Source of the DNA: a virus
Direction: 5' to 3' (one strand)
Virus record (IMG/VR): IMGVR_UViG_3300005825_000009
Coordinates: 1-44,907 of that record
Length of the DNA: 44,907 bases
Below are positions 1 to 44,907 of this stretch, one piece after another. A program made the position numbers and the translations under genes. The number at the start of each line of letters is the position of its first letter. The stretch's first letter is position 1. A model generated the notes under the pieces. It was not told the DNA's origin and ran no database searches. It saw only the letters and a list, made by a program, of their open reading frames with translations.

Positions 1-120
1 CGTATTCGTGCCGACGTTCACCGCTGCCAATAAACTCCCGTACCAGATTTGCTTTATCGATGAAGCCGGGATGATGCCAAACTGGTTATTTAACCAGATT
101 GTCGAAGCGCTGCCGGATGA
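1..120. repeat. Terminal redundancy, copy 1 (circle junction)
   Basis: These 120 bases are identical to 44788-44907. The repeat lies wholly inside the helicase gene, and the reading frame continues across the join without a change of phase. This is what an assembler leaves at the ends of a circular or circularly permuted molecule. A true fixed terminal repeat of the T7 kind would normally sit in a non-coding region at the genome end. Counted once, the genome is 44,787 bp. Confidence 0.95.
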
Positions 121-1189
121 TTGCCGTATTATCCTAATTGGCGATATTAATCAGCTTCAGCCCGTACAAGGGCGCAGCGTGTTAGTATTTGCCATGCAAC
201 ACTGGCCGACTTATGAGCTACAAAAGATTTGGCGAACGGACGAAGGCGGTATTATCGACAACGCGCACCGCATTCTGCACGGGCTAAGGCCGCGGCCGGA
301 TGGTAAAACTTTCTTCATGAAGAAGATTTCCAATCGGCCGACGGATGCATTTAAGGAAATCTATAACCTCGTTCGTGCAATGTCGAAACGTGACCGATTT
401 GACCCGATGCACGATGCGTTAATCTCGGGTACGAATGTCAATACTCTCGGCCAGCTAGAGCTAAATCACCATTTGGTCGATTTGTTCAACCCCGTGCGCA
501 AGGTGCAAGGGGTGCCAATTAACGAGCGCGTATATATCCATGCGGGCCGCGAGAAAAAAGTATTCGCCGTCGGGGACAAAGTCATGTTGCTGTCTAACTT
601 GCGGACGCGCAAATTGACAAACGGTCAAATGGGTGTCGTGACCAATATCGTGCGCAACGGACAATATAAGGGCACAATGGCTGCCGACATGGCAATGGAA
701 CAAATCGCCAACATGGAAGATTTCGATTTGTCCGAATTGGCAATTGACGAAATCGCCGACGTCAGCCAGGACCAGCACGAAGAAGAGGAAGAAGAGTTGG
801 AGCGCCAAGCGTCACATATCATGGAGGTTATATTCCAAGGCCAGGACGCAGAGTTACAATTCCAGGCCGCTGGCGACTTCACTGCTGTAGCGCACGCCTA
901 CGCAATGACGTGTCACAAGATGCAAGGCAGCGAGGGGCGCAATATCATCGTAATCTGCCATAGTTCACAGGCCGTTATGCTTTCGCGTGAATGGCTTTAC
1001 ACCGGGGTTACTCGGGCACAGGACCGTGTATACCTGCTTTACAATGAGCGCGGATTGACAAAAGCGTTGGCGCGGCAGGAAATCAAAGGCAAAACCCTGG
1101 CCGAGAAGGCCGCATCTATCATGGCCTTGCAAGATAAGAACGACAGCCTGTTGCCAATTCTCTACGCACCGCGGGAAGTGGAGTCGTGA
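2..1189 (+). CDS. RecD-like SF1B DNA helicase, C-terminal part (continues from 43883)
   Basis: This is the continuation of the gene that begins at 43883. The joined protein is about 697 aa. In this part the Walker B motif (FIDEAG, D322 and E323 of the joined protein) lies near the left end, followed by GDINQLQPVQG, which matches helicase motif III. A Glu-rich linker lies near 720-800. Near the C-terminus come TCHKMQGSE (about residues 605-613) and YTGVTRAQ (about 635-642), the motif V and VI signatures of the RecD/UvrD C-terminal domain. These motifs identify an ATP-driven 5'-3' helicase. Its likely role is phage replication or recombination, since it sits in the early operon upstream of the nuclease and polymerase genes. 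The coding stop is TGA at 1187-1189. The first bases shown are mid-gene, so the GTG at position 8 is not a start. Confidence 0.93.
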   Translation, partial: VFVPTFTAANKLPYQICFIDEAGMMPNWLFNQIVEALPDDCRIILIGDINQLQPVQGRSVLVFAMQHWPTYELQKIWRTDEGGIIDNAHRILHGLRPRPDGKTFFMKKISNRPTDAFKEIYNLVRAMSKRDRFDPMHDALISGTNVNTLGQLELNHHLVDLFNPVRKVQGVPINERVYIHAGREKKVFAVGDKVMLLSNLRTRKLTNGQMGVVTNIVRNGQYKGTMAADMAMEQIANMEDFDLSELAIDEIADVSQDQHEEEEEELERQASHIMEVIFQGQDAELQFQAAGDFTAVAHAYAMTCHKMQGSEGRNIIVICHSSQAVMLSREWLYTGVTRAQDRVYLLYNERGLTKALARQEIKGKTLAEKAASIMALQDKNDSLLPILYAPREVES

Positions 1190-1261
1190 TAAACAACGGC
1201 CTGAAAAACGAGAAACTCGTGCGTAGGCGCATCTTATATCCCAATGGCTAGGAGGTAGTCA

Positions 1262-1813
1262 ATGCAAACACTCGCAGAAAAACATCGCGCAGCATTGGTC
1301 GCTCTTCGCGATGCAATGGAAGGTGACCAAGTGGCACTTGACGATGCCGTGTATGAATACATGTTTGGCGGTTCAACTGTGCTGCGCGAGGACATGGTGG
1401 AAGCGTGGCCAGAAGTTGCAACATGCGACGTATGTCCACGGCCAATCTTCTTGATGCCACTGCGGGATGATTCGATGCTGGTATTGCACGACCGTGGACG
1501 AGTTTCGCACTTTCGTGGCGATAGCCGATGCCAATCTGATGCCGCCCGACAAAAGGATTCACTAATGCAAGGCTACAAGGCCACACCTTTCCACTGTCGC
1601 GACTGTGGCGAAGCGATATGCTATAGCTATCTAGAACGTGACGCTTTAATCCGCGTGCCAGATGTGTACTGTCTGCCGTGTATGCGAGCACGGGCACTAG
1701 TAGCAGAATCCATCGGCGACAAACAGCACATAAAGACGGGCGATATTCCATATCAAGAGCGGGCCTTCAGCATCTACGCGAATGTCCAGGTGTATCTGTG
1801 TAACGAGGAGTAA
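1262..1813 (+). CDS. Cys-rich early protein, possible zinc-binding, function unknown
   Basis: A 183-aa soluble protein with a good ribosome site (AGGAGG at 1251-1256) six bases before the ATG. The N-terminal third is helical and acidic. Three paired-cysteine motifs follow: CDVC near residue 56, CRDCGEAIC near 112-120 and CLPC near 137-140, the usual spacing of treble-clef or zinc-ribbon sites. No catalytic motif is recognisable. It follows the helicase by 72 bases and is followed within five bases by the next gene, so it belongs to the same early transcript. A role in binding nucleic acid or a host protein is only an inference from the zinc sites. Confidence 0.8.
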   Translation: MQTLAEKHRAALVALRDAMEGDQVALDDAVYEYMFGGSTVLREDMVEAWPEVATCDVCPRPIFLMPLRDDSMLVLHDRGRVSHFRGDSRCQSDAARQKDSLMQGYKATPFHCRDCGEAICYSYLERDALIRVPDVYCLPCMRARALVAESIGDKQHIKTGDIPYQERAFSIYANVQVYLCNEE

Positions 1814-1817
1814 GGTC

Positions 1818-2036
1818 ATGGCGACGAATGTGTCACTTCGCGACGCACTAGATGATTTGCAAAAACTGGCAAATATACAGCGGCCGACTATTACCGCTGC
1901 CGATAGGTACGTGGTACTGGCAAATATGGCGCAAGCTATATTATCCTTTGACGGAATGGGATACACGCCGGATGACGTCGCAACATACGTCGACAGGCTG
2001 GAGCGTCAGCTTTACGACAGGACCGTCGGCATATGA
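1818..2036 (+). CDS. Small early protein, unknown
   Basis: A 72-aa protein. The ATG at 1818 is chosen because GAGGAG (1805-1810, the end of the preceding gene) lies seven bases upstream. An in-frame GTG or TTG further left would overlap the previous gene and has no ribosome site. The sequence is predicted helical (DALDDLQKLAN, ANMAQAILSF) with no membrane segment and no cysteines. The 3' end overlaps the next start by four bases (ATGA at 2033-2036), indicating coupled translation. Function cannot be assigned. Confidence 0.72.
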   Translation: MATNVSLRDALDDLQKLANIQRPTITAADRYVVLANMAQAILSFDGMGYTPDDVATYVDRLERQLYDRTVGI

Positions 2037-2263
2037 CAAACGCCCAAACACGGTACATGATAGTAATGTACCAACTAGCGGTACGCCTTGGCAACTGGGC
2101 CATGAGCGTAGCGGCACTTGGTGTGTTCTCCTTAGTCGGCGCCTTTCTGCTCCGCGAAGAAACGCTATTGCTGGGCGCCATAATCAGCGCGGGTGTCGCC
2201 GTGGGACTGGCACTTGGTAGCCTTGTCGCATGGCACTTGGTAGGTAATCTGGAGGAAGAGTAA
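2033..2263 (+). CDS. Two-helix small membrane protein, holin candidate
   Basis: A 76-aa protein with two hydrophobic stretches, about residues 22-41 (MSVAALGVFSLVGAFLL) and 46-68 (LLLGAIISAGVAVGLALGSLVAW), joined by a short charged turn (REE) and ending in an acidic tail NLEEE. The size and two-helix hairpin topology match class II holins. It lies two genes upstream of an endolysin candidate (2519-3088). Against a holin role, it sits in what looks like an early operon, where lysis genes are unexpected; an inner-membrane host-takeover or superinfection-exclusion protein is an alternative. It is coupled to both neighbours through ATGA and TAATG overlaps. Confidence 0.7.
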   Translation: MTNAQTRYMIVMYQLAVRLGNWAMSVAALGVFSLVGAFLLREETLLLGAIISAGVAVGLALGSLVAWHLVGNLEEE

Positions 2264-2532
2264 TGTCAAAGCAAGATTGTTATTTGACAAAGAACGAGCG
2301 CCTGTTTGCCGCAATGTTGGGCAACGAGGAGGCTGATTCCGCGGACTATATCAGTCCGACAGAAATGCACGGTACCGCAGTTTGCGTACTTTGCCCTGTT
2401 TGCAAGGGCACGGGCAGAGTCGAGGTAAACGATAACGGCAAAACGCTCACAAGTGGCTGTGCCAACTGCCGTTCCTCGCGTGGTTACGTCTACCGCTACC
2501 GCTACCGGAGCAACAATCATGATTCCAACTAG
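2263..2532 (+). CDS. DnaJ-type zinc-finger small protein
   Basis: An 89-aa protein whose centre contains CPVCKGTGRV, the CxxCxGxG repeat of the DnaJ central zinc domain, followed about 20 residues later by GCANC. Together the two halves can hold one zinc ion. The C-terminus is a run of Tyr and Arg (YVYRYRYRS). Phages often encode such single DnaJ-type zinc fingers without the J domain, and their roles are mostly unknown. The start overlaps the previous stop (TAATG at 2261-2265), and the 3' end overlaps the start of the endolysin candidate by 14 bases. Confidence 0.75.
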   Translation: MSKQDCYLTKNERLFAAMLGNEEADSADYISPTEMHGTAVCVLCPVCKGTGRVEVNDNGKTLTSGCANCRSSRGYVYRYRYRSNNHDSN

Positions 2533-3088
2533 TCGCATCATCGAGCTGGCAATTAAACCGGCGTACAGCATCCTGCCGCAGAGGATGAACACGCCAGATG
2601 CAACACGGATGCTCGTGGCAATTGCCTGGCAGGAATCACTGGCCAAATATCGCGTGCAGCGCCAAGGCCCGGCCGTTGGCTACTGGCAGTTTGAGCTTAA
2701 TGGCGGCATCCGTGGCGTATTGCGACACCCTGCGACAGCCACATTCGCAAAGGATGCGTTGCAGATACTAGATTATAACGTGCTAGCAAAAATGCGGCAG
2801 CCAGTGCGCACCTTAACGCCGCAGGATGACGAGTGCAAAAGCTGGGACGCGCTTATCTATGACGCGTTGCCATACGATGCGGTGCTGGCTGCCGTCTTTG
2901 CGCGTCTACTGCTGTGGACGTTACCGCTATCTCTACCGACCAAAACACAACCGCGTAACGCCTTCTTGCAGTACATAGATGCTTGGCGTCCAGGTGCCTA
3001 TACAAATGGCGATTCCGCGGAGCGCGGGGAAATCCAGCAGCGTTGGGACCGCAATTGGGACCTCGCCTGCATCCAGGTGCCGGAATGA
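2519..3088 (+). CDS. Lysozyme/transglycosylase-like protein, endolysin candidate
   Basis: A 189-aa protein. The ATG at 2519 is chosen because GGAG lies just upstream (about 2507-2510); an in-frame upstream start would overlap the zinc-finger gene almost completely. The segment AIAWQESLAKYRVQRQ, then GPAVGYWQFE about ten residues on, resembles the catalytic ES motif and the following G-x-x-G-[LY]-[MW]-Q strand of soluble lytic transglycosylase/goose lysozyme folds, with the Glu of WQES as presumed acid. The rest (LLWTLPLSLP, YIDAWRPGA) matches a recurrent phage lysozyme-like family. No signal peptide is visible, so export would need a holin; the two-helix protein at 2033 is the nearest candidate. 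The enzyme class is inferred, not proven. Confidence 0.72.
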   Translation: MIPTSRIIELAIKPAYSILPQRMNTPDATRMLVAIAWQESLAKYRVQRQGPAVGYWQFELNGGIRGVLRHPATATFAKDALQILDYNVLAKMRQPVRTLTPQDDECKSWDALIYDALPYDAVLAAVFARLLLWTLPLSLPTKTQPRNAFLQYIDAWRPGAYTNGDSAERGEIQQRWDRNWDLACIQVPE

Positions 3089-3297
3089 GTCGCCACATAT
3101 GCCAAACCTGTCGCTGGAGTCGGGCACTTGCGGGTTACTGCGTGTGCATACGTGTGTCGACCACACCGACGCCAGCGACAGCGGATGAAGTGGCCAGTCT
3201 CGTGCCGCTGTTCGTGCATGTCGCGTACCCAATCGTTGCCAAAGATGGCTGGTGCGCGGCCTGGCAACAGAGAACCGATAATCAGTCGCGTTATTGA
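3085..3297 (+). CDS. Small Cys-rich protein, unknown
   Basis: A 70-aa protein starting at an ATGA overlap (3085-3088) with the preceding endolysin candidate. The N-terminal half has CQTCRWSRALAGYCVC, four cysteines in a compact zinc-knuckle-like arrangement; a further Cys lies near the C-terminus (KDGWCAAW). Many small phage proteins share a 'C-x-x-C ... W' start of this kind, but none has a function I can name. The stop codon overlaps the -35 box of the promoter at 3294, so this gene ends the first early transcript. Confidence 0.65.
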   Translation: MSRHICQTCRWSRALAGYCVCIRVSTTPTPATADEVASLVPLFVHVAYPIVAKDGWCAAWQQRTDNQSRY

Positions 3298-3322
3298 CAT
3301 TTAGCGTGGACTGTGCTATACT
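3294..3322 (+). promoter_or_regulatory. Consensus sigma-70 promoter for RNA leader and replication genes
   Basis: TTGACA at 3294-3299 is followed after exactly 17 bases by TATACT at 3317-3322, with TGC directly before the -10 box (an extended -10). It is a near-perfect host sigma-70 promoter. Predicted transcription starts at about 3329, two bases before the GGGG that begins a long RNA helix. The -35 box overlaps the stop codon of the preceding gene. Confidence 0.88.
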
Positions 3323-3328
3323 AAAAAC

Positions 3329-3476
3329 ACGGGGTCGGTCACACTCGCCACTGGTTAATGTTGGGAAGTGTATAGGCGCCAGTGGCTGATAAATGGGTGT
3401 GATTGACCCCGCCTTATCTCCGGGAGTTGGCAGACCCCCACTTAGGGGCGTGTGTAAAAACCGCCCCTTCTTTTTT
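3329..3476 (+). ncRNA. Structured leader RNA or small ncRNA (16-bp plus 8-bp helix, then terminator)
   Basis: From the predicted transcription start the sequence folds into a long hairpin. Bases 3331-3346 pair with 3395-3410 (16 bp including three G-U pairs), and 3347-3354 (GCCACTGG) pair with 3379-3386 (CCAGTGGC), leaving an 8-nt one-sided bulge TGATAAAT and a 24-nt apical loop. A long helix broken by an asymmetric bulge is typical of RNase III processing sites in phage transcripts. Downstream lies an intrinsic terminator, and CCCCACTTAGGGG (3436-3448) can form a competing hairpin that would break it. GACCCC occurs both at 3405-3410 and 3433-3438, so GGGGTC at the 5' end has two possible partners. 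No open reading frame of note is present. It may be a free small RNA, an attenuator, or both. Confidence 0.7.
3444..3476 (+). terminator. Intrinsic terminator / attenuator
   Basis: AGGGGCG (3444-3450) pairs with CGCCCCT (3462-3468) across an 11-nt A-rich loop and is followed at once by TCTTTTTT (3469-3476). This is a strong rho-independent terminator only about 115 bases after the predicted transcription start and ahead of the replication operon. An outer pairing AGTTGGCA (3425-3432) with TGCCAACT (3476-3483) and the CCCC/GGGG alternative hairpin (3436-3448) could modulate it. Confidence 0.8.
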
Positions 3477-3510
3477 GCCAACTGCTGTTATAAACGTTAG
3501 GAGTACCGCC

Positions 3511-3561
3511 GTGTCGTCGAAACTTGGAAAGCGCAAATATGAAGAGGCACGCAACAGATGA
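3511..3561 (+). CDS. 16-codon leader peptide, translationally coupled
   Basis: A GTG at 3511 is preceded by TTAGGAG (3497-3503) at seven bases, the only good ribosome site after the terminator. It reads 16 codons (VSSKLGKRKYEEARNR) and stops at TGA 3559-3561, overlapping the ATG of the next gene in an ATGA junction. The coupling suggests that ribosomes entering here supply the next gene. It may be a real basic micropeptide or simply a ribosome loader. Confidence 0.5.
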   Translation: MSSKLGKRKYEEARNR

Positions 3562-3776
3562 ACAACGCGCCACCAGTGATTCATCTACCGATGTCGGAGA
3601 CGGACCATCGGCCAAAATGCACAGGCAGACAAGCGGCCGTGCTGCTGACGGCGCCTGGCATCTTTACCCAGAAAGAACGAATGGAACGTGCCAGTTGGAG
3701 CGACGGCCTGTCGCTAGTGTCAAGTCTCATAACTTGCCCAAAGTGCCGCAAGTTCTTGCCAACAACCGAGAAGTAA
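3558..3776 (+). CDS. Small protein with C-terminal CxxC motif, unknown
   Basis: A 72-aa protein that begins at the ATGA overlap with the 16-codon leader and has no ribosome site of its own. The C-terminus reads SLITCPKCRKFLPTTEK, a typical half zinc-ribbon; another cysteine (KCTGRQ) lies near residue 21. It ends two bases before the GTG of the next gene. A different frame is open over the same stretch from 3524, but its N-terminal part is Ser/Arg/Asp-rich and lacks a ribosome site, so this frame is preferred. Function unknown. Confidence 0.55.
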   Translation: MNNAPPVIHLPMSETDHRPKCTGRQAAVLLTAPGIFTQKERMERASWSDGLSLVSSLITCPKCRKFLPTTEK

Positions 3777-3778
3777 TT

Positions 3779-4117
3779 GTGCGCGTAAACGACAGGGCCA
3801 AAACAACGTTGCTTCGTTTCTTAAAGGAGGCGAAGCAAGATGTTGCGTGGTCATTCGAGTACTACGGCACGGAGCAAGAGGCCCGTGCGCAGGTACACAG
3901 AATGCGCGTCGAGCTTTCGCGCTTGCGTCAATTGGTGCGCGAGCACTACAAGCAGACGCCAGTGCCATTCCGTATGCTTGTAGTCAAACTGGACGAGCGC
4001 AACGTGCAAGACGCCGACGGCACAGTTACCGTCACTACGGTCTATCTGCAAAAGACGGGTGCCGAATTCAAACTGATGCGGGAGCTGACGCGCATCTTTG
4101 ACGAGATTTCCATATGA
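3779..4117 (+). CDS. Small helical protein, unknown
   Basis: A 112-aa protein. The GTG at 3779 lies two bases after the stop of the previous gene and fits the tight packing of this operon; the frame stays open to a TTG at 3524, but that would overlap another gene throughout. The sequence has a helical middle rich in Arg and Glu (EARAQVHRMRVELSRLRQLVREHY), then beta-like segments (FRMLVVKLDERN, TVTVTTVYLQKTG). It ends in an ATGA overlap with the next gene. It shows no known motif. The exact start is uncertain. Confidence 0.6.
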   Translation: MRVNDRAKTTLLRFLKEAKQDVAWSFEYYGTEQEARAQVHRMRVELSRLRQLVREHYKQTPVPFRMLVVKLDERNVQDADGTVTVTTVYLQKTGAEFKLMRELTRIFDEISI

Positions 4118-4668
4118 GTCTTTTGTCCAAGATAAAGACGCGGTCTGCCAACGCCTTACCGAAACCGGCAGAACAGCCATCCAGTACCAGTATTACAGAA
4201 ATGCTGAAGCAAGAGATGGCACGCACAAAAGGCGAAATTCCAATTACCGCGGGCTCCGCGCCTGCGACTATACCTGCCAAACCCTTACCCAAATCGCAGG
4301 AACCCGAAGTAGTAGCCAAGGCACTTGGCGAGTTAGTTGTTGAACCGGGCCAACTGCCAGATACATCTGAGACGTTGCAAGCAGCGATGGAGGAATTGCG
4401 CCATACGCTGCAAGAGTTGTCGGCCAACATCGACAGCGACCAAGTTTCCACCAATGTGCATCGCGCTATGACGTTCCTGCGCGGGCACCCAAGACTCGCG
4501 GACATGCTACGGCCGGAGGATATCGGCCTGCTAGTGCGAGCGTGCGCTAAAAGCGCCGGTCTGGTAGTTGGCAAGAAAACGGCCAACAAGGTGGCCAGGA
4601 CGAAGCGCCAAGAAGAGAGCGCTAAGCTTGCTGCGGAGATGAACATCGATGACTTGGATTTTGGCTAA
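4114..4668 (+). CDS. Unknown protein coupled to Cas4-like nuclease
   Basis: A 184-aa protein. The first half is Pro/Ser/Ala-rich and probably disordered. The second half (from about residue 85) is helical, with a conserved-looking block MTFLRGHPRLADMLRPEDIGLLVRACAK, and the end is charged (EMNIDDLDFG). It overlaps the neighbours at both ends (ATGA at 4114, TAATG at 4666-4670), so its product is likely made in fixed ratio with the Cas4-like nuclease. It could be an accessory subunit of that nuclease, an inference from gene order only. Confidence 0.75.
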   Translation: MSLLSKIKTRSANALPKPAEQPSSTSITEMLKQEMARTKGEIPITAGSAPATIPAKPLPKSQEPEVVAKALGELVVEPGQLPDTSETLQAAMEELRHTLQELSANIDSDQVSTNVHRAMTFLRGHPRLADMLRPEDIGLLVRACAKSAGLVVGKKTANKVARTKRQEESAKLAAEMNIDDLDFG

Positions 4669-5654
4669 TGGCCGGTTCACTGTATCCGCGCCTGCAACAT
4701 CTCCGTCTGTCACATAGCTCGAAGGTGACGTTTGACAGTTGCCCGCGTAAGCTAGAGTTCCGCAAGTTCTACAATCTAGCGCGGGTAAATGAGGCGTCAC
4801 TAGCTGGCAATGCCGGCAGCGCAATGCACGAAGGCTGGTACGAATGGCTGCGTACCAATGACGCCGATGCTGCACTATGGCGGATGATGCAGCATTATCC
4901 TATCGAGTTCCAGAAGTCTCCAATGGACCAGCGTTCACTTGAATGCTGTTTCATTACGTTGCAAGAGATGATGGCGTTTGAGGGCTTCGCCCATACAAAC
5001 ATTGCCAAGATAGCCGTGCCGCAAGCCGACGGCACCAGCGAAGAACGCTATGCTATCGAGGTGCCTTTTGAAATTTTCTTTGCGAATTTTTCGCTGGACG
5101 GCCGGTTCAATGAAGATGGCAGTCCATGCGTCCCTGTCTCTTGGATAGGGTACATCGACGCTATCCTGTACGACTTCTTCGCCAACAAGTTTATCCCCAT
5201 TGATGTAAAGACGACGACCAAAAACCTGTCCGATTATGTTCCCATGTTTGCCAACGATGCGCAGATGCTGCCATATGCGTTGGTCCTGGAAACTGTCACT
5301 GGACAGCATTTCGATGAGGTTGAAATCACCTACCTGTTAGCGTACATAGACGCGCTAATGCCAAAGGTCCGCCCGCTGACATTCAAACGGTCGCACGCAG
5401 ATGTAACCGAGTGGGCACAAGAAGCGGCACTGATGCTGCGGCAGTTACAGATGTTCTATACTGCCGGCTGGTTTCCACGCCACGGACAAAGTTGCGTCAA
5501 TTGGGGTATCTGCCCTTACTACCAATATTGCGAAACACGCGACCACGATTATCTCAATGCGTATTTTGGTACGAATGAGATGTTCGAGGAAGCGCAAAAA
5601 GACGATAGTTTCCAGCCGTGGTTTACCATGTCGTTGGAATTGGAAGGCTTGTAA
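4668..5654 (+). CDS. Cas4/RecB-like PD-(D/E)XK nuclease with putative iron-sulfur cysteines
   Basis: A 328-aa protein with the hallmarks of the PDDEXK_1/Cas4 family. An N-terminal cysteine lies in SHSSKVTFDSCPRKLEFRK (C25). GNAGSAMHEG supplies the conserved His (H54). The active-site core is D164 (YIDAILYD) and D179-V-K181 (PIDVKTTT), followed by a Q-x-x-x-Y segment (QMLPYALVLE). Three cysteines near the C-terminus (C276, C282, C288 in CVNWGICPYYQYC) complete the usual four-Cys cluster that holds a [4Fe-4S] centre. Such enzymes are DNA exonucleases that resect ends. With the Sak4-like ATPase (6853) and RecD-like helicase it suggests a phage recombination or replication-repair set. The TAATG overlap fixes the start. 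Confidence 0.88.
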   Translation: MAGSLYPRLQHLRLSHSSKVTFDSCPRKLEFRKFYNLARVNEASLAGNAGSAMHEGWYEWLRTNDADAALWRMMQHYPIEFQKSPMDQRSLECCFITLQEMMAFEGFAHTNIAKIAVPQADGTSEERYAIEVPFEIFFANFSLDGRFNEDGSPCVPVSWIGYIDAILYDFFANKFIPIDVKTTTKNLSDYVPMFANDAQMLPYALVLETVTGQHFDEVEITYLLAYIDALMPKVRPLTFKRSHADVTEWAQEAALMLRQLQMFYTAGWFPRHGQSCVNWGICPYYQYCETRDHDYLNAYFGTNEMFEEAQKDDSFQPWFTMSLELEGL

Positions 5655-5665
5655 GCTGCCAGGGC

Positions 5666-5893
5666 GTGAATGAGAAATACACAGGTCGCGCGTGCCGTTG
5701 GTGTGGCGAACGTGAACGCTATTCCAACGGCACTTGTGTTAGGTGCCAGAAGGCTGGTCGATACTCAGAGGCAAAGCAGCCAAATCGGCACGCCTTGTTG
5801 CTGCCGACACCGGATGCAATACGCGATTTGATTCCCAAGGATACGCAGCGGATAGAAGAGTTCATACGTCGAGGAAAGACATGGCCAAGATGA
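5666..5893 (+). CDS. Small zinc-finger protein
   Basis: A 75-aa protein starting at GTG 5666, 11 bases after the nuclease stop with AGGG just upstream; an earlier in-frame ATG (5618) would lie inside the nuclease gene. Residues 10-27 (CRWCGERERYSNGTCVRC) form a clear four-cysteine zinc ribbon. The C-terminal half is basic with a helix (DLIPKDTQRIEEFIRRG). This could be a nucleic-acid-binding protein; no family name can be given. It overlaps the next gene by 13 bases. Confidence 0.62.
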   Translation: MNEKYTGRACRWCGERERYSNGTCVRCQKAGRYSEAKQPNRHALLLPTPDAIRDLIPKDTQRIEEFIRRGKTWPR

Positions 5894-6432
5894 GCAACGA
5901 CCAGTTCAACGAAATGCTGCACCAGTTGATACAGGAAGAACGTGCGCGTCAGTTGCTTACCAGTGACCCAGAACGCGCAGCCGAGGAACTGGCACTGCGT
6001 GAGGCGCGAGATTCCGTAGAGAATCAGCTTGTCGTTATGGCCGCCGAGCAGCGCACGATAATGCACAAAGGCAAGAAACGCTATGGCGTATTCCGCTTCC
6101 CGCTTTTCATCGGTTTCCAGGCGCCCGATGGCTTTCTTACGCCACGTCGCGAGAGCCATGCATTGTTCATGTACAATGCTGCTGGCTGCCGAACGTATGA
6201 AAATACAGTCAAGGATGTAATTGTATACGAAGGTGATAAAGACCCAGTTGCTAACTTTCGCCAATTATTCGAAGGCGTTGCCAGGCTGTACGGCGTAAAG
6301 CCGCATGTCATGGCGAAGTTCTGGCCGCAAGTGGACAAGCAGTGCGAGGCCATTGGCTATTCTGTACTGCCAAACGAAGAGCAATACCGTTTCAATCGCG
6401 TGCCAGAAATTTTCATAGGAGACAAGCAATGA
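5881..6432 (+). CDS. Unknown replication-operon protein
   Basis: A 183-aa soluble protein. The ATG at 5881 has GAGGAAAG a few bases upstream. The N-terminal third is a charged helix (QFNEMLHQLIQEERARQLL, then ERAAEELALREARDSVE), the remainder looks globular with Tyr and Phe (RYGVFRFPLFIGFQAPDGFL). No motif is recognised. It is translationally coupled to the following gene by an ATGA overlap (6429-6432), and both lie between the Cas4-like and Sak4-like genes, so they may serve the same pathway. Confidence 0.78.
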   Translation: MAKMSNDQFNEMLHQLIQEERARQLLTSDPERAAEELALREARDSVENQLVVMAAEQRTIMHKGKKRYGVFRFPLFIGFQAPDGFLTPRRESHALFMYNAAGCRTYENTVKDVIVYEGDKDPVANFRQLFEGVARLYGVKPHVMAKFWPQVDKQCEAIGYSVLPNEEQYRFNRVPEIFIGDKQ

Positions 6433-6869
6433 CTACCCGTGAGAAAACACCCGCAGAGGAAGTGCCGATTCCACACGATCGCTTTGGCGAGTACATTGTC
6501 GTGACAGAGACGGGCAACAGGTTCAAGCACAATGCCAAGTTGCTTGCCACGGCTGTTAACAAGAACGAGGAGTACGTGCGGTTGGCGTTCTTAGACAGCA
6601 ATGACAAGCTCGTTGCCCTGTACGAACCGCAGTGCTGGGTAATGGTCATCGACGCGCAGCAAACTACGGAGGACGAGTGCCGCAACGTCTGGTTTGCCGC
6701 GACCATCGGTGTCCAGTTTGCTAACGAGGAACCGCAACAGACAGTCTGCTCCGTTGCGGCTGCACAAATCTTCGGCCGGTTGTATCAAGAATACATGCGC
6801 GTGAACGAACAGTTGCAGGCGATGCTCATTGGTGAGACTGAGGCGCGCAGCAATGCCAAGTCTCAATGA
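6429..6869 (+). CDS. Unknown replication-operon protein
   Basis: A 146-aa protein beginning in an ATGA overlap with its upstream neighbour. It seems globular with alternating strand and helix segments (YVRLAFLDSNDKLVALYE, CWVMVIDA) and a helical C-terminus (AAAQIFGRLYQEYMRVNEQLQAML). There are no catalytic signatures or zinc sites. It overlaps the Sak4-like ATPase gene by 17 bases. One of the rare GATC sites of the genome is at 6477. Confidence 0.78.
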   Translation: MTTREKTPAEEVPIPHDRFGEYIVVTETGNRFKHNAKLLATAVNKNEEYVRLAFLDSNDKLVALYEPQCWVMVIDAQQTTEDECRNVWFAATIGVQFANEEPQQTVCSVAAAQIFGRLYQEYMRVNEQLQAMLIGETEARSNAKSQ

Positions 6870-7869
6870 GTATCTCGCTGCCAAAGACGGCAGCTACCTG
6901 CGTGCGCTTGTCTACGGTTTAGGTAAGAGCAAGAAAACGTGGTGGGTTGGCACGGCGGCGGAAGCCGGCTTCGACGTCTTACTGTTCGACGCCGACAAAG
7001 GTGCCAAAATTCTGCGTCAGCTAACGCCAGCAGCGCAGGAGCGCATCCACGTTATCAATTGCGGCGACCATCCGACACGGGCTGTTGCAGCGCAGGCCGT
7101 TGCCGTTGCCTTTCGGCGGTTCTTCTTCTATTGGAATCCCGCGACGAGTCGTGCATCCTTGTATCCGACGCAAGGAAGCTACCGCTATGATTTGGGCGGA
7201 GATAACCCAAACCTTGTTGTAGCGTTGGATAGCTGGACTGCACTTTGTCGCAGTCTGGTTATGCAGTATTCCCAAGAGAATAAAATCGACCTGGCGGATG
7301 CAGCCAAACCCGAGTGGGATGGGTACGGGTTCGTGGGGCGCTTGGCAAGTTGGATTCTTGGCCAGTTAAAAGCCGGGCAATTCCACTCTGTCGTAGTTGC
7401 ACACGAGACGACATACGAGAAATACAAAGGAACGGGGCGCACGCGCCGACTTGTCAACTCTCGTATCCAGCCAGTGTCAACCAGCAACCCGCACGGGCAG
7501 ACACTCGCCAAAGAATTCGATGACGTGTTGCGTCTCTACAAGGAGGGTAGCACGTTCTATATCGACACAGACGGCAACAAGGATAAGGATGCCGGGAGCC
7601 GGTGTCTGCCGCCTGCCGTTCACAAATGGGATGACGCGCAATTTTGGCAAGTGTGTGACATGGGCGGGATTCCGCGTCCCGACATGAACAATCTGCCGCC
7701 CCCGTGTGTCTATCCTTACATTGAGTCTGCGGCTGACTTGCAACTGGAGCGTGATTATATCGCGCAACGGGAGCAGGTTACTGTAGCAACTATGCAGGTG
7801 GCTACCGAAGCAGCACCTGTAATCCAGCCAACACGTGTGCGGACAAAGCTCACGATTGGCAAACGCTAA
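6853..7869 (+). CDS. Sak4-like RecA-fold ATPase (AAA_24 type)
   Basis: A 338-aa protein. The ATG at 6853 gives MPSLNEYLAAKDG, leading straight into the nucleotide-binding strand RALVYGLGKSKKTWW (residues 18-31). Aligned with the family pattern YGxxGxGKT, the Gly before the catalytic Lys is replaced by Lys (GLGKSKKT, K28-T29). FDVLLFDADKG, NLVVALDSWTAL (Walker B) and FHSVVVAHE follow in the order expected of AAA_24/Sak4 single-strand-annealing recombinases. Sak4 proteins bind ssDNA and help phage homologous recombination, often with an SSB. A Cas4-like nuclease lies upstream and an SSB candidate (8246) downstream, which supports that role. The C-terminus (TRVRTKLTIGKR) is basic. Confidence 0.72.
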   Translation: MPSLNEYLAAKDGSYLRALVYGLGKSKKTWWVGTAAEAGFDVLLFDADKGAKILRQLTPAAQERIHVINCGDHPTRAVAAQAVAVAFRRFFFYWNPATSRASLYPTQGSYRYDLGGDNPNLVVALDSWTALCRSLVMQYSQENKIDLADAAKPEWDGYGFVGRLASWILGQLKAGQFHSVVVAHETTYEKYKGTGRTRRLVNSRIQPVSTSNPHGQTLAKEFDDVLRLYKEGSTFYIDTDGNKDKDAGSRCLPPAVHKWDDAQFWQVCDMGGIPRPDMNNLPPPCVYPYIESAADLQLERDYIAQREQVTVATMQVATEAAPVIQPTRVRTKLTIGKR

Positions 7870-7883
7870 GAGGAGCAAAGAAG

Positions 7884-8174
7884 ATGGCTTTGGTATTCAA
7901 GAAGCTGCCGGACCCGCCGCGCAGGAAGCCCGAGCACGTGTTGGGGACGGTGCGCGATGTCATATTAGCACTCATGAAGCTGCCGATGGACGACGAAGTG
8001 TACGTCATGAACTACAACTTCAATGGCGATGAAGTAGCAGCTATCAATGGCGGCTGTGCATTCGCCGTGGTCGGCGTGAGTGACCCGCTGAATGGGCTCT
8101 CGATGCTGTACTACGACGGTCCCGAGATGGACGCGGATAGCGATGACGATTTGGAGGAGGACAACGACGACTGA
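7884..8174 (+). CDS. Small acidic-tailed protein, unknown
   Basis: A 96-aa protein with a good ribosome site (AGAGGAG at about 7869-7875) before ATG 7884. The N-terminus is basic (FKKLPDPPRRKPEH), the middle seems a compact beta-alpha domain (DEVYVMNYNFNGDEVAAINGGCAFAVVGV), and the last 17 residues are almost all Asp and Glu (DADSDDDLEEDNDD). Acidic tails are common on ssDNA-binding proteins and DNA mimics, but no family can be named. It lies between the Sak4-like ATPase and an SSB candidate. Confidence 0.75.
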   Translation: MALVFKKLPDPPRRKPEHVLGTVRDVILALMKLPMDDEVYVMNYNFNGDEVAAINGGCAFAVVGVSDPLNGLSMLYYDGPEMDADSDDDLEEDNDD

Positions 8175-8245
8175 GTAAAAGCCGCTGCCGTAAATGGCAG
8201 TAAACAGCAAACCGCAAAACCGTAAACTTGTTTGGAGAGATTCAA

Positions 8246-8857
8246 ATGAATGAAATGACCGCAGAAGAAATGGCATTGGAGGACGTGCTGATTGGCGATG
8301 ACCAGTTGGCAACTCTTGCCGAGCTGGCAGAGCTGGATATTTCCGATGTCGACCCGTGGCGTGGCTATACGCAGTTTCCCGTCGGGATGTTCCACTGGCG
8401 TGTGCAGAGTTCCGACCTGAGCACGCAAGACACCAAGAGCGGAAAGCGTGCTGTCATGTCGGTGACGCTCGAATGCCTGGCGGTGGAAGCGCTCCAGGAC
8501 AAGACGCTGAATCCGGCCGATTACATCGGCGAGGTTCACCAGGAGCGAATCATGATTTTCGACCTGGACAAGAGCGTCGGCCAAATGGTGGCACTCATGC
8601 AGGATGCCGGTTTCCAGGGGAAGGGCACGTTCCTGCAACTGATGCGGCAGTTCGGTGAATCGAAAATCGAGTTCAAAGGCGGCATCAAGCATCGCCGGGA
8701 TAAGGATGACCCGGACAAGGTATATGCCAACCTGGACCCGCAGAAGATTCGACCTGCCGTGGTCTCAGCGGCTGTCGGAGTCGCCTCCGCCGGTGCGGCT
8801 GCAACTCCGGCTACGCCTGCTCGCAGTGGCGGATTGGCAATCGGCGGCAGGAAGTAA
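8246..8857 (+). CDS. Possible ssDNA-binding protein (OB-fold-like, DUF669-like)
   Basis: A 203-aa protein with TTTGGAGAG upstream of ATG 8246. After an acidic N-terminus (EEMALEDVLIGDDQ) comes a segment like phage SSB-related proteins: PVGMFHWRVQSSDLSTQDTKSGKRAVMSVTLE (written here in parts: PVGMFHWRVQSSDL, TKSGKRAVMSVTLE), a strand-loop-strand pattern resembling DUF669. The C-terminus is low complexity (AAATPATPARSGG) and ends GGLAIGGRK. An SSB role is inferred from this pattern and from the neighbouring Sak4-like gene. It is the last gene before a strong terminator at 8874. Confidence 0.5.
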   Translation: MNEMTAEEMALEDVLIGDDQLATLAELAELDISDVDPWRGYTQFPVGMFHWRVQSSDLSTQDTKSGKRAVMSVTLECLAVEALQDKTLNPADYIGEVHQERIMIFDLDKSVGQMVALMQDAGFQGKGTFLQLMRQFGESKIEFKGGIKHRRDKDDPDKVYANLDPQKIRPAVVSAAVGVASAGAAATPATPARSGGLAIGGRK

Positions 8858-8873
8858 TCCGCTAATTGCGGAG

Positions 8874-8904
8874 GACCGGGTGTCAGTTGGCACCCGGTCT
8901 TTTT
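8874..8904 (+). terminator. Intrinsic terminator after the SSB candidate
   Basis: GACCGGGTG (8874-8882) pairs perfectly with CACCCGGTC (8891-8899) around an 8-nt loop and is followed by TTTTT (8900-8904). This 9-bp GC-rich stem with a U-tract is a classical rho-independent terminator. It splits the rightward replication block into a recombination half and a polymerase half; no consensus promoter is visible just after it, so downstream genes may depend on readthrough. Confidence 0.9.
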
Positions 8905-9153
8905 ATGCTGCTACTGCGCGTCCATCCACCGCTGTGCAAGTTCGTGCTCTTTGGCAAGGGTAGCGAGGAGTTTGATTTAGACTGCGTCGTTATCTTTACC
9001 AAAGAGATAGACAAGCTGTCTGCACTGGCCTACTTCGGTATCCTGGAGCGACTGACAAAATGTGTGAAGCAAAACAATCCCGCACGAATACTTCATTGCG
9101 AGGAAGGGCTAAACTCACGCTTGTCCTCTCGCTCTTCACCCCTAATCAGTTAA
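8905..9153 (+). CDS. Small protein, doubtful, directly after terminator
   Basis: A possible 82-aa protein whose ATG directly abuts the U-tract of the terminator at 8874-8904, with no ribosome site. Its first two thirds look protein-like (CKFVLFGKGSEEFDLDCVVIF, then LSALAYFGILERLTKC). The last 30 residues overlap the next gene in another frame and look like noise (LNSRLSSRSSPLIS). It may be a decayed or truncated gene. Kept at low confidence because nothing else explains 8905-9060. Confidence 0.38.
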   Translation: MLLLRVHPPLCKFVLFGKGSEEFDLDCVVIFTKEIDKLSALAYFGILERLTKCVKQNNPARILHCEEGLNSRLSSRSSPLIS

Positions 9154-9302
9154 CTGAATTTGGCGAACTTTGTCGTATAGGCGGCTTAGACGAGGCCACG
9201 GACATAGACGACATGGTGAAGTTAGCTTGTTGGCTGTTGACCGGTGTCTACAATGACGCCGGGCTAAACGTACTAATGCGAAAGAAGGAGGGCGAGGGAT
9301 GA
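9060..9302 (+). CDS. Small protein, unknown
   Basis: An 80-aa protein with GGAG about eleven bases before ATG 9060. The first 18 residues are basic and irregular, then a helical segment begins (LVLSLFTPNQLTEFGELCRIGGLDE, in parts). The C-terminus LLTGVYNDAGLNVLMRKKEGEG overlaps the next start in an ATGA junction (9299-9302), which supports the frame. The true start may lie further in than 9060. No function can be assigned. Confidence 0.52.
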   Translation: MCEAKQSRTNTSLRGRAKLTLVLSLFTPNQLTEFGELCRIGGLDEATDIDDMVKLACWLLTGVYNDAGLNVLMRKKEGEG

Positions 9303-9649
9303 GCGAACCTGACTGGACAGGGTTGCGAGAGCGCTGGACGAGGGCCGCAATAGCTGAACGCGCGGAGCGCCTTGAATGGGCGCACCCAGCAATGGAGCGG
9401 GCTGCGGCGGCATTCTGGGAATTGCGCAATGCCGGATGGAGGCCGGCCGAATATTACCCGAAAGGCGGCGGCATGTTTCTCGCATGGCGGCCGGATTCAC
9501 CGATGCCGTACAAGTGCAAATACGAGGGCACCTGGCCCGACGGGCAGTGGTGGGCATATATCGATGGGGACGTATGGCCAGACAGGCCGGTACTCTGGCG
9601 GCCGCTGCCGCAGCAGATTGCAGGCACGGCCGCTAATAATCGTCAATGA
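9299..9649 (+). CDS. Trp-rich small protein, unknown
   Basis: A 116-aa protein beginning in an ATGA overlap, with GAGGGCGAGGG just upstream. It is rich in Trp and Pro in the second half (FLAWRPDSPMPYK, YEGTWPDGQWWAYIDGDVWPDRPVLWRPLP), suggesting a compact beta domain, after a helical Arg/Glu/Ala-rich N-terminus. No known motif is seen. It is the last gene before the GATC-rich insert-like gene at 9664. Confidence 0.7.
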   Translation: MSEPDWTGLRERWTRAAIAERAERLEWAHPAMERAAAAFWELRNAGWRPAEYYPKGGGMFLAWRPDSPMPYKCKYEGTWPDGQWWAYIDGDVWPDRPVLWRPLPQQIAGTAANNRQ

Positions 9650-9663
9650 AAAGGTAGATTGAT

Positions 9664-10017
9664 ATGGCAAATCATCACGACAACGGAAATCCGGAAAATA
9701 AAATTGCTAGATCCCTTCTCGAAGCATATAAAGAAATGAGAGGCGCTGGAGAAGATGCGATGACGCCAGCCGCGCGTCTAGAGAATTTAGGCGCGTTGCG
9801 AGACCATCCGGCCGGCATGTACGGCCCAAGCGATCATGGGGCTGTTCGCTTTTCGGTTGGCTCTGATAAAGACAACGAAAAAGTTGTCTTGGACTTTGGA
9901 ACCCCGGTCAATTGGATGGCAATGGATCCAGAGCAAGCAATGCACCTTGCATCGCACCTTATGAAGCACGCGCGTCGCGTAAGTAAAAGCCAGCTCATAA
10001 TCTCCATTGACCCGTAG
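9664..10017 (+). CDS. Accessory (moron-like) protein, unknown
   Basis: A 117-aa protein. The N-terminus is hydrophilic (MANHHDNGNPENK), the C-terminal half carries FSVGSDKDNEKVVLDFGTPVNWMAMDPEQA and a helix MHLASHLMKHARRVSK (in parts), a pattern I associate with a recurrent family of small hypothetical phage proteins. Three of the nine GATC sites of the whole genome lie in these 354 bases (9709, 9831, 9925), and the first 100 bases are richer in A than the flanks. Both point to recent acquisition from a genome that does not avoid GATC. No ribosome site of good quality is present (AAGGTAG upstream). Confidence 0.72.
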   Translation: MANHHDNGNPENKIARSLLEAYKEMRGAGEDAMTPAARLENLGALRDHPAGMYGPSDHGAVRFSVGSDKDNEKVVLDFGTPVNWMAMDPEQAMHLASHLMKHARRVSKSQLIISIDP

Positions 10018-10080
10018 AAGGGCAACGGATGAACAACGCAACACTTTCCGTTACACGGCAGCGGAATGGGAGGATGAGGA

Positions 10081-12588
10081 ATGAGACCGCAGCCGTTGTC
10101 AAATGACACCTGCCTGTATCGGCGGATTACGGTGTTGACTACTAATCGCTTCAGCGAGAAGCTACGTAGTTTGCAAATAAAGTATTTCCGCAAGGCGCGT
10201 GTGCCGGCGATGCTCACAAGCTATCACGCGCTGACCGTTGGCTGCCAGAAGAAAGTTGGCAAGAAGAAATACGTGCCGGACGAGAGTAAGCGCGCGGAGT
10301 TCTTTGCGCGCCTCCGCAATGCCAAACCAGACTTCATCATCGTGCAAGATGCGGTTGCGCTATACTACCTAACGGGTAAGCACAGCTTGCATCTCTGCCG
10401 TGGCTGCGTCTACGCGTGGGAAGGTATCCCTGTATTTGTCTTGGTACCCATCGTGCAAGTTGTCATGCGTGGCAACGTATACACACCGTGGGTAATGCTA
10501 AAGGATTTACACAAACTGCGGAGGTGGCTCTATGGCGAACAACGACCCCAACCAAGATTTCGCTATCAAGTGTGCCGAACGCTTGCTGAAGTCGAAGCCG
10601 CCAAAGAATCAGCAGCGACATGTCTATGCTTGGCAATTGATGTGGAGACAATCGGAGCCGGGTACACCGCTACGATTAGTTGCACGGGTATCGCCGGATG
10701 GCATCGTGACGGAAGCATATCTGTGTGGGTCATCCCGTGGTATACAGGGCATAGTGAGGGAGGCAAACCATTTTGGCCAAGTGCGGATGTGGAAGCCCGA
10801 GTACGTACAGAGGTAGCCGCACTACTTGATAACTCAGTGCCAAAGGTAATGCAAAATGGCTTGTATGATTCCACCTACTTCGTGCGGGAGAACATGCCCG
10901 TACGTAACTGGTGGTTGGATACAGCCGTGGCGTTCCACGCGGTCTGGCAACAAGCGCCAAAGCGCCTCGACTTCATCGCGAGTATCTGCTGTGACTACGT
11001 GCAATACTGGAAGGATGAAGGCAAAAGCGTCGAGAACGCCAAAGAAGATGTGAAAGTCGGCACGCTACCGACAACCGAAAAAGGCATGGAGCGGTACTGG
11101 CGATACAACGCGCTAGACTGCTACTACACGCTGGTCTCCGTCCCGCCAATAATGTCGCTCATCGCTAAGCAGGACTGGGCGCTCATTAACTACAAGAAAG
11201 AAATTCGCCAGTTTACCGGCCCGAGTCTGGCAATGTCAACACGGGGCATCCGAGTCAACCACGCGATAAAGACAAAGCTAGAGTTCGATAACCACGCCGA
11301 GTCTGCCGAGCAGTTGGAAATACTGCGGACGATGGTAGCCACTCCAGAGTTTAATCCCAACTCCAATCAGCAAGTTGCCGAGTTGCTGTATGATGTACTT
11401 GGTGCGAAGGCATTGCCGAGGAAGGGCAAGACTGTAGATGAGAAGGTGTTAAAGGTTATCCAAACCCAGCACCCACTGATTGCCCGCATCGTTGAGCAGA
11501 TATGGGCGACAAAGAAACCCGCCAACAACGTCAGCAAGTATGGCAGTTCGCTGCGGCTTTACAATGACCGCCTGCTATTCACGCTAAATTCCACTGGCAC
11601 CAAGAATGCCAGATACAGCAGCAAGAACAGCAACCTGCATGTCGGCACCCAAATTCAAAACGTCCCCTATGCAATACGTGTAATGCTGGAGGCTGACCCA
11701 GGTTACGTGCTATTCGAGCGGGACTATGCCCAGTCAGATGGCTACTTCACTGCATTCCATGCAGATGAGGAAGCGTACATCGCCAACTTGACAGGGGATA
11801 AGGACGCACACTGCGTCCATGCGGCGGAGTTCTTCCGCCGCAAATATGAAGATATCTACGCGGGCTATGTGGCGGAGGAACCTTGGGTGGTCGATTCCAC
11901 TAAGGGTGTCCGCCAGATTACAAAGCGTGTCACATACGGCGCCAACTATCTGATGATGGCTTACACGCTTTTCATTACGATGGGACGGCAATCTGTCGTG
12001 GCTGCGGCGCAACAACTTGGCTATGATAAGGCCGGTAACTGGGATTTAAAACGCTGCGTGAAGTTCTGCGAATATCTTCTGTGGGTGTATTTCAATAAGC
12101 TCTATCGCGGTTTGCGCCCGTGGATTGAGACAGAAATTAAAACGGCGATTCGGCATAATAATCGCGCTACTTGCATTGGCGGCTATACACGCACATTCTT
12201 TGGCGACATGGCGAAGGACGACACGGTGCATCGAGACTTGGCCGCATTCTTTGGGCAGTCCGGCACGGCTTGTAATATCAACGAGGCGCTAGAGAATATC
12301 TACTACAGTGACTGGGAAAAGCGCGGCGGTATCTTGCTATTCCAGGTGCATGATTCCATCATCGGGCAGGTACCAATTGACAAGCTGGAGCTAATTGAAG
12401 AAGTGGGCGGCATGATGGCCAACGAACGTGTAGCGCCATCTGGTAAAAAATTCGTTGTACCCTCCGAAGCTAAGGTGGGTATAGGTTGGGGTAAGCGGAT
12501 GATGCCGTTTACCCCCGGTATAACCTTCGCCGAGATAAAAGCCCATGATGACGCTTGGCAGGCGAAGTTCTTTGCTGTCGAGGAGTGA
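10081..12588 (+). CDS. polA: DNA polymerase I family replicative polymerase with 3'-5' exonuclease
   Basis: An 835-aa family A polymerase without the 5'-3' nuclease domain. After a roughly 170-residue N-terminal region of unknown role, the DEDDy proofreading site is complete: AIDVET (D187, E189), VMQNGLYDSTYF (N259, D263) and YNALD (Y342, D346). Polymerase motif A is FERDYAQSDGY (D548), where the usual DYSQIELR has Ser-Asp in place of Ile-Glu. Motif B is RQITKRVTYG (R611, K615, Y619), with Tyr at the position of E. coli F762, as in T7 polymerase. Motif C is QVHDS (H757, D758), Ser replacing the usual Glu. It is likely the main replicative enzyme. GGAGG (10069-10073) precedes the ATG; dNMP kinase follows four bases after the stop. 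Confidence 0.95.
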   Translation: MRPQPLSNDTCLYRRITVLTTNRFSEKLRSLQIKYFRKARVPAMLTSYHALTVGCQKKVGKKKYVPDESKRAEFFARLRNAKPDFIIVQDAVALYYLTGKHSLHLCRGCVYAWEGIPVFVLVPIVQVVMRGNVYTPWVMLKDLHKLRRWLYGEQRPQPRFRYQVCRTLAEVEAAKESAATCLCLAIDVETIGAGYTATISCTGIAGWHRDGSISVWVIPWYTGHSEGGKPFWPSADVEARVRTEVAALLDNSVPKVMQNGLYDSTYFVRENMPVRNWWLDTAVAFHAVWQQAPKRLDFIASICCDYVQYWKDEGKSVENAKEDVKVGTLPTTEKGMERYWRYNALDCYYTLVSVPPIMSLIAKQDWALINYKKEIRQFTGPSLAMSTRGIRVNHAIKTKLEFDNHAESAEQLEILRTMVATPEFNPNSNQQVAELLYDVLGAKALPRKGKTVDEKVLKVIQTQHPLIARIVEQIWATKKPANNVSKYGSSLRLYNDRLLFTLNSTGTKNARYSSKNSNLHVGTQIQNVPYAIRVMLEADPGYVLFERDYAQSDGYFTAFHADEEAYIANLTGDKDAHCVHAAEFFRRKYEDIYAGYVAEEPWVVDSTKGVRQITKRVTYGANYLMMAYTLFITMGRQSVVAAAQQLGYDKAGNWDLKRCVKFCEYLLWVYFNKLYRGLRPWIETEIKTAIRHNNRATCIGGYTRTFFGDMAKDDTVHRDLAAFFGQSGTACNINEALENIYYSDWEKRGGILLFQVHDSIIGQVPIDKLELIEEVGGMMANERVAPSGKKFVVPSEAKVGIGWGKRMMPFTPGITFAEIKAHDDAWQAKFFAVEE

Positions 12589-12592
12589 GATA

Positions 12593-13312
12593 GTGCAAGA
12601 CGAATCGCTAGTAGATACGCGCCCGCCGATGCCTCGATACATTGGCATCGTCGGTAAGGCAGGGCACGGTAAGGACACGGTTGCTCGATTCATCAACGAG
12701 CACTTCAATGGCGTATATAAGTGCATGGGTTTTGCAGACCCACTCAAAATAATGTTGTGGGCACTGGAGTGGCATCACACGTTGCTGAAAGAGCAAGAGC
12801 CGTGGACTATACCGCCAGATTTATACGTGCGGCAGTTGAGCCAATCAATCGCCAAGCAGGAACCCATCGGTCCTCTAGCCAACAAGCACACGAAGGCGCC
12901 GACTCGCGGCCAAATGTTGCAAACGCTGGGAACCGAGTGGGGTCGCAAACTGGTGCATCAAGACCTCTGGGTAAAGCTGGCGGATTATCGGATGGCCAGC
13001 ACCTGGCCACAACCCTGCATCTTTACGGACGTGCGTTTCCCCAATGAGCTTTCGCTGCTAAAGGATAAGCAGGCGTTGATAATCCACATATATCGACCGT
13101 ATCACATCGAGCCGGGACGCGATGCGTTACATGAGTCAGAAGCCCTGAATAAGCTACTGGCGGATGAAGTCAGCTTGTTGGCGGCGTACTTCCCAGACGG
13201 ATATGCTACCATTGTCAACAATCGCGATTTGACGTGGCTGCAAGAGCGCGTCACCAGATTATGCAGCTTTTACACGTCACCAACATTTTGGGAGGATTGG
13301 GGCTATGTCTGA
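12593..13312 (+). CDS. Deoxynucleoside monophosphate kinase
   Basis: A 239-aa P-loop kinase. The GTG at 12593 lies seven bases after GAGGAG and four bases after the polymerase stop; the frame stays open to 12545, but that would overlap the polymerase. The P-loop is GKAGHGKDT (residues 21-29). FADPLKIML, the LQTLGTEWGRKLVHQDLWV segment and IFTDVRFPNE follow, all conserved in phage dNMP kinases of the T4 gene 1 type. The enzyme phosphorylates dNMPs to dNDPs with ATP and so feeds precursors to the adjacent polymerase. It overlaps the MazG-like gene by 8 bases. Confidence 0.88.
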   Translation: MQDESLVDTRPPMPRYIGIVGKAGHGKDTVARFINEHFNGVYKCMGFADPLKIMLWALEWHHTLLKEQEPWTIPPDLYVRQLSQSIAKQEPIGPLANKHTKAPTRGQMLQTLGTEWGRKLVHQDLWVKLADYRMASTWPQPCIFTDVRFPNELSLLKDKQALIIHIYRPYHIEPGRDALHESEALNKLLADEVSLLAAYFPDGYATIVNNRDLTWLQERVTRLCSFYTSPTFWEDWGYV

Positions 13313-13955
13313 GACGCACACACCGATCGAGCCCGTGCGCTGTGAAGTTTGCGGAATAGAAGTCAGCGGCGTTACACCCTGCCAATCGCAGAAAGAGGCA
13401 GTAACCAACTTTGCAGGCGCCTGTCCGCACTACAAAACCAAACGCGCCAATGAGCTATTTTGGGCGACGTTCAACTATTTGCCAGGGACAGGGCGCCAGT
13501 TGCGAGCAAGCGATGTTGCGCTATATCTGGACGGTGCTATCGAAGAGAGTCGCCGGCAAGCAACGGAAAGCGGATTCCATGATGAGGCTAATTACATCCG
13601 CATACCAGAAATGTTCACAGGCCCAATTGACAAAAGTTCGTATCAGAGCCGAAATAGACCGCCGGCGCACTTGCTACCGCTGTCGTTCTACGTGTCCACC
13701 AAAATCATGTTGGTGGTGACAGAGTTGGCGGAGGCTGTCGAGATATTGCGGAACGACCCGTATGCGTTTGACGACAAGGTGCCGGCGCCTTCGCTACAAG
13801 TGGAATTAGCCGATGCCATTATCCGGCTCATGGATTTAATGGGATGGCTACATAACCTGAAGCACCATCCGGACAGCTTCACTCCTGGCGAAATCATCGT
13901 CCTGAAGATGCTGACGAATCGCGAGAGGCCACGCAAACACGGGAAGCGCTTCTAG
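13305..13955 (+). CDS. MazG-like nucleotide pyrophosphohydrolase with N-terminal zinc motif
   Basis: A 216-aa protein. The C-terminal two thirds has the MazG pattern: MLVVTELAEAVEILRND (Glu-rich first metal-binding helix), LQVELADAIIRLMDLMGWL (second metal-binding helix with Glu and Asp), and the phage-typical ending KMLTNRERPRKHGKRF. Such enzymes cleave NTPs or dNTPs to monophosphate plus pyrophosphate, or lower ppGpp-like alarmones. The N-terminus holds CEVCGIEV, TPC and GACPHY, a possible zinc site not part of standard MazG. It sits between the dNMP kinase and the DUF3987-like ATPase. A GATC site lies at 13325. Confidence 0.82.
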   Translation: MSETHTPIEPVRCEVCGIEVSGVTPCQSQKEAVTNFAGACPHYKTKRANELFWATFNYLPGTGRQLRASDVALYLDGAIEESRRQATESGFHDEANYIRIPEMFTGPIDKSSYQSRNRPPAHLLPLSFYVSTKIMLVVTELAEAVEILRNDPYAFDDKVPAPSLQVELADAIIRLMDLMGWLHNLKHHPDSFTPGEIIVLKMLTNRERPRKHGKRF

Positions 13956-13980
13956 CCCACGGAGATATGGAACGCGCGAT

Positions 13981-15321
13981 ATGGAATCTATTGACGAGGT
14001 AACGAATCCATTTATCCGTGCGCATCTTGCTTATACGGAGGATACGGAACCGCCAAAGTTAATGCACATTTGGTCAGCATTGGCAGCGGCTAGTGCTAGC
14101 ATGGGACGGCATGTCTGGTTTCCATTCGATATTGGCGATGTGTATCCGAATATATATACACTGCTGGTCGGGCCGCCTGCCACCAGAAAAAGCACGGCCA
14201 TCAAACTGGCTTCGGATTTCGTGCGTGCGCATACGGATGTGCGCTTTGCACCCGACGATACCGCCGGGCAACGGCAAGGATTGATTACTGCGCTTGGCGC
14301 CATTAGCGACGAAGAAGAGGACGAAGAGAATCGCGCACTAGATGCTGGTGATGTAGTGGCAATGGGCGATATCTTGGCGAATAAGGAGGTGGAGATAAAC
14401 AATGTGGATAAGCACGTCATGTTTATCTGCGCTAAAGAATGGGGTAGCTTTATGGGCCAGAACAACCTGGACCTTACGCGCTTCCTTATTCGCCTATATG
14501 ATGGAGACGATTACAAGTACGGGCTACGCCGCGATATGGCCACGTTGACCAATCCGTTGGCAACTATGATAGGCGGGACCACGCCAACAGATATCAGTAC
14601 CCTGTTACCGGCAGAAGCCATCGGCCAGGGTTTCATGTCGCGCATCATAATGGTATTCGGCGCGACGAAACATAAGGATGTGCCCCGTCCGAAATTAGAC
14701 CAGGGTCTGAAAAAGGCACTTGGCGAAGTCTACAGTTGGCTATGGTACGAGATGCGTGGTGCAATGCGAGAATCTGCCACTGCCGCCGGAATGTTTGACA
14801 CCCTATACTCGCACCGAGTGAAGATTCACGATAACCGTTTCATGTATTATGCCGAGCGCCGCCAGATTCATTTGCTCAAGGTGAGCATGTTACTCGCGGC
14901 CGTTCGCGGTAGTTACGAGATTGAACCGCAGGATGTATACGAGGCTCACGGATTGCTGCACCTGACGGAGCAGTACATGCCGGATGCACTTGGCGAATAT
15001 GGTCTATCACCGCTGGCACGCGCCAAGCAGAAGATGGTAGAGTTCATTCGCGGCGCGGGACAGCCAGTGACCGATGTCGTTCTTTGGACGGTAATGCAGC
15101 GGGATATGAAACAGATTGACTACCGGACTTCATTGGCGGGCCTCGTCAACGCTGGCAAAATCGCACAGGTTACAACTACACTGGGTTCGGCGTTTGTCTA
15201 TAAAGACGACTTGCGAGAGGCCGTGGAGTTTACGCCTGTTGATGACGATGTGTTGAGTATTCTCACTGGCAACGACCCGCCACCACTTCCGCTCGATAAT
15301 GTGGCTAACACGGAGAAATGA
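13981..15321 (+). CDS. DUF3987-like P-loop ATPase, putative replication helicase/primase-associated
   Basis: A 446-aa protein. The Walker A region is GPPATRKST (residues 64-72), where Arg stands in place of the Gly before Lys. A Walker B-like strand HVMFICAKEWGSFMG (Glu or Asp partner) follows, then LYDGDDYKYGLRRDMATLTNP, the TTPTDISTLLP segment and GQGFMSRIIMVFG with a probable arginine finger. This is the order seen in phage DUF3987-type proteins, which are often fused to or next to primases. No primase catalytic core is visible here or elsewhere in the genome, so how primers are made is open. The ribosome site is weak (GGAA at about eight bases); the start could move. Confidence 0.72.
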   Translation: MESIDEVTNPFIRAHLAYTEDTEPPKLMHIWSALAAASASMGRHVWFPFDIGDVYPNIYTLLVGPPATRKSTAIKLASDFVRAHTDVRFAPDDTAGQRQGLITALGAISDEEEDEENRALDAGDVVAMGDILANKEVEINNVDKHVMFICAKEWGSFMGQNNLDLTRFLIRLYDGDDYKYGLRRDMATLTNPLATMIGGTTPTDISTLLPAEAIGQGFMSRIIMVFGATKHKDVPRPKLDQGLKKALGEVYSWLWYEMRGAMRESATAAGMFDTLYSHRVKIHDNRFMYYAERRQIHLLKVSMLLAAVRGSYEIEPQDVYEAHGLLHLTEQYMPDALGEYGLSPLARAKQKMVEFIRGAGQPVTDVVLWTVMQRDMKQIDYRTSLAGLVNAGKIAQVTTTLGSAFVYKDDLREAVEFTPVDDDVLSILTGNDPPPLPLDNVANTEK

Positions 15322-15324
15322 GTC

Positions 15325-15636
15325 ATGCCTGTATACAGACAGTACACGTTCTGTGTGAACTGCAAGAACTTTGAGCAGCACGACCTTGAGACGTTTGCGT
15401 TGCTACGGCCAATCGACCTGGACCGAGATTGGCGGTTCAACTTTTGCAACGCAGTCGATGCGCCACACAAGTCTTTATTAGATTACACTACCGGACGGGA
15501 GGTGTTCTATAACGGCAAACCCTTGCCACATACAGTAGAGGTGAATCCCACGGGGCAGTGTCCGTACTATGAGGCAAGCAAGACAAGCGATACCATTCCA
15601 GGCAAACCGCCAAGACCGCCTGGCCCACCGAGATAG
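15325..15636 (+). CDS. Small Cys-containing protein with Pro-rich tail, unknown
   Basis: A 103-aa protein starting three bases after the ATPase gene stop. It has FCVNCKNFE near the N-terminus, FCNAVDAPHKSL in the middle and QCPYYEA near the C-terminus, so four cysteines that could bind a metal. The tail is Pro-rich (IPGKPPRPPGPPR). The layout C-x-x-C, C, C-P-Y-Y resembles small phage proteins of unknown role. There is no signal peptide. Confidence 0.72.
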   Translation: MPVYRQYTFCVNCKNFEQHDLETFALLRPIDLDRDWRFNFCNAVDAPHKSLLDYTTGREVFYNGKPLPHTVEVNPTGQCPYYEASKTSDTIPGKPPRPPGPPR

Positions 15637-15652
15637 CCATAGGAGGAACACG

Positions 15653-15949
15653 ATGAAAGCAATCGTGACAATCGTTCTCATCACCAGTTTGGCAACTACC
15701 GGGTGCGCTGTCGCGCAATCTAGCGACGCACTCGATACGCTGGTGGGCCAGGTAGAGACGCGCGCTGCCACAGTGGCAGATAAGAGTCTCCGACTTGGCT
15801 TCCGCCTACTGTGTGTTGTTGCCAGCCAAGGTTCGCTGGACCGCTACTTCGGCGATGATGAGAAAAGCAAACAAGCGTACGACGCGCTTTGCCGGGTGTT
15901 CAAGGAAGGGGAAGGCAAGCATTTTCCCCTGGCGGAGGAAAAGCAGTGA
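15653..15949 (+). CDS. Exported or lipoprotein-like small protein
   Basis: A 98-aa protein with a perfect AGGAGG (15641-15646) six bases before the ATG. The N-terminus is a signal sequence: MKAIVTIVLITSLATTGCAVAQ. The TTGC stretch could be a lipobox with a poor -3 residue; alternatively signal peptidase I cuts after AVA. The mature part is charged and helical with two cysteines (LLCVV, DALCRVF). Together with the next gene it forms a two-gene exported pair at the end of the rightward transcript, which suggests spanins or another envelope function. No sequence match to known spanins is claimed. Confidence 0.75.
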   Translation: MKAIVTIVLITSLATTGCAVAQSSDALDTLVGQVETRAATVADKSLRLGFRLLCVVASQGSLDRYFGDDEKSKQAYDALCRVFKEGEGKHFPLAEEKQ

Positions 15950-16299
15950 AAAACTATCGGGAAAAGAAAATGCTAACGAAACCAAACTGTGTCGATTGGG
16001 CATCGCTCATTCTGGTAATCACGCTGTTACTGATTTGCGTTGATGTGGCAGCGCAGGGCTGCGGTTCCTCTGGTCCATGTCCGCCAGATTTGCCGCAACT
16101 AGAACCGGCTCCACCGGCCGTGACAACGTTGCGAATTATCCCAACCGAGATATGGCGCTGTGACACGATTGATACCCCATGCCTCGGCGAACCGCCAACA
16201 CCAGGATGGATTCTTCTTCCACTGCAAGATCCGCGGCTGGTATGCGATGAAATTGAAGGCGACAGCATTCTACGCTGCGTCTTGCGCATCGCGGAGTGA
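15946..16299 (+). CDS. Exported Cys/Pro-rich protein, coupled to the lipoprotein-like gene
   Basis: A 117-aa protein starting at GTG 15946 in a GTGA overlap with the preceding gene, with GGAGG at about 15934-15938. A hydrophobic segment at residues 18-36 (WASLILVITLLLICVDVAA) looks like a signal peptide cut before QGCGSSG, or an anchor. The remainder is Pro-rich with about seven cysteines (CGSSGPCPPDLPQLEPAPP, RCDTIDTPC, LVCDE, LRCVL), fit for disulfides in the periplasm. It is the last rightward gene. An outer-membrane or periplasmic partner of the 15653 product is an inference from coupling. Confidence 0.72.
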   Translation: MKNYREKKMLTKPNCVDWASLILVITLLLICVDVAAQGCGSSGPCPPDLPQLEPAPPAVTTLRIIPTEIWRCDTIDTPCLGEPPTPGWILLPLQDPRLVCDEIEGDSILRCVLRIAE

Positions 16300-16310
16300 G
16301 TGGAGAGAGC

Positions 16311-16353
16311 AAATAAAAAAGGTTGTACCGGGGTGGACGACTCCGGTACAACC
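16311..16353 (-). terminator. Terminator of the leftward structural operon
   Basis: GGTTGTACCGG (16321-16331) and CCGGTACAACC (16343-16353) form a perfect 11-bp stem with an 11-nt loop. On the minus strand the stem is followed by TTTTTTATTT (complement of 16311-16320). This is a strong intrinsic terminator 36 bases after the last structural gene. On the plus strand no T-run follows, so the converging rightward transcript has no equally clear stop. Confidence 0.93.
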
Positions 16354-16388
16354 AAACTGACAGAATCGACTGAGGAGTCAAGCCGCTG

Positions 16389-19300
16389 TCAGAAGCCTTC
16401 ATCTGACAATGTAAGCAACCGTGCAATGCGGTTCTGGTCGGCGGAGTTACGCAACGCTTCTGCCAAATCCAGGTCGAGCTTGTTCGTTACACCACGCGTC
16501 ATCTGTGACACGAAGAACCGCTTAAATGTGTCAGGACGACCGCCGGCTCGCATGTAGTCGGCCAGCGCCTCTTCCACATCATCCGATTGCAAACTGCCAG
16601 ACCGCGCTTTGGCGATTAGATTTTCCCGCAGTCGCTCTTTGAGTTCAGACTGTGCGCGGAGTATTCCGCGATGGCGGCGGTTTTCCTGACGGAGTTCATT
16701 TGAAAAGAGAGGTTTGAACCCAATAGTTCTGGCAGCGATGCCAACACGGGTACGCGTATCTTCCTCGATAAGGTTATTGGAGAGGTCGGTGGCTTGTCCG
16801 GAGGCGAGTTCGAGGACATTACTGAGGCCCTTGTTGATGTTGGATGCTGCCAGAATCTGGGCAGCCTGAGTTGAATTCAGCCCGCGCTCTTGCACGACAC
16901 TGTCGAAGATTTCCAAACTTGTCCGCCAGGCACGTTCTGCCAAACGGAACGCGGCGATGGATTGCGTACCGATGCCGGATTCAAACGGCAAGCCTACGCC
17001 GGCACGCGGACCAATGGAGATACCGCCACTTGGGGAATCCCCCGGCAGTAAAGACGTGATTCCACGCGATAGCAGCGTGGACACACTGCCATTGAGGAAC
17101 ACGTCGGTGAAGGTGTCGCCAAATCCCTCACGCAGTCTATCAACTGGTGAGAGACTGCCATCATAGTTGGAGGTAAATACATTCATGTACCCCTCCACGC
17201 CAGGTAGTGACTCTGCGCCAAACAGAGAGGCTTGCAGGCCAAACTGGTAAGCCGCAGCACCTTTGCTTCCAGTCTCCACGATATTGAACATCCGTTGCAA
17301 GAAGTTCCACATGAAGGTGGTGAATAGTCCCAACGGCATACCGGCCGCACCTTGGAAGATAACGGGTCGGTTACTTGGCCGGAAGTCGGCAATAGTATTG
17401 TTGGCCTGGGCGTGTGCGAATGCCATTGCCGCGTTATCTTCCAGACCCAGACCCTTTTTCCCCATCTGATAGAATGTCATGAACGACAAACTACGGGCAA
17501 GGCGCTCCGTCTTATCGGTAACTACGGATGTCTTATCCGCCAACGACCGCAAATGACTCGTGACAAACTGCTGTCCTGTTCTCCCGTAGATATCCACCTG
17601 TTCCGCGGCAAACTGGTCGAAGAAGCCGCGTTTGCGCGCCTCTGCTGCCACGCGCCGGCCTTCCTCCGAGAAGAAGAATTGCATCCCTTCAATGATAGCG
17701 CGTGTTGGGCTAACATATGGCACGCCGCCTGGCGTTGTAGCGCCAAAGCCGGAAATGCGCTCCAGGTGCTCGGCAACAGATTCACCAGTCCGCCGCTCCA
17801 GCATCTTCAAAACAGGCGGCAACGTCGTTGCCAGTGACAGGATATTGACCAACCCCATGCCAACGTCGAACATGCGGATAGTGACAGCCGTGGTGATTTC
17901 ATTGGAGCCAGCAGCGTGCCGCCTCAACTCGGGCGGGATGCGCGCAACATCCGTGCGGTTGAGGTAATCCATCATATCGTTAAATGGCTGATGCGTACTC
18001 GGCAACGCTTCCTTCAATTCCCGGTATGCTTGCGGGTCGCCGCCAGTGGCTCGCTGGGCGGCCGTTGTTGCCACACCTCGCGCACTTGCCATTGCATCCC
18101 AGATGGCGGTCATTGCCTTATCATAGTTGGTCTCTACTGCCAGCAACGTACGGCCGATAATGCTATCAGCTGCGAGATTCTGTGTGCCGACAAGACGGTT
18201 AGCCACTAGAGAGAACACGGAGTCGCTACGATTAGCAAATCCTGCCGCGGCATTTTGCAGGTTTAGGTAGTTCAGTTCTGGCTCGAAAAGGGTAAGCCGT
18301 GCTTCGCGTGTCACATCGCTGAAACCCCGCAACAGGGATTCCATCATGGATTGTACAGCAAGCGGGCCCGTTTCCGTAACCTCGCCAAACGATTTGCCTT
18401 TCGATGGCCCTGTCTGCGCCCACGGGCGGCTAAAGTCCTTCATATCAAAGAAGGCTTCCAGCTTAGCGTCATAGTAGCGCGCTATATCCTGCTGATTAAC
18501 CTTCGTCAGAAAGACACCGTTGCGCTTGGCTTCGTCGATTTCCTTCTGTGCACGGGCGAGCGCTTGCTTTGGCGTAGCACCGCCCACGACAGTTTTCACA
18601 TTTTGCGCCGAATCAAGCAGATAGACGAGTTCCTTCGATTCCAGCACGCGAGCCGGCATATGCCAACGCTTGTGCTGCATCGGCCGCAAACCTTTCGCCA
18701 CGCGTAGAGCATTCGATTCGGCCAACAGCGCCTGTGAGATTTCATCCACTGTCGAGATGGCATGAAATGCCGTTTCAGTAGCGCCGTATGTTACAGGACG
18801 CCCGGTTATCGGCATGAACACCTTGTTATTCTTGTCAATCGCGGGCATGTCCGTGCCAAACATTTCGCGCCAGATACGCCGATTCGTCACGGAATCTTTC
18901 AGCTCGAACTGGTAGACAGTTTTTCCATCGGCTGTGTATGGCACGGCTTCGGCAAGTTCCCAACCAGCGCCCATGGCATTACGCGCAACAGAAAACGACA
19001 ACAAGTCGGCCCTATGATTGCCGTCGATGAGGCGATTGATAACTTGCTGATGGCTAAGACCGGCGGGATTCGCCCGACTACGTGTCATCGAGTTCGGCGA
19101 TTGCAGCAAATGTTCCATCTGCTTTTCGCCAACCTTCTGTAACAAATCCGTAGCCTGGTCGATGGCCCGCGCACCTGGCATTTCACGCAGCCGGAATGCC
19201 TGCGTCACGAAGCCGGACGTCAATTTGCTACCAAGTAGCGTACCGTGGACGAGTTTCTGGATGCCATCTTTTGCCGCCTTGATGATAGCGGGCTGCTGTT

Positions 19301-21875
19301 CGGCCATCGTGGCAATAGCGGGAACCAGACGCGCGCCTGTTCGCGTGGACTGCTTGAGTTTCTCCATCACTGTCGCACGTTGGCGCATGGTGTACTGCAG
19401 CAAATCGCTACGGTCTGCACCCATTGACACCATATCCATGCGCATGACGCCAAGAATCGGCTTGCGATTCCGCGCCATTTGCAGCATGGTACCAGTGGTA
19501 GTGCCGACGAACGGACCATCGCTTTCTAGTGGGTCCACATACTGGCGCAACCGAACACGCAGTTCCTCCATGTTCTTCGCAAGTGATTCGAGCTTGACAG
19601 TTATGCCATCCACGCGTTGCGACTCAAAGAAAGTCAGCAACGGGTGATTATCTCGCGGCAGGTTCAGCGCGCGTGCCACATTATCGAGGTTGCCATAGAT
19701 ATGGCGCTCCTCGCCGCGTAAATGGGCTTCATCGGCCATATTGCGAAGTTGCTGATAGGCATCGAACTTCTTGCTCAGGCTGAGGTAGCGAATGTCATCA
19801 ACGCTATCAATACTGTCGGACAATTCTCTAGCGAGGCGCTCGTCTCCAAATTTGGCGGCAAGCTCTTCAAGATAATCCAACTTCGTGAAGTGGTCCGAGC
19901 TGCGCACGCTGAGTCCTACCGGAAACGTCTCGGGCGTAACTCGGTCGATGTGCGATTGCAGTCCATCCCAAACGGCAGTCTTGGCCTCGTGGTCAAGCGC
20001 AATGAAAGCCCCGCCATCCATTGACTGCCGGCCACGCGGCTGGAAAAGCAAACGACCCTTCGCATCCAAACCGTATGCCTGCTCACGAGCAATTGTCACG
20101 GGAATGCGGAAGTTATCCGTTGGCGTCATGGATGCCAACGAATCGAACTCGTCAATGACATAGCCGACGAAGGACGGTTCTTTAATCTGCGACTGGAAGG
20201 CTTTGACTTCTGGCGTGACGGGTAGACTGGCCAAAACACCACGCAGTTTCTGCCGAAGTTCGTTGGCGTTACGGACATTCAGCGATTTGTTGACATCGGG
20301 CTGGCTGTATTTGATGGCCTCTAGCGCTGGATTCCGCTGCGTCAGCCCTTCGGGAATGTGCGTAATGGGAATCTCGACAGCACCAGTTTCCGAAATTGTC
20401 ACCTCATGACCGCTAACGCGGATGAGCGCCTGTTTGTCAGGCAGCTGTGCAATCTTGCGTTCGCCATCCTGAAAGATGGCTGCACGTGTACGCGTGACTG
20501 AGGTAGAGCCGTCAATCTCAAACAGCGTTGTCGTCAACTGCGAAACTGTAGCCAACTCCGCCTGCGTTTTGCTGGCTTGTTGCCGCAACTTCGTGAACTT
20601 CCGCGAGCCGCGCTCGTTCTGTTTTGTTAACGCGGTCATTTCCGCAGATATATCCGAGAGTGTAGCCTTCAACTCAGCCATGCGCGTGTCGATGGCAATA
20701 TTCACGGATGCCGCTGAACGAGTCGCAAAATCCTCAAACGACGTGGCGCCAGATGCAGCACTCGGGTCGTTGCGTAGCACCTCACGGATGGTGTTAACCG
20801 CGGGGCCATCCGCAGACATATCGTAACTGCGCGTGATATCCGTATGCGGAGAGTCACTGCCGATTTTGACAATGACGTCCTTCATGCGTTGTGCAGTGGC
20901 AGAATCAGCACTTTGCGTAGCAGAAACGGAGAGTTCATCCTGGGCTTGCCGAACCGCCGTCGCTTGTTCTGCAATATCCTCGCGATAATGCGCCAACCAG
21001 GTCAGCGCCGCGTGCCTGTCCCCGGAGATTTGCGCCTGAATATCGACGAAGGGTATTTTGCCCGGATTGGTAGCATCCTTTGTGACCGAGCCAGCCGCTT
21101 GCTGAATACCCCGCTTGAGGACAAAATTGGCATGAGCCAGGGCTGCCACGCCAAAGATAGCATTGGTGCCGCCGAAGAAAAGCGCGTGGTCCATGAGCGA
21201 CATTTCATCCGGAAACAGGAAGTCGCTAGAGTGCATGGTGGCAGCGATGGCAGCATCAGCCGCCACATTCTCGATAAGCGTGTCTGCCACTGACCGACCG
21301 ATTAATTTCCGGTTTTGCCGGATGAATTCCTGGTCGATTGCGAGGTTACGCACCTGGGGTTTGCTGGCCAGGACGCGCGAACGTTGATAGGCTTCCTCGA
21401 AAAGTTTGGCGTTGGTCTGGCCCGTTGAAAGGAACGGAGCGGCCTTATCGCCGAATACACGAGTGGCCAGTTTCCCGATGACACCTGTCGTGCGCACAGC
21501 TTTGACAGCTAGCATACCGGGGACGAAGGCGCCGCCGATATCGCCAACGGCACCGAGGACAGCCCGATTGTCGCTGAAGTAATCGCCGAAATCTGGGAAT
21601 TTCTCCTTGAGCGCATTTTCCATCGTCGCATCGTCAATGAGACCAAACGATTCGGCGAAGGTGTCAATTGCAGAGAGCAATACCCCTGGTAGCAAATAGC
21701 CAGCGCTTTCTAGCCAGCTACGCTGCTTCTCGTACATTTGAAATTGCGCGCCCATTAACTCAGTGGTGCTCTCATCGAAAGCTGCCACTGGGTTGTACCC
21801 ACGCATATCCAACAACCGTTGGTCCGCGGGATGGAACTGGAAAGCGGCATTAAAGCCGTTGTCAAGCGTTTCCAT
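16389..21875 (-). CDS. Very large internal virion / DNA ejection protein
   Basis: An 1828-aa protein, the largest of the genome, at the promoter-distal end of the structural operon, where podoviruses carry internal core proteins such as T7 gp16. Near the N-terminus lies a hydrophobic stretch (AVGDIGGAFVPGMLAVKAVR), then long Ala/Gln/Glu-rich helical regions (about residues 390-440 look coiled-coil). Near the C-terminus are aromatic and hydrophobic segments (PLGLFTTFMWNFLQRMF, IRMFDVGMGLVNILSLATTLPP) that might insert into membranes. I see no lysozyme or transglycosylase signature and no polymerase motif. It probably helps DNA transport through the envelope. It overlaps the upstream gene by one base (TAATG). 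Confidence 0.8.
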   Translation of the reverse strand: METLDNGFNAAFQFHPADQRLLDMRGYNPVAAFDESTTELMGAQFQMYEKQRSWLESAGYLLPGVLLSAIDTFAESFGLIDDATMENALKEKFPDFGDYFSDNRAVLGAVGDIGGAFVPGMLAVKAVRTTGVIGKLATRVFGDKAAPFLSTGQTNAKLFEEAYQRSRVLASKPQVRNLAIDQEFIRQNRKLIGRSVADTLIENVAADAAIAATMHSSDFLFPDEMSLMDHALFFGGTNAIFGVAALAHANFVLKRGIQQAAGSVTKDATNPGKIPFVDIQAQISGDRHAALTWLAHYREDIAEQATAVRQAQDELSVSATQSADSATAQRMKDVIVKIGSDSPHTDITRSYDMSADGPAVNTIREVLRNDPSAASGATSFEDFATRSAASVNIAIDTRMAELKATLSDISAEMTALTKQNERGSRKFTKLRQQASKTQAELATVSQLTTTLFEIDGSTSVTRTRAAIFQDGERKIAQLPDKQALIRVSGHEVTISETGAVEIPITHIPEGLTQRNPALEAIKYSQPDVNKSLNVRNANELRQKLRGVLASLPVTPEVKAFQSQIKEPSFVGYVIDEFDSLASMTPTDNFRIPVTIAREQAYGLDAKGRLLFQPRGRQSMDGGAFIALDHEAKTAVWDGLQSHIDRVTPETFPVGLSVRSSDHFTKLDYLEELAAKFGDERLARELSDSIDSVDDIRYLSLSKKFDAYQQLRNMADEAHLRGEERHIYGNLDNVARALNLPRDNHPLLTFFESQRVDGITVKLESLAKNMEELRVRLRQYVDPLESDGPFVGTTTGTMLQMARNRKPILGVMRMDMVSMGADRSDLLQYTMRQRATVMEKLKQSTRTGARLVPAIATMAEQQPAIIKAAKDGIQKLVHGTLLGSKLTSGFVTQAFRLREMPGARAIDQATDLLQKVGEKQMEHLLQSPNSMTRSRANPAGLSHQQVINRLIDGNHRADLLSFSVARNAMGAGWELAEAVPYTADGKTVYQFELKDSVTNRRIWREMFGTDMPAIDKNNKVFMPITGRPVTYGATETAFHAISTVDEISQALLAESNALRVAKGLRPMQHKRWHMPARVLESKELVYLLDSAQNVKTVVGGATPKQALARAQKEIDEAKRNGVFLTKVNQQDIARYYDAKLEAFFDMKDFSRPWAQTGPSKGKSFGEVTETGPLAVQSMMESLLRGFSDVTREARLTLFEPELNYLNLQNAAAGFANRSDSVFSLVANRLVGTQNLAADSIIGRTLLAVETNYDKAMTAIWDAMASARGVATTAAQRATGGDPQAYRELKEALPSTHQPFNDMMDYLNRTDVARIPPELRRHAAGSNEITTAVTIRMFDVGMGLVNILSLATTLPPVLKMLERRTGESVAEHLERISGFGATTPGGVPYVSPTRAIIEGMQFFFSEEGRRVAAEARKRGFFDQFAAEQVDIYGRTGQQFVTSHLRSLADKTSVVTDKTERLARSLSFMTFYQMGKKGLGLEDNAAMAFAHAQANNTIADFRPSNRPVIFQGAAGMPLGLFTTFMWNFLQRMFNIVETGSKGAAAYQFGLQASLFGAESLPGVEGYMNVFTSNYDGSLSPVDRLREGFGDTFTDVFLNGSVSTLLSRGITSLLPGDSPSGGISIGPRAGVGLPFESGIGTQSIAAFRLAERAWRTSLEIFDSVVQERGLNSTQAAQILAASNINKGLSNVLELASGQATDLSNNLIEEDTRTRVGIAARTIGFKPLFSNELRQENRRHRGILRAQSELKERLRENLIAKARSGSLQSDDVEEALADYMRAGGRPDTFKRFFVSQMTRGVTNKLDLDLAEALRNSADQNRIARLLTLSDEGF

Positions 21876-24079
21876 TACGAGCCGCCTGCGAAGTTCAACA
21901 AGCCGCCGCTACGTTGCTCAGCCTGCGTAGCGCGCACGGCCGCAGCACGAATAGCGACGAGATGGTTCATTACGAAGCCGGGAAATAGCTGTTGCTGTTT
22001 GTTGCCAAAGAGGATGTTATTCAGCGCAGCCTGCACGGGCGCTTCCTCGCCTCTTGGTTCCATTTCACGCGAAACGACTTCCTGTGAGGCTTTGACAAGA
22101 TGCGTTTGGAAATCCGCCATACTCATGCCTTCTCGACTTGGGTCGGCCAGCACCTGCATCAACTTAATTTCGCTGAATTTCCCATCCGGATAGAGGATGC
22201 TGTTGCGGTCTTGCAGAAGCTGTTGCAACTGTGGGTCGTCAATTGTACGCGCAGCCGTTTCGTAGGTCAATGCCAATGCCGTGTTCTGCGTGGCAACAAG
22301 TACCTCCTTCCGATTGTTGGGGTCGGTGAGCAGATTCCGCAGGGCGATATCTTGGTCACCGACCAGCAAAGCTTTTGCTCTTCCTTGCTCCGCGTAGATA
22401 GCGCCAATTGCCTGCAAAGCAGTGTTGTGCACGACGGATTCCGTGCGCGTATCGCCATTCAAAACGGGTGATACGGCCATCTTGTAGGCATTCTGCTGCG
22501 ACCGGATGATACCCGTGTCGAAGTATTCCTGATAACCGAGCCTCTCGTCGTTTGGCACCGTAGCCATACGCCGCTTGAGTTGTGCAGCCTCGGCTTCCAG
22601 GAAAGATGATGCGGCTTGCTGAACGGCTAATGCCTGGGCAGTATCTGGCAAATCCTTCACTGCCTCCAGCGCACTTGCCGTGCGTGCAGCCGCTGCTCGC
22701 ACGTCGCCAGCCAGATGTGGACTCTGTGCCATTACACGAGCCTGCTCGACAAGTGACGGCGCAGTGCCATCTTCAGACACTTGTGTACCACCAAGACCAG
22801 CCATACGCTGCAACGAACTCATTGCAGCGTCGATTGCCTGTGTGGCACCAGCGGTCGACGTTTGCATACCAAAATTCAGCACCTGCGCCTGAACGTGGTT
22901 CGCCTTGAATTCCACAAGCTCGGCAACAGCGAATGTGAGGCCGTTTGGCGCAACATAAATCCCGCCGTTCTCGTTGGCCGCCTTAATATTGGCTTCAAGG
23001 TCGAAGAGATTCATGCCTTCGCCGGTGAGCTTTTTTGCCAACTTGCGAAGTTCCTCATTCTTCGTTGTGACGGCCGCTTCATTCAATTGCTTGGCTATGT
23101 CATTGTTGTGCCGGCGGTCTATTTCGCCGCTGATAAGTTGGCTGGGAATCTTGCCTTCTGCCGCAGCCCGGTCCAACTGCGATGCAGAAAGCGTACCCAG
23201 ATGCACTTTGAGTGCCTCTGTCTGTGCCACCTGCCGAGAGAGCGCCGTATCTTTTCGCCGGGCAATCTCTCGTGCCGCAGCAACGCCACGAGGTGACTCG
23301 GGTTCCTTGCTAACGAGGGCTTGCAGAGCGTCATCAGCCGTATCTGTCAATGTGGCTTCACGCGCTGCCCGACGTTGCGATTGCAACACAATAGTGCGTG
23401 ACTCGCGGCGAGCGCGTTCAGCAGCAACAGCTTCTTTGCCAACAATTGGTTCCACCGTACGCAGTTCGCTGGCGTCCATAGTCTGCAGCATTTGCCCGGT
23501 CATGCTCTGGCGAATATCAGTGGATGCGCTGATATCGTTAAGTAGCTGCCGGGCCGCAGTTACGTCGCTCGTCTCATTTTGGTAATTGAGTTGCGCTCGT
23601 CTGACATCGCGCAGTGTTGCGGCTTCCTTGTCGCGGAGACGCGCTTCCTCCAAACCCGTACGCGCCTTCACCAAATCAAGCTGCGTTTGCGTCCGTGCCA
23701 ACGATCGCACTCGTCCGCTGCGAGAATCCTCCGGGTCGAATAGCTCGATGAGAGGCTCGAAAGGCGCACGGAACGGCGTGGAGCCGATTTCATTTAGCCG
23801 CGTCAGATGTTCCTGCATCTGACCAAGCAAATCTTCCTGCGCAGATGCCGATTTCGCTAAGATAGCGCTGCGTTCCTGGGCAATTTCCGTACCCCGGTCG
23901 AATGCCATCAGCGCGGCAGCATTAAATTCCTTCCTGGCGGCGGATGCTTCCAATGCTTCCTGAGCAAGCGTAGATTGCTGCTCGTCTACGCCACGAAGTG
24001 ACTCAGCGATGGACACATCCAGTGGCTGCGCACCTTGCAGAATGTCCGCAATCTGCGTATTTTCGTCGTTTTTAGGCAT
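21875..24079 (-). CDS. Internal virion protein, helical
   Basis: A 734-aa protein almost entirely made of predicted helix, rich in Ala, Gln, Glu and Arg. Long heptad-like stretches occur over residues 40-300 (for example LARTQTQLDLVKARTGLEEARL, split by DKEAATLRDVRRAQLNY). There are no cysteines of note, no membrane segment and no enzymatic motif. Size, composition and position just upstream of the 1828-aa protein match the mid-size internal core proteins of podoviruses (T7 gp15-like in position). One of the rare GATC sites is at 23702. Confidence 0.75.
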   Translation of the reverse strand: MPKNDENTQIADILQGAQPLDVSIAESLRGVDEQQSTLAQEALEASAARKEFNAAALMAFDRGTEIAQERSAILAKSASAQEDLLGQMQEHLTRLNEIGSTPFRAPFEPLIELFDPEDSRSGRVRSLARTQTQLDLVKARTGLEEARLRDKEAATLRDVRRAQLNYQNETSDVTAARQLLNDISASTDIRQSMTGQMLQTMDASELRTVEPIVGKEAVAAERARRESRTIVLQSQRRAAREATLTDTADDALQALVSKEPESPRGVAAAREIARRKDTALSRQVAQTEALKVHLGTLSASQLDRAAAEGKIPSQLISGEIDRRHNNDIAKQLNEAAVTTKNEELRKLAKKLTGEGMNLFDLEANIKAANENGGIYVAPNGLTFAVAELVEFKANHVQAQVLNFGMQTSTAGATQAIDAAMSSLQRMAGLGGTQVSEDGTAPSLVEQARVMAQSPHLAGDVRAAAARTASALEAVKDLPDTAQALAVQQAASSFLEAEAAQLKRRMATVPNDERLGYQEYFDTGIIRSQQNAYKMAVSPVLNGDTRTESVVHNTALQAIGAIYAEQGRAKALLVGDQDIALRNLLTDPNNRKEVLVATQNTALALTYETAARTIDDPQLQQLLQDRNSILYPDGKFSEIKLMQVLADPSREGMSMADFQTHLVKASQEVVSREMEPRGEEAPVQAALNNILFGNKQQQLFPGFVMNHLVAIRAAAVRATQAEQRSGGLLNFAGGS

Positions 24080-24088
24080 GATGCTGCC

Positions 24089-24934
24089 TCATTTGAAGCC
24101 AAGTCCCAGCGAAAAGCCACTGCGCTTACTGCTGCTGGCGCCTGTCGTGAGCGATTTGATAATCTCGTTCAGCGTCTCATTGGCCGTTAGAGACTCCTGC
24201 GCTGTTGCTTGCCGCTCGGTCGTGCCGGTGACAGTCTCCGTCGCACCGCGTAACACGCTTGCCAATTGCACAAGTTCATTAGTGCCCTGCGCGGCGGCTG
24301 CCGGTGCAGCCGATAGCGTTTTGATAACCTGGTCAAATTCGGAAGTGGCAGTATTACGCGCATTGAGATTCAACTGCGCCTCCAGACCTGCAAGCTGTAC
24401 CTGCAAGTCATTGGCAGCCTCCTGCGTCGCAAGTTGCACCACAGAGTTCTGCCCGCTACCGGCGGCGCGTGCTAGGCCCGTTTGCAAGCGACCAAGTTCA
24501 CGCTGCCCTTCTCGGCGGGCATTAGCAAGCAAGGCGCCCGTCTGCTCCCCGATGGCAGCTTCCGCACCAGACGCACGCTCACGAAGGAAGTCGCCGAGGC
24601 TGGCAAGTTCTGCTGCTGAAGCACCAGCAACTGTCTCGTTGCCTCCAGTGCCAAGAAACGTCAGCAGCTGTTGCTCCAACTGCTGCTGCACTTCCAGGCT
24701 AAAAAGCGTGCGCTGTTGTTCCTGCGTCTGCTGCTCTTGCGTATCCGCAGTTTTCTCAGATTCCGTTCTCTTGGTAGAATCGCGCGTGGCTTCCGTCTGC
24801 TGCTGCGAGACGGATTTCTCCTTTTTCTTGCTGAAACCCAAATCCAAAATACCACGCTGCGAACTTGGCGAACCGGCACTGGGTCCGACCAACATCGCGC
24901 CAAAGATGTGTGCAAGTCTGTCAACCAATTTCAT
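24089..24934 (-). CDS. Gln-rich virion-associated protein, unknown
   Basis: A 281-aa protein. The N-terminal 45 residues include a short hydrophobic part (LAHIFGAMLVGPSAG) and basic GFSKKKEKS, then a Gln/Thr/Glu-rich segment (about 45-100, EKTADTQEQQTQEQQRTLF), then helical Ala/Gln-rich sequence. The composition resembles small internal core proteins of podoviruses (T7 gp14-like in position, directly before the two larger ones), which form the distal end of the ejection channel. This is by position and composition only. It overlaps the next upstream gene by four bases. Confidence 0.68.
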   Translation of the reverse strand: MKLVDRLAHIFGAMLVGPSAGSPSSQRGILDLGFSKKKEKSVSQQQTEATRDSTKRTESEKTADTQEQQTQEQQRTLFSLEVQQQLEQQLLTFLGTGGNETVAGASAAELASLGDFLRERASGAEAAIGEQTGALLANARREGQRELGRLQTGLARAAGSGQNSVVQLATQEAANDLQVQLAGLEAQLNLNARNTATSEFDQVIKTLSAAPAAAAQGTNELVQLASVLRGATETVTGTTERQATAQESLTANETLNEIIKSLTTGASSSKRSGFSLGLGFK

Positions 24935-25341
24935 GGCACAAAATCTCCCGGCTCAAAATCTTGGCCGCTGAGAAGCTTAGCCAAAATTCGATTATTCATT
25001 CGGGCCGTATTCGCGGCTAGCGCTTCCGCCATTCCGCTTGTCTCGACTGTATCGCGGTTGAAGTCCATCTTCAACTTGATACCGGACGGTTCATCCTTTT
25101 CCGCTTCGGCGTTTATGCCAACGCCAGCGAGAAGGCGCCCAGCGATATCATCAGATTTGGTAATTTGGCCTAGTGGCGGTTCATCCTCTATTACATCATC
25201 CGTTGTCATACCGAGCAAGTTAGGCGTGTTATCGCCTACAGACGATGCAGGTCCGCCAGAATCAGAAGGGCCAAAGAGGTTGCCGATACCCGTGTCAATG
25301 GCATCATTTAGCAACTCTTTGAAGAATTCGCCAAGGTCCAT
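24931..25341 (-). CDS. Small acidic structural-operon protein, unknown
   Basis: A 136-aa acidic protein with a helical start (MDLGEFFKELLNDAIDTGIGNLFG), a Gly/Ser/Asp-rich middle probably disordered, and a helical end (GMAEALAANTARMNNRILAKLLSGQDFEPGDFVP, in parts). No motif is known. It is placed between the fibre protein (25351) and the core-protein genes and is coupled to the latter by an ATGA overlap; it may be a small virion or assembly protein. Confidence 0.7.
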   Translation of the reverse strand: MDLGEFFKELLNDAIDTGIGNLFGPSDSGGPASSVGDNTPNLLGMTTDDVIEDEPPLGQITKSDDIAGRLLAGVGINAEAEKDEPSGIKLKMDFNRDTVETSGMAEALAANTARMNNRILAKLLSGQDFEPGDFVP

Positions 25342-25350
25342 GAGTCTTAC

Positions 25351-26538
25351 TCAGCCAGCGATACCGCGCAAGCCACCAATAATTGAGAGTGAACCTGTTT
25401 GCCGGGGTGCGACAGAAGCATCTGCCAACAGCGGCAGATTTGAACCGTAAGCACGGACAACCCAAGATGTGTTGGCATTGGATGCCGCGGCTACAATAAG
25501 TGACGTCCGGCCCATGAAATTGGCACGTATCTCCGGCGTAAACGCACCGCCCGAGACGGCGTGTGTACCGTTGGCAGAATGGAAGGCCAGCCAGTACATA
25601 CCCGAGTCAAGCAGCCGATTGGCCGCAATTGTTTTCACGCCAGTCGTATCCGTGGCAAACACACCCTCACCAAGTTCTGGATTTGGTGTACCGAACAAAA
25701 CGCCCAGCGGCAGAGACGGGTAGCCAGCAAGTGACGTATACACACCGAGACGTAGCAAACCGCCGCCTACACCGGTAGTCACATTGATGCTGTACTCCGT
25801 GACTTGCATTCTTGCCGGCACGAAGATTGGCGTCCAGTACAGAACGGCTGCCGACAGTACAATAGGCGTTACTGTGTTAAAGTCGGATGTGTAATACAGA
25901 TTATTGGCGATGCCGGGATGGTTGGCTGCGGCCCGCTCGTGTCCGGCATGATTGATAATCTTGCCGTTGATTTTGCTATGTACGTCCCGCGGCTCGCTGA
26001 GGTCCAGATACTTGGTGCCCGATACATCGGCGCTCTGCGTATTGGGAATATATCGCGCGATGACAGTGCCAAATAGGCCCGCCGCAGAAAAGAGTTCGAC
26101 TTCCTCGTAGATGAGTGAGGTCGTTGGTTGCGGGTCGGCCTGCTCACGCATCACCATGCGATGCATGACAATGGTGCCAATATCTCCGTCCGGAACCTCA
26201 ATCTCGGTTTGCCGCACGATGGCACGGGCAATCACGCCAGCTGAATTGATAATGACGCGGGTCAACGATGCGCCAATAATCGAACTTGCTGTATTGCTGC
26301 TACCACCGTAGAAATTCGTATCGACGATTGAGGCCCAGTATTCTCCTTGAAAATTGGCGGCTGACCCAATGCCGACGTTGAACACCACGTGCCTAGGAGA
26401 GTATACACCATTTAGCAGCGTACCCTCCGTAAAACCTGTGACCTCACTGCCATCAATGTTGGCAATGATATTCACCAAAGCATTATTCGCCGCGGACAAC
26501 GGTGAGGGACTATCTGCTCGGACGATATCACGAATCAT
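25351..26538 (-). CDS. Putative tail fibre / appendage protein
   Basis: A 395-aa protein rich in Gly, Thr, Ser, Val and Asn, with strand-like repeats throughout and no long helix. The C-terminal 170 residues (from about YWTPIFVPARMQVTEYSINVT, through LLRLGVYTSLAGYPSLPLG to SGMYWLAFHSANGTHAVSG) follow a pattern seen in phage appendage proteins that end in a lectin-like beta sandwich. The N-terminal half has GEYWASIVDTNFYGG and SLIYEEVELFSA. A receptor-binding role is likely by composition and position after the collar-fibre gene. The start overlaps the upstream small gene by 11 bases. Confidence 0.65.
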   Translation of the reverse strand: MIRDIVRADSPSPLSAANNALVNIIANIDGSEVTGFTEGTLLNGVYSPRHVVFNVGIGSAANFQGEYWASIVDTNFYGGSSNTASSIIGASLTRVIINSAGVIARAIVRQTEIEVPDGDIGTIVMHRMVMREQADPQPTTSLIYEEVELFSAAGLFGTVIARYIPNTQSADVSGTKYLDLSEPRDVHSKINGKIINHAGHERAAANHPGIANNLYYTSDFNTVTPIVLSAAVLYWTPIFVPARMQVTEYSINVTTGVGGGLLRLGVYTSLAGYPSLPLGVLFGTPNPELGEGVFATDTTGVKTIAANRLLDSGMYWLAFHSANGTHAVSGGAFTPEIRANFMGRTSLIVAAASNANTSWVVRAYGSNLPLLADASVAPRQTGSLSIIGGLRGIAG

Positions 26539-26713
26539 TGTGGTTGCCTATAGTTGATTTGCCACCAGTATTCATATGCGTGCGGACAGCGTGCGCTCTA
26601 CGCCGCAAGTAAACGGCGGCATCGTGTGCTTCACGCGCGCGTTCAGCAAGCAAAATCTTCTCTTTTCGACGCTTTAGGCGAAAAAAGCAAATGTCCAACA
26701 AATGGTCAACCAT
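26528..26713 (-). CDS. Small basic protein, possible lysis-cassette member
   Basis: A 61-aa basic protein from ATG 26713 (a GTG at 26722 is an in-frame alternative). It reads VDHLLDICFFRLKRRKEKILLAERAREAHD, a short hydrophobic patch followed by a highly charged helix. It overlaps the membrane protein upstream by 8 bases and the fibre gene downstream by 11 bases. No ribosome site is visible, so it would be coupled. It may be real because the overlaps are regular, but the sequence offers no function. Confidence 0.48.
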   Translation of the reverse strand: MVDHLLDICFFRLKRRKEKILLAERAREAHDAAVYLRRRAHAVRTHMNTGGKSTIGNHNDS

Positions 26714-26945
26714 CTTTGTCACGCGTATCGTGCCTACTTAGTAGCCGCTGGGACAACGTACGTTCATCGCCAAGATGCAATAATGCCTCACGCACTATTC
26801 GGTCAGTTTCCGTTAACCGGGTGACAAGCTTGTTAAGCGTATCCTTGTGGTCGTTTATTTCTGCACGCCAAGCAGTGACGACGTAAATGAGCGCTGCCAC
26901 TAATGCGGAGCAAATACCAAATTCCTGCCACCACTCATTTGGCAT
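26706..26945 (-). CDS. Single-helix membrane protein with coiled-coil tail, holin or i-spanin candidate
   Basis: A 79-aa protein starting at ATG 26945, eleven bases before the end of the preceding gene. Residues 9-26 (FGICSALVAALIYVVTAW) form one membrane helix. The rest is a charged helix with heptad spacing (INDHKDTLNKLVTRLTETDRIVREALLHLGDE, in parts). An N-terminal anchor followed by a coiled coil is the layout of inner-membrane spanins and of some single-helix holins. It lies within the tail-fibre genes, a common place for lysis cassettes in lytic phages. Whether it works with the endolysin candidate at 2519 is unknown. Confidence 0.65.
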   Translation of the reverse strand: MPNEWWQEFGICSALVAALIYVVTAWRAEINDHKDTLNKLVTRLTETDRIVREALLHLGDERTLSQRLLSRHDTRDKDG

Positions 26946-27237
26946 AGCCCAACACTTCTTGAATGGGTGTTGCCATATGCGTAGCAATAGTATTAACTAC
27001 CTGCTCGCGCATAGCAGATAACTCTTCAGCCGGGCGATTACCAGCTTTGACAGCATGTTCCATGAGCCTTGGCATTACCTGGAAGTAGCAACCGATAATC
27101 TCGCGCTCTTCACCCGTGGCTAAATTTGTCTCCCGCATTCCGTTGGAAATCCAGCAGGGGCAAAAATCACGTGACCCCTCTCGCATTTTGGCTTTTGGGC
27201 AGCCTCGACCCGTCATACATGGGAATGCGCCAAGCAT
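26935..27237 (-). CDS. Small Cys-rich protein, unknown
   Basis: A 100-aa protein. The start is fixed by a TGATG junction with the fibre gene stop (27235-27239). The N-terminal half carries CMTGRGCPKAK, DFCPCWISNG and IIGCYFQ, five cysteines likely to bind a metal, then a helical C-terminus (MPRLMEHAVKAGNRPAEELSAM, NTIATHMATPIQEVLGYAK). There is no signal peptide. It may be a virion or assembly protein or part of the lysis cassette downstream. Confidence 0.68.
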   Translation of the reverse strand: MLGAFPCMTGRGCPKAKMREGSRDFCPCWISNGMRETNLATGEEREIIGCYFQVMPRLMEHAVKAGNRPAEELSAMREQVVNTIATHMATPIQEVLGYAK

Positions 27238-28130
27238 CACGCATTCCGTGTGCAGGCAATAGCATCGACATAGAGCGGACGCCAACCGGGCGTGTACGTC
27301 AGTCCGTGTGCGTGCGCATTACCACTACCCATGTTAGACGTTGTGCCACTGACCGAGTGCGTGTGCGCACCATCGGACGACGTATTCGTAGCCCCGCTAA
27401 CTGTTGCATCGTCGCCGCGACGCAGTGTCGTCGTACCGGAATTTACAGCATTGGCACGCGGAGTGCTGTGTGTATGGGCACCCGCTGATGCCGCTGTACC
27501 CGTCACCGTGAGACCAGATGCGGGTAGTTCAGCGGTTGTCAAAACGTGGCCAGCCGACGCGAAACCAGAGATAGTCCAGGACCCGCCAACTCCACCACCT
27601 ACCGTATTGTTAATACGGAGCACACGGTCGTTGTGTGCGGCACTGAGCGTCCAGCCAGCAGGAGCGGCTGCTTGCAAAAACAGCGCTACAGTGCCAGCTA
27701 CGCAGTCGTTCAGTTGCGCAACGGTTTTGCCTCCATCTGCCAATGCACCGCCAGCCGTCAACGTGGCGACATTACCCGCCACAGCAGGCACCACCTTGTC
27801 GGGTTTTGCCGCGTCAAGTGCCGCAATATCGGCCACGTTAGTTGCGATATCAGCAGCATTTACGCCAATCGCCGTGACATTATCCGCAATGTCGCTGATT
27901 GCCTGATTGAGCGCGATGAGATTGGCAGACGAGAAACGGCCAGGCGTCGTTGTGGTTGCATCTGGCACATTATTGAGGTCCGCTCGCGCCAATTCGACGC
28001 CGCCTTGCGTGGCACCATCGTGCAGCCGCACTGACCGCCGCGTAGTGTCGATTGTGAGTTCGCGCTCTAGGCCAACAAAGGTGAGAGCCGTTGTCCCGGA
28101 ATGCCCAAGCCGCTGTACACGTTTGCTCAC
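27237..28130 (-). CDS. Tail fibre with GAHTHS collar-type tip
   Basis: A 297-aa protein starting at GTG 28130 (GGGAGA about eight bases upstream; GTGA overlap with the preceding gene). The N-terminal 45 residues (LTIDTTRRSVRLHDGATQGGVELA) resemble the virion-attachment domain of phage fibres. A helical Asp/Ala repeat stretch follows (IADNVTAIGVNAADIATNVADIAALDAA, in parts), likely a trimeric coiled coil. The C-terminus has repeated His motifs GAHTHS, GAHTHSVSG and NAHAHGLTY, ending in WRPLYVDAIACTRN. Such H-x-H tips bind iron in T4 gp37-like fibres and close the tip of many collar-family fibres. It is probably the receptor-binding fibre. Confidence 0.82.
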   Translation of the reverse strand: MSKRVQRLGHSGTTALTFVGLERELTIDTTRRSVRLHDGATQGGVELARADLNNVPDATTTTPGRFSSANLIALNQAISDIADNVTAIGVNAADIATNVADIAALDAAKPDKVVPAVAGNVATLTAGGALADGGKTVAQLNDCVAGTVALFLQAAAPAGWTLSAAHNDRVLRINNTVGGGVGGSWTISGFASAGHVLTTAELPASGLTVTGTAASAGAHTHSTPRANAVNSGTTTLRRGDDATVSGATNTSSDGAHTHSVSGTTSNMGSGNAHAHGLTYTPGWRPLYVDAIACTRNA

Positions 28131-30070
28131 TGTAGTCTCCCGGAGGGCTGCACCGTCGCTTCAAGAGTTTTCAAGAAGAAGGATTCGCCAACCGCATCCG
28201 CCTTGATTTTCACGAGAAGATGCAACCCCGTTACATTCGCGGAGTAGAATCGTGTTCCGCCACTCGTGTAAATCAACTCAGCGTCTGTGTTGCTGTTCCC
28301 TTCCCAGGGATTCTTGCCGTCGATAGTGCCAACAATTTCCGCCTTGTACTCGGAGAAAGCGTCGCTGTCAAAGCCCCAATCTTCGGCTGTATCGTCACCC
28401 GTACTCCAGTCAAAGAAGATATCGTCGGGTGAGTAATCCGCGATATAATCTTCGAACATATCACCGATGGCACCCTCTTCCATACTGATTGCCAAATCAA
28501 TGATGGTACTCAATTCGTCGATATCGGCGTTTCTCCCTCCGCGGAAAAGTCCGATTTCAATATAGGCATCCAGTGCCGATTTAACAGGCGGGAGAACCGC
28601 TTGTCGGAAAATGCGCAATCCGCCTTCCACATCACAGTACGAAGCAAACTGCTTTGGTGTACCGCCAATAGTGCCGCCTTCTGGGGGCACTGTCAGGGCA
28701 GCAATTACGTCATCTACGACGATACGCCTATCGTAGACATTTGGCGACGTGAATCTGTCGGATATATCGCCAGTGATATACCCAACCGACGAGAACGTGC
28801 AAATACCGTTGGGTAGCGTAGCGGTAATGGGCTGCAATTCGGCCGGCCACTCGCTGCGGCCACGCAAATCCAATACCCAGATACTGTCGCTATCAGTGTA
28901 ATTATCGTGGAACGTAGTATCCGTCAGCAGATGAACTGCACCGAGATTATCGACAAACCCCAGCTTGAAGCCGAGATTCACATCTTGCGCATCTTCGAAG
29001 TGCAAATCGACAAACGCCGTGTGCAACCTGTTGAAGATGCCCCACTCATTCGACGGGCCGTAGTACACCCACGCTTGGTTGTAATAGCCCTCTGCGGAAC
29101 CTGTCGTATTGTACGACAAAATAACCCAATCACGTGTTGGCGCCACATAGAGACGCAACATGCTGTTGAACGTAAGGTCAAGAGTTGGCAGAAGTCGTGC
29201 GTGCAAATACTCTGACATAGCGGGCTGCCAGAGTTCCGGCCGCTTATATCCATCCGTGATATAGAAACCACGGCGGGTAAGGAAGATTATCTTGTCGTTA
29301 TCGAATGGCGCTATGCAATACGGATTAATGGCTTCCAAATCCGACCACGCCTCATGGCGGAATGGGTTAATGGAATTAACCGCCTGCGAGCGCATAATAC
29401 CACGCCGCGTGAATGTCAGAATACCGCCTGGATAACCCCAGACAGCAAGCTGCAAACCGGCGCCAGCAGCGCCGATAAGCGACAATGACTGGAAGCCGGC
29501 ACCTGTCGTCGTAGAAGTGATAAAGTCCTGCCCGTCATCAATAGCAGACCAGTGCGTTGCACCTGGAACCGCGACAACCAGCCGCCCTTGGCTCTCAGCA
29601 CATGCCAAGATACCGTTTGGTATACCTGGCACAACGGTATTATTGAGGAATGTCCACTCACCCGTTGTCGAGTCATAGGCAATCAGACCTGTACCCTGCC
29701 GGGCAAAGTAATCGACGCTATTGACAACGGCGTGCGTAAACGGGAAGAATGAAGTCAGCCCCCAGGAATACGTTAGCACCGGAACCAGATTGCGATTCGG
29801 CGTATCGTACTTGAATGCAGCCTTGTGCGTGAAGAAAAATGTCTCTGTCTCGTTGGCTACACGAAATGACGCAACGTCAAGCGGGTCAGCAAACGCTTTT
29901 TGACAAGCGTAGTTGCCGACCAATACACGACTAGAAAATCCCGATTTTGGGCCATCCGCGTCAATGACCACATTACGTGCGCGCGAAATTGTCGGGTCTG
30001 TAATCCGCTTGGGGTCGATAAGCGGAATCAGCCCGCGAACCTGCGTTAGAGCTACACGCGCATTTGGCAT
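28127..30070 (-). CDS. Putative tail nozzle / tail tubular protein B-like
   Basis: A 647-aa protein beginning VRGLIPLIDPKRITDPTISRARNVVIDADGPKSGF (in parts), the kind of N-terminus found in podovirus nozzle or stabilisation proteins (T7 gp12-like), which mention 'arnv.id..G.l..R.G'. The body has regularly spaced beta repeats with aromatic residues (TFFFTHKAAFKYD, YFARQGTGLIAYDSTTGEWTFL, IIFLTRRGFYITDGYK, WVILSYNTTG), consistent with a beta-propeller. It lies between adaptor-like genes and fibres, as nozzle genes do. The identification rests on fold pattern and position. Confidence 0.65.
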   Translation of the reverse strand: MPNARVALTQVRGLIPLIDPKRITDPTISRARNVVIDADGPKSGFSSRVLVGNYACQKAFADPLDVASFRVANETETFFFTHKAAFKYDTPNRNLVPVLTYSWGLTSFFPFTHAVVNSVDYFARQGTGLIAYDSTTGEWTFLNNTVVPGIPNGILACAESQGRLVVAVPGATHWSAIDDGQDFITSTTTGAGFQSLSLIGAAGAGLQLAVWGYPGGILTFTRRGIMRSQAVNSINPFRHEAWSDLEAINPYCIAPFDNDKIIFLTRRGFYITDGYKRPELWQPAMSEYLHARLLPTLDLTFNSMLRLYVAPTRDWVILSYNTTGSAEGYYNQAWVYYGPSNEWGIFNRLHTAFVDLHFEDAQDVNLGFKLGFVDNLGAVHLLTDTTFHDNYTDSDSIWVLDLRGRSEWPAELQPITATLPNGICTFSSVGYITGDISDRFTSPNVYDRRIVVDDVIAALTVPPEGGTIGGTPKQFASYCDVEGGLRIFRQAVLPPVKSALDAYIEIGLFRGGRNADIDELSTIIDLAISMEEGAIGDMFEDYIADYSPDDIFFDWSTGDDTAEDWGFDSDAFSEYKAEIVGTIDGKNPWEGNSNTDAELIYTSGGTRFYSANVTGLHLLVKIKADAVGESFFLKTLEATVQPSGRLQ

Positions 30071-30079
30071 TAACGTGAC

Positions 30080-30610
30080 TCAGGCTAGCCCCAACCGAAA
30101 CTGCATATCAAAATCCTGACCATCTGGCACAAGAATGCCGACCGTCAGCGGCCCGCCGTAGGAGAAGAGAATGCCGGCACTGCCAGACGCGACATTACAC
30201 AAGAACGCCCGTGTGAAAACGCCGCTGAAATCGGCACCAGATGCCGAAAAGGTGACGGTCGTCGACAAAATCGTGGCAACCGTATTTAGATATTCCTCGG
30301 TAGGCCAACCTGCTGCATTACGCGTGATGGCTTTACGTGCATAGCCACCCGCTGATGTCAACTCGGAGGTTACATCGGACAACTCGTCGTTGATGACCGG
30401 CACCTGGTCACAAAGCCCCACGTACCAGTTGCCACCAGCGGTAATATCCGTCACGTCCGCGCGCGCAATCATACGGAGCATCCGCTGAGCGCCAACCTGC
30501 GGTACCGTATTACGTCGTGTGATTAGCAACGGTTCCGGCAAAGGCTTTCGCCCGGGAAAACCAGTAAAGCCCGCCGGAAATCTGAAAATGTGGTCGAAAT
30601 AGAGGCCCAT
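30080..30610 (-). CDS. Beta-rich virion protein with GYARK motif, unknown
   Basis: A 176-aa protein. The segment GNWYVGLCDQVPVINDELSDVTSE then GGYARKAITRNAAGW, followed by strands VTFSASG and AFLCNVASGSAGILFSYGGPLTV (in parts), is a pattern found in small phage virion proteins with a beta-sandwich fold ('...yyvaLc...GYaR..i...W'). Members often sit beside fibres or decorate the capsid or tail. The protein is ten bases away from the nozzle gene. No enzymatic residues are seen. Confidence 0.65.
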   Translation of the reverse strand: MGLYFDHIFRFPAGFTGFPGRKPLPEPLLITRRNTVPQVGAQRMLRMIARADVTDITAGGNWYVGLCDQVPVINDELSDVTSELTSAGGYARKAITRNAAGWPTEEYLNTVATILSTTVTFSASGADFSGVFTRAFLCNVASGSAGILFSYGGPLTVGILVPDGQDFDMQFRLGLA

Positions 30611-30614
30611 GAGT

Positions 30615-31127
30615 TTACGCCCGCGTCAAAGACATGGTGGAGAAAAAGCACTGCATGTAGCAGCCAACGTTTCCGCCGGAATCCTGCCAGGCCACGGGTG
30701 TAATCGTGTCACCAACTACCACATCCGTGAAGAACATACCGTTCATAACGGTTGATATACCTGTAAGTGCCAATCGTGCGTCTGTCACAATCATGGCGGC
30801 ACCGTTACGGCTGATGCCAATGCGTCGACTTCCTGTTGGATTGGTGAAAAACACGCCAAATTGCTGAACCAAGAGTTGATGGTCTACATCTGCCGTGTAT
30901 ACTTGCCCATTCCATTGTCCACGTGAGTCAAGAACAACCCGCGGAGCCGATAACGTAGCTAATGCCGTCTCCGCGCCCGTTGGAATCATCGGCGGACTAT
31001 CGAAACTCAAAATTATCTGTTGCGTTCGACACTGACGTAACAACGCAAAGTTGCTGATGAGATACCGTTCTAGGTCTGCATCGACACTTGGCGGTGTTAA
31101 GTCAATATCGAGTGGATGATGACTCAT
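30615..31127 (-). CDS. C1q-like beta protein, fibre or appendage candidate
   Basis: A 170-aa protein. After an 30-residue helical start it has WNGQVYTADVDHQLLVQQFGVFFTNPTGSRRIGISRNGAAMIV (in parts), matching the pattern of C1q/TNF-like jelly rolls ('y.a....l.v...v.f..n..G.R.i.i..NG'), and ends with strand-rich CYMQCFFSTMSLTRA. Such domains are trimeric tips in several phage fibres. The gene starts on the base after the previous stop (TAAATG). Confidence 0.6.
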   Translation of the reverse strand: MSHHPLDIDLTPPSVDADLERYLISNFALLRQCRTQQIILSFDSPPMIPTGAETALATLSAPRVVLDSRGQWNGQVYTADVDHQLLVQQFGVFFTNPTGSRRIGISRNGAAMIVTDARLALTGISTVMNGMFFTDVVVGDTITPVAWQDSGGNVGCYMQCFFSTMSLTRA

Positions 31128-31808
31128 TTATCCGTCCACGGATACACTGGCCGCACCCTTCAGAACATCATTGGAAAGCGAACGGAACAGCGCGAAAGCC
31201 GACGATGCGCGTTCGTCGTTATACGACTTGAACAACTTGGCAGTTGCGCCCTCAATACACGCCTCGAAGTAATCGAACAGAAGCCAATTAGTTACCCGCG
31301 CACGCGCTACCGCTTCCTCCGCGGGCGTGCCTGCTGAGAGATAGGCCCAAGCACCCGTTGCCAAATCATAAGTTGCCGGACGTGCCGTTTCTTCTTGTAT
31401 ATACGCCAGTGGCGTGAAATACGAGAAGTAAGCGACATCCACCAACCCACCATTGCCCATCCCAGCAAAGACAAGGCTGTCTCCACTCCGGTACCAATAA
31501 TATAATTCACGCTGTTGCATCTTGGATGGTGGCGCGAATCGCGGGAATATTGGTCGCCCGTGGTCATCGAGTAACTCCGGATACATGGGAGTGAATAGTT
31601 GGCGAAAACCTGGGGGACACTCCCAAATAAACGGTTCTGCGATAGCAGTAAGTTGGTCCTCCACCAAATCATTGTGGAAGAACGCACGTACCTGAATTTC
31701 TCGCATTGACGCGCGTAGCCAACCCGCAATAGCCGCCCGCCTATCAGGGCGACCCGTGCGTGCCACTACCTCATCAACCGCCGCTGAGAATGTCCCCCAG
31801 TCTGCCAT
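31128..31808 (-). CDS. Head-tail adaptor-like protein (T7 gp11-like position)
   Basis: A 226-aa protein. It starts with helical MADWGTFSAAVDEVVARTGRPDRRAAIAGWLRASMREI (in parts), followed by a segment with PFIWECPPGFRQL, YYWYRSGDSLVFAG and VDVAYFSYFTPLAY, then helical AVARARVTNWLLFDYFEACIEGATAKLF. Adaptor proteins of podoviruses have this layout: helical bundle, beta insert, helical end. It lies between the capsid genes and the nozzle candidate, where the adaptor gene is expected. Sequence evidence alone is moderate. Confidence 0.62.
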   Translation of the reverse strand: MADWGTFSAAVDEVVARTGRPDRRAAIAGWLRASMREIQVRAFFHNDLVEDQLTAIAEPFIWECPPGFRQLFTPMYPELLDDHGRPIFPRFAPPSKMQQRELYYWYRSGDSLVFAGMGNGGLVDVAYFSYFTPLAYIQEETARPATYDLATGAWAYLSAGTPAEEAVARARVTNWLLFDYFEACIEGATAKLFKSYNDERASSAFALFRSLSNDVLKGAASVSVDG

Positions 31809-31814
31809 TGCCGC

Positions 31815-32456
31815 TTACTCGGATGCCGCCGACTTGGACCGGAGACGGAGTCCAGAAGCCAGTTTCACATCATCAGCTCGCGGCAATTCGGGATGCGGGT
31901 CACCTGCACCGATACCCGCCAGTAGCGTGGAGTCATCGCCCTTGACGATATCCTCGCCAACGTCAACATCGGAAACCGGCACTTGCGCCGCGCGTGCTAC
32001 CTGCGTTTCCGCTCGCAACTTTGCCAGGTCCGTTTCTTCCATGAGGCGAATGTCGTCACCGGCCAACTGCTGTTGCAACATTTCGGCTTCCGGTTGCGTC
32101 ATCTCGTTGACGTCGATTGGAAGCTTGTTGACATGTTCTCTTGGCGGAATGAGCTTCCGCGCTTCGTCCAGCGGGGCCGTCGTCGTGGCACCTTTGACAG
32201 CGGCATTGAGCCTGCCTTTCTGGCGACGATGCTCACGTACGAGGGCTTCGGCTGCCTCTTTGTCAACCTTGCGAACAAGCTGCCGCAAGCTGCCGTACTT
32301 CGGGCTGGCAAGCATACGGTCAAGTTCTGCAATTACCGCTTCATCCTCCGTGACAAAGCGACACTCCTTGAACTCGATATACCGCTTCGCTCCGTCAATG
32401 CGCAAACTGACGCGCAAGTTTGGCGCTTGTCGCGCCGTATAAATACATTCGGACAT
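31815..32456 (-). CDS. Structural-operon protein, unknown
   Basis: A 213-aa protein with a very strong ribosome site (AGGAGGAG on the minus strand) before ATG 32456. The start CIYTARQAPNLRVSLRIDGAKRYIEFKECRFVTEDE looks like a small beta domain (a short 'I.f....f.t.d' module seen in phage capsid-associated proteins), followed by helices and an acidic, Pro-containing C-terminal part ending KLASGLRLRSKSAASE. It could be a head completion or tail assembly protein. No family can be named. Confidence 0.72.
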   Translation of the reverse strand: MSECIYTARQAPNLRVSLRIDGAKRYIEFKECRFVTEDEAVIAELDRMLASPKYGSLRQLVRKVDKEAAEALVREHRRQKGRLNAAVKGATTTAPLDEARKLIPPREHVNKLPIDVNEMTQPEAEMLQQQLAGDDIRLMEETDLAKLRAETQVARAAQVPVSDVDVGEDIVKGDDSTLLAGIGAGDPHPELPRADDVKLASGLRLRSKSAASE

Positions 32457-32511
32457 GACTCCTCCTCATTTGCCCTCCACCCACCCATTTCGGCATTGTC
32501 GCAAGCGCGCG

Positions 32512-32754
32512 TTACGACGTTGGCGCGGCTGCGATTGTCACCTGGATGGCCGAGATTTCGTCACGGAGCTTGCGCGCATCCATTGGCGGAATGCGGTCGA
32601 ACTCCGGCGAAATGGCCGGACTGGAACCGTCGGAGCCATCCGGCAGAAGTGCCTTCAGTGCCACGAGACACGTCTGAATCTGCGCTTGCGCCGTGGCATC
32701 AACGACACCCGTGACCAATACGTAAGAACCAAAAGGCCCAAAGTCGATTGCCAT
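32512..32754 (-). CDS. Small structural-operon protein, unknown
   Basis: An 80-aa protein with AGGAGG on the minus strand (complement of about 32762-32768) before ATG 32754. It opens with a hydrophobic beta-like stretch (FGPFGSYVLVTGVVDATAQAQIQTCLVALKALLP, in parts), then Pro-rich turn and a helix (MDARKLRDEISAIQVTI). It is the first gene after the capsid gene and its hairpin. The strong ribosome site suggests high expression; a minor head protein is possible. Confidence 0.68.
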   Translation of the reverse strand: MAIDFGPFGSYVLVTGVVDATAQAQIQTCLVALKALLPDGSDGSSPAISPEFDRIPPMDARKLRDEISAIQVTIAAAPTS

Positions 32755-32790
32755 TTTGCAATCCTCCTAGTTTGCTGATTGCTTCATACA

Positions 32791-32816
32791 CGGGTGGCAC
32801 ACTATTGCGCCACCCG
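32791..32816 (-). other. Stem-loop behind the major capsid gene
   Basis: CGGGTGGC (32791-32798) and GCCACCCG (32809-32816) form a perfect 8-bp stem with a 10-nt loop. It lies about 29 bases after the capsid gene stop in the direction of transcription. No T-run follows on either strand, so it is not a standard terminator. It may protect the 3' end of capsid mRNA or act as a partial, factor-dependent stop, as happens behind the capsid gene of T7. Confidence 0.65.
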
Positions 32817-32844
32817 GTTGACCTTACACGTTGCCTCAGTATTG

Positions 32845-34020
32845 TTACGCGGTCGCGGCAGCGGTGTCGATGCCGCTGTAGTACCCGCCGGTGGCTTCCG
32901 CCATGTACTCGATGCAGCAATCCGACGTCATGACGCCAAAATCCGCATCGACACCTGCGCGAGTGCCATCCCGGTCGTAACTGTCCTCAAAAGTGCGCCG
33001 CAGCCACCGCATACGCACCGCACCCGGATGAATGACGAGCATGTCTTTCGTCCAGAGTGGCGATTCGTTCATGAGCGGATGCGTCATCAGCGAGATATCG
33101 CCAAATGGCGTTTCCCACTTCGTCACCTTGAGGCCAAACGAGGTTTCCCCCGGTACCAGGTTCGTGATGCCATCGAGGCGCGCAATCTTGTTGAGAACTC
33201 GCACGACGGTGTTGCCACAGAACACGATGCGCTCGTTGGGCTTGCCCTTGATGTTCTTCTCGAAGATGGCTTGGAGGAACGTATCGAGGTCATCCCAGTC
33301 GGTGTCAGATGCCTGTGACGCGATGTTGCTGGAAAGCTGATAGCGAATGCCATCCATCGTGCGGAACACGCGGCTGTTCAGCGTGCCTATGGCCTTCTTG
33401 CCCCAGATGATGGCACGCTCGATGGCTTCTGCGTGGAACAGCGCTGCGTCACGCTTGTTCTTGGCAACCACCGGGCCGGTATGATACTCCACCGCCTGTG
33501 CCACACCCGACACATCCCACGCATGTCGCAGCGTCTGGATGTAATTGAACCGGGGAAAGCCGATGTTGGCGATTGCCACGGGACGCGCCGAGGCTTCTTC
33601 CGTTGCCTGCGTGATGAGCTGCAACGGCACGGGCGTGACACTGCCATCGAGCGCACCCGGCGAAGTGTCACCAAAACCGCGCGTCACAGTGGCACTGGAG
33701 CCCGTGATTGCGTCGATGAACACGTATTCACCCGAGGCTTCGGCCATGTAGACCTGGCCGACTTCCACCTGAGTGGCATCGGAGAACACCATCGTGGTGC
33801 CAGTTCCGGCATTGTTGGTGATGGTGTTTCGACCCGACAAGTGGTTTTCCTCGAACCACGTCGTGATTGTGTCAATTGCATCCTTCTCCTCCATACCGGC
33901 GGAGAGGGACAAGAGACGCGCCGAGCCCGTTGGAACGACCTGAAGCAGCCCCGCGGCAAAGTCACCTTTCCGGGATGCCTGGATGTTCTGGTCCGACGCG
34001 AATACGCCTTTTACTGCCAT
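32845..34020 (-). CDS. Major capsid protein (HK97 fold, DUF5309-like)
   Basis: A 391-aa protein with GAGGT before ATG 34020. The order of segments fits the DUF5309 major head protein family: early TITTWFEENHLSGRNTI, a central FPRFNYIQTLRHAWDVSGVAQAVEYHTG, a long helix with DAALFHAEAIERAIIWGKK, then MDGIRYQLSSN, FEKNIKGKPNERIVFCGNTVVRVLNKIAR and VTKWETPFGDISLMTHPLMN (P-loop and A-domain strands). It forms the icosahedral shell. The gene follows scaffold and precedes small head genes, as expected. The identification is by pattern; no close relative is named. Confidence 0.85.
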   Translation of the reverse strand: MAVKGVFASDQNIQASRKGDFAAGLLQVVPTGSARLLSLSAGMEEKDAIDTITTWFEENHLSGRNTITNNAGTGTTMVFSDATQVEVGQVYMAEASGEYVFIDAITGSSATVTRGFGDTSPGALDGSVTPVPLQLITQATEEASARPVAIANIGFPRFNYIQTLRHAWDVSGVAQAVEYHTGPVVAKNKRDAALFHAEAIERAIIWGKKAIGTLNSRVFRTMDGIRYQLSSNIASQASDTDWDDLDTFLQAIFEKNIKGKPNERIVFCGNTVVRVLNKIARLDGITNLVPGETSFGLKVTKWETPFGDISLMTHPLMNESPLWTKDMLVIHPGAVRMRWLRRTFEDSYDRDGTRAGVDADFGVMTSDCCIEYMAEATGGYYSGIDTAAATA

Positions 34021-34036
34021 TTCGCGTTACCTCGTT

Positions 34037-34774
34037 TTACGGTTCATCGTTGGGTACAGGTCCACCTGTAAGAATGGCAGCCCAGGAAGGCGCCTCATCG
34101 TCATCGTCGTCTTTATTATCCGTACTACGACCCGGCGGCACTGAAGGCAAACGGCCACCCGGTCTTTTGTCATCCTGTGGTGGCCGCGTCTGCCAACCTT
34201 GTGTCTCCGCCATCTTGTCGAAGTATTGCAGCGTCTTGTTGATTGCGCCTTCGACAGTGGCGCCGTCCTTTCGCAGAAATCCGCCAAGGACGGTACGCGC
34301 AACAGGCTCGAAAAGCTCGTCCTTGGCAATTGGCAACTTGGCTTGCAACTGCCGCAGAGCTTCATCACTCCGCATTGTGGCACGAGTTGTCGACGTCGTT
34401 TCCTCTTTCAGCGCCTCGAACCTGCGCTCCATGATGCGGTTGGCATTCAGCATGGCGGCCGTGAACGTCTTTTCTGCCACGGTATCGAGAGCCGCTCGAA
34501 GTGGCGACAAATCGCCATCTTCCATGCCCTTCTGAATTGCCTCGACATCGACGCCACCCGTAAGGTCAAGCCCTTTGACAAATTCTGCCAATGAGCTTCC
34601 GCGATTTTTGTCACCCTCCCTGTCGTCATCTTTCCCTTTTCCCGCGGATTGCTCTGTCACTGTAGCAGGCGCAGCCCAAGGCGACAAGTCACTCTTGTTA
34701 TCTTTGTCGGCTTTGCCAGACCCCGTGTCACCATCCTTGTTTTGCAGCGGATGCCGCAGAAAGTTCTTGAACAT
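34037..34774 (-). CDS. Scaffolding protein
   Basis: A 245-aa protein. ATG 34774 is chosen because GAGGAG lies seven bases upstream, although the frame continues to 34795. The N-terminal 65 residues are charged and disordered (DGDTGSGKADKDNKSD, GKGKDDDREGDKNRG), then a helical centre (VEAIQKGMEDGDLSPLRAALDTV, ANRIMERRFEALKEETTS), and an acidic C-terminus (STDNKDDDDDEAPSWAAILTGG, in parts). Disordered ends, central coiled coil, no cysteine, and position directly before the capsid gene are typical of phage scaffolds, which guide procapsid assembly and then leave. Confidence 0.8.
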   Translation of the reverse strand: MFKNFLRHPLQNKDGDTGSGKADKDNKSDLSPWAAPATVTEQSAGKGKDDDREGDKNRGSSLAEFVKGLDLTGGVDVEAIQKGMEDGDLSPLRAALDTVAEKTFTAAMLNANRIMERRFEALKEETTSTTRATMRSDEALRQLQAKLPIAKDELFEPVARTVLGGFLRKDGATVEGAINKTLQYFDKMAETQGWQTRPPQDDKRPGGRLPSVPPGRSTDNKDDDDDEAPSWAAILTGGPVPNDEP

Positions 34775-34775
34775 T

Positions 34776-35057
34776 TTAAAACTCCTCATGGTCATTTGCT
34801 ATCTCGCGAAGATGGGATGCCAAATCCTCGACGAAGCTACGGACATCGTTCAGCCGGATTTTTTGCAACGCCAAGGTCTGCAAGTGCACGGCATCCAGCA
34901 ATTCCGGCACACGCAATGTCAACTCGCTTTCATCCAAGCGTTTACGGTAGAGCGCTAACAGCATATGCAGCGTTGGAGAAGCCAGCACAAGTGCCAGCTC
35001 TTCCCGCATATGCGGTGGCAAATCGTTCCACGCGGCACGGACACTCGGAATGTCCAT
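34776..35057 (-). CDS. Small helical protein between portal and scaffold, unknown
   Basis: A 93-aa all-helical protein (PPHMREELALVLASPTLHMLLALYRKRLDE, LLDAVHLQTLALQKIRL, VEDLASHLREIANDHEEF, in parts). It starts in a TGATG overlap with the portal stop and ends one base before the scaffold start, so it is in the head-assembly cluster. Small helical proteins in this position are common in podoviruses, but their role is not generally known. Confidence 0.75.
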   Translation of the reverse strand: MDIPSVRAAWNDLPPHMREELALVLASPTLHMLLALYRKRLDESELTLRVPELLDAVHLQTLALQKIRLNDVRSFVEDLASHLREIANDHEEF

Positions 35058-37012
35058 CAGCCAGCCGGACCAGCCGGACCCGCCAACGCGGTAGCGCCGC
35101 CTTCTTGCGCCTGCTGCAGCGCTTGTTGCAACAGGAGAAACGCTTGCTGTTTTTGCTCAGGCGTAAGTTGGTCGAATGGCGTCTGGTGACGGAACTGCTT
35201 GAAGTCCGTGTAGTCGCCAATCAGGCCGGTCCAGTAATCAATCAGTGCCGGCACGTCGAATTCCTGCAATGCTGCCTGCGACTGAATGATATTGTTCAGC
35301 ACTTCCTTGATGGTGATGATGAGCGTCAGCCTGTCCAATCCTTTCATACCATCGCTCATGGCAAACACTAGCTTCGTATTGCGAAACGCAGTCGGGTCCG
35401 CTTGCACAATGTTCCCGTCCTGTCCGACAATCTCGATTGCAGACGCATACTGGAAAATGTTCTGCATCTGCATAAAACGAAGCGGATTTATTGCCTGGCT
35501 GTTGATGATTTTCGTCAACTTCAGCGGGCGACGACTGCCGCCAAGGACGGTGGCAGCAGCCTGGTATTGCGTTGCGCGCTCCAAGTCGGCCACCTGTCGC
35601 TGCAACTGCGTTGGCAATATCTGCTCCATGAGCTTGTCGATATCGCCGATATCCCGCATGGTATTGCCAGTATCGGGCGCATCCGTAATTTGCATGACGC
35701 GCTTGCGAAAGTCAATATCCTGCGCTGTAGTACGTGCCGGAATCTTGCCTGCGACAAAATCCTCTTCATCACTGCCAAGTGACGGGAACAGATTGCTATC
35801 GTAGAACAGCAATCCGTATAGAGATTTACGTGCCGCCCGTTGGTGCACATTCATCTGGAAACTGGCAAACCGATTCAGCGGAATCAGATGCTCAGCCCAG
35901 GACTTCGTCTGCCAGCCGAAACCGTCATCATTTGGCGTAGTGATACACAACGGTAGATAGCCATGCGCGTTATCCTGTGCCTTGCCGTACATGATGACGC
36001 CAGAATCGCCGATGTGGAACTCCCACACCTGCATGGTACTCGGCTCGCTGGCTGGCACCAACCCGTATTCGCGCGGGTCCAAGAACACGAGGATGCGAAT
36101 ACGCTCGTGGACATCCACATCTTCGATATCGGATTCCGTAGACATTGACAAGAGGCTGACCCAGTTAGTGCCACCTTCGATACCGGCAGCTGCATACGGG
36201 TCGATGACTGGTCGTTGGCGGTAATACCGCGCCTTGAAGGCGGAGTTGTCCATCAGCCTTTCGAGGTTGAACAATCTGCCATAGTGCGCCTGTTTGCGTA
36301 GCCAAAACCTCCGCTTCAGGTCAACTACGGCAACAAACTCGCCTTCCTGATAGACGTCTTTGGGTTCTACAGCCGGGTCGTAGAATGTATTGTACGCGTC
36401 GGTAGTCTCCAACCGATTGCCCGCATAGAGCACTTGGTCATGTTGAATTTCAACACCGCCAGCAGCGGCATTGTTAATCTGCGAGCCTTTGATTTCTCGC
36501 CACTCAGCCATAATACCGGCCCAGTTGTACTTGTACGCGTTGAAGATGAACTTTGCCAGTTCCGCGTAATGGCCGAATGTCTCGTCGTGCTGGTTCATCA
36601 GGGCGGCAAAACCCTTTGCCACATCCTGCTGTTCGCGAGGCGCCACCGCATTGTACATGGCTTCGTCGGGTGCGAGAAGTAGCAACGACTGCACGACGGC
36701 GTCTTCCAACTTGACTAGGGTCATTGGCAGTTTCACATCCACCACTTTGAGACCCTTACCCCGGCGATTATCGCGCTCACGCTTCTTGTCATCTTCGCTC
36801 AGCAGAAGATAGCCATACACCTCGCGGTCGATAAACTCGTAGCGATTCGCCCGCACATCGCGCATCGGCGCACCCAAATCCATCAGACCGCGAAGATGGT
36901 CTAGCAGTTTGGTATGTTGCTTTTCCGTGAGCGTCAACGTGTCGTTCAGGCGGTAACCTGTTGCCTTCCGGTTGGATTTGGCCGGTTGCCGACCTTTCTT
37001 ACGAGTTGCCAT
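35057..37012 (-). CDS. Portal protein
   Basis: A 651-aa protein. ATG 37012 is chosen since GGAG (about 37021-37024) precedes it; the frame is open to a GTG at 37027 that overlaps the terminase. It begins with a basic tail (MATRKKGRQPAKSNRKATGYR). The size, the helical N-terminal part (LEDAVVQSLLLLAPDEAMYNAV), the domain around FHIGDSGVIMYGKAQDNAHGYLPLCI and NRFASFQMNVHQRAARKSLYGLLFYDS, and the Gln-rich helical end (QQAFLLLQQALQQAQEGG) fit podovirus portals. It directly follows the large terminase. The last residues GPAGPAG come from a short 9-bp tandem repeat. Confidence 0.85.
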   Translation of the reverse strand: MATRKKGRQPAKSNRKATGYRLNDTLTLTEKQHTKLLDHLRGLMDLGAPMRDVRANRYEFIDREVYGYLLLSEDDKKRERDNRRGKGLKVVDVKLPMTLVKLEDAVVQSLLLLAPDEAMYNAVAPREQQDVAKGFAALMNQHDETFGHYAELAKFIFNAYKYNWAGIMAEWREIKGSQINNAAAGGVEIQHDQVLYAGNRLETTDAYNTFYDPAVEPKDVYQEGEFVAVVDLKRRFWLRKQAHYGRLFNLERLMDNSAFKARYYRQRPVIDPYAAAGIEGGTNWVSLLSMSTESDIEDVDVHERIRILVFLDPREYGLVPASEPSTMQVWEFHIGDSGVIMYGKAQDNAHGYLPLCITTPNDDGFGWQTKSWAEHLIPLNRFASFQMNVHQRAARKSLYGLLFYDSNLFPSLGSDEEDFVAGKIPARTTAQDIDFRKRVMQITDAPDTGNTMRDIGDIDKLMEQILPTQLQRQVADLERATQYQAAATVLGGSRRPLKLTKIINSQAINPLRFMQMQNIFQYASAIEIVGQDGNIVQADPTAFRNTKLVFAMSDGMKGLDRLTLIITIKEVLNNIIQSQAALQEFDVPALIDYWTGLIGDYTDFKQFRHQTPFDQLTPEQKQQAFLLLQQALQQAQEGGATALAGPAGPAG

Positions 37013-37014
37013 TG

Positions 37015-38520
37015 CTATACTCCACAAACTTGTAGGGCGCCGCGGGCTTTTTCCTGCGCCGGTTTACCTTCACGGATGGTAGACATGATAAGCGCCATGT
37101 GCCGCGCAGTCATTGTTGGTCCATACGCACAAGCGTCAATAACATCGTCATCATTATCCTTTGCTTGCATGTCGTAAGTCAGCAACTGCTTGGTGATTAT
37201 CCAGTCACCTTCCGTCAAGCCATAACTGGCAGGTTGAGTTGGACGGTCTTTGAGCATTGCTGCCCAACCAGAGATGTGAATATTCTTATTCTGCCGGCCA
37301 TGATTGATACCGACGAATTGCAACGGGTAATCCGGGTAATAAATGGCAGCCAGGTGGTCGAAAATTGGCCGAAGTGCGTCCTGAAACGCGTAATTTTCAA
37401 TTCCACAAACCCAGGCATTCCACTCTTCGCTGTAGGCAACGAGCGAATGGAACAATTGCACAGGGTCAATACCTACCCAGTGATCAATCTCCACGATTTG
37501 CCACTTGTTGAATTCGGCATTCCAGGCATGGACGGCAACCACCGTCTTGTGTGCCCATTCTCTACGCGAAGATGCCAAATCAACAGACAAAAACGCGTAT
37601 TCCTGTTCGCCAGGCACCATTGCTGGCAGGTAATGGATGTCCTGCGCCTTGATTAGCGCTCTGCCACCAGCCAGCGGCAGGTTCATCATCTCGGCAAACC
37701 AGACGTCTGCCAAACCCATGCTGCAATATTCCTGATAATCCGCCTGCAACTTCTCGATTGGCCACATTTCAGGCCAAAGCGGCGTTCCATCAGAGAGCAA
37801 GCAGCCAAATCGGCGGCTGTACCAGAAGGGGGATTTGCAATGCAGGTCGAGGATGGACCGCACGCCGTGAATATTGCCGATGTGGATTATTTTATTCCAC
37901 TTCTTGTCGAGCGCCTTGATGAATGCAGCGTACAGCCAACGCTTGCATTTCAAGAATTGCGTTTCATCACCTGCCGTCTCCTCATCTTCGAGGTCATCGA
38001 CGATGGCAAGTTGTGGACGTTGATGTCCGATGTTCAGGCCGCGCACCTGTTTGCCCATGCCTTGCGCACGGAGGATGCAGCGTTTGCCTGTACGTGCTAT
38101 CGTGAAGATGTAGAAACCTTCACCAACACGTTGGACCTCGTAGTTAATGCCGCCGAATGCCGCTATGAAGTTATCGGACTCCATAAACCGCATTACGTCA
38201 CGGCAGGCTTCGATTGCCAACGTGCTGGTGTTGCTCAAATAGACGATGAATTCCACCTCATCGACAAAGAGCCAGTGGAATGGGCACGCCAGTTTTGCTA
38301 GTGTTGTTTTGGCGTGGTCACGCGGTACCGCCTCCGCCATTCGGCGAACCGCCTTATCGCGGAAATCGTCGAATACATCTACATGGAATTTGGGAACTGC
38401 CTCTGTCAGTTCCTCGCCCATAAAATACTCGATGAAAAACTCGCTATCGTGCTCAAGGGCAGTCACGATAGTGTCAACCGATAATGCTACCGGTTGCGAG
38501 ATGGCGGTGTTCGCGTGCAT
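37015..38520 (-). CDS. terL: Terminase large subunit
   Basis: A 501-aa packaging motor. The Walker A-type motif is VPRDHAKTT (R67, K71, T72), the 'R..AKTT' form used by T7-like terminases. Walker B is LAIVDDLED (D177, D178). IIHIGNIHG is probably the coupling motif. The RNase H-fold nuclease follows: LSVDLASS (D316), CGIENYAF (E377) and DDDVIDACAYG (D461, D464). It cuts and pumps DNA with the portal. It is coupled to the small-subunit candidate by a TAATG overlap. A GATC site at 37481 is one of only nine. The T7-like ATPase motif is consistent with a podovirus. Confidence 0.93.
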   Translation of the reverse strand: MHANTAISQPVALSVDTIVTALEHDSEFFIEYFMGEELTEAVPKFHVDVFDDFRDKAVRRMAEAVPRDHAKTTLAKLACPFHWLFVDEVEFIVYLSNTSTLAIEACRDVMRFMESDNFIAAFGGINYEVQRVGEGFYIFTIARTGKRCILRAQGMGKQVRGLNIGHQRPQLAIVDDLEDEETAGDETQFLKCKRWLYAAFIKALDKKWNKIIHIGNIHGVRSILDLHCKSPFWYSRRFGCLLSDGTPLWPEMWPIEKLQADYQEYCSMGLADVWFAEMMNLPLAGGRALIKAQDIHYLPAMVPGEQEYAFLSVDLASSRREWAHKTVVAVHAWNAEFNKWQIVEIDHWVGIDPVQLFHSLVAYSEEWNAWVCGIENYAFQDALRPIFDHLAAIYYPDYPLQFVGINHGRQNKNIHISGWAAMLKDRPTQPASYGLTEGDWIITKQLLTYDMQAKDNDDDVIDACAYGPTMTARHMALIMSTIREGKPAQEKARGALQVCGV

Positions 38521-39131
38521 TAGGCGTAGGACATAGCGTTGTCAAATGCCGACAGCAACCCATCGGCATCTTGCATGTCCAAGTCTGCCGCAGGCGGGCG
38601 GGCGCTAAGTACACGTTCTGCCTGCGTCAGTGCCATTGAGTCATCCGATTTCTGCGGCCGGTCCTTCTCCTCACGGGAGATGGTGAACGACTGTTGCAGT
38701 CTATCGGTGAATCGCTGCGTCAGATGTACGACCACGTGCTCGCCATTTCGCGGGGTCGCCACCTGGAAGTTATGTCGCGGTCCACGCCGCTGTGCCTTGT
38801 TTGCCATGATAGATGCTCGCAGAGCAAAGTCAGGGTCAGGATTGTTGCGCAAAGCTTCTAGCACGCGCAATGCGCCGAACTGCTCGATATTATCCCACGC
38901 CTGATTCAGTGTTTGGAAAGTGTCGATGTTCTCGGCAGCGTACTCCTGCACGAGTTTCTGGACATCTGGCGTTTCAACCAAATCTGCCACTTGAGAAGCT
39001 GGCAACATCGTGGCCTGCGCGATGTCCTCGACTGAAACACCCATTGCCACCATTTTGGCAAGGCGCGAAGCCACGTCGCCGTTGGTCGAAAGTGCCAACT
39101 TCCCGTTCTGCTTGTTGCTATCGGTGCTCAT
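38520..39131 (-). CDS. Terminase small subunit candidate
   Basis: A 203-aa protein. Residues 20-60 (VASRLAKMVAMGVSVEDIAQATMLPASQVADLVETPDVQ, in parts) look like a helix-turn-helix, followed by a helical region (EYAAENIDTFQTLNQAWDNIEQFGALRVLEAL, in parts) fit for the ring-forming domain, and a charged linker to the C-terminus. The position directly before the large subunit and the HTH support the call. It recognises the packaging site; the hairpin-rich region upstream is a candidate for that site. AGGAG lies about ten bases before ATG 39131. Confidence 0.72.
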   Translation of the reverse strand: MSTDSNKQNGKLALSTNGDVASRLAKMVAMGVSVEDIAQATMLPASQVADLVETPDVQKLVQEYAAENIDTFQTLNQAWDNIEQFGALRVLEALRNNPDPDFALRASIMANKAQRRGPRHNFQVATPRNGEHVVVHLTQRFTDRLQQSFTISREEKDRPQKSDDSMALTQAERVLSARPPAADLDMQDADGLLSAFDNAMSYA

Positions 39132-39216
39132 TTCCTAACACTCCTTTCCTGTCGCACGGGCGGCCGTGACTGGCAACTATCGGGCGGCCCCCGCCCCGCC
39201 GCGGCTCTATTCTTTA

Positions 39217-39244
39217 ACTATACACGAAACTGCCAAATATGCAA
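39217..39244 (-). promoter_or_regulatory. Candidate promoter of the structural operon
   Basis: On the minus strand TTGCAT (complement of 39239-39244) is separated by 16 bases from TATAGT (complement of 39217-39222), about 85 bases before the terminase small-subunit start. The -10 box matches five of six consensus bases, the -35 box only three. The surrounding bases are AT-rich against a GC-rich background. It is the only plausible start for the 22-kb structural transcript I can find. Confidence 0.4.
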
Positions 39245-39434
39245 TTTAATAATGTTAGTCACAGGGGGGTATTTGGCATTACGAAAATCCGCCAGTTGGG
39301 TGCGGACCAATATGAATGCAAGCGTTTTATTTTTTGCGGCAAACTGGACGCGGGGGTATTTATACACGGACGGCACGGCAGCGAATGGGGGGAAGCACCC
39401 CACCCCGGCAACGCGTTTTAGCCCCCAGGACTAC

Positions 39435-39767
39435 GCGCGAAGCGCACCTTACGCATTGCGGTTGGCGCAGCCAGAGCAATGTGCTGAGCCACGGAACGTG
39501 GCGGGCAAGATAGGCACACAGTGCCACAACGCGCGCGACAGCGAGTTGCGAGGCAGGATGCCGAGCCCGCTAATGGCAGGACACAGGACGTGTCCTGCCA
39601 ACCTTTGCGAGCGAAGCGAGCTAATCAACAAGAACGCTTTACGCGAGTGTACTCACGAAGCGCTGTGCCACCACAGGTGGCAGATATTACGTCGCGAAGC
39701 GACACATTGAAAGCGAGCGAAGCGAGCGCGCCGCGGAATGAGAATCATTCGCATTGGCAAGTGCCAA
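39435..39767. repeat. Cluster of perfect hairpins with GAA and ACA triloops
   Basis: At least nine inverted repeats are packed into 333 bases without a credible gene. GAA-loop hairpins: 39435-39445 (GCGC stem), 39488-39502 (GCCACG stem), 39691-39703 (GTCGC stem), 39736-39750 (GAATGA stem). ACA-loop hairpins: 39513-39525 (GGCAC stem), 39666-39682 (TGCCACC stem). Others: 39574-39600 (11-bp stem TGGCAGGACAC), 39754-39767 (TTGGCA stem). A 15-base sequence GCGAGCGAAGCGAGC occurs twice, at 39607-39621 and 39713-39727. DNA of the form GCGAAGC is known to fold into unusually stable mini-hairpins. The whole 39132-39814 stretch holds only this cluster, the promoter at 39217 and the terminator at 39765. 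It may be a replication or packaging site or a structured RNA. Confidence 0.75.
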
Positions 39768-39800
39768 AAAAGGGCGCGTAGCCGTTGCAGCCACGCGCCC
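39765..39800 (-). terminator. Terminator of the short leftward early operon
   Basis: GGGCGCGT (39772-39779) pairs with ACGCGCCC (39793-39800) around a 13-nt loop. On the minus strand the stem is followed by TTTTTT (complement of the A-run at 39766-39771). It lies 15 bases after the stop of the gene at 39815 and so closes the operon 41192-39815, insulating it from the structural promoter. Confidence 0.88.
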
Positions 39801-39814
39801 CAATGGTTGGCGGT

Positions 39815-40066
39815 TTAGCGGCCGTCGTCCATGCGCGCCGCGTCACGCGGTTGCGGCCAGTCGTCAGCCGTCACTCCTGCCGCGATGAGTCGGCACAGGT
39901 GCGCAAGTACTAACGCGTTTCGCGCGTACGCGGCCGTACCTCTGTGGGTAGCTTCGAGTCGATGCACGGCCGCTACGAAACCGCGTTGTGCGGCTACCGT
40001 GGGCGACACGTGGAACGCGGCCAGCAACAACGCGTTTTTGGCGTTGATGTAATCGGGGGTGTCCAT
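39815..40066 (-). CDS. Small Ala-rich early protein, unknown
   Basis: An 83-aa protein. ATG 40066 shares its A with the stop of the previous gene (TGATG); a GTG at 40069 is an alternative. The protein is helical and Ala-rich (YINAKNALLLAAFHVSPTVAAQRGFVAAVHRLEATH, in parts) with a short basic and acidic end (RDAARMDDGR). No motif is recognised. It is the last gene before the terminator at 39765. Confidence 0.7.
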   Translation of the reverse strand: MDTPDYINAKNALLLAAFHVSPTVAAQRGFVAAVHRLEATHRGTAAYARNALVLAHLCRLIAAGVTADDWPQPRDAARMDDGR

Positions 40067-40296
40067 CACGCGTTCATTGACGCGTATTCACCGCGTTCCC
40101 CGCGTTCCCCGCGCTCGCGCCCCGCCAAGAGTCGCGCCACGTAAGCTTTACGCGCCGCGCTCTCCCGTTTGCGCTGTCGGATGGTGCGCTGGCATCGGTC
40201 GCAAATGGCGATAGCGAAGCGTTCTTTCGTGGCGCAGTCCTCCACGTAGTACCACGCGGGCACGTAACGTCCACCACAGCTACATTTATTTGGCAT
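40066..40296 (-). CDS. Small zinc-ribbon early protein
   Basis: A 76-aa protein with AGGAG seven bases before ATG 40296. The N-terminus is a clear zinc ribbon: KCSCGGRYVP, then CATKE and ICDRCQRT. The C-terminal half is basic (RQRKRESAARKAYVARLLAGRERGERGERGE, in parts). The GERGERGE stretch is encoded by a 9-bp tandem repeat CGCGTTCCC (plus strand, 40092-40109). A nucleic-acid-binding or host-polymerase-binding role is possible for such a protein, but this is inference. Confidence 0.72.
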   Translation of the reverse strand: MPNKCSCGGRYVPAWYYVEDCATKERFAIAICDRCQRTIRQRKRESAARKAYVARLLAGRERGERGERGEYASMNA

Positions 40297-40327
40297 TTGG
40301 GTTACTCCTGGGGTTAGCAGTCGAAGC

Positions 40328-40347
40328 GGGGCACGTCCTTGTGCCCC
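40328..40347 (-). other. Intercistronic stem-loop
   Basis: GGGGCAC (40328-40334) and GTGCCCC (40341-40347) form a 7-bp stem with a 6-nt loop in the 77 bases between the genes at 40374 and 40296. There is no T-run, so it is more likely an mRNA processing or stability element than a terminator. Confidence 0.5.
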
Positions 40348-40373
40348 TATTGCGTCGCCTCGCGCTCGGCGTT

Positions 40374-41192
40374 TTACTGTTCGTCGTCGATGCTTTCAAG
40401 GTCGTCCAGACCCTCCAGCAGCGCGTCCGGGTCGAAGTCCGCCTCATCATCCGCCAAGTGGCGCGTTTCCTTCCAGCCTAGGAACACCTCCGGCGACATG
40501 CCGGCGTTGCGCGCTCGCGCGGCCAGGGAATCCAAAATTTTCATCCACGTCGTCTGTGGCACCTTGGCCGTTGCCGGATATGCCGCCGCGAATGCCGCCT
40601 TGCTCAACACTTTCTGGAAACTGCCGATGTCGACGGAAGCCGGAAGCCGCTTCGTGTCCTTGAGCATCTTCAGAGCTCCCGGCCCGATGGCCCGCCAGAC
40701 CTTGGCGGTTGCGGCGCGCCCTGTCGTCAGAAAATCATCCAACGAGTAGGGCACGGATTCTCCTGTCGACCCGTCGTCTTTGGGACGCACCGCGTTCATC
40801 ACGTCCCGCATACAACTATCGAACCACACTTGCCGCAGAACAGCTTCCCCGCGCGGGTCGTCGGCGGCGAGGGCGAGGTCTGGCAGGAACGCGATGGCAA
40901 CGCCAAGCGAGGTCCGCTTTTCACCGCGCTTGGCCGCCTTTTTCGCGATGCGTTGGATTCCGACTCCGTAGCCTTCTGGCGGTTCCGTGGTCCGCTCCGG
41001 GTCGAAGTTGTACCGCACGATGGCGTTCTCCGCCGCGCACGCCTCGATTGCGCGGTCGATGGATGCTTGCGCATCCTCTAGCTTGGAAGGTGGGAAATAC
41101 TCCTTTCCTACATCTTCTAGTTTGGCAGCGGTCGCGTCGGCCGCGTCGGCTGCGTCGGTCGTTTCGTCGGTCGTCTTCGTTTCGTCGTTCAT
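40374..41192 (-). CDS. Acidic early protein, unknown
   Basis: A 272-aa protein from ATG 41192, with GGAG ten bases upstream. The N-terminus is Asp/Thr/Ala-rich and disordered (ETKTTDETTDAADAADATAAK, in parts); the middle is globular (VGIQRIAKKAAKRGEKRTSLGVAIAFLPDLALAADDP, in parts; VWFDSCMRDVMNAVRPKDD), and the end is very acidic (ADFDPDALLEGLDDLESIDDEQ, in parts). It has no known motif. It is the first gene after a consensus promoter and so probably a strongly expressed immediate early protein. The frame is open upstream to an ATG at 41333, which coincides with the predicted transcription start; a leaderless 319-aa form is possible. Confidence 0.75.
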   Translation of the reverse strand: MNDETKTTDETTDAADAADATAAKLEDVGKEYFPPSKLEDAQASIDRAIEACAAENAIVRYNFDPERTTEPPEGYGVGIQRIAKKAAKRGEKRTSLGVAIAFLPDLALAADDPRGEAVLRQVWFDSCMRDVMNAVRPKDDGSTGESVPYSLDDFLTTGRAATAKVWRAIGPGALKMLKDTKRLPASVDIGSFQKVLSKAAFAAAYPATAKVPQTTWMKILDSLAARARNAGMSPEVFLGWKETRHLADDEADFDPDALLEGLDDLESIDDEQ

Positions 41193-41339
41193 CTTAGAGT
41201 GTCTCCGTTGGTCCCGGTGAGAAGAACCGCGCGCGTGGGACCGGCCGCGCGTGGATGAGGTCGCCGTCCCTGGCATGATGGACCGCGCGAGCATCGCGCT
41301 GCCCTGTCCGTTGCCGTGTTCGTTGATCACCATGCGCAA

Positions 41340-41368
41340 AGTATAGCGCCAATCGCGGGCCGTGTCAA
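41340..41368 (-). promoter_or_regulatory. Consensus sigma-70 promoter, leftward early
   Basis: On the minus strand TTGACA (complement of 41363-41368) and TATACT (complement of 41340-41345) are exactly 17 bases apart, the same boxes and spacing as the promoter at 3294. The predicted start is near 41333, where an ATG in frame with the 40374 gene begins. A GATC site (41324) lies about ten bases downstream of the start. Confidence 0.88.
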
Positions 41369-41425
41369 GCGATAATAGACGTTTTCCAGATGTGCGTAGT
41401 CCGCGGGTTGTTGCCAGCGTAAGAC

Positions 41426-41752
41426 GGTTACATGCTAACGAGTAATGCCAATGCGTGAGTAACATAACATAACAGTAAATAACATCGACCCTTCCGGGGG
41501 CCACCGCAGCACCCTTGTCTCCCAGACGGTCATTCTGCTCGCCTATTGGCACTAGTCCATGCCAGCGTACGCTACCCCACCCGTTGCCAATTGAGTATAA
41601 TTTGATTGCATTTTGTTGAGGGGCTATAAGGGTTGACCAGGTTACCCTTGGCGGGAGTGCCTATTGGCAATTAAGGACCATTTTAGCCCCTCCGAGGGAT
41701 AGGGGTATGGGAGGGCGCCGGCCGGCCGTTTCTGTTAGAAATTGTTATGTTA
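41426..41752. other. Control region with TAACA repeats in both orientations, origin candidate
   Basis: TAACA occurs three times head to tail at 41460-41474 and again at 41480-41484; the inverted form TGTTA occurs at 41733-41737, 41743-41747 and 41748-41752. Between these lie an 11-bp direct repeat GCCTATTGGCA (41541-41551 and 41659-41669), a 9-bp inverted repeat GAGGGGCTA/TAGCCCCTC (41618-41626 and 41684-41692) with a nested AAGGGT/ACCCTT pair (41628-41633 and 41644-41649), and an AT-rich patch with TATAAT at 41596. Iteron-like repeats, an AT-rich stretch and divergent promoters in an 820-bp gene-free region next to the helicase operon are what a phage origin looks like. No protein-binding motif is known. 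Confidence 0.45.
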
Positions 41753-41887
41753 GGAATCATCCCGTTTGGCAACGGCAGCCGCCATCGACCACCAGCCAGC
41801 GACCACCGGCCTAATCGCCAGCCACCAACCCGCCAAACCGCCGCTGCTCAAGCGCGCGTAGCCGATTGCCAAATCGCTGCATGGGGG

Positions 41888-41916
41888 TTGTTTTTTGTCG
41901 CGGCCTGTGATATACT
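41888..41916 (+). promoter_or_regulatory. Extended -10 promoter of the rightward early operon
   Basis: TATACT at 41911-41916 is preceded by TGA (extended -10). TTGTTT at 41888-41893 lies 17 bases upstream and matches the first three bases of the -35 consensus. Predicted start is near 41923, about 93 bases before the ATG at 42016. It shares the TATACT box with the two consensus promoters at 3294 and 41340, which supports it. Confidence 0.7.
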
Positions 41917-42015
41917 CGGGGCTTGTTCGATTGATTTGTTACGGGAGCGCTTTACTGCTAGATGGCTTATTCCCCGCGGATGATTTGCCATTATCCGCGT
42001 AACCCGGAGATTGCA

Positions 42016-43179
42016 ATGATAGAACGAAAAGAGGATGCACAACGGCAACGCCAACGCCGCCGCACACGGAAGTATGCTACCGTTATTGATAGATGCGACG
42101 ACATAGTGCGTCGCATGTGTCAGATTGACAGCGTAACGCTGAACAATATGGCACACGTCCACGCGCGGTCAATCGAAGCGTTGGTAGACACTGACCAGTT
42201 GGCGGATTTTGCCACGCTATATTGCGTCAAGACGGGTGCTCCATATGGCACCCGCCAGCCGCGCACGCTCGCCGACATGTTGCGCATACATGGCGCAGAG
42301 ACAGCCGCGAGTTTGCTGCGATGCACGGCGTTGGGTGAATACTCGCCTTTATGGTCTGAAACCGGGCCGGATACGCTGTCCAATTTGCGCAAACTGGACC
42401 CGGTAGGGTATTTCGTATACTCCTGGACGCGGCTGGAATTTGGCAATTTGGCCCGCGCCCAGTCTGTCACGTGGGAGTTGCGGGAAGAGCGGCGCCGACT
42501 GTGGCAGGGCATAGTAGAGGCCTTGGAAGTGGGCGCCTGCCGCATTCAGGATATCATGCTATGCAATGAGTTGCTCCGGCGCCATCTCGGGTTATGCAAT
42601 CCCGATTTGAACTCTCGTTTTGCGCCAGCATTGCCGACCGCTGGCGCGCTCATTGCCGGCCGATTGGCAGATAATCCCTTCCTCGCGCTGGCCGACGTGC
42701 TCGTTTCCCGAATTCGCAGCATGGTCACGCAAACGGCCAAGCGGCGGTATGCCGCATATCGTGACGAACTATGCGACCGCGCACAAATTACGTTAGCCGT
42801 TATCGGCCAAACCCATGTCGAGCTAGGCGGCCTGTCGCTATTCCATAAACAGGCCCGGAACGATGCCGGGTCGGCCGATGAAGCGGCGTGGCTGGACTTG
42901 GCAGAACTAGACTTCGGCGATGGCGACGAGTCGAGCTACAGTATGTATCTCGACAAGGGGCTTTTTGCCGAAAAGCCGCCCAAAGGTAACGGCAAGGCGG
43001 CCGCTGCTCCCACGTCAATACCGCAATTCTCCGGCCGTATCTTTGAGGGCGCCAATGCGGCCGTCAAGCCCGCAATCACACAAAGCCACCCACCCACGCG
43101 CAAACTGTCGGAGTCGCTGAAATTGCAGCCTGCCGCCGGATTCAAACTGCGCATCGGCCGCACGGAGAACAAATCATGA
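42016..43179 (+). CDS. First rightward early protein, unknown
   Basis: A 387-aa protein with GGAG (42006-42009) six bases before ATG 42016; an in-frame ATG at 41962 has no ribosome site. The N-terminus is very basic (KEDAQRQRQRRRTRKY). The middle is helical, with several Cys and Trp (FATLYCVKTGAPYGTRQPRTLADMLRIHG, in parts; YFVYSWTRLEFGNLARAQSVTWELREERRRLW, in parts). The C-terminus is Pro/Ala/Lys-rich and disordered. No motif is recognised. Its position just after the early promoter and before the helicase suggests a role in replication initiation or host takeover, but that is inference. Confidence 0.8.
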   Translation: MIERKEDAQRQRQRRRTRKYATVIDRCDDIVRRMCQIDSVTLNNMAHVHARSIEALVDTDQLADFATLYCVKTGAPYGTRQPRTLADMLRIHGAETAASLLRCTALGEYSPLWSETGPDTLSNLRKLDPVGYFVYSWTRLEFGNLARAQSVTWELREERRRLWQGIVEALEVGACRIQDIMLCNELLRRHLGLCNPDLNSRFAPALPTAGALIAGRLADNPFLALADVLVSRIRSMVTQTAKRRYAAYRDELCDRAQITLAVIGQTHVELGGLSLFHKQARNDAGSADEAAWLDLAELDFGDGDESSYSMYLDKGLFAEKPPKGNGKAAAAPTSIPQFSGRIFEGANAAVKPAITQSHPPTRKLSESLKLQPAAGFKLRIGRTENKS

Positions 43180-43886
43180 CCACGCCAAGTGCCAATCTCA
43201 AGTCTATTGTCGACTTGTTGCAAGTGGCAAAAGCCAAAGGTTGCGAGTGGCCGAAATTGAAAATGAAAACCCCTAATGGCAATACTATCGTCCTGTCACT
43301 GGCGGGTCACGGGGCGCGATTCCCCGGGACTGTTAACGTCAAGGATGCTGGCAGTTACCCCTACAATATGTGGTACGGGCGCATTACGCACGCTGGGGAA
43401 TTCTTCCGCAACAGGCAGCTTTCGCCCGACATTACTGCCGGTATCCATGCGGAATTGGCAATGCTGGCGGCCGAACCTGCCGCTTATGCAAAGGTACAAG
43501 GCCAGCGTACCGGCTTCTGCATGTTTTGCGGACGCCCGCTGACCAATTTGGAAAGCGTCGCGCACGGTTATGGGCCGATATGCGCTGAGAATTTCAATCT
43601 TCCGTGGGGCGATTTGGGTCTGGCGAATACCAGCAACCGGGATGCCGACATGATGGAAGAATTGGCAGACGCGTTTGACGACGGGCAATCCGCAGCCCAC
43701 CCGCCTGTCGCAGCCACCGATGATACCCCACTAATAAATAACTTGTCGGCGTTGATGTGCGAAGCGGCCCAGTATTTGGCGCAATCGCGCGGCGGCGGCG
43801 ACGTGACCGACTGGCGCCGACTTGCGGCGACGTTTGTCGCGATAGTGGACAAGGCGCGCGAGGCGCGCGAGGAGGTGGCACAATGA
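43176..43886 (+). CDS. DUF6011-type zinc-binding protein
   Basis: A 236-aa protein starting in an ATGA overlap. In the middle GFCMFCGRPLTNLESVAHGYGPICAENF (in parts: CMFCGRPLTNLES, HGYGPICAE) matches the DUF6011 domain, a short zinc site with two Cys, a Gly-Tyr-Gly-Pro and a final Cys. The N-terminal part (KLKMKTPNGNTIVLSLAGHGARFPGTVNV, in parts) resembles the single-strand-binding-like region often fused to this domain. The C-terminus is helical and acidic. The domain's function is unknown, but it is common in phage early regions. ATGA overlap with the helicase gene. Confidence 0.8.
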   Translation: MTTPSANLKSIVDLLQVAKAKGCEWPKLKMKTPNGNTIVLSLAGHGARFPGTVNVKDAGSYPYNMWYGRITHAGEFFRNRQLSPDITAGIHAELAMLAAEPAAYAKVQGQRTGFCMFCGRPLTNLESVAHGYGPICAENFNLPWGDLGLANTSNRDADMMEELADAFDDGQSAAHPPVAATDDTPLINNLSALMCEAAQYLAQSRGGGDVTDWRRLAATFVAIVDKAREAREEVAQ

Positions 43887-44907
43887 AATTCAACTTTGGC
43901 AACGACGACAACGGCGGCGACAACGGCGGTAGCAAACCGGCCGAGCCGGCCGAGCCCGCTAACAAGGCGAAGCCGACATATGCCAATTTCACCGAGTTAC
44001 TAGCGGCCAGGCTAGTCGAGCACGGCATGTCAGTAGATGATGTGCAAATCATCGGACTGGTCACAGAGACAGCTGGCGAACAGGTTGAAGCGCCAAAGCT
44101 ACCGCCCGCCGTGGAACGCAAGCCCGCCGCCAAGTTGCAACTGCGGCCGGCCGCAACGCCCGCGGATAAGAAACCCTCCCCGCTGTTGGCAAAACTGCAG
44201 GCCAAGCACAAGGCGCCGGCGCGTGACGAGCCTATCAAGCTACGCGGCACCGGGTTGACAAAGCGACTCGGCGAGCAATTGCAGCGTGCGGCTGATAAAG
44301 CCGAGGCACCGCCGCCCGTCGAACATACGGATGAAGAGCGCGAGCAAATCATCGAAACGGCGCGGAAGGAACACCTGACGTTCATCGAAGCGCACAAACT
44401 GCCAAGTCAAATCCGCAGCGATGTGGAACTGGACGAATCGCAGTTGCAGGCCGTCGACGGCTTGTCTCGCCAAATGTACGGCTGTCTTATCGGGGCGGCT
44501 GGTACGGGCAAAACAACGACCGTCCGCGAGTTAGTCGCCCGTATGGTCGGCAACTTGCGAGAAATTGATTTGAACAGGGCGCGGAAGGAAAATATGCGCA
44601 CTACGCGGCCGGAGATAATGCCGGCGATGTGTTTCGTGTCCTTTACCGGCAAGGGTGTGCAGCAAATAAAGCGCAATCTGCCAAAAGAATACCACGCGCT
44701 TTGCGACACCGGTCACGGCACACTTGGCTACACTGCCGTGTACGAAGAGCGCTACAACCACAAAACAAAAGAAACGCGAATGGTCCGCGTATTCGTGCCG
44801 ACGTTCACCGCTGCCAATAAACTCCCGTACCAGATTTGCTTTATCGATGAAGCCGGGATGATGCCAAACTGGTTATTTAACCAGATTGTCGAAGCGCTGC
44901 CGGATGA
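43883..44907 (+). CDS. RecD-like SF1B DNA helicase, N-terminal part (continues at position 2)
   Basis: The ATG at 43883 overlaps the previous stop (ATGA). The first 200 residues are a low-complexity, Ala/Pro/Lys/Asp-rich tail (FGNDDNGGDNGGSKPAEPAEP) with several LQLRPA-like patches, possibly for partner binding. The helicase core begins at about residue 180 with SDVELDESQLQAVDGL (Q-motif-like) and the Walker A GAAGTGKTTT (G204 to T213, K210). CFVSFTGKGVQQIKRNL (motif Ia) follows. The gene runs off the end of the window in frame into position 2, giving 697 aa in total. The Walker B and motif III-VI signatures lie in the other part. Confidence 0.93.
   Translation, partial: MKFNFGNDDNGGDNGGSKPAEPAEPANKAKPTYANFTELLAARLVEHGMSVDDVQIIGLVTETAGEQVEAPKLPPAVERKPAAKLQLRPAATPADKKPSPLLAKLQAKHKAPARDEPIKLRGTGLTKRLGEQLQRAADKAEAPPPVEHTDEEREQIIETARKEHLTFIEAHKLPSQIRSDVELDESQLQAVDGLSRQMYGCLIGAAGTGKTTTVRELVARMVGNLREIDLNRARKENMRTTRPEIMPAMCFVSFTGKGVQQIKRNLPKEYHALCDTGHGTLGYTAVYEERYNHKTKETRMVRVFVPTFTAANKLPYQICFIDEAGMMPNWLFNQIVEALPD
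44788..44907. repeat. Terminal redundancy, copy 2 (circle junction)
   Basis: Identical over all 120 bases to positions 1-120. See copy 1; the duplication is a contig-end overlap inside the helicase gene, which shows that the genome closes on itself. Confidence 0.95.

Follow-up and report, generated by a model that had tools for sequence, protein, structure and literature searches.

We identified a structured RNA element in an uncultured podovirus-like phage, where it separates the replication operon from that operon's conserved promoter; the operon encodes a PD-(D/E)XK nuclease, Sak4 and SSB. The element displays both properties of a terminated leader: it follows the genuine promoter of the downstream operon, and it carries a putative intrinsic terminator ahead of the first gene. 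From this arrangement we propose, with moderate confidence, that it encodes a promoter-proximal, intrinsically terminated leader RNA of approximately 146 nt that would limit entry into the operon. An added role of this RNA in trans is possible.

The window, namely the whole stretch of DNA that was analysed, is the IMG/VR virus record IMGVR_UViG_3300005825_000009, of 44,907 bases. Its two ends carry an exact direct repeat of 120 bases (1-120 identical to 44788-44907), which indicates that the genome was apparently assembled as a circle. A block of plus-strand genes runs from about 41.7 kb to the record end and on to 16.3 kb, and the remainder is mostly on the minus strand. The plus-strand block encodes a helicase, a PD-(D/E)XK nuclease, a Sak4-like annealing protein, an SSB-like protein, a DNA polymerase and a primase/helicase (the helicase and SSB being named from their position and from the annotation in relatives). 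At the protein level, the nearest named relatives are the Pseudomonas phages of the PaP2/119X/PaMx41 group, Polaromonas phage Tiera and EBPR podovirus 3, with 22-31% identity; IMG/VR contigs are closer, still distant, with about 31-50% identity in single proteins. We found no prophage relatives in bacterial genomes, and no tRNA or tmRNA. The features of the element and of the operon behind it, all on the plus strand, are as follows.

3085-3297, plus strand: small upstream ORF of 70 aa, with its TGA stop within the -35 hexamer
3294-3322, plus strand: sigma70 promoter TTGACA-17-TATACT with a TGn extended -10 (motif; same gene position in relatives)
3329, plus strand: predicted transcription start, placed 7 nt past the -10 from the promoter position
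3330-3346, plus strand: 5' arm of the 17-bp basal helix, pairing with 3395-3411 (folding)
3347-3355, plus strand: 5' arm of the 9-bp upper helix, pairing with 3378-3386 (folding)
3356-3377, plus strand: apical region of 22 nt with a weak 3-bp inner stem (folding)
3378-3386, plus strand: 3' arm of the upper helix (folding)
3387-3394, plus strand: one-sided 8-nt bulge, TGATAAAT (folding)
3395-3411, plus strand: 3' arm of the basal helix (folding)
3425-3483, plus strand: outer inverted repeat AGTTGGCA...TGCCAACT flanking the terminator, predicted to pair only in read-through RNA
3436-3449, plus strand: transient CCCC/GGGG mini-hairpin, a competitor of the terminator (stepwise MFE folding)
3444-3476, plus strand: putative intrinsic terminator hairpin and U-tract, TTCTTTTTT (GGGGCG..CGCCCC stem; folding; Aeromonas phage similarity)
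3511-3561, plus strand: 16-codon GTG ORF with an AGGAG Shine-Dalgarno sequence, its stop overlapping the next ATG
3558-3776, plus strand: ORF of 72 aa, part of the insert, of no known family and with no homologue in relatives
3779-4117, plus strand: first conserved operon gene, with an RMRVELSRLR motif; the homologues in relatives lie directly behind the promoter
4668-5654, plus strand: PD-(D/E)XK (Cas4/RecB-like) nuclease gene (family assignment)
8870-8908, plus strand: terminator with a 15-bp helix, located after the SSB-like gene; L002 and PaMx41 have counterparts

The promoter combines a -35 hexamer TTGACA (3294-3299) and a -10 hexamer TATACT (3317-3322) across a 17-nt spacer, matching the consensus at 11 of 12 positions, and a TG lies one base 5' of the -10 (TGcTATACT). 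Two sites in the whole window reach this score, the other being on the minus strand at 41368, inside an ORF. To place the promoter in its phylogenetic context, we turned to homologues of the gene at 3779, for which an iterated HMM search returned 27 matches, leaving 22 relatives usable for upstream comparison. TTGACA was found near the start of the homologue in 14 of the 22 (counted if at most 130 nt upstream of the first ATG or no more than 20 bases into the ORF), whereas random positions in these contigs would be expected to give 1.24. The full pattern TTGACA-17-TATAAT occurs in L066 and L080, TTGACA-17-TATACT in L064, and L133, additional to these 14, shares CTGTGCTATACT with the window. 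Furthermore, the -35 overlaps the TGA stop of the upstream ORF at an identical offset in the window and in at least six relatives (L066, L068, L074, L077, L083 and L098). The conserved position and this shared overlap argue that the promoter is the operon's own; it is very probably real and old, judging by these comparisons. The consensus promoter reported in the initial annotation was thus borne out, both as a motif and by its place ahead of the same gene in relatives.

What separates the window from its relatives is the stretch behind this promoter. In the promoter-bearing relatives the leaders are short and unterminated, with usually 15-51 nt between the end of the -10 and the ATG, whereas in the window 188 nt separate the -10 from the GTG at 3511. 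None of the 22 relatives has a comparable leader terminator or long leader hairpin at the syntenic place (L069 holds one weak leader candidate, which appears unrelated). Searches with a single-sequence covariance model gave no convincing copy of the RNA in 62 sources, the best other match being the terminator locus of Aeromonas phage LAh_6, and none in the whole records of 26 relatives. Similarly, blastn of the RNA against phages and plasmids recovered the terminator in Aeromonas phages and, apart from that, short chance matches. Exact-pattern scans, viral contigs included, returned nil or two matches, whose surroundings held no hairpin and which we read as chance. Given the lack of a leader terminator in the 22 relatives and of an RNA copy in the 26, the hairpin-terminator unit is, on these comparisons, a lineage-specific insert that separates an old promoter from its operon and may or may not include the small ORF. 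The relatives, with the same promoter and no such leader, thereby provide a natural before/after comparison. The RNA could also be neutral, since no homologue was found.

The insert is exceptionally structured. Hairpin 3330-3411 is one 82-nt stem-loop beginning at position +2 of the predicted transcript, with an MFE of -45.5 kcal/mol against a shuffled mean of -24.0 (z -6.3; reached by 0 of 200 shuffles). The initial annotation had described two stacked helices of 16 and 8 bp with an 8-nt bulge; the helices and the bulge are there, and each helix is one pair longer than stated (17 and 9 bp). The 17-bp helix exceeds in length every other helix on either strand of the window, and no helix of at least 17 bp arose in 25 dinucleotide shuffles of the window. 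Folding the region 3325-3490 as a whole, the check proposed alongside that description, likewise gave a strongly structured RNA (-80 kcal/mol, z -5.8, 0 of 200 shuffles), as far as folding predictions go, which leave out kinetics and protein binding. Codon scores are negative in all three plus-strand frames across about 3270-3510, revealing no coding signal there.

Behind the hairpin, the proposed intrinsic terminator found support in a hairpin of -15.6 kcal/mol (z -4.6) with a U-rich tail. Aeromonas phage LAh_6 and its kin share its sequence at 29 of 31 nt (E 1e-3), at a place where two genes converge, and this location supports 3444-3476 being a working terminator. An automated terminator scan missed the site, probably owing to the scan's 8-nt loop limit. 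Stepwise MFE folding of the growing transcript showed the 5' hairpin to be complete by 3411 and unchanged afterwards. The competing CCCC/GGGG hairpin of the initial annotation was recovered as a transient structure, appearing at about 3450 and giving way by 3470, and the terminator is present in the MFE fold of every transcript from 3470 on. Past the terminator and still ahead of the first ORF, at about 3486-3494, we observed TGTTATAAA, an extended -10-like sequence without a good -35 (a partial internal promoter).

The sequence GACCCC does occur twice, at 3405 and 3433, and it had been suggested that the 5' GGGGTC could switch between the two. Re-pairing of GGGGTC (3331-3336) with GACCCC (3433-3438), however, gave a fold 7.7 kcal/mol less stable in which the terminator hairpin was unchanged, so this switch would not regulate termination. 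Neither the stepwise nor the switched MFE folds offered a second structure able to control the terminator, so that regulation, as opposed to constant damping, is at most a possibility. A classical switching attenuator or riboswitch is not supported either, as the MFE analysis yielded no alternative fold that removes the terminator. The attenuator suggested in the initial annotation gains support, this switch apart, from the operon's conserved promoter and from a terminator that stands between promoter and genes in this lineage only.

In the model we favor, the conserved sigma70 promoter of the nuclease-Sak4-SSB operon would start an RNA at about 3329, and the nascent RNA would fold immediately into the 82-nt hairpin, leaving almost no single-stranded 5' end. 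Most polymerases would be released at about 3475, yielding the short leader as a stable RNA. The replication genes would then be reached only by read-through polymerases, coming from the promoter at 3294 or from the upstream early region, and in the transcripts of these polymerases the outer repeat (AGTTGGCA/TGCCAACT) would close around the terminator. Such an element would lower and delay the operon and halt early transcription arriving from upstream. The strength of termination, the stability of the RNA and the effect on the operon are here what we infer from sequence.

A strong promoter, a structured leader, a terminator and an operon in succession form a layout known from lambdoid phages, where the pR'-6S RNA-tR' late leader of lambda has relatives in P22, 21 and 82. 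By analogy, this appears to be the closest layout to ours, sharing the strong sigma70 promoter, the short non-coding leader RNA, the intrinsic terminator and the operon behind it. The operon here serves replication and recombination, whereas that of lambda comprises the late genes, and a 26-bp hairpin starting the transcript is not known from the lambda arrangement. The early proteins that we scanned with PHROGs included no recognisable antiterminator of the Q type, Q proteins being diverse. The earlier impression that no described RNA family has this layout holds for Rfam 15, in which no family scored above its gathering cut-off in the entire window (the best score over the RNA was suhB, with 17.4 bits against a cut-off of 41, spanning only the 3' part, 3411-3482), but not for the general layout, given the lambdoid examples.

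Several other readings of the element deserve consideration. It may be a phage small RNA that acts in trans from a borrowed operon promoter, its apical loop or linker pairing with host or phage mRNA, with the operon living on read-through. We see this as a possible, if unlikely, explanation: the strong promoter of its own, the stable fold and the U-tailed terminator are in its favor, and phage small RNAs of like size are known (PMC12197685). These include PreS/LPR1 and OOP of lambda, which resemble our element in being short phage RNAs (PMC12197685); ours brings a promoter and a terminator of its own. The promoter here, however, is a conserved operon promoter used in cis, and the RNA matched no family and was conserved in no relative searched. 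Moreover, no target was found: comparing loop, linker and bulge with the phage's own translation starts revealed no pairing clearly above random control sites.

Alternatively, the hairpin might bind RNA polymerase and act as an RNA antiterminator like put of phage HK022, such that transcripts from its own promoter pass the terminator and those from an upstream early promoter stop. This would explain a terminator ahead of essential genes. The put RNA antiterminates, and it engages the zinc-binding domain of the RNAP beta' subunit. Its putL form lies just downstream of PL (PMC9378689), as our hairpin lies directly behind its promoter and ahead of a terminator; in both cases a structured RNA immediately behind an early promoter precedes phage genes that follow terminators (PMC9378689). 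Yet put comprises about 70 nt with two stem-loops (PMC9378689), as opposed to the one 82-nt stem-loop here, followed by a linker and the terminator, and we detected no similarity to a known family. Transcripts from upstream would carry the hairpin too, and sorting them would thus need a promoter-linked effect. We consider this antiterminator improbable. A bolder version, a new class of protein-free control in which a single bulged hairpin at the 5' end acts on the host RNA polymerase to decide read-through and so time the replication genes, seems to us quite improbable as well. If read-through is controlled, the element would be a compact phage timing element, possibly an RNA-only control of the polymerase beside that of put.

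The early region of T7 holds the RNase III sites R0.3-R1.3, which are intergenic bulged hairpins. Our element shares with them the intergenic position in a phage early region and the two stacked helices with a bulge, and a helix of about 26 bp with a bulge between genes is structurally compatible with RNase III processing; in addition, PaMx41 also has a long hairpin just 5' of its polymerase gene. A processing site or an mRNA-protecting hairpin of this kind, with an ordinary terminator behind it, nevertheless has a low probability in our judgement: the hairpin differs from the T7 sites in opening the predicted transcript at its 5' terminus with a terminator behind it, and processing there would free no upstream message made from its own promoter. 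Finally, the site could be a plain terminator that keeps early and middle transcription apart, and the hairpin a by-product with no role of its own. Insulation would require no more than the terminator, and the hairpin lacks conservation; nonetheless, the absence of helices of 17 bp or longer from the 25 shuffles and a hairpin that begins one base past the predicted start make this account very improbable. The terminated leader remains the reading we favor.

At the far end of the operon, the terminator at 8870-8908 is matched by one after SSB in L002 and by one after the corresponding gene in PaMx41, and is a probable conserved operon end.

Other structured elements were observed in this phage group. 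In L084 (2489-2620), a TTGACA-17-TATACT promoter directly precedes a leader, about 80 nt long, that ATAAGCTAG/CTAGCTTAT closes; lying in front of a different gene, it is a second structured leader in the group. The hairpin of PaMx41 (L006; 12553-12668), just 5' of the DNA polymerase gene, has 13 perfect pairs (TTAGTCCTCTCCC/GGGAGAGGACTAA) that an additional, imperfect stem encloses; it has no terminator and is a candidate processing site. The same phage carries two similar intergenic elements at about 5890-5950 and 10600-10660 (GGGGGTTGCA(C/A)ATTTTGCAAT...), which include promoter-like sequences and an upstream GGGG repeat that can pair with a downstream CCCC; one of them is an annotated terminator. 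In the window itself, the GC-rich stretch 39480-39870, at the left end of the minus-strand gene block, is dense in strong hairpins, and a 14-bp terminator-like stem lies at 39801-39771 on the minus strand.
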